A stretch of 61,763 nucleotides of DNA from Alphaproteobacteria bacterium (GTDB lineage: Bacteria > Pseudomonadota > Alphaproteobacteria > UBA9219). Within the stretch, counting starts at the first letter, position 1. The number at the start of each line of letters is the position of its first letter. Positions 1 to 61,763 of the stretch are shown piece after piece. The notes below the pieces were generated by a model. That model searched no databases, was not told the DNA's origin, and worked only from the letters and a program-made list of their open reading frames with translations. The DNA lies in assembly GCA_028690155.1 (NCBI GenBank), contig JAQVBU010000013.1, forward strand, positions 1-61,763. The letters run 5' to 3'. Position numbers and translations under genes: made by a program.

Positions 1-3
1 CAA

Positions 4-93
4 TGGCGGATGGGGTGGGATTCGAACCCACGGTGGAGTTGCCTCCACGCCGGTTTTCAAGACCGGTTCCTTAAACCACTCGGACACCCATCC
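4..93 (-). tRNA. tRNA-Ser(UGA)
   Basis: Read on the minus strand this is a 90-nt class II tRNA with an encoded CCA end. The acceptor arms GGATGGG and CCCATCC pair fully, the discriminator is G, the anticodon loop is CTTGAAA (anticodon UGA, reading UCA and other UCN serine codons), there is a long variable arm with the stem TGGAG/CTCCA, and the T arm contains TTCGAAT between TGGG and CCCA. A long variable arm with this anticodon is diagnostic of serine. The 5' half is repeated exactly 131 bp to the right. Confidence 0.97.
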
Positions 94-141
94 TTATCGC
101 TCGTTCTCACCTCGTCTGCCCTGTGGCGGCCTTTGGCCGCC

Positions 142-229
142 CGCCGGTTTTCGCTTCGCTGACGCTTCGCGGCGCCCCTTCGGGTCGTCAAGACCGGTTC
201 CTTAAACCACTCGGACACCCATCCTTATC
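142..229 (-). pseudogene. Broken partial copy of the tRNA-Ser 5' half
   Basis: Positions 188-229 repeat 57-98 base for base (42 bp): the acceptor 5' strand, D arm and 5' anticodon stem plus three loop bases of the tRNA-Ser. The next piece of the tRNA (the bases equal to 48-58) is found again at 142-152, but about 35 foreign bases (roughly 153-187) interrupt the copy inside the anticodon loop. After 142 the similarity ends, so the variable arm, T arm and 3' acceptor strand are missing. It cannot fold as a tRNA and looks like a relic of a local duplication or of integration at the tRNA. Its right end touches the panD stop codon. Confidence 0.8.
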
Positions 230-641
230 ATTTCAGTTTATCGATGAAAAACTCATACGTTCGTTCTTTTCCTTTACCGACGCGGTATTGAAAACGCTCT
301 TCGATCTTGTTGTCTTCGCCAAACGTCAGCACCTTCGGGCACCGTCCGCATAAGTCGTTCGGATCAATCTGTTCCGTCGCGGTAATGATAACCTCGTCGC
401 CGACCGCGCACGTCCGCGCCGCCGCGCCGTTCAGAACGCAACAACGCGACCCTGCCTCGCCATAGATCACATAGGTCCTGATCCGCGCGCCGGTGTTCTT
501 GTTCCAAATATTCACGAATTCCAAGGGATAGATGCCCACGGCCTCGCACTGTTCCGGATCGAGCGTAACCGATCCATGGTAGGTAATATCCGCGCCCGTC
601 ACTCGGATCCCATGCATTTTTGCCCGGACAATCTCGATCAT
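228..641 (-). CDS. panD: Aspartate 1-decarboxylase
   Basis: This 137-residue protein matches the PanD family, which converts L-aspartate to beta-alanine for pantothenate and coenzyme A synthesis. Visible family marks are Lys8 in the N-terminal strand ([10 protein letters not shown]), the Gly23-Ser24 pair in YHGSV where the proenzyme cuts itself and Ser24 becomes the pyruvoyl group, the NIWN segment, and the NGAAA loop. It is somewhat longer than the usual 115-126 residues, with a charged C-terminal tail. The ATG at 641 has a GAGGG motif upstream. The gene stands alone; panB and panC are not nearby. It is transcribed away from the kinase gene to its right. The stop codon abuts the tRNA-Ser relic. 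Confidence 0.93.
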
Positions 642-693
642 ATCGTGAGCCCTCTGCTCCCCAACCGTTTCGCCCCTTAAAAGGCAGGGCGTC

Positions 694-709
694 TCGTGTT
701 ACTACACGA
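694..709. promoter_or_regulatory. Inverted repeat in the panD/kinase divergent promoter region
   Basis: TCGTGTTACTACACGA has perfect 6-bp arms (TCGTGT and ACACGA) around a 4-bp centre. It sits midway in the 116-bp gap between the divergent panD and kinase genes, where a dimeric regulator could bind. No regulator is identified, and a short inverted repeat can occur by chance. Confidence 0.3.
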
Positions 710-757
710 AAGAGGCTAAGTATACTTTGTTTTTTTTGATCTTTCCCCTTTGTTTTG

Positions 758-2176
758 ATGTTTTTTTACCGTTTTTTGCGACGCAATACCGTTTGCGCGC
801 CGACGCCGGGGGCATTACACTCGCCCCTCATGGAGCTTTTACACACGCCTCAACAGCGTCCGGCCTCTTGGACGCTCCGCCTTAAACGTTTTCTGCCCCG
901 CAGCCTTTTTGGGCGCATGCTCCTGATCCTTATCCTGCCGACGTTTCTTATGTTGACCGTCGCCACGTACGTTTTCTTTAACCGCCACTGGTACACCGTC
1001 ACTCAACGCATGGCGAATGCCTTGGTCGGAGACGTTGCCGTCCTTGTCTCTCTGCTGGACGAAAAGGATGCGCCCGATAAAAACGTTACCGATCTTATTG
1101 AACAAAAGTTACGCCTTGTTGTGGCGTTCGATCCCAACGCCGATCTTCCATCGCCCCCGCCGAGTCCTCGAGGCCCCATCGCGGTCATTCTCAAGCACGC
1201 ACTGAACGAGCGTCTGCCTTATCCCTATGCCCTGAATATGAATGCGGCAGAAAAAACCATCGGCATCCAGGTCAAAACGCCCAAGGGGGTTTACACGGTG
1301 CTGTGCTCGGAAAAAAGGGTTTATACCCCGACCACGTCCGTTTTCATCCTCTGGATGACAGGAAGCTCGATTCTCTTGACCTTCGTCGCCCTCCTTTTCA
1401 TGCGCAACCAGATACGGCCCATTCTGCGCCTTGCCGCCGCCGCCGAAGCGATCGGTAAAGGCCGCGACGTTCCATGGTTTAAAGTCGAAGGATCGACAGA
1501 AGTCCGACAAGCTGGCGCGGCGTTGATGGTCATGCGCGACCGCTTGAAACGTCAGATTGCGCAACGAACGGCGATGCTCGCGGGGGTGTCGCACGACTTG
1601 CGCACGCCCTTGACGCGCATGAGACTTCAGATTGAGCTCATGGGGGTTTCGCCCGATACGGAAGAGCTTTTAAGCGATGTCGCCGAAATGGAAGAAATGT
1701 TGAACGCCTATCTTGCGTTCGCCCGAGGCGAAGAAGCCGAGCCTTCTATTCCCATCGATCTGGGCGACCTTTTGAACGAAGTGGTCTTGGCGGCACGGCG
1801 GCAAAACCCCGATATCACGCTCAACGTTTCCGAAAATGTCACCATCATCATGCGGCACAACGCCATCAAACGGTGTCTGACGAATCTTATCGGAAACGCC
1901 TTGCGTTACGGAAGCCGCGCGGCGGTCTGCGCCACGGCCAGTGAGAAAATGGTCACCATAACCATCGACGACGACGGCCCCGGCATTCCGCCAACCTTAA
2001 GAGAGGAAATGTTCCGCCCCTTCACCCGCGCCGAAGAATCGCGCAACCAAGCCACAGGCGGCGTCGGTTTGGGCCTGACCATCGCCCGCGACATCGCGCG
2101 CGCCCATGGCGGCGACGTTCTTTTGGAGGACAGCCCTCTTGGCGGTCTGCGCGCCCGTATCTGGCTTCCGCTTTAG
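758..2176 (+). CDS. EnvZ-like sensor histidine kinase
   Basis: A 472-residue membrane sensor kinase that autophosphorylates on histidine and passes the phosphate to a response regulator. The order is: first membrane helix around residues 53-75, a periplasmic loop of about 120 residues, second helix around 193-218, a HAMP linker, the H-box GVSHDLRTPLTRMR with the phospho-accepting His near 280, N-box LIGNALRYG, G1-box DDDGPGIP and G2-box GLGLTIA. The H-box and short periplasmic domain fit the EnvZ/OsmY-type family. The ATG at 758 is the longest ATG start but has no clear ribosome site. An ATG at 830 (removing 24 residues) starts just before the conserved part and is also plausible. The usual OmpR-type partner is not adjacent, so the partner is unknown. 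Confidence 0.9.
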   Translation: MFFYRFLRRNTVCAPTPGALHSPLMELLHTPQQRPASWTLRLKRFLPRSLFGRMLLILILPTFLMLTVATYVFFNRHWYTVTQRMANALVGDVAVLVSLLDEKDAPDKNVTDLIEQKLRLVVAFDPNADLPSPPPSPRGPIAVILKHALNERLPYPYALNMNAAEKTIGIQVKTPKGVYTVLCSEKRVYTPTTSVFILWMTGSSILLTFVALLFMRNQIRPILRLAAAAEAIGKGRDVPWFKVEGSTEVRQAGAALMVMRDRLKRQIAQRTAMLAGVSHDLRTPLTRMRLQIELMGVSPDTEELLSDVAEMEEMLNAYLAFARGEEAEPSIPIDLGDLLNEVVLAARRQNPDITLNVSENVTIIMRHNAIKRCLTNLIGNALRYGSRAAVCATASEKMVTITIDDDGPGIPPTLREEMFRPFTRAEESRNQATGGVGLGLTIARDIARAHGGDVLLEDSPLGGLRARIWLPL

Positions 2177-2203
2177 CGTTTCTTATCGCCGCCCATAAGA
2201 AAA

Positions 2204-2240
2204 GGCGGTCCGGATTTTTCCGAACCGCCCTTCTCATTTT
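2204..2240. terminator. Bidirectional terminator between the kinase and coiled-coil genes
   Basis: The arms GGCGGTCCGGA and TCCGAACCGCC pair with one mismatch around a T-rich loop (2204-2229). T-rich sequence follows on the right and A-rich sequence (T-rich on the minus strand) lies on the left. It separates the convergent kinase and giant coiled-coil genes and probably stops both. Confidence 0.75.
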
Positions 2241-2256
2241 TTAAGAAAGCTGGTTT

Positions 2257-5200
2257 TTAGGCGCTCTTCTTTCCTGATACGCCTTGCTTCTGCAGAACCG
2301 ATCCCACGGCATCGGTCAAACCATCTCCGGTCATCTCAAGCTGAGTCAAGATTTGGTGAAGGGACTTCATCAAATCCTCGCCCTGAAGCTTCAGTGCCGA
2401 ACGCATCCGATCGGTACGCTGCTGCATAGTGTCGATGCTCTTGTTCATATCAAGCACCTGATTATGCGCTTCGCCGATACCCTTGGTCAGCGTGGTCGTC
2501 TGATCCGTGTAGATCTGTCCAATGCCGCGCATGATTCCGGCCGCTGTCTGAGCGCCCGACGTCAACTTGCTCATCTGGGCCTGAACAACCGTCACAACCT
2601 CGTCCAAGCGTTCGATCGCCTGTCGGCTGACGTTGCCGGACATGGTCCGCGCCGATTCAAGCCGTTCGGCGATAGACCCAAGATGGCCAAGCATCCTTTG
2701 GATATGACCGATGGCGTCGCCTTCCTGAAGCTTCATATCGGCGCCGGCTTGAGCCATATGATCGATCATCTGATCGAACTTTTCGCCAAAGCCCGTCAAG
2801 ATTCCCGCGACCTCCTCCGTCACCTTGCGCATTTTTTCCGTCTCGGCGTTCATCTGCACCGATGCGGTAGAGCCGGTTTCTTCGAAACGTTTGCCGACGC
2901 GTTCGACGTCCGCCACGGCACCCACCGTCACCGAGCGCAAATTCGTGCCGGTGCGCTCAAGCTGCGCCGTGATCTGGATCAGACCATGATTGATCTCGTC
3001 GATCTGCGTTTGCAGTCCGCCCCGGATGCTCTCAAGATGCTCGCGCAACGCGTTGCCCACGCCCGAGATACAGCCTTCGGCATACTCCGTAGCCTGCGTA
3101 ATGGATTCGACCTGCTTGGCGATCCCTTCGCCCGCTTGAGCCAAACGGCCGCCCGTTGTTGCGGCACGCTGATCGAGCGTATCGAAATCGTGCACCAAAC
3201 GCTCGGCCGTCGAGATGGCCTCGGAACGAAGGACCGAAAGCCGTTGACTGGCCTCGGACAACGCATCGACGCCGGAGCTGGCCTTTTCGACCAAATCCTT
3301 CTGCTCGCCGGACAGCATGGCGGCGCTCTGCTGCATCGAGCCCACCTGTTCGCCCAGAAGCTGGTTGAACCCGGTCAGAATCTTGCCTGCCTCGTCGGCC
3401 ATCTTGCTGACCCGAGTCATTTCGTCGGCAATGTTCGTGCGCGCCCCACTCGTGACCGAAATGAAACGATCCGCAAGACTGATCAAAGCCCGGTCCGTAT
3501 CGGAAGACTGGTCTTTGAGAGTCGTCGTGGCTTGTTCGACGGCGGTCACACTGCGCTGAAGGACGGACGGAAGCTGATTGGCCTCGTCGCGCACCAAGCT
3601 GGAGGCTTCCATTAACGCCGCCTCGGACGAAGCAAGATTGGCCTTCAACACATCGCTTTGCGTTTCGAGTCCCTTGACGGCATCCAGAACATGCGTAGAC
3701 GTTTCCTTTGACGTTTCGATTAAACGCTGCATCTGGTCCTGAAGCGCGGTCTTAAGCTCCTCGATGCGTCCATATGTTTCGATCGCCGTGTCGCGGCCAA
3801 CCTTGTCGGTTTCGACGACGGCGGCACGCAACGTATCGAGACGTTTGGCTGCAAACTCGGAAGCGTCGGCCAGTTGTCTTGTCTTGGCCTCGACCTGCCC
3901 CGAAGCCTCGTTCACCTTAATCAAATGGCCGGATACCGTTTCGCTGGCTTTGACGATGCGCTCCTCCGCCGCATCAATGGCCGTGTTGATCGTTTGGGCT
4001 TGCGTCTGCAACAAATCGGCACCAAGCTCCGCGACCGACGACGTACGGGCCGCCGTCCGATCCAACGTTTCCGCCGTCTCGGCGCTACGCGCCTTAAGCT
4101 GCTCGCCCGCCACATCCAGTTTTGCGATAACGTCGGACATCAAAGACACGATATGCTCGGTTTCCGTCTGCATGGATCCGTCGATCATCCTCGCCTTTTC
4201 CTGCAAATCGGCCGTGGTGTCGAGCATCTGAACCACACGCTGCTCGGCCATCTCGCTTTGAGCCTTAATGGCAGAAACCTGCTCGGCAAAGCCGCCGACG
4301 CTTGACTGAACCGAAGCCAACGTCGTGCTGGCCTGCGCCCCGATCTTGTCGATGTTCGACGTGATGCTCTGCGCCTCCTCGTTCAACCGTGCGGCGGTTT
4401 TCTCAGCGAGATCGGCCGTTTCCTCTTGAGCCTTACCGAACCGCGTCAAAAGACCCGTAATCGCTTCACGTTGCGCGTGAAGTGAGGTCAGAAGCGAGCC
4501 TTGCCGGCCATCGAGATCCTTGATCGACTCGGTCAGGATCGCGCTTTGCTGCGTCACGTTCTGGTTCAAATCCTCAAGCGACTTTCCGGTCGTCGTGCTG
4601 AGATCGCGAAGATCGGTAGCGCCGTCTTTGATCCGGTCCATGACGGAACCAAAAATGTCATTGGCCCGATCGCCTTCTTCGCGCACCAAGCTGCGCAACG
4701 TTTCAAGCCGTTCGTGCATCAATCCCGCAGAGGCCAAGATTTCCTGAGAATCCTTAGCCGCCTGACTGGCGCCTTGGCCAATGGCCTCCGCCTCGTAAGC
4801 CAAGCCGGCCGATGCCTTCTGAACGTTGGTCAAAGCGTCCTGCGCCCGCGCGTCGATCGTTTCGACATTCCGGGTAAGTGTCTGGGCGCCTTCCGACAGA
4901 CGCTGCACGGTCTTCTCGGCAACCGAGGCCGTTTGATCCTGCGCCGTCGTTAAACGATCCAGCAAACCGCCAATCGTGTCGCGTTGCGCGTCAAGCGCCG
5001 TGGTCAGAATGCGTTGACGTTCGGCAATGTCATCCATAACGCCGCTGAGATTTCCGGTCTGCTCGTCCATCGCGCTCTTGATCGAGAGGAAGATCTCGTT
5101 TGCGTTTGCCCCTACCGTCTGAACCTCGGCGTTTCCTTCGGTGAGACGACCCAACAACACGCCCAAGCTCTCGCTTGCACGGTCGTTCTCGGCCTGAAGG

Positions 5201-8200
5201 CTGACGCGCACGGCCTGAGCCTCTTCCCGAAGCTTCTCCGAAATCTGAAGAACCGAGCGAGCCTGTTGCTCGGCGGCCTGCGCGTTCTGCATCAAAAGCT
5301 CGGACTGCTCGGAAAAGCCGAGGCTGGCAATCTTCACATTGCCCACGGCCGTCTGCGTCCGGGTGCCGATGTCGCCGATCCTCTGGTCGATATCCGTCAA
5401 CAACTGAGCCAGTGAGGAAATCGACTGTTCGGCCACATCCGAAGCTTTGACATGCGCCGCGTTCAACTGATCGAACAAGCCCAACAACTGCGTGCGATGC
5501 TTGTCGTTGGCTTCGGACAAAAGCCGCTGCTGTTCGCCAATCTGGTCGCCGATAACGCCCATGGTCGCGGCCTGCTTGGTCATGTTGATGCTGAGATCCG
5601 ACAGCGCCTTGTCCGAACGCGCCGCCATGACGCTCAACGTCTCGGTCGCATCGGTTAGCTTGTCGCGGATCGTTCCCGACACGGTTTCGTAACGCGTCGA
5701 CGCCTGATCCGCATCGGTCAGGGCCGTTGTCACGATCTGGTGAAGATCGGTTCCGGTCTTCTCCAAAGCACCGATCGAATCGTTCAGCTGTTCGAGCAAA
5801 CGGACATTCTGTTGCTCCATGCCCAAACGAATGGCCGCCATCTTTTCGGACAACGTTGCCGTCGACGCGGTCAAGGTATCGAGCATGCCCGCCATCTTCT
5901 TGCCTCCGTCGCTCAGCCTGTCGGTCTGCTGATCCATGGCATCCCCCGCCTGGACAACGGCTTCGGTGGCCGCTTGAGCCGCCTGAGACAACGCCAGCGT
6001 CCGAACCTCGAAAGACGAGGCCGTGTCGTCCAGCGAGCTGAGCGCGGCACGGCTCTGGTTCTGAACACCCTCGCGTGCCGAAACCATCCTCTCGTTAAGC
6101 TGAGAAAGTTTCTCGATCGCATAGCCGCCGCTGGCCGTAATCTCGCTGGCGTGCTTGCCGATGGTAACCGCTTGAGATCCAAGATGATCGACCTGTTCGC
6201 CCAAAACGGTATGCAGCGCCTCGATCTTGCCGTGGGCCAGCGTAATCGAATGATCCAACGCCTCGGTAACCTGATTGTATTGCGTCGCGGTGGCCTCCAA
6301 AATGCCGCGCGCGGTCTCGGCCTTGTCGCGAACAACGTCGCCCAAGGAGGTAAACCGCGCCTCGGTGTTGGCCAATTCGTCGCCGAACTTCCCGGCTTCT
6401 TGGCGCAAGGCCTCTTGAATCTTGCTCGCCTCGGCTTGAAGCGCGGCCGCCACCTCGCGAACCTGAGATCCCGAACTCTTGGCCTTCTCCATAACCTGAT
6501 AGGACTGCTCGCCGACCAAAACGGCCGCCTGCTGCAAAACCTCGATCGCCTGAGCCGCATGATTGTCGAGTCCCGACACCTCGCTGTGCAGCTTGTTTGA
6601 AACCTCCGTGAACTGCGTCAACGCCTGACGCGCGGATTCTTCTTGCTCCGTCCGCATCGTCACGAAGCGCGTGCTTAACGACTCGAATGACCCCACAGAT
6701 TCGGCGGCAACCTTGACCATATCTCGGTTCAAACCGTCGATGCGCGCATGGAAATCCTCCAAGCGTTCGACCTGCGAAGACACCCCTTCGCCGAACGACC
6801 CCAACGTAAGCAGGCCGTGCTCGGCGCTGGCGTCCAAACGTTCCATCGCTCTTTGAACCGGCTCGACCGCTTGGGCGGCAAAGCTTTGCAGCTTCTGGTC
6901 CGTGGTCAAAAGCTGGCCCTGCGCCTCGGCCAGCAGATTCATCAAATTGGCCGTCTGATCCCGAAGCGTGTTCCCGGTGGCTTCGGCCTGCTCTTGAAGC
7001 TTCTGGACGGCCTCGAACAAAACCGTTTCGCTCGCCCGCGCTTTGCCCAACACGTCGCCTTCCTTGTCGACAAAGCTGTTCGTCGCGGCGCCAATCGTTT
7101 CGACGCCCTTTTGCGCGGCCGCGTTCAACCGCGCAATCATCGCTTCGTTCTTTTCGACCGCATCGCGAATATCGTCGACCAGCGTCCGTCCGACAGTCTG
7201 CGTCAAGTCCTTGGCATGCTCGACCCGGTTCAAAACGGCCTGCAAATTCTGCAAGGCCACCGTCGCACGGGCCTGCACCTCCTCGCCCGCCTTGGACGAC
7301 GCATCGCTCAACGCCTCGAATTGCGCCAAATGCGTCGACAAGCCGTCGGTCAGCGCCTTCATCGTCGTGCCGCTCTCATCCGAAAGCACCCGCATACGGG
7401 TTACGACGTCCTCGTACTTTCCGGTCGTTTCGTTCAAGTGCTCCGTAACAACCTCGGCATTCTTGCGTGTTTCGTCGTTCACAACCGTAAAGCGCACCAA
7501 GGTGTTGCCCAAACGATCGTTCAAATCTTCAACCGATCGCTCCCACGAACTGAAGAACTCCACCGCCGAGGCATTGACTCGATCCGACGTGTCGTTCAAA
7601 TCGCTCTGACGGGCGCGGATGCCGGCATCGACCCCGCTCATCCGATCGACGAACTGTTCCAACGACGATTCCAGGCTATCGATCTGCCGGGCAATGCCGT
7701 CGCTTAACGACACGGCCTGATCATGCGCAGCCTGTTCGCTGGCATAGAGACGATCCGCCACCCCACGCAGCACCGATTCAGCGTCACTGACGCGCGTCGG
7801 CAACGTCGAGCTCAGATCGTCAAGCGCCCGCGTTTGCGCATCCAGCGTCTCGGCCATACGGTCGGCCTCCTCGCGCGCGCTTGAGGCACGCTCCAAGAAG
7901 CGCGCGACACTCAGATCGATCTTACTCGACAAGCCGCCCAAAGTTTCCGCCGCCGCCGAAGCCGCGTTCGTTAGGCTCGACTCTTGCAGGCGCGACATAT
8001 CGGCCAACTTCTGACTGTTCTGCTGGGCATGCTCCAACGCGCCGGCGACGCGGTTGCAGGATTCCTCGACATTACCCAAAATCGTCGCGATCCGTTCGCT
8101 GGCGCCGCCGATCCGTTGCGCCATGCCTTCGCCGTTCTCTTTGAGCTTGCCGTCCAACACGCGAAGCATGGTGAACTTATCATCCATCATCTGTTCGATC

Positions 8201-8769
8201 TGGAACATGCTGCGGCGCACGACGTCCTGAATTTCCTTGAGCTGCTGCCCGCTAACGCTCTCAAAGCGTTCAAGATCGGCCCGGTGCTGCTGGACACGAT
8301 CGATCACCGCATCCCAATCTTCCTGACTGACGTTTTGCGCCGTTTTCAAAAGCTCGACTTGTTCTTTGATGGCTTGGTTGAAACGACGAATACGCGCATC
8401 CGCCGTTCCTGACTCGCCCGTGATAAGCATCAGCTGACGACGCAAAGGCCCGGCGACCGACTGAACGTCCGCCGCGCGCTGCAGATAAGCCGTGACCATC
8501 CACACCATTGCAACAGGTGAAACGATCGCCGAAATGCCGACGGCCCAGTCGGCAAGAGAAATCCCAGCAAAGCTCTGCGAAGCCCCCACGGAGGAAAGAA
8601 CGGCAATCACGCTGCCAATCCATGCAAGAGAAAGGGTCAGCCCAACCCAAAAGGGCGTCGATCCGCTTCCGGAAGATTTTTTCTTGGGCATCGGTTTTTT
8701 TGTGGCATTTTTTACGGCGGCAGGCGCATGAACGGGAGATGACGTCAGGGGAGTCTGTTGCAGGGCCAT
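2257..8769 (-). CDS. Giant membrane-anchored coiled-coil protein (2170 aa)
   Basis: No family is recognised with confidence. The N terminus is basic and Pro/Lys-rich, then two hydrophobic segments lie around residues 38-60 and 70-97, so the N terminus is probably anchored in the inner membrane. Everything after about residue 110 is continuous helix-forming, Gln/Glu/Ala/Ser/Thr-rich sequence with heptad character, nearly free of Pro and Cys. At least three copies of a 171-residue repeat are visible in the middle (see findings). The start ATG at 8769 has a good AGAGGA site. The architecture resembles membrane-anchored polarity or scaffold proteins such as Caulobacter TipN, and also chemoreceptor-like or apolipoprotein-like helical domains, but that is analogy only. 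It is transcribed alone between terminator-like and long non-coding sequence. Confidence 0.85.
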   Translation of the reverse strand: MALQQTPLTSSPVHAPAAVKNATKKPMPKKKSSGSGSTPFWVGLTLSLAWIGSVIAVLSSVGASQSFAGISLADWAVGISAIVSPVAMVWMVTAYLQRAADVQSVAGPLRRQLMLITGESGTADARIRRFNQAIKEQVELLKTAQNVSQEDWDAVIDRVQQHRADLERFESVSGQQLKEIQDVVRRSMFQIEQMMDDKFTMLRVLDGKLKENGEGMAQRIGGASERIATILGNVEESCNRVAGALEHAQQNSQKLADMSRLQESSLTNAASAAAETLGGLSSKIDLSVARFLERASSAREEADRMAETLDAQTRALDDLSSTLPTRVSDAESVLRGVADRLYASEQAAHDQAVSLSDGIARQIDSLESSLEQFVDRMSGVDAGIRARQSDLNDTSDRVNASAVEFFSSWERSVEDLNDRLGNTLVRFTVVNDETRKNAEVVTEHLNETTGKYEDVVTRMRVLSDESGTTMKALTDGLSTHLAQFEALSDASSKAGEEVQARATVALQNLQAVLNRVEHAKDLTQTVGRTLVDDIRDAVEKNEAMIARLNAAAQKGVETIGAATNSFVDKEGDVLGKARASETVLFEAVQKLQEQAEATGNTLRDQTANLMNLLAEAQGQLLTTDQKLQSFAAQAVEPVQRAMERLDASAEHGLLTLGSFGEGVSSQVERLEDFHARIDGLNRDMVKVAAESVGSFESLSTRFVTMRTEQEESARQALTQFTEVSNKLHSEVSGLDNHAAQAIEVLQQAAVLVGEQSYQVMEKAKSSGSQVREVAAALQAEASKIQEALRQEAGKFGDELANTEARFTSLGDVVRDKAETARGILEATATQYNQVTEALDHSITLAHGKIEALHTVLGEQVDHLGSQAVTIGKHASEITASGGYAIEKLSQLNERMVSAREGVQNQSRAALSSLDDTASSFEVRTLALSQAAQAATEAVVQAGDAMDQQTDRLSDGGKKMAGMLDTLTASTATLSEKMAAIRLGMEQQNVRLLEQLNDSIGALEKTGTDLHQIVTTALTDADQASTRYETVSGTIRDKLTDATETLSVMAARSDKALSDLSINMTKQAATMGVIGDQIGEQQRLLSEANDKHRTQLLGLFDQLNAAHVKASDVAEQSISSLAQLLTDIDQRIGDIGTRTQTAVGNVKIASLGFSEQSELLMQNAQAAEQQARSVLQISEKLREEAQAVRVSLQAENDRASESLGVLLGRLTEGNAEVQTVGANANEIFLSIKSAMDEQTGNLSGVMDDIAERQRILTTALDAQRDTIGGLLDRLTTAQDQTASVAEKTVQRLSEGAQTLTRNVETIDARAQDALTNVQKASAGLAYEAEAIGQGASQAAKDSQEILASAGLMHERLETLRSLVREEGDRANDIFGSVMDRIKDGATDLRDLSTTTGKSLEDLNQNVTQQSAILTESIKDLDGRQGSLLTSLHAQREAITGLLTRFGKAQEETADLAEKTAARLNEEAQSITSNIDKIGAQASTTLASVQSSVGGFAEQVSAIKAQSEMAEQRVVQMLDTTADLQEKARMIDGSMQTETEHIVSLMSDVIAKLDVAGEQLKARSAETAETLDRTAARTSSVAELGADLLQTQAQTINTAIDAAEERIVKASETVSGHLIKVNEASGQVEAKTRQLADASEFAAKRLDTLRAAVVETDKVGRDTAIETYGRIEELKTALQDQMQRLIETSKETSTHVLDAVKGLETQSDVLKANLASSEAALMEASSLVRDEANQLPSVLQRSVTAVEQATTTLKDQSSDTDRALISLADRFISVTSGARTNIADEMTRVSKMADEAGKILTGFNQLLGEQVGSMQQSAAMLSGEQKDLVEKASSGVDALSEASQRLSVLRSEAISTAERLVHDFDTLDQRAATTGGRLAQAGEGIAKQVESITQATEYAEGCISGVGNALREHLESIRGGLQTQIDEINHGLIQITAQLERTGTNLRSVTVGAVADVERVGKRFEETGSTASVQMNAETEKMRKVTEEVAGILTGFGEKFDQMIDHMAQAGADMKLQEGDAIGHIQRMLGHLGSIAERLESARTMSGNVSRQAIERLDEVVTVVQAQMSKLTSGAQTAAGIMRGIGQIYTDQTTTLTKGIGEAHNQVLDMNKSIDTMQQRTDRMRSALKLQGEDLMKSLHQILTQLEMTGDGLTDAVGSVLQKQGVSGKKSA

Positions 8770-9322
8770 TTGATCCTCTAATTTCCGTTACAATCAATCG
8801 GATGCGCCGTCATTCCTTATCGTTTCAACACAGGAACAAACGACGCCCAAAGTGTCTTCGGTTTTAGCGACAGACCATAACAGTTTTTAGGGGGTAAATG
8901 GAAGCGTTAACAGAAGGTAAAACAAAAAATCTGTGAACAACATCAATCATGCAACACTCTCCCCGAACGATCCGCTAACGGAACAAAAAGTGGGGCCGCA
9001 ATCTTCGCGCCGAGCAGCGTCCGCTTCATCCCATCCGCAAAGAACGAAGAACGTCTAGTCTCTTGTTTTTCAAAAAAGCGTATCGGTTCGACCCGACGCG
9101 TTCGTTGTCCTATGTTGCGCAAAAAAACGGGATGTTATCGTCAAAGGCTTCTTACGAAAGAGTGGCACGCGATGGTTAACCGTCGCCTTTTTCCGTAGAA
9201 AAAAGGGTTAAAAAACGTTTACCTTTAGGCACAAAAAAAGCATCCATGCTGCACAAAACGCGCGTTATGCTGCGCAACAAGAGGCCCCTCTGCCTCCGGG
9301 AAAAAGCCGCTTTTGATGAAGA
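8770..9322. other. Intergenic stretch between the coiled-coil gene and infB
   Basis: I see no credible gene here. The right part (9240-9322) is the 3' end of the leftward infB transcript and holds a short hairpin (GAGGC 9281-9285 with GCCTC 9292-9296) without a convincing U-tract. The left part should carry the promoter of the coiled-coil gene. A+T-rich blocks occur around 8890-8940 and 9195-9240. The genes rbfA and truB, usual downstream neighbours of infB, are absent. Confidence 0.6.
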
Positions 9323-11950
9323 TTACAGATGCCGAGCGATTTCTTCGACCTCGAAGCACTCGATGACATCGCCCTCTTGAATGTTGTCGTAGTTTTCAAA
9401 GGCCATGCCGCATTCGAGCCCCTCACGGACTTCCTTAACCTCATCCTTAAGGCGCTTGAGAGTCTTGAGAGCCCCCTCATGAATGACAACATTGTCACGG
9501 AGCAAACGAACCTTAGCGCCGCGCTTGACCAAGCCCTCGACAACCTTACAGCCCGCGACCTTCCCAACCTTGGAAATGTTGAAGACTTGAAGGATCTGGG
9601 CGTTACCGAGGAATTTCTCGCGCAGAGTCGGGGCCAAAAGCCCAGAAAGCGCCTGTTTGACATCGTCGATAACGTTATAAATAACTGAATAATAACGGAT
9701 TTCAACGCCGTCACGCTTGGCAAGCTCCCGCGCTTGGGTATTGGCTCGAACGTTAAACCCTATCAGCAAAGCATTAGAAGCCTTGGCAAGAGTCACGTCG
9801 GATTCGGTAATCGGCCCCACGGCCGCGTCGAGAACGTGTGTGCGCACCTCCGTGTTTTCGGCGGTCAGATTGACAAGAGCGTTCTTGATGGCTTCGACCG
9901 AACCGTGAACATCGCCCTTGATCAGAACGGAAAACTCCTTGATTGCCCCTTCCTTGAGGTTCTGCATCATCTTCTCAAAGTTGCCGCGCGGTGTCGAAGC
10001 GGCCGCGGCCAAAGACCGCTTGCGGCGCAAGCGAAACTCGGCAATTTCCCGTGCCTTGGCTTCGTCCGAGACGACCAAAAGCTCATCGCCCGCCATCGGC
10101 GTGCTGTTCAAACCCAAGACTTCCACCGGCATAGATGGGGTCGCCTCGGTTACGGCAACGCCTCGATCATTGATCAAAGCACGGACTTTGCCCCACTCGC
10201 TCCCGGCCACAAAAATGTCGCCGACCCGAAGTGTTCCGCGACGAATAAGGACCGTCGCCACAGAGCCGCGGCCCCTTTCCAGCTTGGCCTCGACCACAGC
10301 GCCCTGCGCGGCACGATCGGGATTGGCTTTAAGATCAAGAATTTCGGCCTGAAGCAAAATGGCGTCCAAGAGCTTGTCGAGTCCCATTTTGGTCTTGGCG
10401 GAAATCTCGACGGACAAAACCTCACCGCCCATGTCTTCAACCTGAATGTCGTGCTGCAAAAGCTCTTGCCGAACACGATTCGGATTAGCCGCCGGAAGGT
10501 CGCATTTATTGATCGCCACAATAATGGGGACCCCGGCTGCCTTGGCGTGGCGAATAGCCTCGATTGTCTGCGGCATAATGCCGTCGTCGGCCGCCACAAC
10601 CAAAACGACCACGTCCGTAATCTGAGCGCCGCGCGAACGCATTTCGGTAAAAGCCGCATGCCCCGGCGTATCGATGAAGGTAACCCGATCAAAGCCGTGG
10701 GCCTTTTCCGGCAAAACCACCTGATAGGCGCCGATATGCTGCGTGATGCCGCCGGCCTCGCCCGAAACAACGTTGGCATGGCGCAACGCATCCAAAAGCG
10801 ATGTCTTTCCGTGATCGACGTGGCCCATGACCGTAACGACCGGCGCACGTGGTTTAAGGTTTTCGGGCGTATCGTCCTCGCCTTGAATGTTCGCCTCAAT
10901 ATCGGCCTCGGCCACCCGCTTGACCCTGTGACCGAATTCGGTCGCCACAAGTTCGGCCGTATCGGCGTCGATGGTTTGCGTGATGGTTGCCATAACGCCA
11001 AGCTTCATGAGCGTCTTGATCACGTCCGCGCCGCGTTCGGCCATGCGAAAAGCCAAATCTTGAACCGTAATCGCCTCAGGGATTGTCACATCGCGCGTGA
11101 TTTTGGGCTGTTCTTGATATTGTTCCATCGCCTCGCGACGCTGACGTTCGGCGCGACGGCGAAGGGAGGCCACAGAACGGCGACGCCCGCCGCTTTCTTC
11201 TTCGGACAACGCCTGATTAACATTAACCTTACGACCACCGCCGCGGCGGTTCGACAAGATCGAAGAACGACGCGGCGCAAGCGTCCCTCGTTTATGATAG
11301 CCGCTTTCGTCCTCTTCGTCCTTCTGCGTCTGGCGCCCCACATGAGCAGGCCGTCCCGACAAACTTTCGCCCGGGCGCGCCAACGCGCTGCGTCCTCGGT
11401 CTTTTGGGGTCGCCGCCGCGCTGCGCGACGCTTGAAAATCGCGCTGCCGCGCTTCGCTTTCCTGATTTTTACGCGCGGTTTCGACTTTTTCCTGCTCCTG
11501 AATAAGGCGAAGCTCTTCCAACTCACGCTGCCGCAAAGCATCCCTCGACAACGGCTCCAGAGTCGGTTCGCTTTTAGGGGGCTGAACAACCTCGGCCTGA
11601 AAATATTCTTTTTCCTTCGACGCGGGTTCGGCGGCAGCACCGCGCAAGGCGCGCATGCGCGCTTCTTTTTCCTCGCTCGTCAATGTATGTAAAAGACCGC
11701 GCGCGGCCCGCACCGAACCTGACGACACGGTAGAAGTCGTTTGTTTTTTTACACGAGTGGCCCCGCCCGCCGCCCGTTTAACCGGCTTTTTCGCTTCGAC
11801 AACGACAGCTTTGGAGCGCCCATGAGAAAAACTCTGGCGCACGGTTTCGGCCGCGCCGCCGCTCGATGCCACAGGCTTCTTAAGCTCCAGTTTGCTCCGC
11901 ACATTGGAGCCTAAACTTAAAACTTTTTTCTTTTTGTCTTTTTCCGTCAT
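9323..11950 (-). CDS. infB: Translation initiation factor IF-2
   Basis: An 875-residue translational GTPase that places initiator fMet-tRNA on the 30S subunit and promotes subunit joining. The N-terminal 270 residues are a charged, Ala/Arg/Glu-rich variable region, followed by an IF2_N helical module near 290-340. The G domain begins near 370: P-loop GHVDHGKTS (about 376-384), [12 protein letters not shown] (G3) and NKCD (G4). Domains II and IV follow, and the C terminus binds fMet-tRNA. The ATG at 11950 is preceded by GAAGGAAAC. The gene is last in the leftward rimP-nusA-ylxR-infB operon, 23 bp after ylxR. Confidence 0.98.
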
Positions 11951-11973
11951 CGTTTCCTTCGATCTTTCCCTCT

Positions 11974-12573
11974 CTATAACACACCTGTCATAGACTTAAG
12001 TCGTTTTATTTCCAGCTTTAATTTTTTGGTGAGGCCGTGCGGAACAAGGCCTGCGTACACGATGCTTGCAAAGCCAAAAGCCGCGCCCAAAGCGTCTCGT
12101 GAAAAAAGGTCACATACTTCAAGAGGATAGTGAAAATCAAGCGTTCGTGCCGCGTCCGGAGCGTGAAGATATAAATCCAGTTTTTGCGATCTCAGGGCCG
12201 CTTCGGTTTGGGTTTCACCCAAAACGACCACCCCCGCGCCTTTAGCAAGCCCCAAAAAATCCAAGCAGCGTTTGCGCAACAAACCGATGACCTCGTCAAC
12301 CAGCGCCTTGGACACATGCGCCTTTCCGGCGCGCGCAAAAAGATTTTTATCGACAGCCTTCTGAATAGCCTCCGGCGTCGCCGACACCCAAAGCCCCATG
12401 CCCGGAAGATTCTCGGCCAAGTCGGGAACGACCGTCCCGTCAGGCCCCAAAACGAAACGGATCATCGCCTCGCGCGGTTTCATCGCACCCGAAGACAAGC
12501 ACCGACGTAGGCCGGAAGATGTTTCCTCCGCCCGCTTAGGTCCTTCTCCGGCACGTTTGAAAACCGCGTTCAT
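11974..12573 (-). CDS. YlxR/DUF448-family RNA-binding protein with C-terminal L7Ae-like domain
   Basis: A 199-residue protein placed between nusA and infB, where alphaproteobacteria keep their DUF448 (YlxR) protein. Residues about 18-95 fit the YlxR fold: RRCL near 24, the basic segment [10 protein letters not shown], and GLWVSAT. Residues about 95-199 look like the L7Ae/eL30-type RNA-binding fold that is fused in this class ([14 protein letters not shown]). The family motif normally reads GCR-Thr/Ala-Gly and is only loosely kept here (RRCLSSGA). Its role is thought to be nucleic-acid binding linked to transcription or ribosome work, but it is not well defined. It follows nusA after 20 bp and is followed by infB, so it is co-transcribed. 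Confidence 0.9.
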
Positions 12574-12593
12574 GAATTCCGGCGTACCTCATG

Positions 12594-14090
12594 TTAGGAC
12601 GGTGTCGCGTCGTCGTTATCAAACCAATGCGCGCGCGCCGCCATAATAATGGCGTTCGCCTCATTTTCGGTCAGCTCGTCGGCGCCCAAGATCTCGCGCA
12701 ACTCGTCGCTCGCCAAATCGGCCACATCGTCGAGGCTCTTGATGCCTTGAGCCCCTAGCTTGACCGCCATATCGGCACGAAGACCGGGGAGCGCCATCAC
12801 CTCGTCACTAACGCCGTATTCCTTGCGCTGCGCCTCAAGCTTGGCCGCCATTTCCGCGAGCCAATTTCTCGCCCGCTCCTGAAGCTCGCCCGCCACCTCG
12901 TCATCGAAACCTTCGATCTCGGCCAGCTCGTCCACCGGCGTATCGGCAATCTGTTCGACTTTCGTGAACCCTTCCGTCACCAACAGATGCGCAATCACAT
13001 CGTCAACCGCCAAGGCTTCAATAAACAAGGCCGTTCGGACCGACACTTCCTGCTGACGCCGATCGGATTCTTCCTGCTCGGTCAAAATGTCGATATCCCA
13101 CCCCGTCAACATCGAAGCCAAACGCACATTCTGGCCGCGGCGACCGATGGCCAAAGACAGCTGTTCGTCGGGTACGACGACATCCATGCGGTGATTTTCC
13201 TCGTCCAAAACGACCTTGGCGACTTCGGCCGGAGCCAAAGCATTCACCACAAACGTCGCGGGGTCCTGCGACCACGGAATGATATCGATCTTTTCACCCT
13301 GAAGTTCGCCGACCACGGCCTGAACGCGACTGCCACGCATGCCGACGCACGCGCCGACAGGATCAATACCGCCGTCATTCGACACCACGGCAATCTTGGC
13401 GCGGCTTCCGGGATCGCGCGCCACCGACTTGATTTCGATCACGCCGTCGTAAATCTCGGGCACTTCCTGCGTAAAGAGTTTGGCCATAAACAAGGGATGG
13501 GTGCGGGACAGAAAAATCTGGGGGCCTCGCTGCTCTTCGCGCACATCATAAATATACGCACGAACGCGATCGCCGTTCTTGAAATGCTCACGCGGCAAGC
13601 TTTCGTCCCGGCGCAACATCGCCTCGGTACGGCCCAAATCGACCGTCACGTTGCCATATTCCACACGCTTCACCACACCGCTGATGACTTCGCCAACCCG
13701 ATCTTTATATTCCTCGAACTGCCGGTGACGCTCGGCCTCGCGCACTTTCTGCACAATGACCTGCTTGGCCGTCTGCGCCGCAATACGGCCCATGTCGATC
13801 GGGGGAAGATCGTCCACAATAAAATCGCCCGGCTGCGCATCCGGCTTTGTCTTCTTGGCCGCCTTGACGGAAATCTGCGTAAACTCGTCTTCAACCGGAT
13901 CCGCCACTTGCAACCAACGCTGAAGATGAACGTCCCCCGTCTTGCGGTCGATTTCGGCGCGAATGTCGTGCTCGTGCCCATATTTGGCTCGACCCGCCTT
14001 CTGAATCGCCTGCTCCATCGCAACCAACACTTCGTCGCGTTCAATTCCCTTCTCACGCGAGACAACTTCAGCAACCTGTAACAGTTCCAT
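12594..14090 (-). CDS. nusA: Transcription termination/antitermination factor NusA
   Basis: A 498-residue protein that binds RNA polymerase and nascent RNA, modulating pausing, termination and rrn antitermination. The order is an N-terminal polymerase-binding domain (1-125), an S1 domain (about 130-200), two KH domains (about 200-345, with GMRGSRV and [12 protein letters not shown]), then two acidic C-terminal repeats with helix-hairpin-helix character (about 360-490). The C-terminal repeats are typical of proteobacterial NusA. It sits 51 bp after rimP and 20 bp before ylxR in the standard operon. Confidence 0.98.
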
Positions 14091-14141
14091 TTTTTTCTCC
14101 TTAACGCCTCGATACTCTTCCCTCGGCTTCGCCGCCGCCCT

Positions 14142-14636
14142 CTATAATTTTTGGGCCGCCGCGTTCAGCAAAGAATCCGTCAACACCAACTGCGCGCCCT
14201 CAATCGACTCGAGAGGGATTTCCCTCTCTTCGCCCTCAACATCAAACACCACAGCCTTTTCCCCAACCGTTCGAATGACACCTTGAAAACGGTAAGGTCC
14301 CTCGCACGGCCTTTTTAACTCGACCTTCGCCAACTGCCCCTTGAACCGCGCATAGTCCCGCGCTTTGACAAGAGGCCTGTCGATTCCCGGAGAACTAACC
14401 TCCAAGCTCGCCTCTGCGGCCCGATCGCCAGCTTCGGTCAACCGCGTCTCGACAAGGCGGCTTACGGACGCGCAATCGTCAACCGTTATCAGGGCCCCGT
14501 CTTTGCGTTCAATCATGATCTGCAACGCGGCATGCTTTGCCCCGCCGGTCAACCGCACACGAACAAGATCATAGCCCGCCGCGTCAATGTCGGCGGCAAC
14601 AAGGGCTTCAACTCGTTCCTGTGTCGATTGCGCCAT
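14142..14636 (-). CDS. rimP: Ribosome maturation factor RimP
   Basis: A 164-residue protein that helps mature the 30S subunit. Family marks are the DCASVSRLVE segment, EVSSPGIDRPL and the C-terminal SH3-like domain with a GEEREIPLESI strand. I start it at the ATG at 14636 (MAQSTQER). A GTG 21 bases upstream, at 14657, is possible but adds residues outside the family. It is the first gene of the leftward operon. A roughly 270-base leader separates it from the sigma-54-type promoter at 14917-14932, which faces it. Confidence 0.95.
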   Translation of the reverse strand: MAQSTQERVEALVAADIDAAGYDLVRVRLTGGAKHAALQIMIERKDGALITVDDCASVSRLVETRLTEAGDRAAEASLEVSSPGIDRPLVKARDYARFKGQLAKVELKRPCEGPYRFQGVIRTVGEKAVVFDVEGEEREIPLESIEGAQLVLTDSLLNAAAQKL

Positions 14637-14899
14637 AGTCCGATCTGCTTCAAACACACTCTAAAAACGAAAGGGCGCCTTTTGTTTCGAAAGCAAAACG
14701 TTTTAGCCGCCAAGGGTAACAAAAAAGGCGGGTTTTCGGCCCACCTTCCCAGCATCCCAACAATCGTCGGGGGCAAGATAACGCCTTCGACCGGAAAAGC
14801 AAGCTTTTTAATGTGGTTGGCTTCGTTCTGTCGGAAGATTGCGCAGGAGCGAAAAATGAAAAAGCGAAAGAAAAAGTTTTTTTAAGGAGACAATTTATT

Positions 14900-14947
14900 A
14901 TGTTCCTTGCCTTTTATGCAAGAAAAGTGCCAAATAAAGCAGTTTAA
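14900..14947 (+). CDS. Possible 15-codon leader ORF ahead of rpoN
   Basis: The ATG at 14900 is preceded by a strong AAGGAG (14884-14889) with a 10-base gap and encodes MFLAFYARKVPNKAV, then TAA at 14945-14947, 35 bases before rpoN. It is out of frame with rpoN, which has no ribosome site of its own as good as this one. It overlaps the minus-strand sigma-54 promoter completely. It could act as a leader peptide or translational coupler, or be chance. Homologous upstream regions are needed to decide. Confidence 0.3.
   Translation: MFLAFYARKVPNKAV
14917..14932 (-). promoter_or_regulatory. Sigma-54 (-24/-12) promoter facing rimP, beside rpoN
   Basis: On the minus strand the bases read TGGCAC-TTTTC-TTGCA, which matches the sigma-54 consensus with GG and GC separated by exactly 10 bp. 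Transcription would start near 14906 and run left toward rimP-nusA-infB. Its upstream edge is 50 bp from the rpoN start on the other strand. It may drive the rimP operon, or be a site at which sigma-54 holoenzyme blocks the opposing rpoN promoter. Negative autoregulation of rpoN is known in rhizobia; which role applies here is inference. Confidence 0.7.
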
Positions 14948-14982
14948 ACGATTCGTTAAACTTTCTCGCCTACCCTCACACC

Positions 14983-16455
14983 ATGAATCTCGCCCAAAAC
15001 ATCGAGCAAAAACAGGCTCAAACCCTTGTTATGACACCACAATTGCAGCAAGCAATCAAGCTTCTGCAAATGTCGAATCTGGAGCTAGGGTCCTTCATCG
15101 AGGAAGAATTGGAACGCAACCCTCTCTTGGAAAGAGAGGAATCCTTTGGTGGTGAGAAAAGAAGCGACGTTTTGGCGGAAAATTTTTCCAGGGGTCCCTC
15201 CCCCTCAGAACCCTCTTCAAATGATCACGCCGTACAGAACGACCCCCCATGGGACTCCACCTCTTTTCCGGAAGATCCCTTTTCCGGCGACGGTCGAAAA
15301 GAACGGGCCCCGTTCGACGACCCCTTCGACGCCACTAAAAACATCGCCGAAAAACAAAGCCTTCGCATGCGTCTTCAAGAACAAGTCAACGTCGACTTTC
15401 CGGATCCGGCCGACCGCATGATCGCGATGGCGCTCATCGAACTTTTGGACGAAGCAGGATACCTTCCGCCCGACGTCTCTTCCGTCTGCGATCAACTGGG
15501 GGCGCGCCCTGAGCATGTCGACTTCATCGTCGCGCGGCTCCAACGTTTCGAGCCCTGCGGCATTTTTGCTCGCTCCTTACATGAATGCCTTGCGCTTCAA
15601 CTTCACGAACGAAACCGACTCGATCCGGCTATGGGGCTTTTACTGCAAAACCTCGACCTTCTCGCACGTCGCAAATTTGATTCCTTAATGAAACGCTGCA
15701 ACGTCAGCGCCGAAGATCTGGCCGACATGATCGCCGAAATCCGGTGTCTTAACCCAAAGCCTGCCGCCGATTTTGCCTCGGACGTCACGCCACCGATTGT
15801 CCCGGATGTGTTCCTGCGCCCCCAGCCGGACGGCGGATGGCATATCGAGTTGAACACCGCAACATTGCCGCGCGTTCTGGCCAATGAACGCTATTACGCC
15901 AAAATTCAAGCCTCAGCCAACCGCAAGGCCGACAAAGATTATATCGCCGATCATTGGCAAAAAGCCAACTGGCTGATTAAGGCCATGCATCAGCGCGCGA
16001 CGACGATCCTGAAGGTATCGAGCGAGATTGTGCGCCAGCAGGAAGCCTTTTTTTCCAAAGGCGTGCACTACCTGAAACCGCTTGTCCTGAAAGACATCGC
16101 CGAAGCCGTGTCGATGCACGAATCGACCATAAGTCGTGTGACTCAACATAAATACATCGCCACACCGCGCGGCCTTTTCGAGCTGAAATATTTCTTTACA
16201 ACCGCGCTGGCACGAAGCGATGGCGGCGATGCCATGTCGTCCGAAGCCGTCCGCGCCCGCATCCGCATGCTGATCGAAACGGAACGGCCTCAGGCCGTAT
16301 TATCCGATGACCATCTGTCCATGATTCTGCGCGGCGAAGGCATCGACATTGCGCGGCGAACGGTCGCTAAATACCGCGAAGCCATGAACATCCCTACTTC
16401 GGCGCGGCGGCGGCGCGAAAAAAGAAGCGCAATGGTCTTGAAAAAAGCAACCTGA
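14983..16455 (+). CDS. rpoN: RNA polymerase sigma-54 factor
   Basis: A 490-residue sigma-54, the factor for -24/-12 promoters that need an AAA+ activator. Region I is the Gln-rich N terminus (residues 1-50; MTPQLQQAIKLLQMS); the acidic region II is about 55-130; the core-binding domain follows; the HTH is near 360-390 (HESTISRVTQHKY), and the RpoN box ARRTVAKYREA is near 465. The start is fixed by the family N terminus; the frame has a stop upstream. The ribosome site is weak. The gene ends 6 bp from the convergent M23 peptidase gene. The usual alphaproteobacterial neighbours (lptB upstream, hpf and ptsN downstream) are absent. Confidence 0.98.
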   Translation: MNLAQNIEQKQAQTLVMTPQLQQAIKLLQMSNLELGSFIEEELERNPLLEREESFGGEKRSDVLAENFSRGPSPSEPSSNDHAVQNDPPWDSTSFPEDPFSGDGRKERAPFDDPFDATKNIAEKQSLRMRLQEQVNVDFPDPADRMIAMALIELLDEAGYLPPDVSSVCDQLGARPEHVDFIVARLQRFEPCGIFARSLHECLALQLHERNRLDPAMGLLLQNLDLLARRKFDSLMKRCNVSAEDLADMIAEIRCLNPKPAADFASDVTPPIVPDVFLRPQPDGGWHIELNTATLPRVLANERYYAKIQASANRKADKDYIADHWQKANWLIKAMHQRATTILKVSSEIVRQQEAFFSKGVHYLKPLVLKDIAEAVSMHESTISRVTQHKYIATPRGLFELKYFFTTALARSDGGDAMSSEAVRARIRMLIETERPQAVLSDDHLSMILRGEGIDIARRTVAKYREAMNIPTSARRRREKRSAMVLKKAT

Positions 16456-16461
16456 AACGGA

Positions 16462-17862
16462 TCAGTCGGCGCGCGAGGACACCTGGATGGGGCCCGACGC
16501 TTCGGCCGCGGAGCTTGAGTCCAGAAGCTGGGCGTACTCCTGACGAATGTGCGCCTTGCCCCGCTTGAACTCGGCAAGCTGTTGGCCCTTCAGAACCCGA
16601 CCCACGGGCCTCTTGACGGTCAGCGGGTTGACGGCCCTGCCGTTGACATGCACCTCGAAGTGCAGATGGGGGCCTGTCGAACGGCCGGAATTTCCGACGT
16701 AGGCAATCACGTCGCCCTGCTTCAGGCGCGATCCCACATGAATATTTTTGTTGAAGCGGCTCATGTGGCCGTAGATGGTTTCGATGCCGTTGGGATGGCG
16801 GAGACGCACATAACGCCCGAACCCGCCCTTGAACCCGACGTAGGTCACGACGCCCGCGCCGGCAGCATAAATCGGCGTACCGATGGGCGCGCCGAAATCG
16901 ACACCCTTATGCATCCGACTGTATCCCAGAAGAGGATGCGTACGCATGCCAAACCGAGAGGTAATCCGTGCAACGGCAACCGGCGTACGCAAAAGAGCAC
17001 GCCGCGCGCTGTGTCCATCGCCGTCGAAATAATCAATCGTGCCGTCGGCAAACGTCACCCGATAAACGGGGCGCACTTCTTTGCCGATACGCATGGAAGC
17101 ATAAATGATCGACCCGGCACCAACAACCTTGCCTTGAACGGTTTTAGGCTGGTCGTAAAGAACTTCGAAACTGTCTCCGGCACGGATATCGCGCTGGAAA
17201 TCAATACTGTGTGCGTAAATACGGGTCAAAGCCGCCATCACCGTGTGAGGCACACCCGCGCGTTCGCCCGCCTCAAAGACGCTCGACCGAATTTCGCCGC
17301 GTACGGCGATGCGCTCGCGAACAACGGGGATGTCCTTGGCCTCGGCCGTGAACGTTCCATCTGACTGCCGCCAAACCGCCACTTCCCTGGTCGGAACCGG
17401 TTGAAACACCGCTTGTTTAAAGGTTTCCTCACGCGGTGTGCGTTCAAAGGACAAGGTCATGTCCTGCCCGGCCTTAAGCTCGATCAAGGGGAAAACCTTG
17501 GCCACAGCGTTCATCGCCGACTGGGCCTCAACCTCATCGACACCAGCCCCCGACAGCACATCCGAAAACACTTGTCCCGCACCAACTTCGACCTCGCGCG
17601 TGACAGCCTCGGGAGGAACAACCGCCCGCACAACGGCTTTGTTAACCTGGGCAACGGCTTGAACGGGCACGGATTGTTCAACAACGCGCACCGCTTGCTG
17701 CACGACCGGAACGGCCGATGCCGACAACGCAGCCATAGGCTTCCGTCCGTAATGTCCGCCCAAACCAATGCCGAGCGACAAAACGCCGAAAAAAAGCATC
17801 CGAGTAATAGGCGCGGCGTGCAGCGTGTCCGCGCGCACCGAACCGAGGGGAGATTTAAGCAA
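16462..17862 (-). CDS. M23-family peptidoglycan endopeptidase, membrane-anchored or secreted
   Basis: A 466-residue envelope protein. A hydrophobic segment near residues 20-37 is a membrane anchor or signal. The middle (about 85-290) holds an OapA/Csd3-like N-terminal region that includes GQDMTL and DSFEVLYDQ. The C-terminal catalytic LytM domain (about 310-430) has the zinc motif HKGVDFGAP, the YGHMS strand, and GPHLHFEVHVNG. All four metal and catalytic positions of M23 (His, Asp, His, His) are present, so it should be active, cutting peptide cross-links. It is convergent with rpoN. A regulatory rather than hydrolytic role is less likely. Confidence 0.92.
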   Translation of the reverse strand: MLKSPLGSVRADTLHAAPITRMLFFGVLSLGIGLGGHYGRKPMAALSASAVPVVQQAVRVVEQSVPVQAVAQVNKAVVRAVVPPEAVTREVEVGAGQVFSDVLSGAGVDEVEAQSAMNAVAKVFPLIELKAGQDMTLSFERTPREETFKQAVFQPVPTREVAVWRQSDGTFTAEAKDIPVVRERIAVRGEIRSSVFEAGERAGVPHTVMAALTRIYAHSIDFQRDIRAGDSFEVLYDQPKTVQGKVVGAGSIIYASMRIGKEVRPVYRVTFADGTIDYFDGDGHSARRALLRTPVAVARITSRFGMRTHPLLGYSRMHKGVDFGAPIGTPIYAAGAGVVTYVGFKGGFGRYVRLRHPNGIETIYGHMSRFNKNIHVGSRLKQGDVIAYVGNSGRSTGPHLHFEVHVNGRAVNPLTVKRPVGRVLKGQQLAEFKRGKAHIRQEYAQLLDSSSAAEASGPIQVSSRAD

Positions 17863-18364
17863 CGAGACCCCTGTGTGCCTGTTGAACCAAAAGACCTACG
17901 ACTGCGACCGCTCCCTACGCGGGGCGAGAATCACAATCTTATCAAAAGACTGGGGCGCAGAGTGTCGTTATCCCCCCTTTCTGTCAACAGCCTTTTAAGG
18001 TTTGAGCGTCGCGCCCGAACACTTTAGAAAAGCATGTTGAAGATTAACAAATCCTTACCTTTTGATAAGAAAGGTTTTTTTGCGTTGATTTTTCTTTTTG
18101 CTGCATCGCATGACTTAATATTTTTTGTCCTTTCCGTTCAATTTTTTATAATTTTATTTCTCAACAAGACAAAAGGGGCTCTCCTATACCCTCCCTTTCC
18201 CAAGCAATCCGTTTTTGTTTTTTGCACTGCGTTCAAGGCGGATGAGAACCAAGGCTTTCTTTTGAGGGGAAGAAACAAAAACGTATCTCTTGGTTGACTT
18301 CCTTTGTTCATAACCTTTTACTGCGGCGATCCCTTTTGGGAACTAACTTAGGGCCAAAGCATCC
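17863..18364. other. Intergenic stretch between the M23 peptidase gene and lepB
   Basis: The first 150 bases are G+C-rich and should contain the leftward promoter of the peptidase gene. Bases 18030-18300 are markedly A+T-rich with long T-runs and no credible gene. A TTGACT at 18294-18299 could be the -35 element of a lepB promoter, though no good -10 element is seen at the right distance. I see no structured RNA that I can name. Confidence 0.5.
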
Positions 18365-19123
18365 ATGAGCACAGATTCGTCTTCCAACGCGCCTTCGTCC
18401 ATCGAAACCGGAAAAGAAACGCTTCGCATGATTATCGTCGCGCTTTTGATTGCGTTGAGCTTGCGCACATTCGCGTACGAACCGTTTAATATCCCTTCCA
18501 GTTCAATGGTTCCGACCCTTCTGGTCGGCGACTTCCTTTTTGTATCAAAATATACTTACGGTTACGGCTCGGAAGGAACGTTTTGGGGCCTCATCCCCTT
18601 CTCGGGCCGACTGGGGGGGCACGCGCCGCGCCGCGGCGACGTGGTCGTCTTCAAACTGCCCCGTGATCCGTCCATCGACTATATAAAACGCATTATCGGT
18701 CTTCCGGGCGACACCATTCAAATGAAACGCGGCATCCTCTACATCAACGGGCTCCCCGTCGATCGCTCGCGCGTCCGCCATAATGAGGACTCAGAATCTC
18801 CGACGTCCTCCGACGATTTCATCGAATACACCGAATTTCTGCCCCAAGGACCCGCGCACATCATTCGCGAACAAGGGGACAACCGGCCTCTGGATAACAC
18901 AGATGTTTTTGTCGTCCCCCCGCGCCACTATTTCATGATGGGAGACAACCGAGACAATTCCCAAGACAGCCGGACCGCCAATGTCGGGTTCGTCCCCGAA
19001 GAAAACCTTGTGGGAAAAGCGGAAATTTTATTCTTCTCCATCGACAGCCATCACCATTTCTGGGAATTCTGGACATGGCCATGGAGCGTTCGTTGGTCGC
19101 GTCTTTTTGATAAGGTTGCCTAG
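18365..19123 (+). CDS. lepB: Signal peptidase I
   Basis: A 252-residue membrane protease that removes signal peptides from exported proteins. After a short cytoplasmic segment comes one membrane helix (about 22-37). The catalytic Ser47 lies in PSSSMVPTL and the general base Lys108 in DYIKRIIGLPGD. GDNRDNSQDSR (box E) near residue 195 completes the family set. It begins a rightward operon with rnc (5-bp gap) and era (overlapping), the standard arrangement in this class. Confidence 0.98.
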   Translation: MSTDSSSNAPSSIETGKETLRMIIVALLIALSLRTFAYEPFNIPSSSMVPTLLVGDFLFVSKYTYGYGSEGTFWGLIPFSGRLGGHAPRRGDVVVFKLPRDPSIDYIKRIIGLPGDTIQMKRGILYINGLPVDRSRVRHNEDSESPTSSDDFIEYTEFLPQGPAHIIREQGDNRPLDNTDVFVVPPRHYFMMGDNRDNSQDSRTANVGFVPEENLVGKAEILFFSIDSHHHFWEFWTWPWSVRWSRLFDKVA

Positions 19124-19128
19124 CCGCC

Positions 19129-19827
19129 ATGATAAACGAAACGACGCCTAGTCCCGAAAAGCTCGCACAAAAACTTGGCCACACGTTCGCGTCGCCAAAA
19201 CTTTTGGAAGACGCTTTGACTCACCCCTCCTTGTCCGGGACGCGCACACGAAACAAGGGGGCTCCCTATGAGCGTCTTGAATTTCTAGGCGACCGCGTCT
19301 TGGGCCTCGTCATTGCCGAATGGCTTTACGAATCCTTCCCCTCGGCGGCGGAAGGGGAAATGGCCAAAAGACACGCGGCGCTCGTCAACCGCGACGCACT
19401 GCGCAACGTTGCCCAGCACATTGGGCTGGCCGACTTCGTGCGGCTTGCGCATGGGGAGCGCCCCCAAGCCAGCCGCAAAAATCTGGCCACATTGTCCGAT
19501 GCCATGGAAGCGGTCATCGGCGCGTTGTATCTGGACGGAGGATTTGAACCGGCCAAAACGTTTATTCACCGTTATTGGGAACACGACGTTGCCGTCGACG
19601 AAGCGCCCGACGACCCCAAAACCGCCCTTCAGGAATGGGCTCAAGGCAAAGGCCTTCCGCTGCCAGCCTACAGCGTCCTTGATACGCAAGGCCCCGCGCA
19701 TGCGCCAAAGTTTACAGTCGAGGTCCGCGTTAAAGGGCTTCCGCCGGAACAGGCCAAAGGCCATTCCAAACGCGAAGCGCAAAAAGCCGCCGCTCTGAAA
19801 CTCCTTAAAGCCATTCAAAAAAAATGA
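19129..19827 (+). CDS. rnc: Ribonuclease III
   Basis: A 232-residue double-strand RNA endonuclease that processes rRNA precursors and regulates mRNAs. The signature ERLEFLGDRVLG (about 44-55) holds the acidic catalytic residues, and the second set is in LSDAMEAVIGALYLDGG (about 123-139). A dsRNA-binding domain covers about 160-230 (HSKREAQKAAALKLL). It lies between lepB and era; its TGA overlaps the era start as ATGA, so the two are translationally coupled. Confidence 0.98.
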   Translation: MINETTPSPEKLAQKLGHTFASPKLLEDALTHPSLSGTRTRNKGAPYERLEFLGDRVLGLVIAEWLYESFPSAAEGEMAKRHAALVNRDALRNVAQHIGLADFVRLAHGERPQASRKNLATLSDAMEAVIGALYLDGGFEPAKTFIHRYWEHDVAVDEAPDDPKTALQEWAQGKGLPLPAYSVLDTQGPAHAPKFTVEVRVKGLPPEQAKGHSKREAQKAAALKLLKAIQKK

Positions 19828-20780
19828 TGTCATCTTCCTCTTCTTCCGCCCCGCGTCATGCCGGGTTTATAGCGCTTCTTGGCGCACCGAACGCCGGCAA
19901 ATCCACCTTGCTCAATCGTCTGATCGGGCAAAAAATTTCGATCGTCAGTCCCAAGGCCCAAACCACGCGAATCCGAACCCTGGGCATCCTGACCGAAGGC
20001 GACACGCAAATCGGCTTTATCGACACCCCGGGCATTTTTACACCCAAGCGGCGCCTTGACCGCGCCATGGTTCAAACGGCCTGGCATAGCTTGAAAGACG
20101 CCGACGCCCTTGTTTTTCTCGTCGATGCCGCGTCGCATAAAAACAATGATCCCGTCTTCGCCATCGTCGAGGATTTGAAAAAAGCGCTCCCGTCGGGAAA
20201 AGAAAAAACCGCCGCACCCCGCGTCATCTTAGCGCTAAACAAGGTCGACGTTATGGATCGCGATCGGCTTTTGCCTCAAGCGGCCTTCTTTGACGCGATG
20301 AACGTGTTCTCGGATATCTTCATGATCTCGGCGCAAACGGGCGACGGCATCGAAGACCTGAAGAAATACCTTAAAGCGTTGATGCCCGAAAGTCCGTGGT
20401 TCTTCGACGAAGATCAAATCAGCGACCTTCCGTCCCAAATTCTGGCGGCGGAGACGACGCGCGAACAAGTTTGTTTGCAGCTTCAACAAGAACTGCCCTA
20501 CGCTGCCGCCGTCCTTCCCGGCAGCTTTGAGGAAAAACGAGACGGCTCTCTTGTCGTCCGACAAACGATCGTCGTTGCCCGAGAGGGCCATCGCCCGATC
20601 GTTCTCGGCAAGGGTGGCGCGCGCATCAAAAACATCGGCGAAAAAGCCCGCCATGATTTGGCGCGCCTGTTCGACCGCCCCGTTCATTTATTTCTAGACG
20701 TTTCCGTTGACGAAAAATGGTACGAAAGGCCGACCTTCTACCGAACGTTTGGTCTCGATCTTACGGATGGCGTAAAGTAA
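19824..20780 (+). CDS. era: GTPase Era
   Basis: A 318-residue GTPase that binds the 3' end of 16S rRNA and supports 30S assembly. G1 is GAPNAGKSTLLN (about 17-28), the switch segment TTRIRTLGIL follows, G3 is DTPG, and G4 is NKVD. The C-terminal KH domain has ARIKNIGEKAR near 270. Two Met codons start the gene (19824 and 19827), overlapping the rnc stop. The recO gene that often follows is absent; about 235 non-coding bases come next. Confidence 0.98.
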   Translation: MMSSSSSSAPRHAGFIALLGAPNAGKSTLLNRLIGQKISIVSPKAQTTRIRTLGILTEGDTQIGFIDTPGIFTPKRRLDRAMVQTAWHSLKDADALVFLVDAASHKNNDPVFAIVEDLKKALPSGKEKTAAPRVILALNKVDVMDRDRLLPQAAFFDAMNVFSDIFMISAQTGDGIEDLKKYLKALMPESPWFFDEDQISDLPSQILAAETTREQVCLQLQQELPYAAAVLPGSFEEKRDGSLVVRQTIVVAREGHRPIVLGKGGARIKNIGEKARHDLARLFDRPVHLFLDVSVDEKWYERPTFYRTFGLDLTDGVK

Positions 20781-21015
20781 AATCCGCTGTCCTTCTTGCT
20801 CTCAATCCGCAAGGCGCTTGCGTGGCGCGCGCTTCGTTCTATCCATAAGAATTATTCCAAAACAAGCCTGTTTCTAAGCAGGTTAAGGTTCTTTAACCAA
20901 AGGGAATGGGTTTGGAATCTCTTGTGAAAAATTTTTCCTGTTATTCAATAAAATTTTAATCGTTCCGGTTTACTTTGTAATTATAGGATATTTTTCATTT
21001 AGTTAGGATTCTTTT

Positions 21016-21543
21016 ATGTTTTTCTTTCGTCACAAAACGCCGGCGGCTCTTCCCGATGGGACCGAAAACGACAACGGTCGGCGCCTACGCAAACCGGCGT
21101 GCGTGATGCATCCTAAAAACGCACCGCGTACCATTAAGAACGGCATGTTCCCAAAAAAATTCCATCATTACGCCTATGCCGGCGCCATGCTGGATGTCGT
21201 CTCCGTTTTAGGACCTCAGGGCAAAATCGTCCGTCGTCCGGCGCTTGTGGCGCGCATGCGTTATCGCTTCAGCCCCACTCACGATGGCTTTATGATTGAA
21301 TTGGATATGACGGCTTCGGTTCGCGATCTTCTCAAGGCCCGGCATCCCCACGCGGCCTCGATCGCCGCCGCTTTAACGGCGTACTATGAGGAAAAGGTTC
21401 CCGTCAGAGAACCGGCCTTTTCCCGGTCACCCGTGTTGCACCCTAAACAAACGCACGCGGCACAGGCGAAGACGGCCAACGATTTCTTCTCGCGGCTCAA
21501 CGGCCCCCTGTCTCAGGAAGCCCCCGTCGCGGTCGCCCTTTAA
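21016..21543 (+). CDS. Hypothetical protein, 175 aa
   Basis: No family recognised. It has a basic N-terminal third (many Arg, Lys, His and Pro), a central segment (about 50-120) with predicted beta strands and GFMIELDMTASVRD, and an Ala/Pro-rich C terminus. No signal peptide or membrane helix. The ATG at 21016 follows an AGGA motif with fitting spacing and an A+T-rich promoter-like stretch. It ends convergent with prfB, overlapping it by 4 bases. The clean start and the long open frame favour a real gene. Confidence 0.65.
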   Translation: MFFFRHKTPAALPDGTENDNGRRLRKPACVMHPKNAPRTIKNGMFPKKFHHYAYAGAMLDVVSVLGPQGKIVRRPALVARMRYRFSPTHDGFMIELDMTASVRDLLKARHPHAASIAAALTAYYEEKVPVREPAFSRSPVLHPKQTHAAQAKTANDFFSRLNGPLSQEAPVAVAL

Positions 21544-22659
21544 GAAACCGATTCCTCAAGGCCTTTGATGCGGCTTGCCAAAGAAGCCCTCAAAAACATA
21601 TCGATGTCGCCGTCCAAAACGGCCTGCGTCTGGCTTGTTTCCGCCGCCGTACGCGCGTCCTTGACCATTTGATAGGGCTGCAACACGTAAGATCGGATTT
21701 GATGGCCCCATCCGATCTCGCTTTTTTGCGCTTCAATGTCCGCCGCCGCCGCCTCTTTGATCTTAAGTTCGCGTTCGTACAGCTTGGCCTTCAACATCTC
21801 CATAGCCTTGGCGCGATTCTTATGCTGTGAACGTTCCTGTTGGCAGGCCACCACAATGCCGGTCGGCATATGGGTGAAACGCACGGCACTTTCCGTTTTG
21901 TTGACATGCTGACCGCCCGCACCCGAAGACCGGAACGTATCGATCTTCAAATCCTTTTCCAAAACCTCAATGGGAATGTCCTCGTCCACCACCGGCGTGA
22001 CCGACACGCTGGCAAAACTGGTATGACGGCGCGCGTTGGCATCATAAGGGCTGATCCGTACCAGCCTGTGCACGCCCGACTCCGTCTTCAGCCAGCCATA
22101 GGCGTTGGGGCCCTCGATCTGAATCGTCGCCGATTTGATCCCGGCCTCTTCGCCCGCGTTTTCGTCAAGCGACGACACTTTATAGCCATGCTGCTCGGCC
22201 CAGCGGACATACATACGAAGCAGCATCTGGGCCCAGTCTTGAGCCTCGGTGCCGCCCGCGCCCGCGTTGACTTCGAGATAGCAGTCGTTCCGGTCCGCCT
22301 CGCCGGAAAGCAGGCTTTCCAGCTCGCGCGCTGCCGCCTCATCGCGCAGAGCAAAAATCGCGTTTTCGGCCTCGGTCGCCATGGGCCCATCGCCCTCGGC
22401 TTCGGCCAGTTCGATCATCTCGACGTTGTCCGCAAGCCCGCTTTCAATCGCACGGTATCCGCGAAGGGCCTGCTCAAGCTGCGTGCGTTCGCGCATGATC
22501 TTCTGCGCGCGCGCCGCGTCGTTCCATAAATCGGGGTTCTCGACAAAACTGTTCAGCTCGTCCAACCGAGCGCACGCCTTGTCGTAGTCAAAGATGCCTC
22601 CTCAGCAGATCCAGCGATTTCTCGATGGCTGCTATGGCTGTCTGAACTTCCGCTTTCAT
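21540..22659 (-). CDS. prfB: Peptide chain release factor 2, with programmed +1 frameshift
   Basis: RF2 ends translation at UAA and UGA codons. The reading frame opens at ATG 22659 (after an AAGGA site), gives 23 codons ending RRHL, then meets TGA at 22588-22590. A +1 shift at CTT-T continues as DYDKACARLDELNS, giving 372 residues in all, the normal RF2 length. Visible features are the GGQ motif in GAGGQHVNKTES for peptidyl hydrolysis and the stop-recognition tripeptide region RISPYDANARRHTSF, where SPY replaces the E. coli SPF. It follows an unknown gene by 59 bp and converges with the 175-residue gene. The shift is autoregulatory in known cases: low RF2 favours frameshifting. Confidence 0.96.
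22587..22602 (-). promoter_or_regulatory. prfB +1 frameshift site
   Basis: On the minus strand the site reads AGGAGG-CAT-CTT-TGA-C. The internal Shine-Dalgarno AGGAGG lies 3 bases upstream of the slippery CTT, and the UGA is followed by C, a weak termination context. This is the layout of the E. coli RF2 site (AGGGGG-UAU-CUU-UGA-C). The rest of the protein continues in the +1 frame. Confidence 0.95.
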
Positions 22660-22718
22660 TGTTTTTCCTTATAAAGAATAGCCTCAAGGCGTTTTGATGC
22701 CCTTTTAAGCTCCGAAAA

Positions 22719-23612
22719 TCAAGGGACAGGAATCTCGTGCGCAACCTTTTTTTCTGCATACGCCGAATCAGCAATAGTTCTTTGCGGCCCAAAGAAGTAC
22801 GGCTCCAAAGACCCCAACGTGTTTTCAACCCCTTGATACGAGACTTCGAAAATAAGAGGCCCCCTGCCGCCATAAGGGGTTACCGGAACCGGAGGGGCCC
22901 CCGACGTGTTGTGAAAAAGAGAAAGAACCAGCGTCTTGGGAACTTTCAGGGGCAGCCCTGCTTCTGTGGGAAGTTTCTGCAATAGCTCTTTCGAATCGTC
23001 CCCAGAAGATTTGATCTCGGACAACACGGAAAAACCATAGCGCCTGTTTCCCTTACCCTTAACCGTTTGGCGCACACAGGTTCCAAACGCATACGCCTGC
23101 AGGAACGGCAAGAGCCACGGATACTCGGCCAAACCGACCAACGAACGCATATGATATTTAATACGATCCAGCTTGTTCTGAACCGGACGATCGAATGTTC
23201 CGTCTGCCTGAACAGCTTTGCCGCCAACGACCAACACCATCATTTTTCTGAGCATATCCCGATTGATAACGTCCCACCGTTCCATCATCTGGACATTGGC
23301 CTGGATCACGCTCGCGTCAAAGGTATTGTCATAAATGCCCCGCGCTGCGTTCTGCGTTAATTTCACCTCGGGACATAACGTCGCATCGCCGTCAGACGTA
23401 TGACGAAACGCGAGTTTTGGCTTGCCGTACACAGGATCTTTTTCTTCAACAAAAGTTACAGGCTGGCCACAATGGGGACACACAATTTTCCCGGCCAAGT
23501 CCTTGCCGTATTCACGTGCGCACACGTACAGCTCCCCATTGACCGACAAAATACTGCCAGTCGCCACGCGGAAAATACCACCCTCGGGGGATAAGACATA
23601 AGCTTCTTCCAT
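22719..23612 (-). CDS. Hypothetical protein with an N-terminal zinc-ribbon-like motif
   Basis: A 297-residue protein I do not recognise. An N-terminal cluster, Cys45-x2-Cys48 with His71 and Cys80 (CPHCGQPV then FRHTSDGDATLC), could bind zinc. The spacing and the F-R/A-H motif recall the N-terminal domain of CoiA-type competence proteins, but that is weak. The rest is mixed, with a helical middle (110-190) and a Pro/Gly-rich strand-like C terminus. No signal peptide. It follows the DotO/IcmB-type ATPase gene by 63 bp on the same strand, so the two may share a transcript and a role in DNA or protein transfer. Confidence 0.7.
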   Translation of the reverse strand: MEEAYVLSPEGGIFRVATGSILSVNGELYVCAREYGKDLAGKIVCPHCGQPVTFVEEKDPVYGKPKLAFRHTSDGDATLCPEVKLTQNAARGIYDNTFDASVIQANVQMMERWDVINRDMLRKMMVLVVGGKAVQADGTFDRPVQNKLDRIKYHMRSLVGLAEYPWLLPFLQAYAFGTCVRQTVKGKGNRRYGFSVLSEIKSSGDDSKELLQKLPTEAGLPLKVPKTLVLSLFHNTSGAPPVPVTPYGGRGPLIFEVSYQGVENTLGSLEPYFFGPQRTIADSAYAEKKVAHEIPVP

Positions 23613-23675
23613 GCCTGCTTTTTATCAGAACACGGTGAAAGTAATGAAGGCAAATCGTCCGAAGAGCCGTTAACC

Positions 23676-26660
23676 TTAAGAGGCGGCCCCGCCAGCTTCC
23701 TGCGCCGCACGGATAAGTTCTTGAGCCATTTCGGTAATGACCAACGAGGTGGCGCTCGCTTCAACCTCGCCCCGTTCGGTATGAAGCACCACACGTCGCC
23801 GAACCTCTTGCCGTGCCGAACCATTGGGGAATTTTTTGGCCAAAAGACGCCGGGCCATCGGCGCCCCCAGCGCCGTATAAAGCTGGGACCGCAGCATCAC
23901 GTCTTCAACCGACGTCGACAAAGCCCAAAGTTCGATCGGTCCCAGTGTGTTTACCAAATGCTGTTCGTATCGGCCTTCGTTCGTCGACAGCAACAACAAG
24001 ACGGGCGCGCCCGATGGCCTCGGTCCCGTCAGTCGGTAACGCATAACCCACCGAGCCGTATCCGAAAGGCCAAAACACTTGGCCGTGTCGGCAATCGCGC
24101 GGTCCGAAACCGCCGTGCCGCAAATCCACACGCCCGTGGCCAGATCGACCATATCCTTGGTGAAATCCTCTAAAAGCTGCGAGGCGAGGACGATCTGCAC
24201 GCCCCACTTCCGGCCCTCGCGAACGTCGCGGAGCACCTGCGCGCGCACGGAAGCGCTTTTGCTCGTACGGTGAAATTCGTCATAGCAGATGCGCTTGGGC
24301 GTTTCGCGAATGTCGCGAATGCGTGCTTCGTGGTAAGATTGATATTTATCGGGCACCGAACGCAACATATCCGCCCCTAACCACCATGACCGCACCATAG
24401 CGTGGCGTGCCAACATATACATAATGGCCGTCTGGCGATCCCCGTTCGCGTCGCCTTGAGGCGCCACATCTTGTAAGTCAATGGCCACCACGCGCGCGCC
24501 GCCGATGTCAAAACGCGTTACCGAGGCCAAAATCGGAAATTCGCGCACGGCCGAAGCGATCATGCGTTCAAAAGCATGAATAATCGTCTCCGCCGACGAA
24601 CCTATTTGTGTCTCTTCCAACAAGGCCCGGATCTGAGGCCGCCGCGCGGCCGTAACGGCATCGACCAGCGTCGGCGCCGCATGCCGTTGAGCCAACATGG
24701 CTTCGTGATGAGCCCCGGCCTCGAACAGCGCATCCACCACATCCCACCAATAAGGATCTTCGGGCAAATGGATATTGTATTGGGCCAACGCGCTATCGAC
24801 CTCCGGTTCGATTCGAACCAGATAAGGCCTCGACTCGGCATTCGCGGTGCCGTCGTCGCGCCACCGATACATCTCATCGACGCATAGGCCCGCTAATTGC
24901 GACATGCCGTCATAGGATTCGCTTTTTCCGGGGGGCGTACACAAAAGAAGCAAAAGCTCCGTCAGATAGGCACGCTCTTCCGGCAGGGGATAGCGGCATC
25001 CAAGCTGGGTATCGAAGGGATTGATGGCGTAATCGGGCGTCATACGCAACTTGACGTGCAGCGCCTCGTGACGACGTTCGAGGGGCAGCGCATCGCGAAT
25101 AAGCGAAATAAGCCCCGACGACGATGGACCGATATCGAGAATGGCGACATAAGGAAGGCGCGCCGATCCCGCCGATAGAATCGTTCCAAGATTCAACGCG
25201 TTCATGAGAACCGACTTGCCCGCGCCCGGCTGAGCAAAAATCAAATCGAACCATAAGGACGTCAGCGACGACCCCGATTGATAAGGCCACATACGCCCAT
25301 CGGCCGTCCGGAAAAGAACGGGGCCCTCGGTGAACGGCGACGACGCACGCTGCCAAGGAAAAAGCTTCACGGTTTCGCGGAACGGCACGATGACCGCCGG
25401 CGCTGTCGACGCGCACGCAATCCCCAGAACCGAGGACATAACGACATCCAACGGATCGCCCCCCCGCGAGGAAGCCTGACAGTAGCCCCAAGCCTCAATG
25501 GCTTGGCTCAACGCGCCAAGACGCGATTCGATAAGACGCCGATTGTTCTGCGGCGCGTATGTTGCGACGGAAACGCGCATTTTGACAATCGGCTCGTTTT
25601 GAGCCATGCGCTGCAGCGCCAGAAGCGATTCACGGATTTGCTTGTTGACTTGGTTGGTAAACCCAAGAATGCCCGCCAAAAAAGCCTTGAATGACGCGCC
25701 TTGGGCGCCGCCGCTCTCAATCAGAAACGAGATGCGGAAGGGAACGTCGTTGTCGATCAGGCGCGCCAAAAGTTGGGGGAAAGGCGACGGCTCGGTCGGC
25801 GCGAGTGTCATATCCACACCGCCCCACAGCAACGATCCAATTCGAACGACGTTATCCGAAATCACCGCCGCGTCTTCCGTACACAGTTGGCGGCGCAGAG
25901 GAGGCCACAAAAGATCCGACATATCGTCGGAGCCTTGCTGGGGGGCGCGCGGCAACAAAGGATCGCCAGGCAAATTCGCGCGCCAATCCTTGTGGCCGAG
26001 ATTCGGGTAAAGGCTCTCACGCACGGCGGCCAAGGCCTCATGCGCCGACAACGGATCAACCTTCATGCCGATTTCTTCGAGGGCGCTGACCACGGAAGAA
26101 ACATAGCTCTTATGCCGCGCGCGCAAAGCATCAAGCGCCTGCATAGGAAATTGGGCCTTGCCGGCCTTGACCCATTTTTTCTCGCCCCGATGCTTGATCG
26201 CGTCGGCCAATTCGGTCTTGGTCAATGTCGAGGGCCGTGTCCACAACACAAAGTAGATCTCTTCGTGAGCCATATAACGCGCAAGATGCTGGCTGCGCTC
26301 GCTTAACAAATCCCCCAGATCCAGATCCATCGCCTGCATGGCCGTACGGTTGTCTCGCATGACATCGTCGATATCTTGATGGACCATGGAGGGATCACGC
26401 ATAAAGTAAACCTGCAAGGCGTACCCCGGCCGATCAAAACGCGAACCCAGTTTCAAGGTCGCCTGATCGAGAATCCATCGGTATTCGGTGTCGCCGACAA
26501 TTTGGCGCGCGCCGTGAAGCTTGACCACACCGACCAACGAGCCGTCATCGGCCACAAGCGTCATGGCGTCATCGGCCGTCTCCAATCGGATAAACGACTC
26601 GACCGTCTGATGCATGGACGACATCATAAGAGCGAGGATTTCGTCGATAAACTCAAACAT
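23676..26660 (-). CDS. DotO/IcmB/TraU-family type IVB secretion ATPase
   Basis: A 994-residue ATPase of the VirB4-like group. It has an N-terminal domain (1-450) with no membrane helix, a P-loop FAQPGAGKS (about 475-483), and a Walker B segment ICYDEFHRT (about 791-799), followed by a helicase-like C-terminal part. Length and motif placement fit DotO/IcmB (type IVB secretion) and TraU (IncI conjugation) rather than the shorter VirB4. These proteins power substrate or pilus-like translocation at the inner membrane. No other Dot/Icm genes are in the window. It is separated from phaR by a strong terminator, so it starts its own unit. Confidence 0.82.
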   Translation of the reverse strand: MFEFIDEILALMMSSMHQTVESFIRLETADDAMTLVADDGSLVGVVKLHGARQIVGDTEYRWILDQATLKLGSRFDRPGYALQVYFMRDPSMVHQDIDDVMRDNRTAMQAMDLDLGDLLSERSQHLARYMAHEEIYFVLWTRPSTLTKTELADAIKHRGEKKWVKAGKAQFPMQALDALRARHKSYVSSVVSALEEIGMKVDPLSAHEALAAVRESLYPNLGHKDWRANLPGDPLLPRAPQQGSDDMSDLLWPPLRRQLCTEDAAVISDNVVRIGSLLWGGVDMTLAPTEPSPFPQLLARLIDNDVPFRISFLIESGGAQGASFKAFLAGILGFTNQVNKQIRESLLALQRMAQNEPIVKMRVSVATYAPQNNRRLIESRLGALSQAIEAWGYCQASSRGGDPLDVVMSSVLGIACASTAPAVIVPFRETVKLFPWQRASSPFTEGPVLFRTADGRMWPYQSGSSLTSLWFDLIFAQPGAGKSVLMNALNLGTILSAGSARLPYVAILDIGPSSSGLISLIRDALPLERRHEALHVKLRMTPDYAINPFDTQLGCRYPLPEERAYLTELLLLLCTPPGKSESYDGMSQLAGLCVDEMYRWRDDGTANAESRPYLVRIEPEVDSALAQYNIHLPEDPYWWDVVDALFEAGAHHEAMLAQRHAAPTLVDAVTAARRPQIRALLEETQIGSSAETIIHAFERMIASAVREFPILASVTRFDIGGARVVAIDLQDVAPQGDANGDRQTAIMYMLARHAMVRSWWLGADMLRSVPDKYQSYHEARIRDIRETPKRICYDEFHRTSKSASVRAQVLRDVREGRKWGVQIVLASQLLEDFTKDMVDLATGVWICGTAVSDRAIADTAKCFGLSDTARWVMRYRLTGPRPSGAPVLLLLSTNEGRYEQHLVNTLGPIELWALSTSVEDVMLRSQLYTALGAPMARRLLAKKFPNGSARQEVRRRVVLHTERGEVEASATSLVITEMAQELIRAAQEAGGAAS

Positions 26661-26779
26661 TGGTGCGTGCGCTAAGTCTAAAAGCCAAGGATTCTCCCGA
26701 GGTATCGTATCGGGAATACTATAAAGAAAAGGCTAATGAAACGGTTAACATCCTGTGAAACCCCGTACGACAAGGCATA

Positions 26780-26816
26780 AGAAAAAGGGGCCGGTCATCA
26801 CCGCCCCCCTTTTTCT
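26780..26816. terminator. Strong terminator downstream of phaR
   Basis: Perfect arms AGAAAAAGGGG (26780-26790) and CCCCTTTTTCT (26806-26816) flank an inner GGT/ACC pairing. The A and T runs sit in the arms, giving a bidirectional terminator shape. It ends leftward phaR transcription and shields the ATPase gene from read-through. Confidence 0.9.
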
Positions 26817-26835
26817 ACAGCGCCCCGATCGCACC

Positions 26836-27588
26836 TTAGGAGGCCTTGCTCTTCGCAAGCTCAGCCAACTGGCGCTGCAAGGCTGCTATTTTATCCTGCA
26901 CGTCGGCACTTGAGGTCGCTTTTTGCTGCGCGACTTTGTCTGTTTCCGGCGTGGGCATGTCGTTTTGTTTTTTTTTCCCCGAACCCTCGATCGAACAAGC
27001 CGAAACCTTCTCGACCGGGACCTCGACGGTCTTCTTCACGACGGACACCGGTTCGATTTTCTTTTCAACGAGCGCCGTGCTGCATGCGGCGGACATAACC
27101 GGGGCCGACACGTCCTTCAGCCCCATGATCCCGAAGGGGGAAAACATCTGCATCGTGTTCTCGAACATGGCCATGTTCTGCTTGCTCATCTGTTCAAACG
27201 TATTGTTGAACGGAAACATGCCGCCAAACGTCTTCTGGAAATAGTCGCGGATTTGCTCCTGATTTTTCGTCAGGGACTGAAGGCTATGCTCAAGATATTT
27301 GGGCACCAGCCACTGCATGCTGTCCCCATAAAAACCGATCAGCCGCCGCAAGAAACTTATGGGAAGAAGGTTTTGACCGGTCTTGCCTTCCTCCTCGACA
27401 ATAATCTGCGCCAAGACGCCCCGCGTAATGTCCTCGTTGTTTTTCGCGTCGTAGACATTGAATTCGACACCGTTTTTGACCATCTCGGCCAAGTTGCTCA
27501 ACGTGACATACGTGCTGGTCGCGGTATTATACAGGCGACGGTTCGCGTATTTCTTGATGACCACGGATTCGTTTGACGATGTACTCAT
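26836..27588 (-). CDS. phaR: Polyhydroxyalkanoate synthesis repressor PhaR
   Basis: A 250-residue regulator. Residues about 8-70 are the PHB/PHA accumulation regulator DNA-binding domain (IKKYANRRLYNTATSTYV, then DAKNNEDITRGVL). Residues about 75-150 hold the PHB-accumulation helical domain, rich in Phe and Met, which binds polymer granules in known members. The C-terminal third is Lys/Glu/Ser-rich and ends in a heptad-like stretch. In known cases PhaR represses phasin genes and its own gene until polymer appears. No PHA synthase genes are seen here. It is transcribed away from trmL. Confidence 0.95.
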   Translation of the reverse strand: MSTSSNESVVIKKYANRRLYNTATSTYVTLSNLAEMVKNGVEFNVYDAKNNEDITRGVLAQIIVEEEGKTGQNLLPISFLRRLIGFYGDSMQWLVPKYLEHSLQSLTKNQEQIRDYFQKTFGGMFPFNNTFEQMSKQNMAMFENTMQMFSPFGIMGLKDVSAPVMSAACSTALVEKKIEPVSVVKKTVEVPVEKVSACSIEGSGKKKQNDMPTPETDKVAQQKATSSADVQDKIAALQRQLAELAKSKAS

Positions 27589-27836
27589 AAGTGTATCCCG
27601 AGGTTTTGGTTAATTTCTGGTTAACTTTTGGCACCCCCCTGCCGAAATTTCAAGTCCTTTTTTGCGCAAAAAACTTTTTTTGCTGCATTTATTTTGCGCA
27701 AAAACTAAGAAAGAGAACAAAAGCAAACTCCCTTTCTTCTGAATTGTTTTTTATGAATTTTTCTGTATGCCTTGCAAAAAACACTCTATCTCTTTCCTCT
27801 TTCCCCCGACTGTTTCCCTACGAAAAGGCATTTTCC

Positions 27837-28310
27837 ATGCGCTTGGCCCTTTTTCAACCTGATATAGCCCCAAACACCGGGACCATGATGCGCCTTTGCG
27901 CCTGTCTGGGTGTGGAAATGGATATTATTGAGCCTTGCGGCTTTCCCCTTGACGATACGCGGCTCAGGCGCGCCGCCATGGACTACCGGGAGCACCTTGC
28001 TCTGACGCGTCACCGATCATGGGAGGACTTTGAAATCCGGCTCGGCGCGCGCCGACTCGTCCTCATCACAACAAAGACCCCCACCGTCTACACCGCTTTC
28101 TCCTATCGGCCCGACGATATTCTTATGGTCGGGCGTGAAAGCGCCGGGGTTCCTCCCTGCGTCCATGACCGCGCCGATGCGCGGATCGTTATCCCCATGA
28201 AGCCACCCTTGCGTTCTTTGAACGTCGCCCTAAGCGCCGCCATGGTTCTGGGGGAAGCTTTAAGACAAACGGCAACCGAAAGACCGGACTCCGCACAGGA
28301 ACGACCGTAA
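27837..28310 (+). CDS. trmL: tRNA (cytidine/uridine-34 2'-O)-methyltransferase TrmL
   Basis: A 157-residue SPOUT methyltransferase that 2'-O-methylates the wobble base of tRNA-Leu species. The first motif is FQPDIAPNTGTMMRLCA, and the C-terminal trefoil-knot AdoMet site contains MVGRESAGVP and IPMKPPLRSLNVALSAAMVLGE. I start it at ATG 27837, where the family begins (MRLALFQP), with AAGG upstream. Longer upstream frames are low-complexity and A+T-rich. The usual family length of about 155 residues agrees. Confidence 0.95.
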   Translation: MRLALFQPDIAPNTGTMMRLCACLGVEMDIIEPCGFPLDDTRLRRAAMDYREHLALTRHRSWEDFEIRLGARRLVLITTKTPTVYTAFSYRPDDILMVGRESAGVPPCVHDRADARIVIPMKPPLRSLNVALSAAMVLGEALRQTATERPDSAQERP

Positions 28311-28508
28311 CAAGAAGAGGCGCGCCTTGTTTTCTTAGCATTTGTTTTTCTTCAAAAATCGAAACAAAATTTTTTCAAAATGTTTTGATAACACCGCCTT
28401 GTTTTCTTTCGAGAAAAAAGAGAAACTTCACCTTTCCTTAAATCTTCTTACCTATTCTGGTATTTGTCCCGATCCATTTGGATCGTCTCTCTTTCAGGAG
28501 GATGTACA

Positions 28509-28670
28509 ATGCGTAGTCTTATCTCTCGTTTTTCAAAGTCGGAAAAAGGCGCCACGGCCATTGAGTACGGTTTAATCGCCGCCCTTATCGCCGTCGTCAT
28601 TATTACGGCTGTCACGGCTCTTGGAACGTCGCTCAGCACCACGTTCGACAAAATCGCAACGGCGCTCTAA
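28509..28670 (+). CDS. flp: Flp-type prepilin
   Basis: A 53-residue Flp/Fap pilin, the fibre subunit of the Tad pilus. After a basic leader (MRSLISRFSKSEKG) comes the ATAIEYGLIAALIAVVIIT core. Cleavage after the Gly and the Glu at +5 are family features. The ATG at 28509 has GGAGG upstream. A strong terminator at 28704-28739 follows at once, which would let pilin transcript exceed that of the assembly genes behind it. Confidence 0.97.
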   Translation: MRSLISRFSKSEKGATAIEYGLIAALIAVVIITAVTALGTSLSTTFDKIATAL

Positions 28671-28703
28671 CCCTTTCGTGCCTTTCTGAAAGGGATTCAA
28701 AAA

Positions 28704-28739
28704 ACGCCGACGGGAAAATTCTCGTCGGCGTCTTTTTTT
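28704..28739 (+). terminator. Rho-independent terminator after flp
   Basis: The 9-bp arms ACGCCGACG (28704-28712) and CGTCGGCGT (28723-28731) pair perfectly, followed by CTTTTTTT. It separates flp from the pilus assembly genes. Confidence 0.95.
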
Positions 28740-28889
28740 GCTTTTTCTTCATCTTCGTTTCTCTTCCTTTACGATTTTTGTTTCTCCTTTTTGTTTCGCA
28801 AACGAATAGGGTTCATCGCTTTTTAACTCTATTGGGTGCATAATAACGCTAGATTTATCGTTGACGATCCTCTCTCAAGGCAACCCCGG

Positions 28890-29390
28890 ATGACCTCCGC
28901 ATTGACATCGTTTCATTTGGCGACTCTCTTCATCGCGGCGACGCTTTTCGCCGCGGCCGCCTTCTGCGATGTCACGACGTACCGTATTCCCAATTCCCTC
29001 AACGCCGCCTTGATCGCCCTCTTTCCCTTCTATCTTTTCTCGGCTCCGGTCATGCCGGATTGGCGTCAAGGATTTTTGGTTTTTGCCGTCGTGTCATGTT
29101 TCGGCTTTGCCGCCTTTCTCGCAAAGGCCTGGGGCGCCGGAGACGTCAAACTCTTGGCCGCGGCAAGCCTTTGGGCCGGTTCCGAATGGATTGCCACGCT
29201 TCTTCTTATCACGGCGCTGGTCGGCGGCATCGAAGCGCTTTTTGCTTTGATTGCGCTTCACCGCGACCTTCCTCCCACGATTCGCCTCTTTCGTCTCTTC
29301 AGGGCACAGATCCCCTATGGCCTTGCCCTTGCGACAGGAGGGATGTCCGTCCTGTTTTTTATCGCTCAACCCCTTTTGCTGTCTGATTGA
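28890..29390 (+). CDS. cpaA: Tad prepilin peptidase (CpaA/TadV)
   Basis: A 166-residue polytopic membrane aspartyl protease that cleaves Flp prepilin and pseudopilins. The first catalytic Asp is Asp27 in CDVTTYRIPN and the second is Asp85 in GAGDVK. At least four hydrophobic segments are present. The short form without the methylase domain is normal for CpaA/TadV. I start it at ATG 28890 (AAGG upstream); an in-frame GTG at 28836 is less likely. cpaB follows after 8 bp. Confidence 0.95.
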   Translation: MTSALTSFHLATLFIAATLFAAAAFCDVTTYRIPNSLNAALIALFPFYLFSAPVMPDWRQGFLVFAVVSCFGFAAFLAKAWGAGDVKLLAAASLWAGSEWIATLLLITALVGGIEALFALIALHRDLPPTIRLFRLFRAQIPYGLALATGGMSVLFFIAQPLLLSD

Positions 29391-29398
29391 GAGGGCCT

Positions 29399-30271
29399 AT
29401 GACATCGCGCAAAGTCACGCTTCTTCTCACGGCCGCCGTCATCGCCTTGGCTACCGTCTTCGCCGTCCGAAACGCAACCACACCGACGACGCAGGCGCCC
29501 CAACAAGCGCCGGCCCTAAAAACGACCGAGATTGCCGTCGCCGCTCATGACCTGCCCACCGGATCAATCCTGAAACAATCGGACATCAAGTGGTCTCCAT
29601 GGATTGCCGACGCCGACACCGGAGCGTTCTTCGTCAAAGATAAAGATGATCTCTCGACGTTAGCCGGCGCGGTCGTTCGGGATGGCTTTCGCGCAGGAGA
29701 CCCGATCCTTTCCGCGCGCATCGCCCATGCGCATGATCAAGGCTTTCTCGCCGCCGTCCTGACGCCGGGCATGCGCGCCATGTCGTTGGCTCTGTCGCCA
29801 ACCGCTGAAGTTGCCGGCTTCATTTTTCCCGGCGACCGCGTGGACGTCATTTTGACTCGAGGGTTCAGCCGAAAAGACGTGCAATCGCTAACCGAACGGC
29901 GCATTAGCGAGACCATTTTGCAAAACGTGCGCGTCCTTGCCCTTGATCAACGCAGCAGCAACCATGAAAACACCCCCAAAGTCGCGCAAATCGCCACACT
30001 TGAAGTCAGCCCCAAAGATGCTGAAAAATTGGCTTTGGCCATCGATCTTGCCGACGCCCGCGGGCTCAGCGGCAAAGCCTCCCTGACCCTCGTTCTGCGC
30101 AGCCTGGCGCTCGATCCATCCCCCTCAGAACCGGCACAGGCCGCACCGACGTGGGACAGCGATGTCAGCCGTTCGTATCCCTCAATGAACGGATCCGATT
30201 CCCTCGTACACCGCGTTCAGGTCATGCGCGGGAAAACCACGACGGAAAACTTCTTTGAACGGCAAAGGTAA
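29399..30271 (+). CDS. cpaB: Tad pilus assembly protein CpaB/RcpC
   Basis: A 290-residue protein. One N-terminal membrane helix (about 6-25) is followed by an SAF domain (about 43-110, AAHDLPTGSILKQSDIKW) and a CpaB/RcpC domain with PGMRAMSL and FIFPGDRVDV. It is thought to link the secretin to the inner-membrane machine or to help with secretin function. The ATG at 29399 has GAGG upstream. It precedes cpaC by 4 bp, so translation is probably coupled. Confidence 0.95.
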   Translation: MTSRKVTLLLTAAVIALATVFAVRNATTPTTQAPQQAPALKTTEIAVAAHDLPTGSILKQSDIKWSPWIADADTGAFFVKDKDDLSTLAGAVVRDGFRAGDPILSARIAHAHDQGFLAAVLTPGMRAMSLALSPTAEVAGFIFPGDRVDVILTRGFSRKDVQSLTERRISETILQNVRVLALDQRSSNHENTPKVAQIATLEVSPKDAEKLALAIDLADARGLSGKASLTLVLRSLALDPSPSEPAQAAPTWDSDVSRSYPSMNGSDSLVHRVQVMRGKTTTENFFERQR

Positions 30272-30275
30272 CGCT

Positions 30276-31766
30276 ATGAGACGCATCCTTCTTTTCTTGT
30301 CGTTTTTTCTTATGCTGTCGTTCCCGGCGGCCGCCTCGACAACGCTGGACCTGACTACCGATCATAGCCAAACGCTGACGCTCCAACGCCCGGCGGCTTC
30401 CGTCTTTATCGCGAACCCCGACATCGCCGATGTCCAGGTTCTTTCCCCGACGCGCGTCGTCCTTTTCGGAAAACGCACCGGCGAAACGACCTTCCTTGCG
30501 ACGGACGAAACCGGCGCCACCTTGGCGGACCGGACGGTCGTCGTCTCCCAAGATCTGTCGCCGTTGAAACGCGAGCTTGACGCAAGCTTCCCCGGCGAAC
30601 CCATCGACGTCAAGGCCGTTCCGGGAGGCATCATTCTTTCCGGCGTTGTTCAAAGCCAAACGACGGTCGCCGATGCCTATAAAATAGCCTTGCGCTACAT
30701 GCCCACAGGCGGCGACATCATCAACCGCATCCAAATCACCGGAAGCAGCCAAATCTTGATCCGCGTCCGCTTTGCCGAAGTGCAAAAGAACATCGACAAT
30801 TCGCTGGGCTTCAATTGGCATAACGTCCTGGCGGCCGGCGACCTGACCGTCGGTCTGGCGACGGGCTCGACGATCGGCACGGGCTCCAGCATCATCAACA
30901 CGCGTCCGAGCAATTCGGCCCTCGGTATGGCGAACAACGTCTTCGGCGTCTCGGGACGGACAGGAAACTTCAGCCTTAACGGCGTCATCGACGCGCTGGA
31001 GCAGGAAGGCCTTCTGACCACCCTGGCCGAACCGACCCTGACGGCCATGTCCGGCGAAACGGCGAACTTTCTGGCGGGCGGCGAGTTTCCCATACCCATC
31101 CCCCAAGACAATGGCTCGATCAGCATTGAGTTCCGTTCCTATGGCATTTCTTTGGCCTTCACGCCGACGGTCCTGACCAACAATCGTATCAGCTTGCACG
31201 TGCGCCCCGAGGTCAGCGAACTGACGGATGTCGGCGCTGTCGAATATAACGATATCTCGGTTCCGGCGCTTACCACGCGCAAAGCCGAGACCACGGTCGA
31301 AGTAGCCAGCGGCGAGAGTTTTGCGATCGCGGGGCTCATGAACAATTCGCAAACCCAAACGGTCAACAAATTTCCCATCTTGGGCGATTTGCCGATCTTG
31401 GGGCCTTTGTTTCGCTCGAATCACTTTGTCAACGGACAAACCGAGCTGGTCATCATCATCACGCCCTATGTCGTTCGTCCCTCCAAGGCCGCGCTCGCTC
31501 TGCCGACGGACGGCTTTTCGCCGCCCTCGACGATCGATCGTCTTGTCGGCATGCGGATGAGCAACAGCGATCCCTATGCGCGCCCCCTCAGCGGCCCGCC
31601 CACGGCCGTCCGCGTCAGCGCGCCGGATATTATGATTTCCGAACCGATCCCCGCACCTCGTGTCCCTGTCGAATCTGAAGCGCATCCTTCGGCCCCGTCA
31701 CCTGAACACCCCTTGGTTCTTTACACGAGCGAAGACCGGGGCGGCGGCGGTCTTCTTGTGGAGTAA
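30276..31766 (+). CDS. cpaC: Tad pilus secretin CpaC/RcpA
   Basis: A 496-residue outer-membrane secretin, the exit pore of the pilus. It has a signal peptide (residues 1-20), an N-terminal BON-like region (about 95-150, including GGIILSGVVQS), and a C-terminal secretin domain (about 210-430) with the ALEQEGLLTTLAEPTLTA segment and the tail LFRSNHFVNGQTELVIIITP. I start it at ATG 30276 (AAAGG upstream). Residues beyond 430 are Pro/Ser-rich and probably flexible. It follows cpaB and precedes cpaD. Confidence 0.95.
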   Translation: MRRILLFLSFFLMLSFPAAASTTLDLTTDHSQTLTLQRPAASVFIANPDIADVQVLSPTRVVLFGKRTGETTFLATDETGATLADRTVVVSQDLSPLKRELDASFPGEPIDVKAVPGGIILSGVVQSQTTVADAYKIALRYMPTGGDIINRIQITGSSQILIRVRFAEVQKNIDNSLGFNWHNVLAAGDLTVGLATGSTIGTGSSIINTRPSNSALGMANNVFGVSGRTGNFSLNGVIDALEQEGLLTTLAEPTLTAMSGETANFLAGGEFPIPIPQDNGSISIEFRSYGISLAFTPTVLTNNRISLHVRPEVSELTDVGAVEYNDISVPALTTRKAETTVEVASGESFAIAGLMNNSQTQTVNKFPILGDLPILGPLFRSNHFVNGQTELVIIITPYVVRPSKAALALPTDGFSPPSTIDRLVGMRMSNSDPYARPLSGPPTAVRVSAPDIMISEPIPAPRVPVESEAHPSAPSPEHPLVLYTSEDRGGGGLLVE

Positions 31767-31769
31767 GCC

Positions 31770-32240
31770 ATGACCTTTCCTTCCCGCACCCTTCTTCTTT
31801 CTTTGGGCCTCTTGATGCTTGCCGGATGCGACTCGATACGTGCGCCGACGCCGCGCGCCGATTACACCATAGCCGTAACCGAAAGCAGCGGAGGACCGGA
31901 AGCCCTTCGGCCTGAATGCGCGCCGTGGAGCGGCGACGAAGCCAGCCCCCTCGACGGCCAAGCCTTGCCGCAATTTGGGTGTGCGACGGCGCGCAATCTG
32001 GCCTCCATAGTCGAAGCGCCAAACGATCTTGTGGAAGGCCGGCCCTTGGATAAGGAACGCGGTGTCATGGCGGTTGGAACCATCCGCCGTTATGACAACA
32101 ACCAAACGCGCGGCCTCATTGTCCCGACAGCGGATTCGAGTCAGCCCGCGGCGACAACCGCCGCGACGGGCGCATCAGGTTTGACGGGTGACGTCACGGC
32201 AGGCGGCCGTTCTTCCAGCGGAGCCTCCTTAACCCCATGA
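31770..32240 (+). CDS. cpaD: Tad pilus lipoprotein CpaD
   Basis: A 156-residue lipoprotein. The signal peptide ends in the lipobox LAGC (Cys near 20). The CpaD core is recognisable as PQFGCATARNLASIVEAPNDLVEGR (the FGC-x-RN and DL-x-GR elements). The C terminus is Thr/Ala/Gly-rich. CpaD proteins are often near 200 residues, so this one is short. It likely helps secretin assembly in the outer membrane. Its TGA overlaps the cpaE ATG. Confidence 0.9.
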   Translation: MTFPSRTLLLSLGLLMLAGCDSIRAPTPRADYTIAVTESSGGPEALRPECAPWSGDEASPLDGQALPQFGCATARNLASIVEAPNDLVEGRPLDKERGVMAVGTIRRYDNNQTRGLIVPTADSSQPAATTAATGASGLTGDVTAGGRSSSGASLTP

Positions 32241-33499
32241 GCGGTTTTTTCTCTTCAGAACCTTCCGGTGAGGACATTATGTATGGCGAGTTTATGGCTT
32301 TTGTCCTCGATAACGAATCGCTTCTGGCGCTTCGAGCGTGGGCCGAACGGCAAGGATACCCCGGCGGCGCCGTGCAACAGGGCGGCCCCGATCTTTTCGC
32401 GCAAGCCTTGGGTGAATCGTCGCCGCCTAAAATGGCCATCATCGATATTGACGAACAAGCCGACCCCGTGGCCGTCACGTCCCGAATCGCCAGCCTGTGC
32501 AGCAGCGAATGCCGCCTTGTCGTCGTCGGATCAAAAAACGATGTGACGTTTTACCATCACATTTTAAACGCGGGCGCCGTCGACTATCTCGTCAAGCCGT
32601 TGACCCCGGATGTCTTGAATCAAGCGCTGGCCGCCGCGCTTCGCAGACCGGCAACCGCACCGGGTCCGAAAGAAAAAGAGGCGCGGATTGTGCTTTTTCT
32701 AGGCGCACGGGGCGGCATTGGGACAAGTACGGCGGCGTTGAATAGCGGTTGGATTCTTGCTCACGATTTTAAAAACAATGTGGCGCTTTTGGATCTGGAT
32801 CTTCAATTCGGAACAAGCGCGTTGGCGCTCGATCTCGATCCGGGGCACGGCCTGCGTGACATCGTCAGCGCGCCGGGACGCGTGGATGCGTTGATGATCG
32901 CAAGCTCCCTTGTGCCGGAAAGCGAACATTTCTCGATCCTCGGCGCGGAAGAGTCCATAGACGAAGTTTTGCCGGTTGACGGCGGCGCGATCCATGCGCT
33001 GTTGAAGGAAATGAAGGGAAACTTCCAGTTCATCGTCGTCGACTTGCCCCGCCATATGATCGCGTCTCAAAAACGGCTTCTGGCGGCAGCCCACGACATC
33101 GTCCTTCTTTCGGATCTGACCCTTGCCGGCATTCGCGACACGCTGCGCATTCAAAAAACCTTGGCCGCTTTGGGCTGCACGGCACGAATCATAATCGTCG
33201 CGGCGCGCGTCAATGCGTCGGGCGCCGGACAGATTTCGCGCGAGGTTTTTGAAAAAGGAATCAAAACCACCGTCGATTTCGAGTTGCCCGAAGCGACGGC
33301 TTCTCTGACGACCGCCGCAAACAGCGGCAAGGCCCTTGGAGCGCTGGCGGCACGGGCCCCCCTGACCAAAGCCCTGCGTCAGATTGCCCAAACGCTCTCC
33401 GATAAAGAGGCGGCGCGGGAAAAGAAAGGGGCTTCGTCCTTTTGGAGCAAAATTGCATCGGAAATGCGGAGCAAATCCGATAAAAAGGACCTTTCATGA
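32237..33499 (+). CDS. cpaE: Pilus assembly ATPase CpaE/TadZ
   Basis: A 420-residue protein with an N-terminal receiver-like domain (about 15-140) that keeps DYLVKPL but lacks an obvious phospho-Asp pocket, and a MinD/ParA-like ATPase domain (about 150-380) with the deviant Walker A GARGGIGTS and LLDLDLQFGTSALALDL. CpaE/TadZ places the pilus machine at the pole. The ATG at 32237 overlaps the cpaD stop; ATG 32279 after GGTGAGG is an alternative. It overlaps cpaF by 4 bases. Confidence 0.95.
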   Translation: MSGFFSSEPSGEDIMYGEFMAFVLDNESLLALRAWAERQGYPGGAVQQGGPDLFAQALGESSPPKMAIIDIDEQADPVAVTSRIASLCSSECRLVVVGSKNDVTFYHHILNAGAVDYLVKPLTPDVLNQALAAALRRPATAPGPKEKEARIVLFLGARGGIGTSTAALNSGWILAHDFKNNVALLDLDLQFGTSALALDLDPGHGLRDIVSAPGRVDALMIASSLVPESEHFSILGAEESIDEVLPVDGGAIHALLKEMKGNFQFIVVDLPRHMIASQKRLLAAAHDIVLLSDLTLAGIRDTLRIQKTLAALGCTARIIIVAARVNASGAGQISREVFEKGIKTTVDFELPEATASLTTAANSGKALGALAARAPLTKALRQIAQTLSDKEAAREKKGASSFWSKIASEMRSKSDKKDLS

Positions 33500-35106
33500 T
33501 CGAATCCCTGTCGACCGAAACGTCCTTTGCCGCCCTGCGCGACCGCCTTCTTCCGGTTCTGCGCAAGGCCATTCCTCCGAAACAAGCCGGACTGACCGCA
33601 CGGGCCGATATTGCACGAGAAGCCAAACGCGCCGTCAATGAATTAGTCGAAACGGCATCGATCGAGTTGAACCTTCTCGATCAACGGGACCTTGTCACGG
33701 CGCTCACGAACGCCTTTGTCGCCGAGACCGCCGGGAACGCTCCTGCTGAAAGCCCCGTCCCTGAAAACGAGGGCGATAACGACAACGCGCTCAGCGCCCT
33801 TGCCCCAACCGAACGCGTGGACCCCTATGTCCGCGACCCAAGTCGAGCCAGCGTCGAGCACGCCAAGATCAAGCTGCAACCGATCGTTCTCGAACGCATC
33901 GACGCCTCGCTGGCAGCGCGGTTGCCTCGAACGGCCTTGGCGCGTGATTTGACGGGGCTCGTGACCGAGCTTCTGAAGGAAACGAAAATTCAGTTGAACG
34001 GCGCCGAACGAGCCGAACTCGTCAAAGAACTTCTTGACGATATGTTGGGACTAGGGCCCCTTGAGCCGCTTCTGGCCGACGAAAGCATCTCGGAAATCAT
34101 GGTCAACGGCGCCAGACAAGTCTTCATCGAGAGCGGCGGACGATTGACGTTGTCTGACGTTCAGTTCCGGGACAACGACCATGTCATGGCGATTGCGACA
34201 CGCATCGTGACGGCCATCGGACGGCGCATCGATGAAAGCTCTCCTTTATGCGACGCGCGCCTTGCGGATGGAAGCCGCGTCAACATCATTATTCCGCCGC
34301 TCGCCATCGACGGGGCGACGATCACCATCCGCAAATTCGCCAAGAAAAAGATCACGCTCGATTCTATGCTGCGCTTCGAAAGCCTGTCGCCCGCCATGGC
34401 CAAAATGTTGCGCATCGCAGGCCGCGCGCGATTGAACATCTTGATTTCAGGGGGTACGGGATCGGGCAAAACGACTCTTTTGAACGCGCTGTCCCAAATG
34501 ATCGACCACGGCGAACGCATTGTTACCATTGAAGACGCGGCCGAGCTCCAACTTCAACAGCCGCACGTCGTCCGGCTTGAAACGCGGCCGCCGAATCTTG
34601 AAGGAAGCGGCGAGGTCACAATGCGCGACCTTGTGAAAAACGCGCTGCGCATGCGCCCCGATCGCATTATCGTCGGCGAAACGCGCGGGGGCGAAGCGCT
34701 CGATATGCTTCAAGCCATGAACACGGGCCACGACGGCTCTATGTCCACCATCCACGCCAACCGTCCGCGTGAAGCGTTGATGCGGCTTGAAAATCTGGTC
34801 GGCATGGCCAGCGTCAACCTGTCGCCGCGCGCCATCCGCCAGCAAATCGCTTCGGCGATCGATATGATTATCCAAGTCAGCCGCATGCGTGACGGGTCCC
34901 GGCGCATCTCCTACATTTCGGAAGTTATGGGGATGGAGGACGACACGATCACGATGCAGGATCTTTATTCCTGCGAGGTCGATGGCGAAACGCCGGACGG
35001 CAAGCTGGTCGTCACATTCAAAAATCATGGCCTTCGCCCGTTTTTCCTGCCCAAAGCCGCCTACTTCGGGCTTGACAAGCAACTTCTGGAGACGATCGAG
35101 TCATGA
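33496..35106 (+). CDS. cpaF: Secretion ATPase CpaF/TadA with duplicated N-terminal segment
   Basis: A 536-residue hexameric VirB11-like ATPase that powers pilus extension. The motor has Walker [10 protein letters not shown] (about 318-326), an Asp box [11 protein letters not shown], Walker [18 protein letters not shown] and the His box [13 protein letters not shown]. The protein is longer than typical CpaF because an N-terminal helical unit seems duplicated: [11 protein letters not shown] near 49-59 aligns with [11 protein letters not shown] near 158-168, 109 residues apart. The linker near 85-115 is acidic and Asp/Asn-rich. It overlaps both cpaE and tadB by 4 bases. Confidence 0.96.
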
Positions 35107-36089
35107 CGCTCAGCGCACAAACGCTTTCCCTTCTTCTCGGTGCCAGCGCGTTTGTCGTCGCCCTTCTGCTTCTTGCGGCTTTCTCGGAAAAATCCGACGC
35201 TCTAGGCAAAAGGCTGGCGCGCGTTTCAGGGGATCCGGTCAAGCGCATACATTCCGGCAAAGGCCCGGCGGAGGCCAACAGCTTTCGTTCAAACAAAGAC
35301 AGCACCATTCCGGTGATTGACCGCTTGGTAAAGCTGCTGCCCAACCCGGACAAGCTTCGCGCGCGTCTTGCGGGGACGGGACAAAACGTCTCGTTGGGTG
35401 AATACGCGTTGATGAACGCTCTGGCCGTGCTTTTTCTTTACATGCTGTTCAATATGACGTCCTTGGACAAAATTCTTGTCCTTCTGCTGTCGTTTTCGCT
35501 TGGACTGCTCGTGCCGCATGCGGTGACGGGGTTTATGAAAGCGCGGCGGCTTCGTAAATTTTTGGCGTCTTTTCCCGAAGCGATCGACACCTTGTGCCGA
35601 GGCATTCGCTCAGGCCTTCCCATTACCGAGTCGATCAACGCCGTCGGCCGCGAAATGCCCGACCCGATCGGCATCGAATTTCACCGCATCGGCGACAACG
35701 TGCGCATGGGAAAAAGCCTTGAGGATTCCATGTGGGATGTAGCGCAGCGCGTTGACACGCCTGAGTTCCGCTTTCTGATCATCGCCATGGCCATCCAGAA
35801 AGAAACCGGGGGCAATCTGGCCGAAACGCTGGAAAATTTGTCCGACCTTATCCGCAAGCGTCGCCAGCTTCGCCTCAAGGTCAAAGCGATGTCGTCCGAG
35901 GCCAAAGCCAGCGCGCTTATTATCGGCTCGCTGCCCTTTATCATGTTCGGTCTTCTGAGCGTTGTGAACCGCGACTATGTCCAAGTTCTTTTTGACGACC
36001 CCAAAGGCCTTTTCTTACTCGGCGGAGGTATCTTCTGGATGTCGCTGGGCTGGGGCGTGATGTTGAAAATGATTCATTTCGAGCTTTAG
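35103..36089 (+). CDS. tadB: Tad inner-membrane platform protein TadB
   Basis: A 328-residue GspF-family membrane protein that anchors the pilus motor. An N-terminal helix (8-25), a pair of helices near 95-140, a cytoplasmic GspF domain (about 155-280, with FPEAIDTLCRGIRSGLP and ETGGNLAETLENLSDLIRKR) and C-terminal helices near 275-325 are visible. Start ATG 35103 overlaps the cpaF stop. tadC follows after 2 bp, the usual pair. Confidence 0.95.
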   Translation: MTLSAQTLSLLLGASAFVVALLLLAAFSEKSDALGKRLARVSGDPVKRIHSGKGPAEANSFRSNKDSTIPVIDRLVKLLPNPDKLRARLAGTGQNVSLGEYALMNALAVLFLYMLFNMTSLDKILVLLLSFSLGLLVPHAVTGFMKARRLRKFLASFPEAIDTLCRGIRSGLPITESINAVGREMPDPIGIEFHRIGDNVRMGKSLEDSMWDVAQRVDTPEFRFLIIAMAIQKETGGNLAETLENLSDLIRKRRQLRLKVKAMSSEAKASALIIGSLPFIMFGLLSVVNRDYVQVLFDDPKGLFLLGGGIFWMSLGWGVMLKMIHFEL

Positions 36090-36091
36090 CC

Positions 36092-37051
36092 ATGGATGTC
36101 CTGAGCCTTCTTCACAATCCCGACGTTCTGGCCGTGCTGGCCGGGATGGGGGCCTTTGCGGTTGTGGTGCTGATTTGGTCTGCGCTGATCGATACGGACC
36201 CCTTCGCGAGCCGTCTGAAAAGCGTCGCCGAACGGCGGCGCGAATTGAGCGACGACGCGAAGAAGAAAAAAATCTCGCGGCGGGAACGCCTGATCGGTCC
36301 CAGCGTAATCCGCGAACTGGCACAGAAACTTCAGCTTGAACGAGGACGTCAAACGACGGCGCTTCGCTTGAAACTGGCACGGGCGGGATACCACTCGCAT
36401 GAAGCGTTGGCGCTCTACCTCTTGTTGCGTCTAGGGATGCCCATCGCGGCGGGAATCGCAGCCTTCCTTCTTCTCTTCGTGACCGAAACGTTCGACCTAG
36501 AGCCCATGATGAAAATCATGGTTCTGATTCTTGCGGTGCTGGCCGGTCTGGGAAGCCCGGATCTTTTCCTGAAAAACATGAGTCAACGCCGCGCCGATGT
36601 GTTGCGCAAGGCAATGCCGGATGCGCTGGATCTTATGGTCATCTGTGCCGAAGCCGGCTTAAGTCTGGATTCGTCGCTGGACCGCGTCAGCCGCGAAATG
36701 GCGTTGTCGTTTCCCGAATTAGCGGAAGAAATTGGATTGACGAGTGTTGAACTGGGCTTTCTTCCCAACCGAAGCCAAGCGCTTCAGAACTTGGCGGACC
36801 GCGTTCCCATCCCCGGGGTCATGGGGCTTGTGAACACCCTGATTCAAACCGAAAAATATGGAACCCCTCTGGCGCAAGCCTTGCGCGTCCTCTCAAGCGA
36901 AATGAGAACCGAACGGATCATGGCAGCCGAAGCCAAAGCGGCCAAGCTTCCGGCCACGCTCACGGTGCCGATGATCCTCTTCATCCTGCCGCCGTTGTTC
37001 GTCGTCCTGCTGGGCCCGGCCATTCTCAAGGTATCGGCGTTAATGCATTAA
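36092..37051 (+). CDS. tadC: Tad inner-membrane platform protein TadC
   Basis: A 319-residue GspF-family partner of TadB. It has an N-terminal helix (about 10-32), two helices around 108-155, a cytoplasmic GspF domain (about 165-275, with MPDALDLMVICAEAGLSLD and IQTEKYGTPLAQALRVLSSEMR) and a C-terminal helix. It closes the co-oriented Tad gene run; tadD/E/F/G are not next to it. Confidence 0.95.
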   Translation: MDVLSLLHNPDVLAVLAGMGAFAVVVLIWSALIDTDPFASRLKSVAERRRELSDDAKKKKISRRERLIGPSVIRELAQKLQLERGRQTTALRLKLARAGYHSHEALALYLLLRLGMPIAAGIAAFLLLFVTETFDLEPMMKIMVLILAVLAGLGSPDLFLKNMSQRRADVLRKAMPDALDLMVICAEAGLSLDSSLDRVSREMALSFPELAEEIGLTSVELGFLPNRSQALQNLADRVPIPGVMGLVNTLIQTEKYGTPLAQALRVLSSEMRTERIMAAEAKAAKLPATLTVPMILFILPPLFVVLLGPAILKVSALMH

Positions 37052-37182
37052 CCTATTCATAAATAATCAAAAATTCATTCTTGCGCATGAAAGTAAAGTA
37101 AATAATGCCGTGGGGGGCGCTTTTGGTGTAGGGTGCGTCTCGTTTAAGAAAACGTTTTCACTCTTATTTATTTTTTGACAAA

Positions 37183-38967
37183 ATGCAGATGATCCCACCG
37201 ACCATAACCCCTTTGCGCCTCTCCCTTCAAGACATTGATCGGGAAATGAACCGCCTTGACGAACTCTCCGACAAAGAGATTGTCGCCTTGCTGCGTTCTC
37301 TCGATGCCCTTTCCGAGGACGAGAAAAATAGCCGCCAAGAGACCATCTTGGCCCACACCATATTTTCCCGGGACTTCCTGTTCGCCTTGGCCTCCGACCT
37401 TCGCTCCTCAGAACCGGGGGATAAAAACTACAACCTGAATAGAAAGGCGTACTCTCTCTCGTTGGAAAATGAAACATCGCCCCACTTCTTGTGGGCGCAA
37501 GAAAGATTCTACAAGACAACCCAAACCCTCAAATATCTTTTCCTACGCAGCGGGAGGACGCCAAGGGACAGCAGCAGCGCCTACCCACACGACGAAACAA
37601 AAGCCCTTATGCTTGCAGGCAACATCTTTGATCCAACAATCTTCCTTCCCAGCCACCTGTCGATACGGGCAAAAGACACAGCCCTGAACAGAAGCATCTA
37701 TGAATCGATCAAAAGCCATCTTCTGACCCTCCAAACGTCAGAACCGTCGGTTGATAACGAGCGCCGCTATCAAGACGCCGTCGCCGGCATCCTCCTTAAT
37801 TTTCGCGATACCGGTGCTTTCGACCGCATTTTTCTTGAGGAGGAGTGGACCGCCCTTGCCAAGGCTTTTTTGGACATAAAAGCTACCGCCCCCGTTACTC
37901 CCTTGTGGAGGGAAGCGGAAATGGAGCTTTTCAAGCGCATGCCTGTTTTAAGCGACGTTCAAGCCGCTCACGAAAAAATAACTTCCAAATTTCTCGATAC
38001 CGCAAAAGCCCAGCCCGAGTTGGCCGAGCCTTTCTGCAATTTGTACAAGCAATGGGATGCTCTCTCGCGCCAAAAAAATCCTATAGAAATGTGCTCCGAA
38101 ATGCGCAGGATCTTCAAAAAAATCTCGCAAAACTTTTCGGCTGTTTATGATATAGACCCGCCCAACGTCTGGGTGATGCAATATGAGAAACCCTCCTTTG
38201 GATCTTATGACCCCAAATTGAACCTTATTGTCCTTAATGCACATAAAGAGCATACGGCTCTTAACTCCTTCCCCTCCGCCATATACATATTCTCCGTCCT
38301 ATATTGCTTCGCGTTTCAAAAGGCTATCCAGGAAAACAGCCGACAGTCCTTCTCTGACGCGGGCGAAATCTTTCGCAAAGAAGAAGCTCTTGAAACGTTA
38401 GACACGGGTGAAAAAACGGAATACGAGAAAGAGTTCCTTTACGAAAACAGCCCAAAACAAAAACACGCGGTATGGTTCGGGGTCCACATGCGGGATTTGA
38501 TAAACACGCTCGTTTTCGAAACGCTCGAGAGCAAAGACCCGTCGTCTCTTTTACAAGAACACGTTAAAATGATGGACGACATTACGGCCAAGCTTGCCCC
38601 CCTTAGAGGGAACGGAGAGCACCAGATCTGCGAAGAGAAAGATGACGCAACGCACTTAATTGACCTCGCATCAAGCCTTAAAGAAATCCTCTCGGATTCA
38701 TGGGGAAACAACGAATCCCTATCGTTCGAAGCGCTTAGCTATCTCAGGGGGTACTATCGCAAAGCCGGCCTCGTTCTTTTTTCTCATGAAGACATTTTTA
38801 AGAAGAAAGCTGAGGGCCTCAGCTTTATTTATAACCTGTGTTTTATTATGCTTCCCGAAACGGGGCTTCACTACAGAAGAAACAGAGTCTTCTATGAAGA
38901 GATTGAGAGAGAAAGAACGCGCGGCACAATGGCGCAAGCGCGCTCGGACGACCGCCTGACGCTCTGA
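37183..38967 (+). CDS. Hypothetical protein, 594 aa
   Basis: No family recognised. It is mostly helical, charged and soluble-looking, without a signal peptide or clear membrane segment. A segment near 320-350 (WVMQYEKPSFGSYDPKLN, followed by LIVLN) resembles the strand-rich core of some metallopeptidase-like folds, but no HExxH is present. By eye the codons are more A+T-rich than in the Tad genes, so the gene may have been acquired separately. It follows tadC by 131 bp on the same strand and could be read from the Tad transcript or from its own promoter. Confidence 0.75.
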   Translation: MQMIPPTITPLRLSLQDIDREMNRLDELSDKEIVALLRSLDALSEDEKNSRQETILAHTIFSRDFLFALASDLRSSEPGDKNYNLNRKAYSLSLENETSPHFLWAQERFYKTTQTLKYLFLRSGRTPRDSSSAYPHDETKALMLAGNIFDPTIFLPSHLSIRAKDTALNRSIYESIKSHLLTLQTSEPSVDNERRYQDAVAGILLNFRDTGAFDRIFLEEEWTALAKAFLDIKATAPVTPLWREAEMELFKRMPVLSDVQAAHEKITSKFLDTAKAQPELAEPFCNLYKQWDALSRQKNPIEMCSEMRRIFKKISQNFSAVYDIDPPNVWVMQYEKPSFGSYDPKLNLIVLNAHKEHTALNSFPSAIYIFSVLYCFAFQKAIQENSRQSFSDAGEIFRKEEALETLDTGEKTEYEKEFLYENSPKQKHAVWFGVHMRDLINTLVFETLESKDPSSLLQEHVKMMDDITAKLAPLRGNGEHQICEEKDDATHLIDLASSLKEILSDSWGNNESLSFEALSYLRGYYRKAGLVLFSHEDIFKKKAEGLSFIYNLCFIMLPETGLHYRRNRVFYEEIERERTRGTMAQARSDDRLTL

Positions 38968-39100
38968 CACCGCACGTTAAGTCTTTATTTACCAAACTGC
39001 CGCTCATACGTGAATTAACGCGACATCAAGGATGATGTGTGTAATCTAAGTTTGTTTGAAACGGTTCTTTTGATTTTTTAAAGACGAAACATTTTCGGAA

Positions 39101-39265
39101 ATGAACGGACCAACCCAAACACTGGAAACCGTCGTGTCGCCGGAATGGCTTGCCTACAAAGAGCATCAGTCGGCCCGGCGCCGCTTCGACGAAACGCCAG
39201 ACGCGCCGACACTCCCCTCCCGCAATAATTTATCAAGAACCGCTCGTCACCAGCCGGCACCCTAG
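39101..39265 (+). CDS. Possible small protein, 54 aa
   Basis: ATG 39101 to TAG 39263-39265 encodes a basic 54-residue peptide with a Trp-Leu-Ala-Tyr segment (SPEWLAYKEHQSARRRF) and a disordered-looking C terminus. It overlaps the end of the convergent KdsD-type gene by 4 bases. The ribosome site (CGGA) is poor. It is offered because the amphipathic middle looks protein-like and the stretch 38968-39261 has no other content. Confidence 0.3.
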   Translation: MNGPTQTLETVVSPEWLAYKEHQSARRRFDETPDAPTLPSRNNLSRTARHQPAP

Positions 39266-40248
39266 GCGATCCCGGCGCGAAGAAGATCATGGATGTGGAG
39301 CACGCCCAGCGGCTTCCTGTTCTCGTCGACCACAAACACCTGCGTGCGCTTGGTGTCGTTGATCTGCTTGATAAGCTCGACCGCAAACATGGAGGCCGAA
39401 ACGGTCATGGGGCTCTTCGTCATGATCTCGGCCGCCGTGCGCGTCATCAGATCCGCCTCCATATGACGGCGCAAGTCGCCGTCGGTGATAATGCCGACCA
39501 ACGCGCCCGCCCCGTCCACGACGCCGGCGCATCCCAAACTTTTCCGGGTCATAACGACAATGACGTCGGCCATCTTATCGGATTCGGCCACAAGCGGTAT
39601 GGCGTCACCCGTGTGCATAAGATCGGCCACACGCATCAAGCGTTTGCCCAGTTTGCCTCCCGGATGAAAATTGCGGAAATTCTCGGCGGTAAAACCGCGC
39701 AAGGTCATCAGCGCAACGGCCAAGGCATCGCCCAGGGCCATCATCATGGTCGTCGACGTCGTCGGCGCCAAGCCCACGGCGCAGGCCTCGCCCACGCGCG
39801 GTAAAACAAGCGCCACGTTCGAAGAAGCGCCCAACGTGCTTTGTCCGTTGCTTGTCATGCCGATCAAAGGGATCGAAAAACGGCGCGCATAATGGATGAT
39901 ATCGAAAAGTTCGGACACCTCGCCCGAATTGGACAAAGCAAGGATCACATCGCCTTCCACGATCATGCCCAGATCGCCATGGCTCGCTTCGCCCGGATGG
40001 ATAAAGTACGACGGCGTGCCGGTTGATGCCAACGTCGCCGCAATCTTACGCGCGACATGGCCGCTCTTGCCCATGCCGGTAACAATAACCCGGCCTTTAC
40101 AGGACCAAAGAAGAGAAACGGCCTCGGTAAAACTTCCGTTCAAGGAACTGGACAAAACGCGCAACGCGTCACCCTCCGCTTGCAGCACGCGCACCGCCTC
40201 GGCGAGAATCCGCTCCTTATTCTTGTCAAAATCTTGTGTGTCGGTCAT
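39262..40248 (-). CDS. kdsD: KpsF/GutQ-family arabinose 5-phosphate isomerase
   Basis: A 328-residue sugar isomerase that makes D-arabinose 5-phosphate from ribulose 5-phosphate for Kdo and LPS. An SIS domain (about 30-185) holds GMGKSGHVARKIAATLAS and HPGEASHGDLGM, and two CBS domains follow (about 205-325). I start it at ATG 40248 (MTDTQDF). A TTG further upstream would run into the neighbouring gene. It is last in the leftward bamE-holA-HAD-kdsD group. The symbol follows the family; GutQ/KpsF paralogues share the fold. Confidence 0.92.
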   Translation of the reverse strand: MTDTQDFDKNKERILAEAVRVLQAEGDALRVLSSSLNGSFTEAVSLLWSCKGRVIVTGMGKSGHVARKIAATLASTGTPSYFIHPGEASHGDLGMIVEGDVILALSNSGEVSELFDIIHYARRFSIPLIGMTSNGQSTLGASSNVALVLPRVGEACAVGLAPTTSTTMMMALGDALAVALMTLRGFTAENFRNFHPGGKLGKRLMRVADLMHTGDAIPLVAESDKMADVIVVMTRKSLGCAGVVDGAGALVGIITDGDLRRHMEADLMTRTAAEIMTKSPMTVSASMFAVELIKQINDTKRTQVFVVDENRKPLGVLHIHDLLRAGIA

Positions 40249-40312
40249 ACGTTTTTTTCCGTTATCCTTTTTCTCGTCCCTACCCTTTCCCCGCCCGGAA
40301 AGGGCCTTTTTC

Positions 40313-40909
40313 TTAGGACACAATCACGCGATGCTGAACAAGGTCAAGCATCGGCAAATCGTGCGGGTAATTGCCGTATCCATAACTATCGTCAAACGGG
40401 CCTTCCTTTTCAAGCCAAGCTTTAAGACGTTCGGCCTTGCAACGCCGGACACAATTCCCGTTGATCATATCGCCGACGATTACGCCGTCTTTGACATCGA
40501 CGTCTGTGCAAAGAAGCGCGTCATAGGGCACGTCCCTCAGCAAAGAGGGAAGGTAAAGATCAAGACTTCCCGAGGCGATGACGATCATATCGCCGCGCGC
40601 TTTATGATCGCGCAAGGCGCGCATGCCCGCTTCGTTAGGCTGCATCCAGCACCGCACTTTTTCAATGGCCGTCGCCAACGACGCCACGGGCCGCCCGGCC
40701 AAAAGGCGCTTAATCAAAAAGCCCTTGACGAAAGTGCGCATGCTCTCCGTCGGCTTGTTGCACAGGCGCTGAAGCGCGTACCGCCCCAAGGCCTCAACCG
40801 CCGTCGCATAGGCAGCCAAGGGCCCACACGCAAAACTCAGAAAAGGCATAAACGAATCGCCTTCGATCAACGTCCCATCAAAATCAAAGACCGCCACACG
40901 TCGCATCAT
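40313..40909 (-). CDS. HAD-superfamily subfamily IB phosphatase
   Basis: A 198-residue HAD phosphatase. Motif I is FDFDGTLIEGDSF near residues 7-19 with the nucleophile Asp, motif II is IVIASGSL near 105, and the C-terminal acidic motif is YGNYPHDLPML. The layout recalls HAD-IB enzymes such as PgpC and SerB-like proteins, and the substrate cannot be told. The start ATG at 40909 follows a GGGGGG stretch and comes 7 bp after the holA stop, so the genes are likely coupled. Confidence 0.88.
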   Translation of the reverse strand: MMRRVAVFDFDGTLIEGDSFMPFLSFACGPLAAYATAVEALGRYALQRLCNKPTESMRTFVKGFLIKRLLAGRPVASLATAIEKVRCWMQPNEAGMRALRDHKARGDMIVIASGSLDLYLPSLLRDVPYDALLCTDVDVKDGVIVGDMINGNCVRRCKAERLKAWLEKEGPFDDSYGYGNYPHDLPMLDLVQHRVIVS

Positions 40910-40916
40910 TCCCCCC

Positions 40917-41930
40917 TTACGCCGCCAACGCCAAAAGCGCCTGTGCGCACAACGCAGCATCGGGAGCCCCCGTGCGTTTAACGGATTCCTCCGTATCGTA
41001 GAGACGGCGCAAAGCCTGCTCGGTCCGAACGCAAGACCAACGGCGCAACTGCGCCGCCATCGCGCTTTCATGCTTCCAAAAAACGGGCGGCCGCAAACGC
41101 TTAACCGCCTCGGGCGCCGAAAGGCCCTTATCCGCCTCAGCGCGCGCCCATTGAAGCCTCACGAAATGACGCTGAACCGCCCGCAACAAAGCGACCGGCG
41201 AGGCCTGCTCGGCATAAAGGCGATCAAGCAACCGGATCACACGCCCCGCATCCCCCGCACCGACGGCAAAGGCCAAATCGGTCATCTCGGCCGCCCCGGC
41301 GTCCTGCACGGTCGCCTGAACGTCCGCCATAGTCGCGGAACGGCCCTTTCCCACATACAAAGCGAATTTTTCCAGCTCCTGCCGCATCGCCAAGCGATCC
41401 GAAGGCAACGCCTCGGCCAACGCGCCAACGACATCGCGTGCGGCCACAATCTCTTCCGCCTTTAAAATATCCGCTATCGTTCGCTGCCGCGCGGCGGCAT
41501 CTTCGACGTAACAGGGGATGCCGCAGGCCAAGGGCGATTCCCCCTCGCAAAGAGCGCGAAGCTTCGACCGCCGATCCAAATCGTCTGCCTCGACCAGAAG
41601 AACGCTGTCGCCGGCAGGCATGGCTTGAAGAAGCGACGACAAGGCCGGAGCGCAGTTATCCTCGGCATGAAGAAGACGAACGAACCGTCGACCGCCCCCA
41701 AAAGGAATGGCCGCCATTTCATCAAGCAATCGGGCAGGATCGGCCGCCACCGTCGACGCAGGCAGCCTCACCGAACAAAAAGGATCTTCCGGATCGGACA
41801 CAAGCTTTTTGGCCAAAAGAGAGCCCCATTCATGCCGCAACCCCGCATCGGGGCCATAAACTAAAAAGACCCTGACGCCAGGGTCGGGGTTGTTCAGAAA
41901 AGCCGCAACACGGAAGGGAGGAATTTTCAT
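40917..41930 (-). CDS. holA: DNA polymerase III delta subunit
   Basis: A 337-residue clamp-loader subunit that opens the sliding clamp. The N-terminal domain has VFLVYGPDAGLRHEW and later FGGGRRFVRL, and the C-terminal helical collar has FAVGAGDAGRVIRLLDRLYAEQ. The AAA+ fold lacks a working P-loop, as expected for delta. It follows bamE by 61 bp. The lptE/leuS neighbours often found upstream of holA are missing here. Confidence 0.95.
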   Translation of the reverse strand: MKIPPFRVAAFLNNPDPGVRVFLVYGPDAGLRHEWGSLLAKKLVSDPEDPFCSVRLPASTVAADPARLLDEMAAIPFGGGRRFVRLLHAEDNCAPALSSLLQAMPAGDSVLLVEADDLDRRSKLRALCEGESPLACGIPCYVEDAAARQRTIADILKAEEIVAARDVVGALAEALPSDRLAMRQELEKFALYVGKGRSATMADVQATVQDAGAAEMTDLAFAVGAGDAGRVIRLLDRLYAEQASPVALLRAVQRHFVRLQWARAEADKGLSAPEAVKRLRPPVFWKHESAMAAQLRRWSCVRTEQALRRLYDTEESVKRTGAPDAALCAQALLALAA

Positions 41931-41991
41931 ACCCTTGCTTTAGACCATTCCCCTTTTAAAGAGAAGGGAATCCTTCCTCTTTTCATCAAGG

Positions 41992-42447
41992 TTAAATCCC
42001 GCCTGTGCGCTTTTTCTGCATGGCCGGGCGCGCGCGGCTGAAGTCTCCCAACAGCTCACGCAAAACGGTTTTTTCCTGACCGAAGGTCGGCGTTTCGCGT
42101 TCAACCATTTGCACGGGCGATGCTCCCGCGATATCCAGATTTTTCACGGCGGTGACAACACCCTTATCGTCGAAATCAACCTCGACGGCTTCTTCCTGAA
42201 GTATCTTAGCTCTGGAAAACGTGTATTTTTCCGTCTGACACCCAATGTAGTACCACACCTTGTCGTCAAAGGAGCTAACGACCGTGGGAGAACCGAGCGT
42301 TACCGCAACGTCCTCGCGCGTTGATAAACCCGGTTTGAGCTGCGCCAAAAGGTCTGCATCAATCGAATGCCCTCGATTGGCAACGGTCGGCGCGCAGGCT
42401 CCAAGCGCGAACAAAGCGAAAAAAAAGAGGGGTGACCGTTTTTTCAT
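41992..42447 (-). CDS. bamE: Outer membrane assembly lipoprotein BamE
   Basis: A 151-residue lipoprotein of the BAM complex, which folds beta-barrels into the outer membrane. The lipobox is LGAC (Cys near 18). The SmpA/OmlA domain covers about 30-105, with LLAQLKPGLSTREDVAVTLG and WYYIG. The C-terminal 40 residues are charged. It is divergent from yceD, a common alphaproteobacterial arrangement. Confidence 0.94.
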   Translation of the reverse strand: MKKRSPLFFFALFALGACAPTVANRGHSIDADLLAQLKPGLSTREDVAVTLGSPTVVSSFDDKVWYYIGCQTEKYTFSRAKILQEEAVEVDFDDKGVVTAVKNLDIAGASPVQMVERETPTFGQEKTVLRELLGDFSRARPAMQKKRTGGI

Positions 42448-42567
42448 GTGAAAAAAGCATCCGAGTTCTATAACGTATCTGCCATTAGACCCAAAAAAAC
42501 GCGAGGGTCAAGTAAGGTTAAGCTTTTGATGCCCCTTAGAGGTTCTTTTTTGAATGTTCACAAACCG

Positions 42568-43101
42568 ATGAAGACATCCTACCCTGAATTTTCACGTCCC
42601 GTTAATTTATCCAATCTTTCGGCAAAAGGCCTTGAGGAACACCTAACGGCGTCAACCGAAGAACGAGCCGCGCTGGCCGAACGGTTTGACTTGGTAAGCC
42701 TTGATTCCTTTAATACAACCTTAATCCTAACGCCTTCGAGCGCCGACACGCTGCTTGTAAAAGGAACTCTTGAGGCTAAGCTCCGTCAACGCTGCATTAT
42801 CACGCTTAACCCCATCGACGTCACCCTTTCCGTCCCCTTTTCCGTACGGCTCATTCCGGAACAATCGCCTATGAATCAGGAAGAATCTCTCCAACACCTT
42901 GGAATCGATGAAGATTTTGAAATTGTAACGCTTGGACGCGTCGATTTAGGAGAATTGGTTGCCCAACAACTCGGCGTCTCGCTCGATCCCTATCCGCGCG
43001 CGCCAGAGGCCGCATGGCCGACACAAAAAGAGGACGAACAGAGCCAAACAAAGAGAAGCCCATGGGCGTCGCTTAAAAAGCTCAACAAAAACAAAAAGTA
43101 A
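42568..43101 (+). CDS. yceD: YceD-family (DUF177) protein
   Basis: A 177-residue protein of the DUF177 family, encoded ahead of rpmF as in most proteobacteria; its members are linked to 23S rRNA or ribosome assembly. Visible are SRPVNLSNLSAKG at the N terminus, CIITLNPIDVTLSVPF with the family Cys, and LGRVDLGELVAQQLGVSLDPYP. The ATG at 42568 begins the family core. TTG 42550 has an AGAGG upstream, and a GTG at 42448 would add 40 residues; the exact start is open. Confidence 0.9.
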   Translation: MKTSYPEFSRPVNLSNLSAKGLEEHLTASTEERAALAERFDLVSLDSFNTTLILTPSSADTLLVKGTLEAKLRQRCIITLNPIDVTLSVPFSVRLIPEQSPMNQEESLQHLGIDEDFEIVTLGRVDLGELVAQQLGVSLDPYPRAPEAAWPTQKEDEQSQTKRSPWASLKKLNKNKK

Positions 43102-43252
43102 GACAAGCATAATCCCAAAAAACGCTTTGTTGCTTGCATCCGCAGTCAAAAGGCACTAAGTAGAGGCCTTCGCGCGTTGCCTGAAGGGATGTTGTTGCGT
43201 CCTTCGTTCGGCGCGCGCTTTAATTATCGGTTTCTTGTTGTGAGTTGAGATT

Positions 43253-43438
43253 ATGGCCGTTCCGAAGAAGAAGACCTCGAAGTCCGTGCGCAACATGCGT
43301 CGTTCGCATCATGCGCTGAAAGCGACCAACGCGGTCGAATGCCCGAATTGTGGCGAACCCAAGCTTCCGCACCATGTGTGCGCCGCTTGCGGCCACTATA
43401 ACGGCCGCGTCGCCGTCACGGCGAAAACGTCGGATTAA
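43253..43438 (+). CDS. rpmF: 50S ribosomal protein L32
   Basis: A 61-residue ribosomal protein: [17 protein letters not shown] at the N terminus, then [18 protein letters not shown]. The four cysteines (C-x2-C, C-x2-C) mark the zinc-binding C+ form. It lies 151 bp after yceD and before plsX, the classic order. Confidence 0.98.
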
Positions 43439-43555
43439 TCGGCGTGTTACGTCCTTTCTTTTCGTGCTCTTCGACGCGTTTGCGCTGCGGGGGTTTTTTG
43501 TTTTTGTGATTCCTCCCGGGTCCTTTCCGGTTTCTGTGTTGCGAGTCCTAATACA

Positions 43556-44635
43556 ATGATGAATCACGCCCCTGAATCTCTTAGACCTCTCGTCATCGCC
43601 CTTGATGCAATGGGAGGAGATCGGGCTCCCGAAATTGTGGTGGAAGGGGCCGCGCTGGCGCATACACGTTATCCTGATGTTTCCTTTCTCTTTTTTGGAG
43701 ACGAGGCCAAGATTATGCCTTTGCTGGCGGCGCATCCTTTGCTTCGCGCCAGCAGCGAACTGCGGCATACGCCGGACGTTGTCTCGTCGGAAATGAAGCC
43801 CTCGCACGCGCTGCGGCAAGGACGGCATACCAGCATGCGCCTTGCGATCAACGCGGTGGCCGAAGGCGAAGCCTCCTGCGTCATTTCAGCGGGTAATACG
43901 GGTGCGCTGATGGCCATGGCCAAATTCGTATTAAAAACGCTTCCGGGTATCGACCGCCCCGCGATCGCAACGCTTATCCCGACGCAAAAAGGCGAATCCG
44001 TCATGCTGGATCTGGGCGCCAACGTCGAATGCGACGCCGAAAATCTTGTTCAGTTTGCCTTGATGGGCTCCATTTTCTGCCGCACCGTTCTGGGACGGCA
44101 AGAACCGACGATCGGCCTTTTAAACATCGGAACCGAGGAATTGAAAGGGCACGACGAAATACGCATTGCCGCCTCTATTTTGCGCGAGCGCCCTATTCCC
44201 GGACGCTTTTTCGGTTTTATCGAAGGCAACGATGTGACCGCAGGAACAACGGACGTCGTGGTCACCGACGGCTTCAGCGGCAACATTGCCCTGAAATCCA
44301 TTGAAGGCACGGCTCGGCTTGTGGCGCATTTCTTACGGCAATCGTTCGAAGCATCTTGGATTGCCAAGCTCGGCTACCTTCTTTCGCGCGGCGCCTTTCA
44401 ACAACTCAAAAAACGAGCCGATCCCCGTCGCTACAATGGCGCCATGTTTTTGGGACTCCAAGGCGTGTGCGTGAAAAGCCACGGTGGAACCGATGCGCAA
44501 GGTTTTGCGAACGCCATCGGCGTCGCGCGTGATCTTGTGGCTCACGGATTTAACGAGAAAATCGCCGAAGAACTGTCCATGCAATACGGTTTTGCCAACG
44601 GCCTCATCGAAGCCCAACACAACGACACCCTATGA
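43556..44635 (+). CDS. plsX: Phosphate acyltransferase PlsX
   Basis: A 359-residue enzyme that converts acyl-ACP to acyl-phosphate for glycerolipid synthesis. Family marks are ALDAMGGDRAPEIVVEGA (about 15-33), SAGNTGALMAMA, and NIGTEELKG. It starts at ATG 43556 and overlaps fabH by 4 bases, coupling phospholipid and fatty-acid genes. Confidence 0.98.
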   Translation: MMNHAPESLRPLVIALDAMGGDRAPEIVVEGAALAHTRYPDVSFLFFGDEAKIMPLLAAHPLLRASSELRHTPDVVSSEMKPSHALRQGRHTSMRLAINAVAEGEASCVISAGNTGALMAMAKFVLKTLPGIDRPAIATLIPTQKGESVMLDLGANVECDAENLVQFALMGSIFCRTVLGRQEPTIGLLNIGTEELKGHDEIRIAASILRERPIPGRFFGFIEGNDVTAGTTDVVVTDGFSGNIALKSIEGTARLVAHFLRQSFEASWIAKLGYLLSRGAFQQLKKRADPRRYNGAMFLGLQGVCVKSHGGTDAQGFANAIGVARDLVAHGFNEKIAEELSMQYGFANGLIEAQHNDTL

Positions 44636-45588
44636 TCCGATCCATTTTCCTCGGCTGCGGGGCCTATCTTCCCGCCACCTGTGTCACCAACGAAGCCCTG
44701 ATCGCGCAAAAAGGGATCGACAGCACCAGCGCGTGGATCGAACGACGCACCGGGATCAAAGAGCGCCACTTTGCCGCCCCGGATGAAAAAACATCCGACA
44801 TGGCGACCCAAGCCGCAAAAAACGCTTTGGCGCATGCCGGGCTATCAATCGACGCCATCGACCTTATTATTCTGGCCACCACGACGCCGGATGACGTTAT
44901 GCCCTCCACCGCCGCACGCGTTCAAGCGAATCTAAACATGACGCGCGGATTCGCCTTTGATATTCAAGCCGTGTGTTCGGGCTTTGTTTACGCATTGACC
45001 GTCGCCGACAACTTTATCCGTACGGGCCAAGCGCACCATGCGCTTGTCATTGGCGCCGACAAGTTTTCAAAGCTCTTGGACTGGGAAGACCGCTCGACCT
45101 GTCTTCTGTTCGGCGACGGGGCCGGCGCGGTCGTTCTCGGGGCCAAGGAAGAAAAAGGCATCACGGCCGATCAGGGCATCTTGCTGACCGCGCTTCACTC
45201 CGATGGTCGACACTATGACCTTCTGAAAACCGACGAACGCGGCCTTGTGCGCATGAATGGCTCGGAAGTGTTTCGCCACGCGGTGACCAATTTATCCGAA
45301 GTCGTGGACGAAGCGTTGGAGGTCACGGGGCTCAAACCCGAAGACATCGACTGGCTGGTCCCGCATCAAGCCAATCAACGCATCATTGACGGCACCGGAA
45401 AAAAGCTGGCCCTGCCGAAAGAACGCATCGTCACCACCATCGCGCGGCACGCCAACACCTCGGCCGCCTCGATCCCGCTGGCGCTGGCCGAAGCCGTGCA
45501 CGACGGACGGATCCAACGCGGACAACTTATCCTTTTCGACGCCATGGGCGCCGGCTTTACGTGGGGCCTTGCCGTCGCTCGCTGGTGA
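44632..45588 (+). CDS. fabH: 3-oxoacyl-ACP synthase III
   Basis: A 318-residue condensing enzyme that starts type II fatty acid synthesis from acetyl-CoA and malonyl-ACP. The catalytic triad is visible: Cys115 in QAVCSGFVY, His in VPHQANQRI, and Asn in HANTSAAS. ihfA, often next in this operon, is absent; a terminator follows. Confidence 0.98.
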   Translation: MIRSIFLGCGAYLPATCVTNEALIAQKGIDSTSAWIERRTGIKERHFAAPDEKTSDMATQAAKNALAHAGLSIDAIDLIILATTTPDDVMPSTAARVQANLNMTRGFAFDIQAVCSGFVYALTVADNFIRTGQAHHALVIGADKFSKLLDWEDRSTCLLFGDGAGAVVLGAKEEKGITADQGILLTALHSDGRHYDLLKTDERGLVRMNGSEVFRHAVTNLSEVVDEALEVTGLKPEDIDWLVPHQANQRIIDGTGKKLALPKERIVTTIARHANTSAASIPLALAEAVHDGRIQRGQLILFDAMGAGFTWGLAVARW

Positions 45589-45594
45589 CCGGCG

Positions 45595-45618
45595 CCCCGC
45601 CGGGGTGATTCGTTTTTT
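45595..45618 (+). terminator. Terminator after fabH
   Basis: The GC-rich CCCC (45595-45598) and GGGG (45602-45605) arms around GCC are followed by TGATTCGTTTTTT. It is a short stem, but the U-tract is good. The next 160 bases contain two related GGCTCCGGGG-like repeats and no gene. Confidence 0.65.
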
Positions 45619-45777
45619 CTACCGGATTATCCCGACCGCCCGCTCTCCCATTGGTTAGGCCGCACCATAAACGGCTGCTTACGGAATGAAAGAGTAACGA
45701 ATGGCTCCGGGGCCGCTCCGGGGCTGCGCCATAAATGGCGGCTTTCTTTCGGCAAGGAAGGCTTTTATACTTCTTGG

Positions 45778-46893
45778 ATGCTTGCCTATTTTATCCGCCG
45801 CGCTCTTTTAATTATCCCGACGCTGTTCGGGATTATGGTGCTGAACTTTCTGATCGTTCAGGCGGCGCCGGGCGGCCCTATCGAGCAAATCGTCGCCAAA
45901 CTTCAAGGAACATCGGTCTCGGCGACGGCGCGTTTCAGCGGCGGATCCGGAAGCGACGTCGCAACCGCGGCCAGTCAGGCCATGAAAGCCGCCGATACGG
46001 TCGCCGTGGCGCGGTATCCTGGGGCGCAGGGAGTGGATCCGGAACTGATTAAAGAGCTGGAGCATCAGTTCGGGTTCGATCAACCGCTTTATAAACGCTT
46101 TCTGACGATGATGGGGCATTACATCGTCTTTGATTTTGGAACATCGTACTTCCGCGACGAAAGCGTCTTGAATCTCGTCTTGAGCAAAATGCCGGTCTCG
46201 GTTTCGCTCGGACTGTGGACGACACTGATCGTCTATCTGATTTCGATCCCTCTTGGCATTCGCAAGGCCGTGCGCGACGGGAGTGCGTTCGACGTTTGGA
46301 GCAGCGCGGCCATTATCATAGGCTATGCCATTCCGGGCTTTTTGTTTGCCGTGTTGCTGATCGTTGTTTTTGCGGGCGGACGCTATTTGGATTGGTTTCC
46401 GCTCCGAGGGCTTGTCTCGGACAATTGGAGCAGTCTTCCCTGGCCTGCGCGGATCGTCGATTACTTCTGGCATATCGCCTTGCCGATCACGGCGCTGGTC
46501 ATCAGCGGCTTTGCCAGCCTGACGATGCTCACGAAAAACTCTTTTTTGGACGAGATCAACAAGCAATACGTGCTGACCGCTCGCGCCAAGGGGTTGAGCG
46601 AACAGCGCGTGCTGTACGGCCATGTTTTTCGCAACGCCATGCTGATCGTCATCGCGGGCTTTCCCGCCGCATTCATCGGCATTCTTTTTACGGGGTCGTT
46701 GCTGATCGAAGTCATCTTTTCGCTCGACGGCATGGGCCTTCTGGGCTTCGAAGCCGCCATCAACCGGGATTATCCCGTTATGTTCGGCACGCTTTATTTC
46801 TTCACCTTGTTGGGGCTCGTGATGAACATTGTGGGCGATCTCGCCTATGTCCTGACCGATCCGCGCATCGATTTCGAGACGAGAGAAGGGTGA
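45778..46893 (+). CDS. YejB-type ABC transporter permease
   Basis: A 371-residue permease of the peptide/microcin C importer family. A helix at 9-30 is followed by a long loop, then about five helices between 140 and 355. The inner-membrane EAA-like loop is [21 protein letters not shown]. The Ala/Ser-rich insert at about 45-80 and the [13 protein letters not shown] segment match YejB rather than DppB. The usual partners YejA, YejE and YejF are not here. It lies 1 base before recG on the same strand, an unusual pairing. Confidence 0.87.
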
Positions 46894-46894
46894 C

Positions 46895-48982
46895 ATGCGC
46901 CCGGCAATCCTCAATCCTCTGTTTGCGGGCGTCACGTCGCTGAAGGGCGTCGGACCGAGGTTCGGGGCTTTCTACAAAAAATTGTGCGGCGATTTTGTCG
47001 TCGACCTTCTGTGGCATCTGCCTTCGGATGTCATCGATCGGACCTACACGCCGTCGTCGCTGCGCCATGCGGAAAAAAACCGTGTCGCCACACTGACCGC
47101 TACCGTTATCGAGCATCAGCCGCCTCAAGGACGAGGCAAGCCGTATCGTATCGTCACAGAATGTCTGGACGATACGTTGGCGCTCGCGTACTTCAATGTC
47201 AAAGGCGATTATTTGGAGCGCCTCTATCCTGTCGGCCAACGCGTAACGGTCAGCGGTTTTTTGGAGCGATACCGTTCATCGTGGGTTATGAACCATCCCG
47301 CCTACGCCGTTCCGGCAGACCGGTCGGATACCATTCCGTCGTTCGAGCCTGTCTACCCCCTGACGGCAGGCCTAAGCGGCAAAATGGTGCAAAAAACCAT
47401 AGCCCAAGCCTTGGAGCGCGCGCCCACCCTCCCGGAATGGAACGACAAAGACCTTCTCAAACGCGAAGACTGGCCCGCTTGGAAGCCGGCATTGTTGGGG
47501 GCGCATACGCCTGCGGTCGCCACACCGGACGAAGCGCAAAAAAAGAATCTTCGGCGCTTAGCCTATGATGAACTTCTCGCCGACCAGTTGGCACTTGCCA
47601 TCATTCGCCTTCACCACAAAAACGCCGGTGGACGGGCCTTCAAAGCGACCGGGACAATCACGAAAAAACTCGACGCATCGCTGCCTTTTGCGCTGACCGA
47701 ATCGCAAAGAAAAGCCATCAAGGAAATTGCGAACGATATGAGCGCGCCTAAACGCATGCTCCGGCTTTTGCAGGGCGATGTCGGCGCGGGAAAAACGCTG
47801 GTGGCCTTGTACGCCATGCTGCACGCTGTCGAAGCGGGCTCGCAAGCGGCCCTGATGGCTCCAACCGAGATTCTGGCCAAACAGCATTACGCCACGCTGT
47901 CGGCGTTTCTAAAACCCCTCGGCCTTCCAATCGGGCTCGTTCTTGGACGCGGCCGCAGCAAGGAAAGACAAGAGACCTTGGACGCCTTGGCCGATGGATC
48001 GCTGAAATTGGTCGTGGGCACACACGCGCTGTTTCAGGAGGATATCGCTTTTTATGACTTAGGCTTTGCCGTCGTCGACGAACAACACCGCTTTGGCGTC
48101 AACCAGCGCCTCTTACTGTCAGAAAAAGGGCGCGGCGTCGATATCTTGGCGATGACGGCCACCCCCATTCCGCGCACCTTGACCCTGACAGCCTACGGCG
48201 ACATGGATGTGTCGCGGCTGACCGAAAAACCGGCAGGCCGTCAAAAAATCGACACGCGCGTCATCGACATGACGCGCCTCGACGACGTGATCCAAGGCAT
48301 CAAACGCCAAACGGCCGCAGGCGCGCAGGTCTATTGGGTTTGCCCGTTGATCGAGGAGTCCGAAAACTCGGACCTTGCCGCCGCCACCGAACGGGCGGCG
48401 CTGTTGAAGCCTTTTCTGGGCAACGAGGCGGTCGGCCTTGTGCATGGCCGGATGAAATCGGCCGAGAAAGACGCCGCCATGCAGGCTTTTGCCGAAGGAA
48501 AGCTGAAAGTCCTCGTGGCCACGACCGTGATCGAAGTCGGCGTCGATGTCCCTGCCGCGTCCGTCATGGTCGTCGAGCACGCCGAACGTTTCGGTCTTGC
48601 GCAGTTGCACCAGCTTCGGGGCCGAGTCGGACGGGGGCAGGAAAAATCGCACTGCCTCCTCCTGTATCAGGCCCCGTTAGGGACCATGGCCAAAGCGCGG
48701 CTGACGCTGTTGCGCGAAACGGACGACGGGTTCTTGATCGCCGAAGAAGACTTGCGCCTGCGCGGCGCGGGGGAGCTTTTAGGCACAAGGCAAAGCGGCC
48801 TTCGTCTGTTCCGCCTTGCCGACTTGACGCGCGACAGCGACCTTCTCGCCATGGCCCATCAGGATGCGGCAGCCGTTCTCGCGAAAGATCCGTTGCTGGA
48901 GTCGGAACGCGGACAGGCGCTTCGCGTTTTGCTTTATCTCTTTGCGAAGGACTCGTCGGTGCCGCTTTTGCGCGCGGGTTAA
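46895..48982 (+). CDS. recG: ATP-dependent DNA helicase RecG
   Basis: A 695-residue helicase that remodels stalled forks and Holliday junctions. The wedge (OB-fold) domain is about 50-150. The P-loop GDVGAGKT is at 294-301, the Walker B segment VVDEQHRFGV follows, and helicase motif VI is QLRGRVGRGQEKSHC. The TRG-like C terminus is present. It follows the permease gene with 1 base between and ends 4 bases into the convergent LysE gene. Confidence 0.97.
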   Translation: MRPAILNPLFAGVTSLKGVGPRFGAFYKKLCGDFVVDLLWHLPSDVIDRTYTPSSLRHAEKNRVATLTATVIEHQPPQGRGKPYRIVTECLDDTLALAYFNVKGDYLERLYPVGQRVTVSGFLERYRSSWVMNHPAYAVPADRSDTIPSFEPVYPLTAGLSGKMVQKTIAQALERAPTLPEWNDKDLLKREDWPAWKPALLGAHTPAVATPDEAQKKNLRRLAYDELLADQLALAIIRLHHKNAGGRAFKATGTITKKLDASLPFALTESQRKAIKEIANDMSAPKRMLRLLQGDVGAGKTLVALYAMLHAVEAGSQAALMAPTEILAKQHYATLSAFLKPLGLPIGLVLGRGRSKERQETLDALADGSLKLVVGTHALFQEDIAFYDLGFAVVDEQHRFGVNQRLLLSEKGRGVDILAMTATPIPRTLTLTAYGDMDVSRLTEKPAGRQKIDTRVIDMTRLDDVIQGIKRQTAAGAQVYWVCPLIEESENSDLAAATERAALLKPFLGNEAVGLVHGRMKSAEKDAAMQAFAEGKLKVLVATTVIEVGVDVPAASVMVVEHAERFGLAQLHQLRGRVGRGQEKSHCLLLYQAPLGTMAKARLTLLRETDDGFLIAEEDLRLRGAGELLGTRQSGLRLFRLADLTRDSDLLAMAHQDAAAVLAKDPLLESERGQALRVLLYLFAKDSSVPLLRAG

Positions 48983-49644
48983 AGCGCCGGCCCGCCGGCA
49001 AGATAGCTGTGAATGCCGCTGAAGAACGCCCACAAGGCCAAAAGGCTCAAGCCGACGGCCGTGATGCGATTGACGGTAATAATGCGCTGCTCCGTGAAAT
49101 GCTTGCGCAGCAGGACGCCGACGCAAATCGACAGCATGAACCACCATAAGGCCGATCCGGCAAAAATCCCACCGATCAGCACACCGGCTTCAAGCTTGCG
49201 CGACACGGCGCCGAAAGCCGCCACGACGGCCAGGGTTCCGAAAAGGGTGATGGGGTTGGTCAACGTGATGACGAACCCGCTCAAAGCCGCCCGGATGGAG
49301 TTCTTCAAGGTGCTGCCCTTGGGAAGCTCCATAACCTTCGTCACAAATTCGGGAGCATGTTCGGGGGGATGCGGATGATCAAACCATGTATGCCAAGCCG
49401 TCGCCAGAATAACCAGCCCGCCGATAAGCTGAATGGGCGTTTCGTACTGATGAACCAGCTCAAGAATCGTACTGAGCCCCAACACGGCCATAGCGGCGAA
49501 AAACGCATCGACACAGGCGGAACCAAAGCCGGTCGCCATGCCCACGACGATGCCCTTTTGCAAGGTACGGCGAATGCACAGCAACCCTACGGGGCCGACC
49601 GGAGCCGCAATGACCATTCCCAAAACCAACCCTCGGTACAGCAC
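48979..49644 (-). CDS. LysE-family amino acid exporter
   Basis: A 221-residue inner-membrane protein with six likely helices. The family N terminus LVLGMVIAAPVGPVGLLCIRR and TLTNPITLFGTLA are clear. I choose the GTG at 49644 (MLYRGLVL); a TTG at 49662 is also possible. Longer starts run through non-family sequence. It overlaps recG by 4 bases, tail to tail. The substrate could be lysine, arginine, homoserine or another metabolite. Confidence 0.88.
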   Translation of the reverse strand: MLYRGLVLGMVIAAPVGPVGLLCIRRTLQKGIVVGMATGFGSACVDAFFAAMAVLGLSTILELVHQYETPIQLIGGLVILATAWHTWFDHPHPPEHAPEFVTKVMELPKGSTLKNSIRAALSGFVITLTNPITLFGTLAVVAAFGAVSRKLEAGVLIGGIFAGSALWWFMLSICVGVLLRKHFTEQRIITVNRITAVGLSLLALWAFFSGIHSYLAGGPAL

Positions 49645-49875
49645 ATCGACTTCTTGTAACAAACCCGCTCTCCCTGACTTTGGCCAGAGCAGGATCCTTT
49701 CGGGCCGGCGTGACTCTAAGGTAAGGATCCCGTCCTTAATTTTCCGATGGAGCCGAGCACGTCGTCTCCGACATCGCCTCAAGCGATCGCCGCCCGAAGC
49801 AAATTAAGCGATTCTTGTTATGGCAAAGCGCGTGCCGTTAAGCAACATCAAGGTTGACAGGACGGATAAAAAAGA

Positions 49876-50751
49876 TCAGGAAATCATGGGGATTTGAGGG
49901 TTCTCCCCAGTCCGCGACTCGCGCAACGCCAACGTCATGGCCGCAACGCGCGCCATCGCCTTAACGTCATGAACGCGCACGATGTCCGCGCCGAGCCATA
50001 AAGATACGGCCACCCCGGCCGCCGTAGCCTCACGTCTTTCATCAACCGAAAGGCCCAACAGACGCCCGATGAACGACTTACGCGAAAGAGCCATAAGAAC
50101 GGGATAGCCCAAGGACTTAACTTTATTAAGGTTTGCGATGAGCGCCCTATCCTGTTCCGGCGTTTTTCCAAAACCTATGCCGGGATCAAGGATAATCTTC
50201 TCCCGCGCCACGCCCGAAGCAACCGCATCAGAGGCCAACGTTTTAAGGTCGCGCACCACATCGGCCACAACATCGCCATACACCGCAGCCTCATAAGCGC
50301 CCCCGGCCCTAACATCCCAATGCACGGCGCCGGGTCTCGCCCGATTGTGCATTAAAACAACAGTCGCCCCATGCCGTACGGCGACCTCGCCCATGCGGGG
50401 ATCGGCTTTAAGTCCCGAAATATCGTTAATAATGGACGCCCCGGCCTGAAGCGCCTGTTCAGCCACGACGGCCTTGGTCGTATCCACCGCCAAAGGAACG
50501 TCCGGAAAGGCTTCGGCCAACGCGCCAATAACCGGAACAACACGGCGAATTTCTTCCTCGGCAGAGACCGGCGTCGCCCCCGGACGCGTGCTTTCGCCGC
50601 CTATGTCCAAGATTCCGGCGCCATCGACCACCATCTGTTTTGCTTGCGCAACGGCCTCGGCCTCACCACCCCCATTTTGCAACACCCCGTCGCCCGAAAA
50701 CGAATCGGGCGTAACGTTGACGATGCCCATCACCGAAGGCCAGCGCATCAT
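49876..50751 (-). CDS. folP: Dihydropteroate synthase
   Basis: A 291-residue folate enzyme joining p-aminobenzoate to hydroxymethyl-dihydropterin. Signatures are MGIVNVTPDSFSGDG at the N terminus, DIGGESTRPGA, LDPGIGFGKT, and the C-terminal HDV. The start ATG at 50751 overlaps the folK stop (ATGA), so the two folate genes are coupled. The sequence looks complete. It lies about 230 bases before the LysE gene on the same strand. Confidence 0.98.
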   Translation of the reverse strand: MMRWPSVMGIVNVTPDSFSGDGVLQNGGGEAEAVAQAKQMVVDGAGILDIGGESTRPGATPVSAEEEIRRVVPVIGALAEAFPDVPLAVDTTKAVVAEQALQAGASIINDISGLKADPRMGEVAVRHGATVVLMHNRARPGAVHWDVRAGGAYEAAVYGDVVADVVRDLKTLASDAVASGVAREKIILDPGIGFGKTPEQDRALIANLNKVKSLGYPVLMALSRKSFIGRLLGLSVDERREATAAGVAVSLWLGADIVRVHDVKAMARVAAMTLALRESRTGENPQIPMIS

Positions 50752-51251
50752 GGGAGCAAATCCCCAAGACAGGTTAAATTGCCTTTGGGCAAAACGCCCA
50801 ACATATCTTCGGCCGTCTTTTGCGTCAGGGGATGGCGCCACAACGGCTCGATATCGGCCAAGGGGCGCAGAACAAAATCACGTTCTTGTATACGCGCGTG
50901 AGGGATCGTCAGCTCAGGCGTTTTTAAAACGGTATCGCCGTAAAAAAGAATATCGATATCAATAATTCTTGGCCCATAACGAAAGGTCGGCCGCCTCCCT
51001 ATATCGCTTTCCATATGCTTGACCGCCCACAACAAGGCCACCGGTTCAAGCGCAGTCGTCCCGACCAAAACAGCGTTCAAAAAAACAGGCTGATCGAAAA
51101 CATAGGCCGGCGCCGTTTCATAGACGGGGGAAACGGATCGAACAGAAAGCAAAGACCGTAACGAATGCACCGCCTGGCGCAGAAACCCAAGCCGGTCGCC
51201 AAGATTCGAACCTAAAGCCAACGCAACGGGAACGGAAAGAGATTCACTCAC
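50748..51251 (-). CDS. folK: 2-amino-4-hydroxy-6-hydroxymethyldihydropteridine pyrophosphokinase
   Basis: A 167-residue HPPK enzyme. Visible are ALGSNLGDRLGFL at the N terminus, SPVYETAP, and GPRIIDIDILFYGD with the Mg-binding Asp pair. I start it at the GTG at 51251, with GGAG upstream; a TTG at 51278 is possible. It overlaps both hda (8 bases) and folP. Confidence 0.97.
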   Translation of the reverse strand: MSESLSVPVALALGSNLGDRLGFLRQAVHSLRSLLSVRSVSPVYETAPAYVFDQPVFLNAVLVGTTALEPVALLWAVKHMESDIGRRPTFRYGPRIIDIDILFYGDTVLKTPELTIPHARIQERDFVLRPLADIEPLWRHPLTQKTAEDMLGVLPKGNLTCLGDLLP

Positions 51252-51915
51252 AAAGATTCTCCAAAAAGTTACGAACAAGCGCGACGGATATCTTACGTCC
51301 TTCGGCTAACGCCATCTTGTCAAGTTTGTCAACAAGAGTACGAACGCTGGCCGCGTCGCGCGGCAGACGCGAAGCCATATAATCGAGAACGCCCGCACCC
51401 AAAGTCACCTGACGGTCGGCGAACTGTTTAAGAATAAGGGCCTGAAGCAGCGTGTCGTCAGGCTCTTTAAGGACAGCCGACGGCAGGGTCAAAAGACGCG
51501 AACGCAAATCGGGCAACAAGAACCCCGTATGGGAGACGCCCCGCGGCAAGGTTAGAAGAAGAAAGCCGCCGCTTTCCTTAAGCGCGTTAAAAAGGTGGAA
51601 AAGCTGTTCTTCGGCCAAGGCATCCCCCGCCAAGCGCTCGGCATTGTCGAAAGCCACGTTTTTTGTCGGAAACGCCCGCCAATCCTCTTTCATAAGCGCG
51701 TCTTTTGTTAGGCCGATACCCCCGGCTTTTTCGAGCCACAACGAGGCAAGATGGGTTTTTCCGCTTCCGGGAAGCCCTGTCAGAACGAGCCCATGCGAAG
51801 GCCAGTCCGGCCACCGATCAACCCACGCGGCCGCTTCTTTGTTGCAGGGCGTCACAAGAAAATCGTCGGCGCTCATGGCGGCATTGTACGGCAAAGGAAG
51901 AGGAAGTTGACGCAT
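51244..51915 (-). CDS. hda: DnaA regulatory inactivator Hda-like AAA+ protein
   Basis: A 223-residue AAA+ protein resembling DnaA domain III. The N-terminal QLPLPL (residues 3-8) fits the clamp-binding motif through which Hda docks on the sliding clamp and promotes DnaA-ATP hydrolysis. Walker A is GLPGSGKTHLA (about 47-57). The C-terminal lid region ends LENLCE. It is in the leftward group perM-hda-folK-folP. The replication-control role is the family's; a DnaA paralogue without that role is less likely. Confidence 0.93.
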   Translation of the reverse strand: MRQLPLPLPYNAAMSADDFLVTPCNKEAAAWVDRWPDWPSHGLVLTGLPGSGKTHLASLWLEKAGGIGLTKDALMKEDWRAFPTKNVAFDNAERLAGDALAEEQLFHLFNALKESGGFLLLTLPRGVSHTGFLLPDLRSRLLTLPSAVLKEPDDTLLQALILKQFADRQVTLGAGVLDYMASRLPRDAASVRTLVDKLDKMALAEGRKISVALVRNFLENLCE

Positions 51916-51917
51916 CT

Positions 51918-52979
51918 TTATTTATAAAAAGAACTCGATTGATACTGACGAACGCCAAAGCGCACCAAAACGCCAACCACAGCGGCGACCGGAACGGCAA
52001 TCAACGCGCCCGTAAAGCCCATAAGCTTGATCCCCGAAATAAGCGCGAACAAAATCCATACCGGATGAAGCCCGATGCGCTGGCCCACAAGGCGCGGCGT
52101 CAGCACATAGCCTTCCAAGAACTGGCCCACGGCAAACACAGCGAAGACCAAGCCGATGCGAAGCCAATCGCCTTCAAATTGAACCGCCGCCAAGAGAACG
52201 CTCGTCACCCAGCCAAAGACGGTCCCCACATAAGGAATGATGGTAAGCACGCCGGCCACAAGGCCCACCGTCGCCCCATATTCAAGACCGTTCAACGCAA
52301 GGCCCGCGCTATAGAAGAGTCCCAAGAACAAACAAACAATCGCCTGTCCGCGCAAAAAGCCCGATAAGGTTTGATTGATCTCGGCCATCTGCTCGCGAAT
52401 AATATCATAGTGCTTACGCGGGATGAGCCGATCCACGGCATGAGTCAGCTTGTCCCAATCGCGCAAAACATAAAACGCCGTAACCGGCATCAAGATAGCC
52501 AAGCCCACGGCGTCAAGAAGAACAAACCCCCCGCTGACAAGACCGCGCAACGCATGGCCAACCCACCCCACGGCGTCTCCCGTGGTTTGCGTAGCGGCGG
52601 AACGAATTTTTTCGACATCCTCCGGCAAAAAGCGCGACAGCCAATGCTGAGCCCACGGCAGGTATTGTTCACGAAGATGCGACGCATAATCGGGCAACGC
52701 CGCAATCAACGCCCCGATTTGGGTGCTGATCATCGGCCACGTCAACAGCATGAGGGCTAACGCGATAAAAAGAAAAGCCGACAGAACGAAAAGAGCCCCG
52801 AGCCAACGGGCTAAACCGTGCCGCGCGAAAAAAGCGACGGCCGGGGCCAAAAAATAGGCGATGGCAATCCCTGCAACGAAAGGAAACAAAACAGGGTTAA
52901 AAACCCAAGCAAGGAAACCCACGCCCGCGAGGAGCAAGAGCCAAAAAAGCAAAGATCGGGTCGAGGGGGCCAAAGGCAT
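51918..52979 (-). CDS. AI-2E/PerM-family membrane protein
   Basis: A 353-residue permease-like protein of the PerM (AI-2E transporter) family. Eight hydrophobic helices are suggested, with the central soluble loop (residues about 95-150) and the GYVLTPRLVGQRIGLHPVWIL segment that marks the family. It sits 2 bp before hda, as in many alphaproteobacteria. Substrate unknown. Confidence 0.93.
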   Translation of the reverse strand: MPLAPSTRSLLFWLLLLAGVGFLAWVFNPVLFPFVAGIAIAYFLAPAVAFFARHGLARWLGALFVLSAFLFIALALMLLTWPMISTQIGALIAALPDYASHLREQYLPWAQHWLSRFLPEDVEKIRSAATQTTGDAVGWVGHALRGLVSGGFVLLDAVGLAILMPVTAFYVLRDWDKLTHAVDRLIPRKHYDIIREQMAEINQTLSGFLRGQAIVCLFLGLFYSAGLALNGLEYGATVGLVAGVLTIIPYVGTVFGWVTSVLLAAVQFEGDWLRIGLVFAVFAVGQFLEGYVLTPRLVGQRIGLHPVWILFALISGIKLMGFTGALIAVPVAAVVGVLVRFGVRQYQSSSFYK

Positions 52980-53104
52980 GGAACATCTCGTTGAAAGAAA
53001 AGGGATCGCACAGAAAAGATTAGCCGAGGAAAGGCTGTTATTGCAATAAGATCAGACTTTCTGCTACAAGCCCATAAAACAAACGAAAAACGAGAAAAGC
53101 GACT

Positions 53105-54493
53105 GTGACGACTTTTGCCGATTTAGGGCTTAACGAAACGCTCCTCAAGGCCATTGAGGACGTTGGGTATAAAATTCCCACCCCTATCCAAGAACAAGCC
53201 ATTCCGACCATTCTGCAAGGACGCGACCTTATGGGGTGCGCCCAAACGGGAACGGGGAAGACGGCAAGCTTTGTGCTGCCCATGCTGGAAATCCTCAACG
53301 CCGGGCGGGCAAGAGCGCGGATGCCGCGTTCGCTGATCCTTGAGCCGACCCGCGAGCTGGCTGCCCAAGTCGCCGAAAATTTTGAGAAATATGGTAAATA
53401 TCACAAGCTTACCATGGCCCTTCTGATCGGCGGCGAAACGATGGTCGAACAGATCCGCGCGCTGGACAGCAGCGTGGACGTGCTGATCGCGACGCCGGGC
53501 CGCATGCTGGATCTCTTCGAGCGCGGCAAGATCATGTTGGCCGACATAAAAATCTTCGTGATCGACGAAGCCGATCGTATGCTGGACATGGGCTTCATTC
53601 CCGATGTCGAACGCATCGCCAAGATTCTGCCGCCCTTGCGGCAAACGCTTCTCTTTTCAGCCACGATGCCGCCTGAGATCAAGAAGCTGGCCGAACGGTT
53701 TCTTAGCAATCCCAAAATCGTTGCCGTGTCGCCTCCGGCCACAACAGCCGAAGGAGTCTCTCAAACCCTGATTGTCTTGGCGCAAGACAGCGCTTGGTTA
53801 AAACGTGAGGCGCTACGCTTCCTGCTAAAACGCGACCAAGTCAAAAACGCCTTTATCTTCTGCAACCGGAAAAGAGATGTGGCAGACCTTCATAAGTCCT
53901 TGATTAGGCATGGATTTAATGCAGGTGCGTTGCATGGCGACATGGAGCAGTCCGATCGAACAGCAACGCTCGACAAGTTTCGGCACAACGAGATTTCCCT
54001 TCTTGTGTGCAGTGATGTTGCGGCGCGGGGCCTCGATATCGGTGCCGTTAGCCATGTCTTCAACTTTGACGTTCCTTTTAACGCGGAAGACTATGTGCAC
54101 CGCATTGGGCGAACGGCGCGTGCGGGGCTAAGCGGCACGGCCTACACGCTTGTGACGCCCGAGGACACCAAGCAAGTGGACGCCATCGAGGCCTTGATTA
54201 AGCAAACGCTGCCACGCGAAATCTTGACCGATCTGGGCGAACCGAGCGATGTCAAAAAGCCGTTCCGCCGCCATAAGGCTGAAAGAACCGCCTCGAAACG
54301 CGGCGTGAGGCGCCCAACGGCGGCCGAAAGTCGCCTTAAGGAGCCCCCAACGTCCCCGGTTCCCTCCGCAAAGACCGACAAAAAAACCAAAGCGATAAGA
54401 AAACCCGAAACCGAGCCTGCGGCCGGGTTCGAAGACGATCTTCCCGCCTTTTTACGCAGGCCTCCGATTTTTCCAAAATCGACGGAAAAGTAA
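53105..54493 (+). CDS. DEAD-box ATP-dependent RNA helicase
   Basis: A 462-residue RhlE-like RNA helicase. The Q motif (PTPIQEQAIP, near 25-34), AQTGTGKT (46-53), DEAD in VIDEADRMLDMGF, SAT, and HRIGRTARAG are all present. The C-terminal tail (about 375-462) is Lys/Arg/Pro-rich and probably binds RNA. The start is the GTG at 53105, fixed by the family N terminus. lptD follows after 46 bp on the same strand. Confidence 0.96.
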   Translation: MTTFADLGLNETLLKAIEDVGYKIPTPIQEQAIPTILQGRDLMGCAQTGTGKTASFVLPMLEILNAGRARARMPRSLILEPTRELAAQVAENFEKYGKYHKLTMALLIGGETMVEQIRALDSSVDVLIATPGRMLDLFERGKIMLADIKIFVIDEADRMLDMGFIPDVERIAKILPPLRQTLLFSATMPPEIKKLAERFLSNPKIVAVSPPATTAEGVSQTLIVLAQDSAWLKREALRFLLKRDQVKNAFIFCNRKRDVADLHKSLIRHGFNAGALHGDMEQSDRTATLDKFRHNEISLLVCSDVAARGLDIGAVSHVFNFDVPFNAEDYVHRIGRTARAGLSGTAYTLVTPEDTKQVDAIEALIKQTLPREILTDLGEPSDVKKPFRRHKAERTASKRGVRRPTAAESRLKEPPTSPVPSAKTDKKTKAIRKPETEPAAGFEDDLPAFLRRPPIFPKSTEK

Positions 54494-54539
54494 GAATACT
54501 TCTTGCCCCGACGCAGCGGCTCTGGCAATCCTTAGCCTT

Positions 54540-57011
54540 ATGAATTCGCGGCATCTTTTGAAACGTGCGCTGACGATGTCGGCCTGTCTTTGGGTTGTGC
54601 CGATCGCAAACCCATGCCTTGCCGCACCCCCCATCGGCTACACCGGCCCGGTTCCGCGTGAAGACTTTTTGTTTCCCGTGGGCTATACGGGACCGGTCCC
54701 ACGCCGGTCCGGTCTATCCCTTCCGGAACTGCCCCCCCAACCGATCCCGACAGAAACGGCAAAAACCGAAGAACCCATCCTCATCGCCGCACGCGAGGAC
54801 GAAGGGCTTCCAGTGCAAACGCCCCCTTCCGCCGAGAACGATTCCCCCAGCGAGGAAAGCGAATACGACAAGGTCCTTATCTCGGCCGATGAAATGCACA
54901 CCGACGACAATACGGGTCTTGTGACGGCCAAAGGCCATGTCGAAATGGTTTATAAGGATTTTGTCCTTCACGCCGACAGTGTTTCTTATAATCAAAAAAC
55001 GGGGGTCTTGGCCGCGGACGGCAACATCGCGCTTCTAACCCCTTCGGGTGAAGTTGAGTTTGCCGACCATCAAGAATTGACCCGCGATATGGCCCAAGCC
55101 TTCGCGAAAAACGTCGGCGTTCTGTTCCCTGACAATTCGCGACTGGCCGCCCGATCGACACAAAAATACAACAATCGTTATACCGTGGCCAACAAAGCCA
55201 TGTATACCGCCTGTAACATCTGCCGCGAGAATCCGGACAATCCGCCTTTGTGGCAAATGCGGGCCAAAACCGTGACTCACGACACGGCCCGGCACAAACT
55301 TTACTATCACAACGCCACGCTGGACTTCGCGGGCGTCCCCGTCGCTTATACACCTTACATGTCGGCGCCGGACCCTTCCGTGAAAAGGCTTGAGGGTTTT
55401 CTGTCCCCCGTGCCGGGCGTGTCCGCCAACATCGGCGACTATATTAAAATTCCTTACTATGTCGACATCGCGCCGGATAAAGACCTGACCTTGACCCCGA
55501 CCTTCAGCACGAAAGACACCTTGCAGGTCGACACTCTTTACCGCGAGCGCTTTGAAAACGGCATTCTGTCCCTTAACGGCTCGTTGACGCACGCGCAATT
55601 GATCAACGAAAACGGACTGGACAAGGGGCGCCGCTGGCGCGGCCACATGTTCGGAATTTTCAAGGCCGACCTCGACAACGTTTGGCGCATGGGAAGCGAC
55701 ATTCAGTACGCTTCGGACAAAAGCTATCTGCAACGGTACACCATCTCGTCGCTCGACCAGACGACAAGCCGTCTCTACCTTGAAGGGTTCAAGGGCCGAA
55801 ACTACATCGCCGCCAACAGCTACTACTTTCAGGATCTCCGGGCCGATTCGGACGTATCGGAACCCCTTATCATTCCCTCCATCGCCTTCAGCGCCTTGGG
55901 CGACCCGAGAAAAACTTGGGGCGGCCGATGGTCGTTCGACGCCGGCCTTCTGGTGACCGCCCGCGACAACGGCAACAAACCCCTTGCCGAACGGGGCGCC
56001 GACACGCGGCGCCTTTCGTTGAAGGGTGGCTGGGAACGCGATTTCGTCTCGACCACAGGACTCCGGACCACGGTGTCGGCCCTTCTTCGTTCCGAAAGCT
56101 ATTGGGCGAACGATGTCGTCTCGGAAGATAAAACCACCCTTTACAACCGCGCCCTGTTCACGCGCGGCTTCGGCCAGCTCAACACCATCATGCGCTACCC
56201 GTTAGGGCGCACCACCAAAAATTATCAACACCTTCTGGAACCCATTGTCGCGCTGACATTGGCCCCCAACGTGCGGTCCATTGCCAAACAACCCCTGGAA
56301 GACAGCTGGGATGTCGAATTCGACGAAACGAACCTCTTCTCGCCCAACCGCTTTACAGGAAACGACCTGATCGAAGGGGGCAGCCGCGTTACCTATGGCC
56401 TGCGCAACGCCGTGACATCCGATTCCGGCGCGCGCATCGATATTTTCGGCGGCGCGAGCTACCGCTTCACCTCGGATTCCATGTTCTCGGAACGGTCGGG
56501 GCTTCGCGGCAGGGAATCGGATTTTGTCGGACGCATCGACTTTACGCCGACGAAATGGCTGGACGCCAACTATGGGTTCCGCTTGTCAAAAAACGACCTT
56601 GCGCCCCAACGGCAAGACGCCTTCATCTCGGTGGGACAGCCGGTTTTCCGACCTTATGCCCGCTATATCCAAGCCTATCAACACGATACGTCGACCAACC
56701 TTTATTCCCAAGTGCGCCAAATTACGGTCGGCTTTTCGTCCTCCTTCGCCAAATACTGGACTCTTTCAGGCCACCATATTCAAGCCTTCGACCCTCAGCC
56801 GGGGCCGCGCAACTCAAGCCTGGCGCTGACCTATGCCGACGAATGCTTTGCCTTCGGCATCAGCCTGACGCACGACAACACCGACCGCGCCGACCTCAGC
56901 TCGGGAACATCCGTCGCTTTTCACTTCTATTTCAAGAATCTCGGCGGCCTGCATACGGACGCAGGAAGCAACATTTCCTTCCCGGAAAAATTCAGGCAAA
57001 CGGCGCCTTAA
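54540..57011 (+). CDS. lptD: LPS assembly protein LptD
   Basis: An 823-residue outer-membrane beta-barrel that places LPS on the cell surface with LptE. A signal peptide (about 1-28) is followed by two copies of GYTGPVPR (about 33-40 and 48-55), a Pro/Glu-rich linker to about 105, an OstA/LptA-like beta-jellyroll domain (about 110-260, with ISADEMHTDDNTGLVTAKGH) and the barrel. Cys residues in TACNICRENPDNP may form the family disulfide. It overlaps the convergent gmhB-like gene by 20 bases. surA, pdxA and ksgA, frequent neighbours, are absent. Confidence 0.96.
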   Translation: MNSRHLLKRALTMSACLWVVPIANPCLAAPPIGYTGPVPREDFLFPVGYTGPVPRRSGLSLPELPPQPIPTETAKTEEPILIAAREDEGLPVQTPPSAENDSPSEESEYDKVLISADEMHTDDNTGLVTAKGHVEMVYKDFVLHADSVSYNQKTGVLAADGNIALLTPSGEVEFADHQELTRDMAQAFAKNVGVLFPDNSRLAARSTQKYNNRYTVANKAMYTACNICRENPDNPPLWQMRAKTVTHDTARHKLYYHNATLDFAGVPVAYTPYMSAPDPSVKRLEGFLSPVPGVSANIGDYIKIPYYVDIAPDKDLTLTPTFSTKDTLQVDTLYRERFENGILSLNGSLTHAQLINENGLDKGRRWRGHMFGIFKADLDNVWRMGSDIQYASDKSYLQRYTISSLDQTTSRLYLEGFKGRNYIAANSYYFQDLRADSDVSEPLIIPSIAFSALGDPRKTWGGRWSFDAGLLVTARDNGNKPLAERGADTRRLSLKGGWERDFVSTTGLRTTVSALLRSESYWANDVVSEDKTTLYNRALFTRGFGQLNTIMRYPLGRTTKNYQHLLEPIVALTLAPNVRSIAKQPLEDSWDVEFDETNLFSPNRFTGNDLIEGGSRVTYGLRNAVTSDSGARIDIFGGASYRFTSDSMFSERSGLRGRESDFVGRIDFTPTKWLDANYGFRLSKNDLAPQRQDAFISVGQPVFRPYARYIQAYQHDTSTNLYSQVRQITVGFSSSFAKYWTLSGHHIQAFDPQPGPRNSSLALTYADECFAFGISLTHDNTDRADLSSGTSVAFHFYFKNLGGLHTDAGSNISFPEKFRQTAP

Positions 57012-57546
57012 GGGCGGCCCGCACGTCTTCAAACGTCCGCGCAAGGCGAACCTCTTCAGGGACATCGAACCCTTGTTTCTGCGTCAGCAAAATGCGCCGG
57101 GCGATGCCGCCCAGACGCGCCGCCTGCATGTCCGTCAGATTGTCCCCCACGAAAGCCGAGCGTATCGGGTCAAGGTCTAAGCGCTGGACCGCATCCAACA
57201 CCATGCCGGGGCTCGGTTTTCGCCAAAAGCTTGGACGCGTATAGGCCGGAACAGAACCCTTGGCCGAAAAAAAACAGCCCAAAACAAGGTCAACGGCAAT
57301 GTCTTCGCGCGCCATCTCTTCGAGCATATAAGCGGTCAAACGAGAGAAATCCTCTTCCGTATAAAGCCCGTGAGCCACCCCGGCCTGATTCGTGAGAATG
57401 GCCAAGCGATAGCCGGCATCGCGCGCCTCCCGCAGAAAAGGGAAAAGCCCCGGCAGAAAGGAAAACCGTTCGCGCGAGCCGACATACCCCCATTCGGCGT
57501 TAATGACGCCGTCCCTGTCCAAAAGTAGTCCTCGATTTTTGCGCAT
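56992..57546 (-). CDS. gmhB: GmhB-like HAD phosphatase, zinc site lost
   Basis: A 184-residue HAD-IIIA phosphatase of the D-glycero-D-manno-heptose 1,7-bisphosphatase group. It has DRDGVINAEWGYV (motif I), LTNQAGVAHGLY, KPSPGM and VGDNLTDMQAA. Known GmhB proteins carry a zinc-binding Cys/His cluster before KP-x-PGM; here only one Cys is left (GCFFSAKGS) and the C-x-C is replaced by PSFWRKP. The enzyme may still act on heptose bisphosphate or on a related substrate. The symbol is therefore provisional. The ATG at 57546 has AAGGG upstream. Confidence 0.85.
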   Translation of the reverse strand: MRKNRGLLLDRDGVINAEWGYVGSRERFSFLPGLFPFLREARDAGYRLAILTNQAGVAHGLYTEEDFSRLTAYMLEEMAREDIAVDLVLGCFFSAKGSVPAYTRPSFWRKPSPGMVLDAVQRLDLDPIRSAFVGDNLTDMQAARLGGIARRILLTQKQGFDVPEEVRLARTFEDVRAALKAPFA

Positions 57547-57612
57547 TGTCTGCCCTTCGTTTTCCTCCTATAGTCGGCGAACTTTTTGCATGCTTAAGCT
57601 CAAGGAGTCCTC

Positions 57613-58182
57613 ATGTTCGCGCGTCTCGCCCGACTTTTTACCGTCTTCGCAGCTTTCTTGCCAAGTCTTCTCTTCTCACCAGCACAGGCTAATCCCATGA
57701 CCGATCCAGAAAACACCCTTTATTTGGACCTTCCCGCAGGCCGAGTCGTCATCGAGATGCGGCCCGACCTCGCCCCGAATCACGTCGCGCGCATCAAAGA
57801 ACTTGTTCGCCAAGGCTTTTATGACGGATTAACCTTCCATCGCGTCATTCCCGGATTCATGGCTCAAACGGGCGATCCTTTAGGCAACGGAACCGGTGGA
57901 TCAGGCCAAAAAATTAAAGCCGAATTCTCGAACGAACCGCACGTTCGGGGGACGGTCTCTATGGCTCGCGCCGCCAATCCCGACAGTGCCGACAGCCAGT
58001 TCTTCATCTGCTTTGCGGACGCACGCTACCTCGACGGACAATACACCGTATGGGGCAAGGTTGTCTCGGGCATGGAAGCCGTCGATCAAATTAAGGCCGG
58101 ATCGTCCCTCAACAACGGCGCGGTCAGCGATCCTACAAAAATTATCAGCATGCGCCTAGCCGCCGATGAAAAAGGTGACTAG
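57613..58182 (+). CDS. Exported cyclophilin-type peptidyl-prolyl isomerase
   Basis: A 189-residue isomerase speeding proline turns in exported proteins. The signal peptide is about 1-27 (FSPAQA before the cut). The domain shows FYDGLTFHRVIPGFMAQTGDPLGNGTGG, FSNEPHVRGTVSMARA, DSQFFI and VWGKVVSGMEAVD. AAGGAG precedes the ATG at 57613. It probably works in the periplasm, on outer-membrane or secreted proteins. Confidence 0.96.
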   Translation: MFARLARLFTVFAAFLPSLLFSPAQANPMTDPENTLYLDLPAGRVVIEMRPDLAPNHVARIKELVRQGFYDGLTFHRVIPGFMAQTGDPLGNGTGGSGQKIKAEFSNEPHVRGTVSMARAANPDSADSQFFICFADARYLDGQYTVWGKVVSGMEAVDQIKAGSSLNNGAVSDPTKIISMRLAADEKGD

Positions 58183-58300
58183 AGCCTTTTTCGATTAGGG
58201 TGACGTTTGCTCAAGAGGGCGAAAAAGGCCCTAGCTTTTTGATGATTGCGCCGATTGTAAAAACAGGCTTTAGGCCCATGTTTTAACGGCAATGAAAAAC

Positions 58301-58331
58301 GCCCCTTGCCATCCGCAGGGGGCATTTTTTT
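58301..58331. terminator. Terminator between the cyclophilin and DUF4389 genes
   Basis: The arms GCCCC (58301-58305) and GGGGC (58319-58323), with inner GC pairs, are followed on the right by ATTTTTTT and preceded on the left by an A-run (GAAAAAC), which would be a U-tract for the minus strand. It serves both converging genes. Confidence 0.85.
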
Positions 58332-58356
58332 ATTGGGCGTGGCGAACAATAATGCG

Positions 58357-58659
58357 TCAGCAGGACGTTTTCTTCTCGTCCGGAAACGGCGCAAAGGGAA
58401 AGGGTTTGTCATCCGAGGCAAACGTCAGATAGCGCGTCACCTGAGCCTGATAAGCCGCAAGGTTTATCCCAAAATCGGACAACCCCGGAAAGGCCGAACC
58501 ATTGAATAACTTGGCCAAAAACTGAAAAACGGAAACGGCAAACGTCAAAAGAATCGATAAATAGAACGCGACGCCGAAAACGACCAAATAAAGAAAACGA
58601 AGCCACGTATCCTTATCTTTGACGTTTTTCTTGAGATCTTCTTCGTTGAGACCCGTCAT
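58357..58659 (-). CDS. DUF4389-family membrane protein
   Basis: A 100-residue protein of the DUF4389 family. A charged N terminus (KDKDTWLRFLY) precedes one or two membrane helices (about 22-50, LVVFGVAFYLSILLTFAVSV), and the C-terminal segment has VTRYLTFASDDKPFPF. AGGAGG lies upstream of the ATG at 58659. Function unknown. It is followed by a terminator. Confidence 0.88.
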   Translation of the reverse strand: MTGLNEEDLKKNVKDKDTWLRFLYLVVFGVAFYLSILLTFAVSVFQFLAKLFNGSAFPGLSDFGINLAAYQAQVTRYLTFASDDKPFPFAPFPDEKKTSC

Positions 58660-58742
58660 GGAAAAAACCTCCTAAAGCCGCCTCGATTTATAAGCGCTTT
58701 CAAGAAGAAAAGCAATCGGCGCAAAGTGCCGGAAGGGCCAAA

Positions 58743-59036
58743 TTAAAAGGCTTTCTTCGGTTCGTTCAGCCGATCGCGGAGTTGTTTGCCCGTCTTGAAA
58801 AAGGGAACGAATTTTTCGGAAACGGAAACGGTTTCGCCCGTGCGTGGATTGCGTCCCTGACGGGATTCGCGACGCTTGACCGAAAAGGCCCCGAAGCCGC
58901 GAAGTTCAACACGGCTGTTGCGCGCCAACGCATTGGAAATCTCATCAAAAACAGTGTTTACGATACGCTCGATATCACGCTGAAGAAGATGCGGATATTT
59001 CTCGGCGAGCTGAAGAATAAGATCGGACTTTGTCAT
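58743..59036 (-). CDS. ihfB: Integration host factor beta subunit
   Basis: A 97-residue DNA-bending protein. [32 protein letters not shown], and [11 protein letters not shown], the arm that enters the minor groove with the Pro, are present. The sequence is closer to IhfB than to HU ([11 protein letters not shown]). It is co-oriented with the DUF4389 gene. ihfA is not in the window. Confidence 0.95.
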
Positions 59037-59198
59037 AGGCTAACCCTCGGATAAGAAAAGGGAAACGCGAGTCTTTTTGGAGGGTGCCAAACATCCCCGC
59101 CGAAGTCAAGGGGTCTTCGGCCATAACCCTTTGGAGGCCATAGAGTTTTTGTTTAGAAAGGTAAAGGCTGCCCCTCCGCCCCCTAAACCAACCCCTTT

Positions 59199-60284
59199 TT
59201 ATAAAGAACACGTTCCCGTGGGGCTTACGTATTGAAGAATAATAAGGCCCGCGTTGCCACCACCACCCGCGGTTGTCGCCGCCGCCCCGGCTGCGGCAGG
59301 CATCGAGGTTACGCTGGACCACGTGTTGGCCCCAACGCCGCCATAAGTCCCCCCCCCGTTTGCCCCGGAGGTTCCGCCAGCAAAGCCTGTATAGCCGCCG
59401 CCGCTGCCATGCCCTCCGCCGCCGCCTCCATAGGTATTGGGAACCGTACCTCCGGAAGCGCCGCTGCCTCCGTAAGCACCCGCAAAAGCGGAAGATCCCT
59501 GCCCACCCGCATTTAACGACCCCGCCAGACCGTTATAATACGATGATGTTCCCGCCGCTCCTCCGGCAGAACAAGTTGCCCCCCCCGCCGGTGCTGCTGC
59601 TGCATCGCTAGGAAGAGTGCTGGCGCCACCGCCACCACCGTAATAGCCGGAGCCACCACCTCCGGACCTTTGCGTCCCACCACCACCGCCAGCCCCTACA
59701 TAGGCAGCCAAATTCGCTCCGGATGCCAGTGAAAACGACCCGCTTGAGGAAGAGCCGGCAGAAGGAGAAACAGGATTCCCTGTCAGATAATCATAGTACC
59801 CACCGCTTCCGCCGGTCCCACAGCCCTGCAGCGTTCCACCAGCAAACACGGCACTGCTGCCGCCACCACCACCGCCGCCGACAAGAGAGACCTTTCCAGC
59901 ATACCCTCCACCGCCCCCGACAATTTCATAGAAAACCGTGACGGCCACGACATAAGGATTGGTTTCTGACAAAGAGGACGTGATAACTTTCGTACACGGC
60001 GTGCCGACCGTCACGCATGATTGAGGGTTGTTGTAGAACGAATCCCATGACGTTTGATTGGACATCGGAACCATAACGGTTGCCGAGCAATTGTTGATCA
60101 CCCCTAATTTTGTCGGGGTTGCTGTAAATCCGGAAGGCGTGATGATCCCCGTTCCGCTGGCCGCCACGTAGGCACAGGTCGGAGGGCTGTCGGTTGAACA
60201 ATCGGCCCAAGCAGGCAATCCGGCAAAAGCCGCCGCCAACCCGCCAAGGGCCGAGGCGGCCAGAAGGCGGCGACGAGCCGTCAT
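59199..60284 (-). CDS. Exported glycine-rich surface protein
   Basis: A 361-residue protein. A signal peptide (about 1-27) carries a twin-arginine-like start (TARRRLLAAS) and ends in PAWA. Residues about 28-110 hold several Cys (CSTDSPPTC, NNCS, PQSC, TPCT), probably disulfide-linked. Residues 115-350 are low-complexity Gly/Ser/Ala, with repeated GGGGG blocks and Tyr-Gly patterns that fit polyglycine-II helix bundles as in ALK-type glycine-rich domains or phage gp38 adhesins. The start ATG at 60284 overlaps the stop of the upstream gene (ATGA), so it is translationally coupled to it. Confidence 0.85.
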   Translation of the reverse strand: MTARRRLLAASALGGLAAAFAGLPAWADCSTDSPPTCAYVAASGTGIITPSGFTATPTKLGVINNCSATVMVPMSNQTSWDSFYNNPQSCVTVGTPCTKVITSSLSETNPYVVAVTVFYEIVGGGGGYAGKVSLVGGGGGGGSSAVFAGGTLQGCGTGGSGGYYDYLTGNPVSPSAGSSSSGSFSLASGANLAAYVGAGGGGGTQRSGGGGSGYYGGGGGASTLPSDAAAAPAGGATCSAGGAAGTSSYYNGLAGSLNAGGQGSSAFAGAYGGSGASGGTVPNTYGGGGGGHGSGGGYTGFAGGTSGANGGGTYGGVGANTWSSVTSMPAAAGAAATTAGGGGNAGLIILQYVSPTGTCSL

Positions 60285-61763
60285 AACCGCCGCCCTTTCG
60301 ACGCGACGCGCAAACGAACCCAAAGGCCGCCGCACACGGCGCACAAGACGCCGTTCACAACAATCAAGACAAGCATACCCAAGGGGAAGGGCTGTTCTTC
60401 TTGAGGTGCCTCCACTTTCGGCGCCGCGCGTTGAGGCAACGCGTCAATTTGTGCGCGAAGGGCTTCATTTTCGTTCTTCAGTTCACGAATGGACTCGATG
60501 ATCGGCGCGATCAAGCCATTATATTTGACGGCCAAAAAGCCGTTTTCGTTTTGGGAAACGAGATCGGGGAAAACTTCTTGAAGGTTCTGGGCAATCACAC
60601 CGTAATCATGCTTGTCGTTTTCTTTCCACACAAACGACACGCCCCGAAGCTTCATCAGCCGATCGAGCGCTTGATCAACAGGCTTCACATCCTTTTTCAG
60701 CCGAATATCAGATGACTGATAATACCCCGTGCTGGCGTTCACGTTTCCGACCACATCCAGCGTATAGCTCGGGCTCGTCGTCCCGATGCCGACGTTGCCC
60801 TCTACGGCCAGCCCGTTAGTCGGCCCAGAGCCCGACATATAAGTCGTCCCTATTACTGCATCACTCCCTCTGATCAAAAGAGCGCCGAGACGTTTGCCAA
60901 CCGGGCCTTGAACCTCTGCAAGGGTTGCGCTATCGCCGGCATTATATGCTTGCAGTATCAACGAGACATCGGCCCAATCAACAAGTCCGTCACCATTAAT
61001 GTCTGCGTTAGCATATTGGGCTGGAGTCAATGTTTGGGTTCCGCCTAAATAACCCTGCACATATAAAGTATCGCTGAGGGTTAGCGACCCATCCCCATTG
61101 GCATCGCCCGAGCCACCGCCGATATATTCACCGCCTATAACGTGCAGCGGAGCAATAGGCGCCGTCGTCCCAATGCCGACACTGCCCTCTACGGCCAGCC
61201 CGTTAGTCGGCCCAGAGGTCGACGCCATATAAGTCGTCCCTATTGCTGCATCACTCCCTCTGATCAAAAGAGCGCCGAGACGTTTGCCAACCGGGCCGTG
61301 AGCTTCCTCAAAGGTAATAATCCCATTATATGCCTGCGATATCACCGAAGCATCACCCACATTGACAACCCCATCCCCATTGATATCCGCAGCGGCATAT
61401 TGGGTGGGTGTAAGCGTCGTACTTCCAGCTATGTATTGCAGAACAAGCGTGGCATCGTAGGGGGTTACACTCCCACTCCCATTGACATCGCCCGAGCCGC
61501 CACCAATATATTCACCGCCTACAACGTGCAGCGGAGCAATAGGCGCCGTCGTCCCGATGCCGACGTTCCCGTTCTTCAGCACGGTCATGGCGTTCGCCTT
61601 GGCCGCGCTGCTTGTCCCAATCCCGATCTCGAAAATCGGATCCGTCGTCACCCAAGACGTTGTCGTCCCGCCTCCCACGTTGTAGCGGCCTATTGTCACA
61701 TCTGCATACGCCTGAGCGGTCGTATAATATCCCGTGGCTAAACTGTAGCCTCCGGTTGCTACT
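60281..61763 (-). CDS. S74-domain surface protein with dockerin-like repeats and C-terminal membrane helix (5' end outside window)
   Basis: At least 493 codons are visible; the gene continues beyond the right edge with no stop. Numbering from the GTG at 61699: the frame before it reads like YadA-type head repeats (ATGGYSLATGYYT), then two VGIGTTAPIAPLHV modules with dockerin-like pairs (DVNGSGSVTPYD, DINGDGVVNVGD; DANGDGSLTLSD, DINGDGLVDWAD), a third VGIGTTSP module, the S74 intramolecular chaperone/protease domain (about 327-412, with Ser330 and Lys335 in SSDIRLKKD), a coiled coil, and a membrane helix at about 437-463. S74 domains trimerise, then self-cleave before the Ser. It is coupled to the glycine-rich protein gene. 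Confidence 0.85.
   Translation of the reverse strand, partial: VATGGYSLATGYYTTAQAYADVTIGRYNVGGGTTTSWVTTDPIFEIGIGTSSAAKANAMTVLKNGNVGIGTTAPIAPLHVVGGEYIGGGSGDVNGSGSVTPYDATLVLQYIAGSTTLTPTQYAAADINGDGVVNVGDASVISQAYNGIITFEEAHGPVGKRLGALLIRGSDAAIGTTYMASTSGPTNGLAVEGSVGIGTTAPIAPLHVIGGEYIGGGSGDANGDGSLTLSDTLYVQGYLGGTQTLTPAQYANADINGDGLVDWADVSLILQAYNAGDSATLAEVQGPVGKRLGALLIRGSDAVIGTTYMSGSGPTNGLAVEGNVGIGTTSPSYTLDVVGNVNASTGYYQSSDIRLKKDVKPVDQALDRLMKLRGVSFVWKENDKHDYGVIAQNLQEVFPDLVSQNENGFLAVKYNGLIAPIIESIRELKNENEALRAQIDALPQRAAPKVEAPQEEQPFPLGMLVLIVVNGVLCAVCGGLWVRLRVASKGRRL
60776..61560 (-). repeat. Tandem repeat of about 387-390 bp in the S74 gene
   Basis: Two long near-identical copies are offset by 387-390 bases. 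For example, TGATCAAAAGAGCGCCGAGA at 60871 recurs at 61261, and GTGCAGCGGAGCAATAGGCG at 61142 recurs 384 bases later at 61526. Each unit encodes one VGIGTT module plus one dockerin-like pair. The DNA is almost identical in the shared blocks, pointing to recent duplication or gene conversion. Confidence 0.9.

Follow-up and report, generated by a model that had tools for sequence, protein, structure and literature searches.

An S74 domain followed by a predicted C-terminal membrane anchor in an alphaproteobacterial fibre protein, with a possible role in fibre release

Introduction

Bacterial fibres ending in an S74 domain have been described among the mosaic adhesive trimeric (MAT) fibres of Bdellovibrio, which possess a signal peptide, a conserved N-terminal beta domain of ∼130 amino acids following it, a long trimeric beta fibre and a C-terminal tip, S74 or another, and which exchange their tips (PMC10769870). 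One of these fibres, Bd3182, is reported to cleave itself at Ser782, and the S782A variant does not (PMC10769870).

In eukaryotes, MYRF and MrfA combine a trimer-forming, self-cleaving ICA domain with a coil and one membrane helix (PMC3742443, PMC8326128, PMC3828593). MYRF is described as a type II protein, whose cytosolic N-terminal side carries a DNA-binding part (PMC3742443). Its cleavage falls directly before the serine (PMC3742443, PMC8326128), is stopped when the Ser or the Lys is replaced by Ala, and is reported to require the trimer (PMC8326128). The glycines G626 of MYRF and G956 of the phage K1F endosialidase are given as important (PMC3742443), and a conserved Pro before the Ser is reported for MRFs (PMC3828593). 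As told in the MYRF papers, the K1F chaperone possesses a Ser/Lys dyad and has a chaperone role.

Here I describe an alphaproteobacterial gene encoding a fibre, an S74 domain and a predicted membrane helix, in this order, and compare it to these systems.

Results

The fibre gene and its surroundings

The window, the whole stretch of DNA analysed, is 61,763 nt long and constitutes the entire contig C10 of a 2.1 Mb genome (G000) that is 99.36% complete; the 5′ part of the fibre gene is missing for this reason. The visible part is an open frame of 493 codons and a stop, continuing beyond the contig end (Table 1). Residues are numbered along these 493 codons, and subtracting 21 gives the numbers of the original prediction, where Ser351 and Lys356 were Ser330 and Lys335. 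The 472-amino-acid protein that it took for the gene product is incomplete: its first codon is an internal GTG, and the frame leaves the contig. When the genome was searched for the lost N-terminus, using the fibre of a relative, the sole match was the locus in the window.

Table 1. Positions of the fibre gene, its parts and the downstream gene in the window.
Feature	Positions	Strand	Basis
Fibre gene, visible part	60281..61762	-	Open frame; window is the whole contig
Dockerin type I module 1, residues 91–143	61334..61492	-	Best Pfam Dockerin_1 stretch; PDB dockerin chains match the same residues
Dockerin-like module 2, ∼residues 220–265	60968..61105	-	Counted as second Dockerin_1 stretch; limits from a sub-threshold EF-hand_7 match
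Duplicated fibre segments D2 and D3, beside the dockerin modules	60753..61315	-	91% / 81% DNA identity to the reference copy
Peptidase_S74 / ICA core, residues 351–402	60557..60712	-	Pfam; structure model and PDB match
Ser351 codon, predicted nucleophile, predicted cut directly before it	60710..60712	-	Invariant in 76/76 rows
Lys356 codon, predicted general base	60695..60697	-	Invariant in 76/76 rows; aligned to Lys of 7dc3
Gly388 codon, likely counterpart of the K1F/MYRF glycine	60599..60601	-	Invariant in alignment
C-terminal coil helix, residues 414–445	60428..60523	-	AlphaFold2; separate fold gives 418–441
Predicted membrane helix, ∼residues 457–484	60311..60394	-	Hydropathy; helix 461–489 in single-sequence fold
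Basic C-terminal tail, residues 485–493	60284..60310	-	Sequence; positive-inside reading inferred
Downstream gene, 361-aa glycine-rich protein	59199..60284	-	Sequence; start overlaps the fibre gene stop (ATGA)

Eight scanned neighbours match a DEAD-box helicase, LptD, a HAD hydrolase, a cyclophilin, DUF4389, an HU/IHF-type protein, an AI-2E-type transporter and a Hda-lid/AAA protein. Since LptD is the outer-membrane LPS exporter, an LPS-containing outer membrane is expected. The glycine-rich protein encoded downstream possesses a signal-peptide-like N-terminus (by eye); searches of Pfam, PHROGs and NCBIfam gave no match for it. Matches to it, mostly over the glycine-rich part, were found in four of the 34 sampled genomes of the window's order, with seven in one of them (G004).

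The original prediction of a dockerin-bearing fibre agrees with Pfam, where two Dockerin_1 stretches were identified in the visible protein (whole-protein E-value 7.1e-24). These modules are held by a repeat, D1, the copies of which are 73% identical in DNA sequence. Residues 1–90 are fibre. Here the closest relative is L033, which shares 73% identity across 81 residues and contains YadA_head repeats. The MAT fibre bd2133 matches the fibre part weakly (E-value 7e-4, with no single stretch passing alone). The L033 gene (3–1055) combines the window-like fibre with a different C-terminal end, lacking S74, and is followed by a PAP2-like membrane protein (by eye); this is a possible case of tip exchange. 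Separately, a dockerin-like module (by eye) lies within the same type of fibre repeat in L034 (2–3226), from a distant small-genome bacterium.

Identity and fold of the S74 domain

The Pfam family Peptidase_S74 (PF13884) matches residues 351–402 with an E-value of 2.5e-18 and 66.5 bits, for a curated cut-off of 22. I aligned this domain with 45 of the 71 non-redundant sequences of the order and 30 of 126 others, all of them scoring 45 or more (alignment A2, 76 rows). The resulting profile matches the tail-fibre chain 6f45 (E-value 1.7e-24) and the MYRF chain 7dc3 (E-value 6.7e-20). Ser351, Lys356, Gly388 and Ala391 are invariant in all 76 rows, and the Asp following the Ser is nearly so. In a weak pairwise alignment to 7dc3 (E-value 0.23), Lys is found at Lys356 and Ala in the Ser351 column, which I take to be an inactive mutant. 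Gly388 is likely the equivalent of the K1F and MYRF glycines.

Among the 78 S74 ORFs of the order, 71 show the pattern S..R.K, and six further ones keep the S-x4-K spacing with the Arg replaced (by eye). The last one, L003, lacks the dyad part of the domain; located at 1336–2340 on G000:C40, it is a third S74 copy of this genome, with the domain start missing, and adjoins a transposase-like sequence (by eye). The S-x4-K spacing alone is not discriminating, since every row of A2 has both residues, whether the protein is anchored or not.

In an AlphaFold2 model of 219 residues, the S74 core and coil form a block with pLDDT of 95–98 (∼residues 355–444), including the helix 414–445. A Foldseek search using the single-chain model returned the MYRF ICA domain (7dc3, E-value 6e-6) as best PDB match and phage K1F (3gw6, E-value 9.6e-4) as next. 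Sequence and model thus both support that the visible protein carries an S74 fold; the original prediction had placed an S74 core with this serine and lysine here and named a predicted structure lacking the S74 fold as grounds for refutation, and both the residues and the fold were recovered.

The C-terminal hydrophobic segment

The order of parts is the S74 domain from Ser351, the coil to ∼445, a linker, the predicted membrane helix (∼457–484) and a basic tail. The 19-residue Kyte-Doolittle maximum in the membrane segment is 2.44, a value that 24 of 20,000 shuffled versions of the 68-residue tail also attained, and behind the 19-residue hydrophobic core stand five basic residues and not one acidic residue. 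Folding the last 79 residues as a single sequence gives a separate helix at 461–489, but in the larger AlphaFold2 model the anchor stretch is of low confidence and not helical. With this one dissenting model, the coil, C-terminal membrane helix and basic tail of the original prediction hold, and the layout of S74 domain followed by predicted anchor is confirmed as a real property of this gene at the level of sequence and modeling.

The hydrophobic stretch could also pack inside the trimer, or contact another protein, without spanning a membrane, which would fit its unstructured state in the larger model. I regard this as very unlikely, given the hydropathy maximum, the five basic residues, the separate helix in the single-sequence fold, and the behavior of the other S74 ORFs of the order, described below.

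Distribution of the anchor

S74 domains were found in 33 of the 34 sampled genomes of the order. An anchor was called when a segment after the S74 domain reached a hydropathy of at least 1.6 over 19 residues. This identified 10 of the 77 distinct S74 ORFs, in eight of the 34 genomes (three ORFs in G003, and one each in G000, G011, G015, G019, G022, G024 and G030), and none of the remaining 67 passes the threshold after the domain.

Outside the order, no anchor was accepted in 49 S74 ORFs of other Pseudomonadota (50 of 54 matches examined; 299 genomes sampled, own included), in 68 of the phylum of G061 (70 of 76 matches; 239 genomes), or in 61 of the phylum of G062 (60 of 61 matches; 99 genomes); all three groups are samples rather than entire groups, and one cut-off ORF was set aside in each. 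Two, zero and two ORFs, respectively, had been flagged before inspection. As judged by eye, the hydrophobic stretch of L142, L222 and L193 lies inside the domain or coil, while L207 is the same as L190 into the S74 domain and then continues as different sequence with two hydrophobic stretches, representing either an artefact of assembly or a genuine fusion; all four were rejected as anchors. In the G061 phylum, where the listed genomes are 0.5–2 Mb, the S74 domain is mostly non-terminal, with a median of 234.5 residues after it.

The anchor was likewise found in none of 94 viral S74 ORFs, from 80 loci representing the best 80 of at least 403 confirmed candidates (one cut-off ORF set aside; K1F itself is not among these loci by name). 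Together with the bacterial counts, this is in line with the original statement that most bacterial S74 proteins lack such an anchor, and I found no description of a bacterial S74 protein with a C-terminal membrane anchor in the open-licence literature searched. The viral count also bears on a prophage reading, in which the gene would be a tail fibre or what remains of one. PHROGs tail-fibre and baseplate profiles do match, mostly over the S74 part; however, the absence of the anchor from this viral set and the helicase, LptD, HAD, cyclophilin and other matches of the eight scanned neighbours (the upstream side lying beyond the contig end) make a prophage origin extremely improbable.

Some tblastn matches extend beyond S74 into the anchor region, and at least 80% of the query is covered in 15 of 1298 records from phages and 9 of 230 from plasmids. 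I opened two of these records; in both, the S74 protein stops behind the coil, stop codons interrupt the match and another gene comes next, and a phage or plasmid source of the anchor was rejected on this basis.

Octanol-scale sums are favourable for all ten anchored ORFs and for three of the 67 others of the order, and outside the order for 8/44 in other Pseudomonadota, 7/59 in the G062 phylum and 33/68 in the G061 phylum. As unanchored ORFs also score favourably, this scale alone cannot separate anchors.

Topology and origins of the anchored proteins

The tail is basic in all ten anchored ORFs, with 4–10 basic and 0–2 acidic residues after the anchor segment. The N-terminus is visible in only four anchored relatives. 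The three G003 proteins begin with Sec signal peptides (by eye), and the G030 relative, a frame of 9801 residues with the S74-anchor ending (G030:C1 ∼607450–636850; L381, L382, L104), has an N-terminal membrane segment. The other five are cut at the contig or locus end, except that L021 is instead preceded by an in-frame stop. The basic tails and the N-terminal export-type segments of the relatives suggest an N-outside/C-inside topology, which is likely for the window protein as well.

Consisting of a linker, a hydrophobic stretch and a basic end, this C-terminus also has the tripartite look of a sorting signal, which would be cut off by an exosortase, a sortase or a similar enzyme. The motif MPQTGG precedes the helix in one relative, L021, with a sub-threshold sortase-signal match (E-value 0.18), and exosortases score over the cut-off in 11 of the 34 order genomes, including four of the eight anchor carriers and seven of the 26 others. 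At an E-value of 0.001, however, no exosortase (PF09721) was matched in the nearly complete genome of the window, nor a sortase (PF04203) in any of the 34 genomes, own included, and the window protein has no NCBIfam sorting-signal match. I therefore consider a sorting signal distinctly improbable; the LPXTG-like motif, confined to one relative in an order with no sortase match, was rejected as a sortase signal.

In G003, the three anchored fibre genes lie in tandem with overlapping ends (L073 1159–8367, G003:C2), and the ATGA stop/start overlap seen in the window recurs between the second and third.

For 77 S74 domains, a quick tree built on 86 columns and with many weak forks requires at least five changes of the anchor label, of which the well-supported forks force just one. 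An AU test disfavours a single clade of anchored sequences (p 0.026), and on this weak tree the window domain does not group with the nine further anchored domains. From these sequence comparisons, multiple origins of the anchor or domain swapping are likely.

Another type of S74 protein in the order is a pilin-S74 fusion. A prepilin-type motif is present near the N-terminus in 28 of its 77 S74 ORFs, and in none of those of the three outside bacterial groups, many of which have no visible N-terminus. PF07963 scores over the cut-off in the copy of this kind found in the window's own genome (L002 328–1809, G000:C1) and in eight of ten relatives scanned, one of which also shows a sub-threshold Shufflon_N match.

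Discussion

I propose that the window protein may be an exported, trimeric MAT-like fibre that its S74 chaperone-protease tethers to the inner membrane, and which is freed by self-cleavage; the chances for and against this are about even. In this proposed mechanism, the chain would be exported N-terminus first, until the C-terminal helix halts export. Three S74 domains and their coils would gather the chains and fold the beta fibre, and a correct trimer would build the Ser351/Lys356 site, leading to a cut directly before Ser351. The fibre would leave the membrane carrying the dockerin modules and a newly exposed tip, and the chaperone and coil would remain there. The anchor would thereby keep a fibre membrane-bound until it is folded, so that only correct assembly leads to its release.

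I infer export, trimerisation, cutting and release by analogy, according to which the window protein should cut before Ser351; such a cut would part the fibre from the membrane-held chaperone. This is supported by the S74 fold, the invariant Ser, Lys and Gly, the predicted membrane helix and basic tail, and the recurrence of the layout in 10 of 77 ORFs. It is also supported by the loss of cleavage reported for the MYRF mutants and Bd3182 S782A (PMC8326128, PMC10769870), and by the export-type N-terminal segments of four anchored relatives, the YadA_head-containing relative and the weak bd2133 match. The original prediction of release from the membrane is a reasonable proposal, but the dyad that it cites is no proof of it, being conserved to the same degree in S74 proteins that have no anchor or are pilin-like. 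Other observations speak against the proposal: the residue before the Ser is variable, unlike the Pro of the MRFs, the 219-residue model has no anchor helix, and a freed fibre must still cross the outer membrane, with one anchored relative reaching 9801 residues.

The main competing explanation is that S74 only chaperones trimerisation, or cuts inefficiently, so that the helix is a lasting inner-membrane anchor. It would account for the strong hydrophobicity and the basic residues that follow in ten of ten cases, and for the lack of conservation before the Ser, where S, A, V or I is found among the anchored proteins. Against it, A2 shows no variation at the Ser, Lys and glycine, self-cleavage is reported for a bacterial S74 fibre (PMC10769870), and a long fibre fixed by its C-terminus would stay periplasmic in a bacterium that encodes LptD. 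I consider a lasting anchor unlikely, but by no means negligible.

More tentatively, and with some doubt, the locus may represent a bacterial folding-gated release switch, where fibre trimers form on an S74 chaperone anchored in the inner membrane and leave it only upon self-cleavage of the assembled trimer. The S74-anchor combination would then be bacterial in origin, have arisen probably more than once, and be independent of MYRF. If true, this would be a bacterial counterpart of the MYRF-type arrangement, in reversed orientation and with a structural rather than a regulatory payload, and would provide diderms with a way to let go of a surface fibre only once its trimer is correctly assembled. 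The survey also points to an alphaproteobacterial order with S74 proteins in 33 of 34 sampled genomes, pilin-S74 fusions included.

Comparison with known systems

The K1F chaperone shares the S74 fold of the window model, and has no membrane anchor. The pilin-S74 fusions of the order, such as L002, have the same S74 domain, coil and dyad, with a prepilin-type segment at the N-terminus and no C-terminal helix.

The original prediction described the layout as MYRF-like, and this stands for the succession of S74 domain, coil and membrane helix, but probably not for the orientation. The basic tails and the export segments of the relatives point to the reverse of type II MYRF, and a fibre is found ahead of the S74 domain; Pfam gave no match to an Ndt80-like DNA-binding domain in the 493 visible residues.

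The likeness to the MAT fibres is closer: those of the S74 subgroup are bacterial fibres with a C-terminal S74 domain, and their long trimeric beta fibre is what is proposed for the window protein (PMC10769870). Their exchange of tips is echoed by L033, with the same fibre and another C-terminal end. The window fibre differs by its dockerin modules, and the region corresponding to the conserved N-terminal beta domain lies beyond the contig end. The MAT fibre paper presents no C-terminal membrane helix in its main text, where the word "transmembrane" does not occur (PMC10769870). The class of fibre is thus already known, from MAT adhesins that include a self-cleaving S74 fibre, and the anchor is the part undescribed in the literature searched. 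The nearest described bacterial kin look to be the Bdellovibrio MAT fibres rather than MYRF, with the window protein resembling an anchored variant of these.
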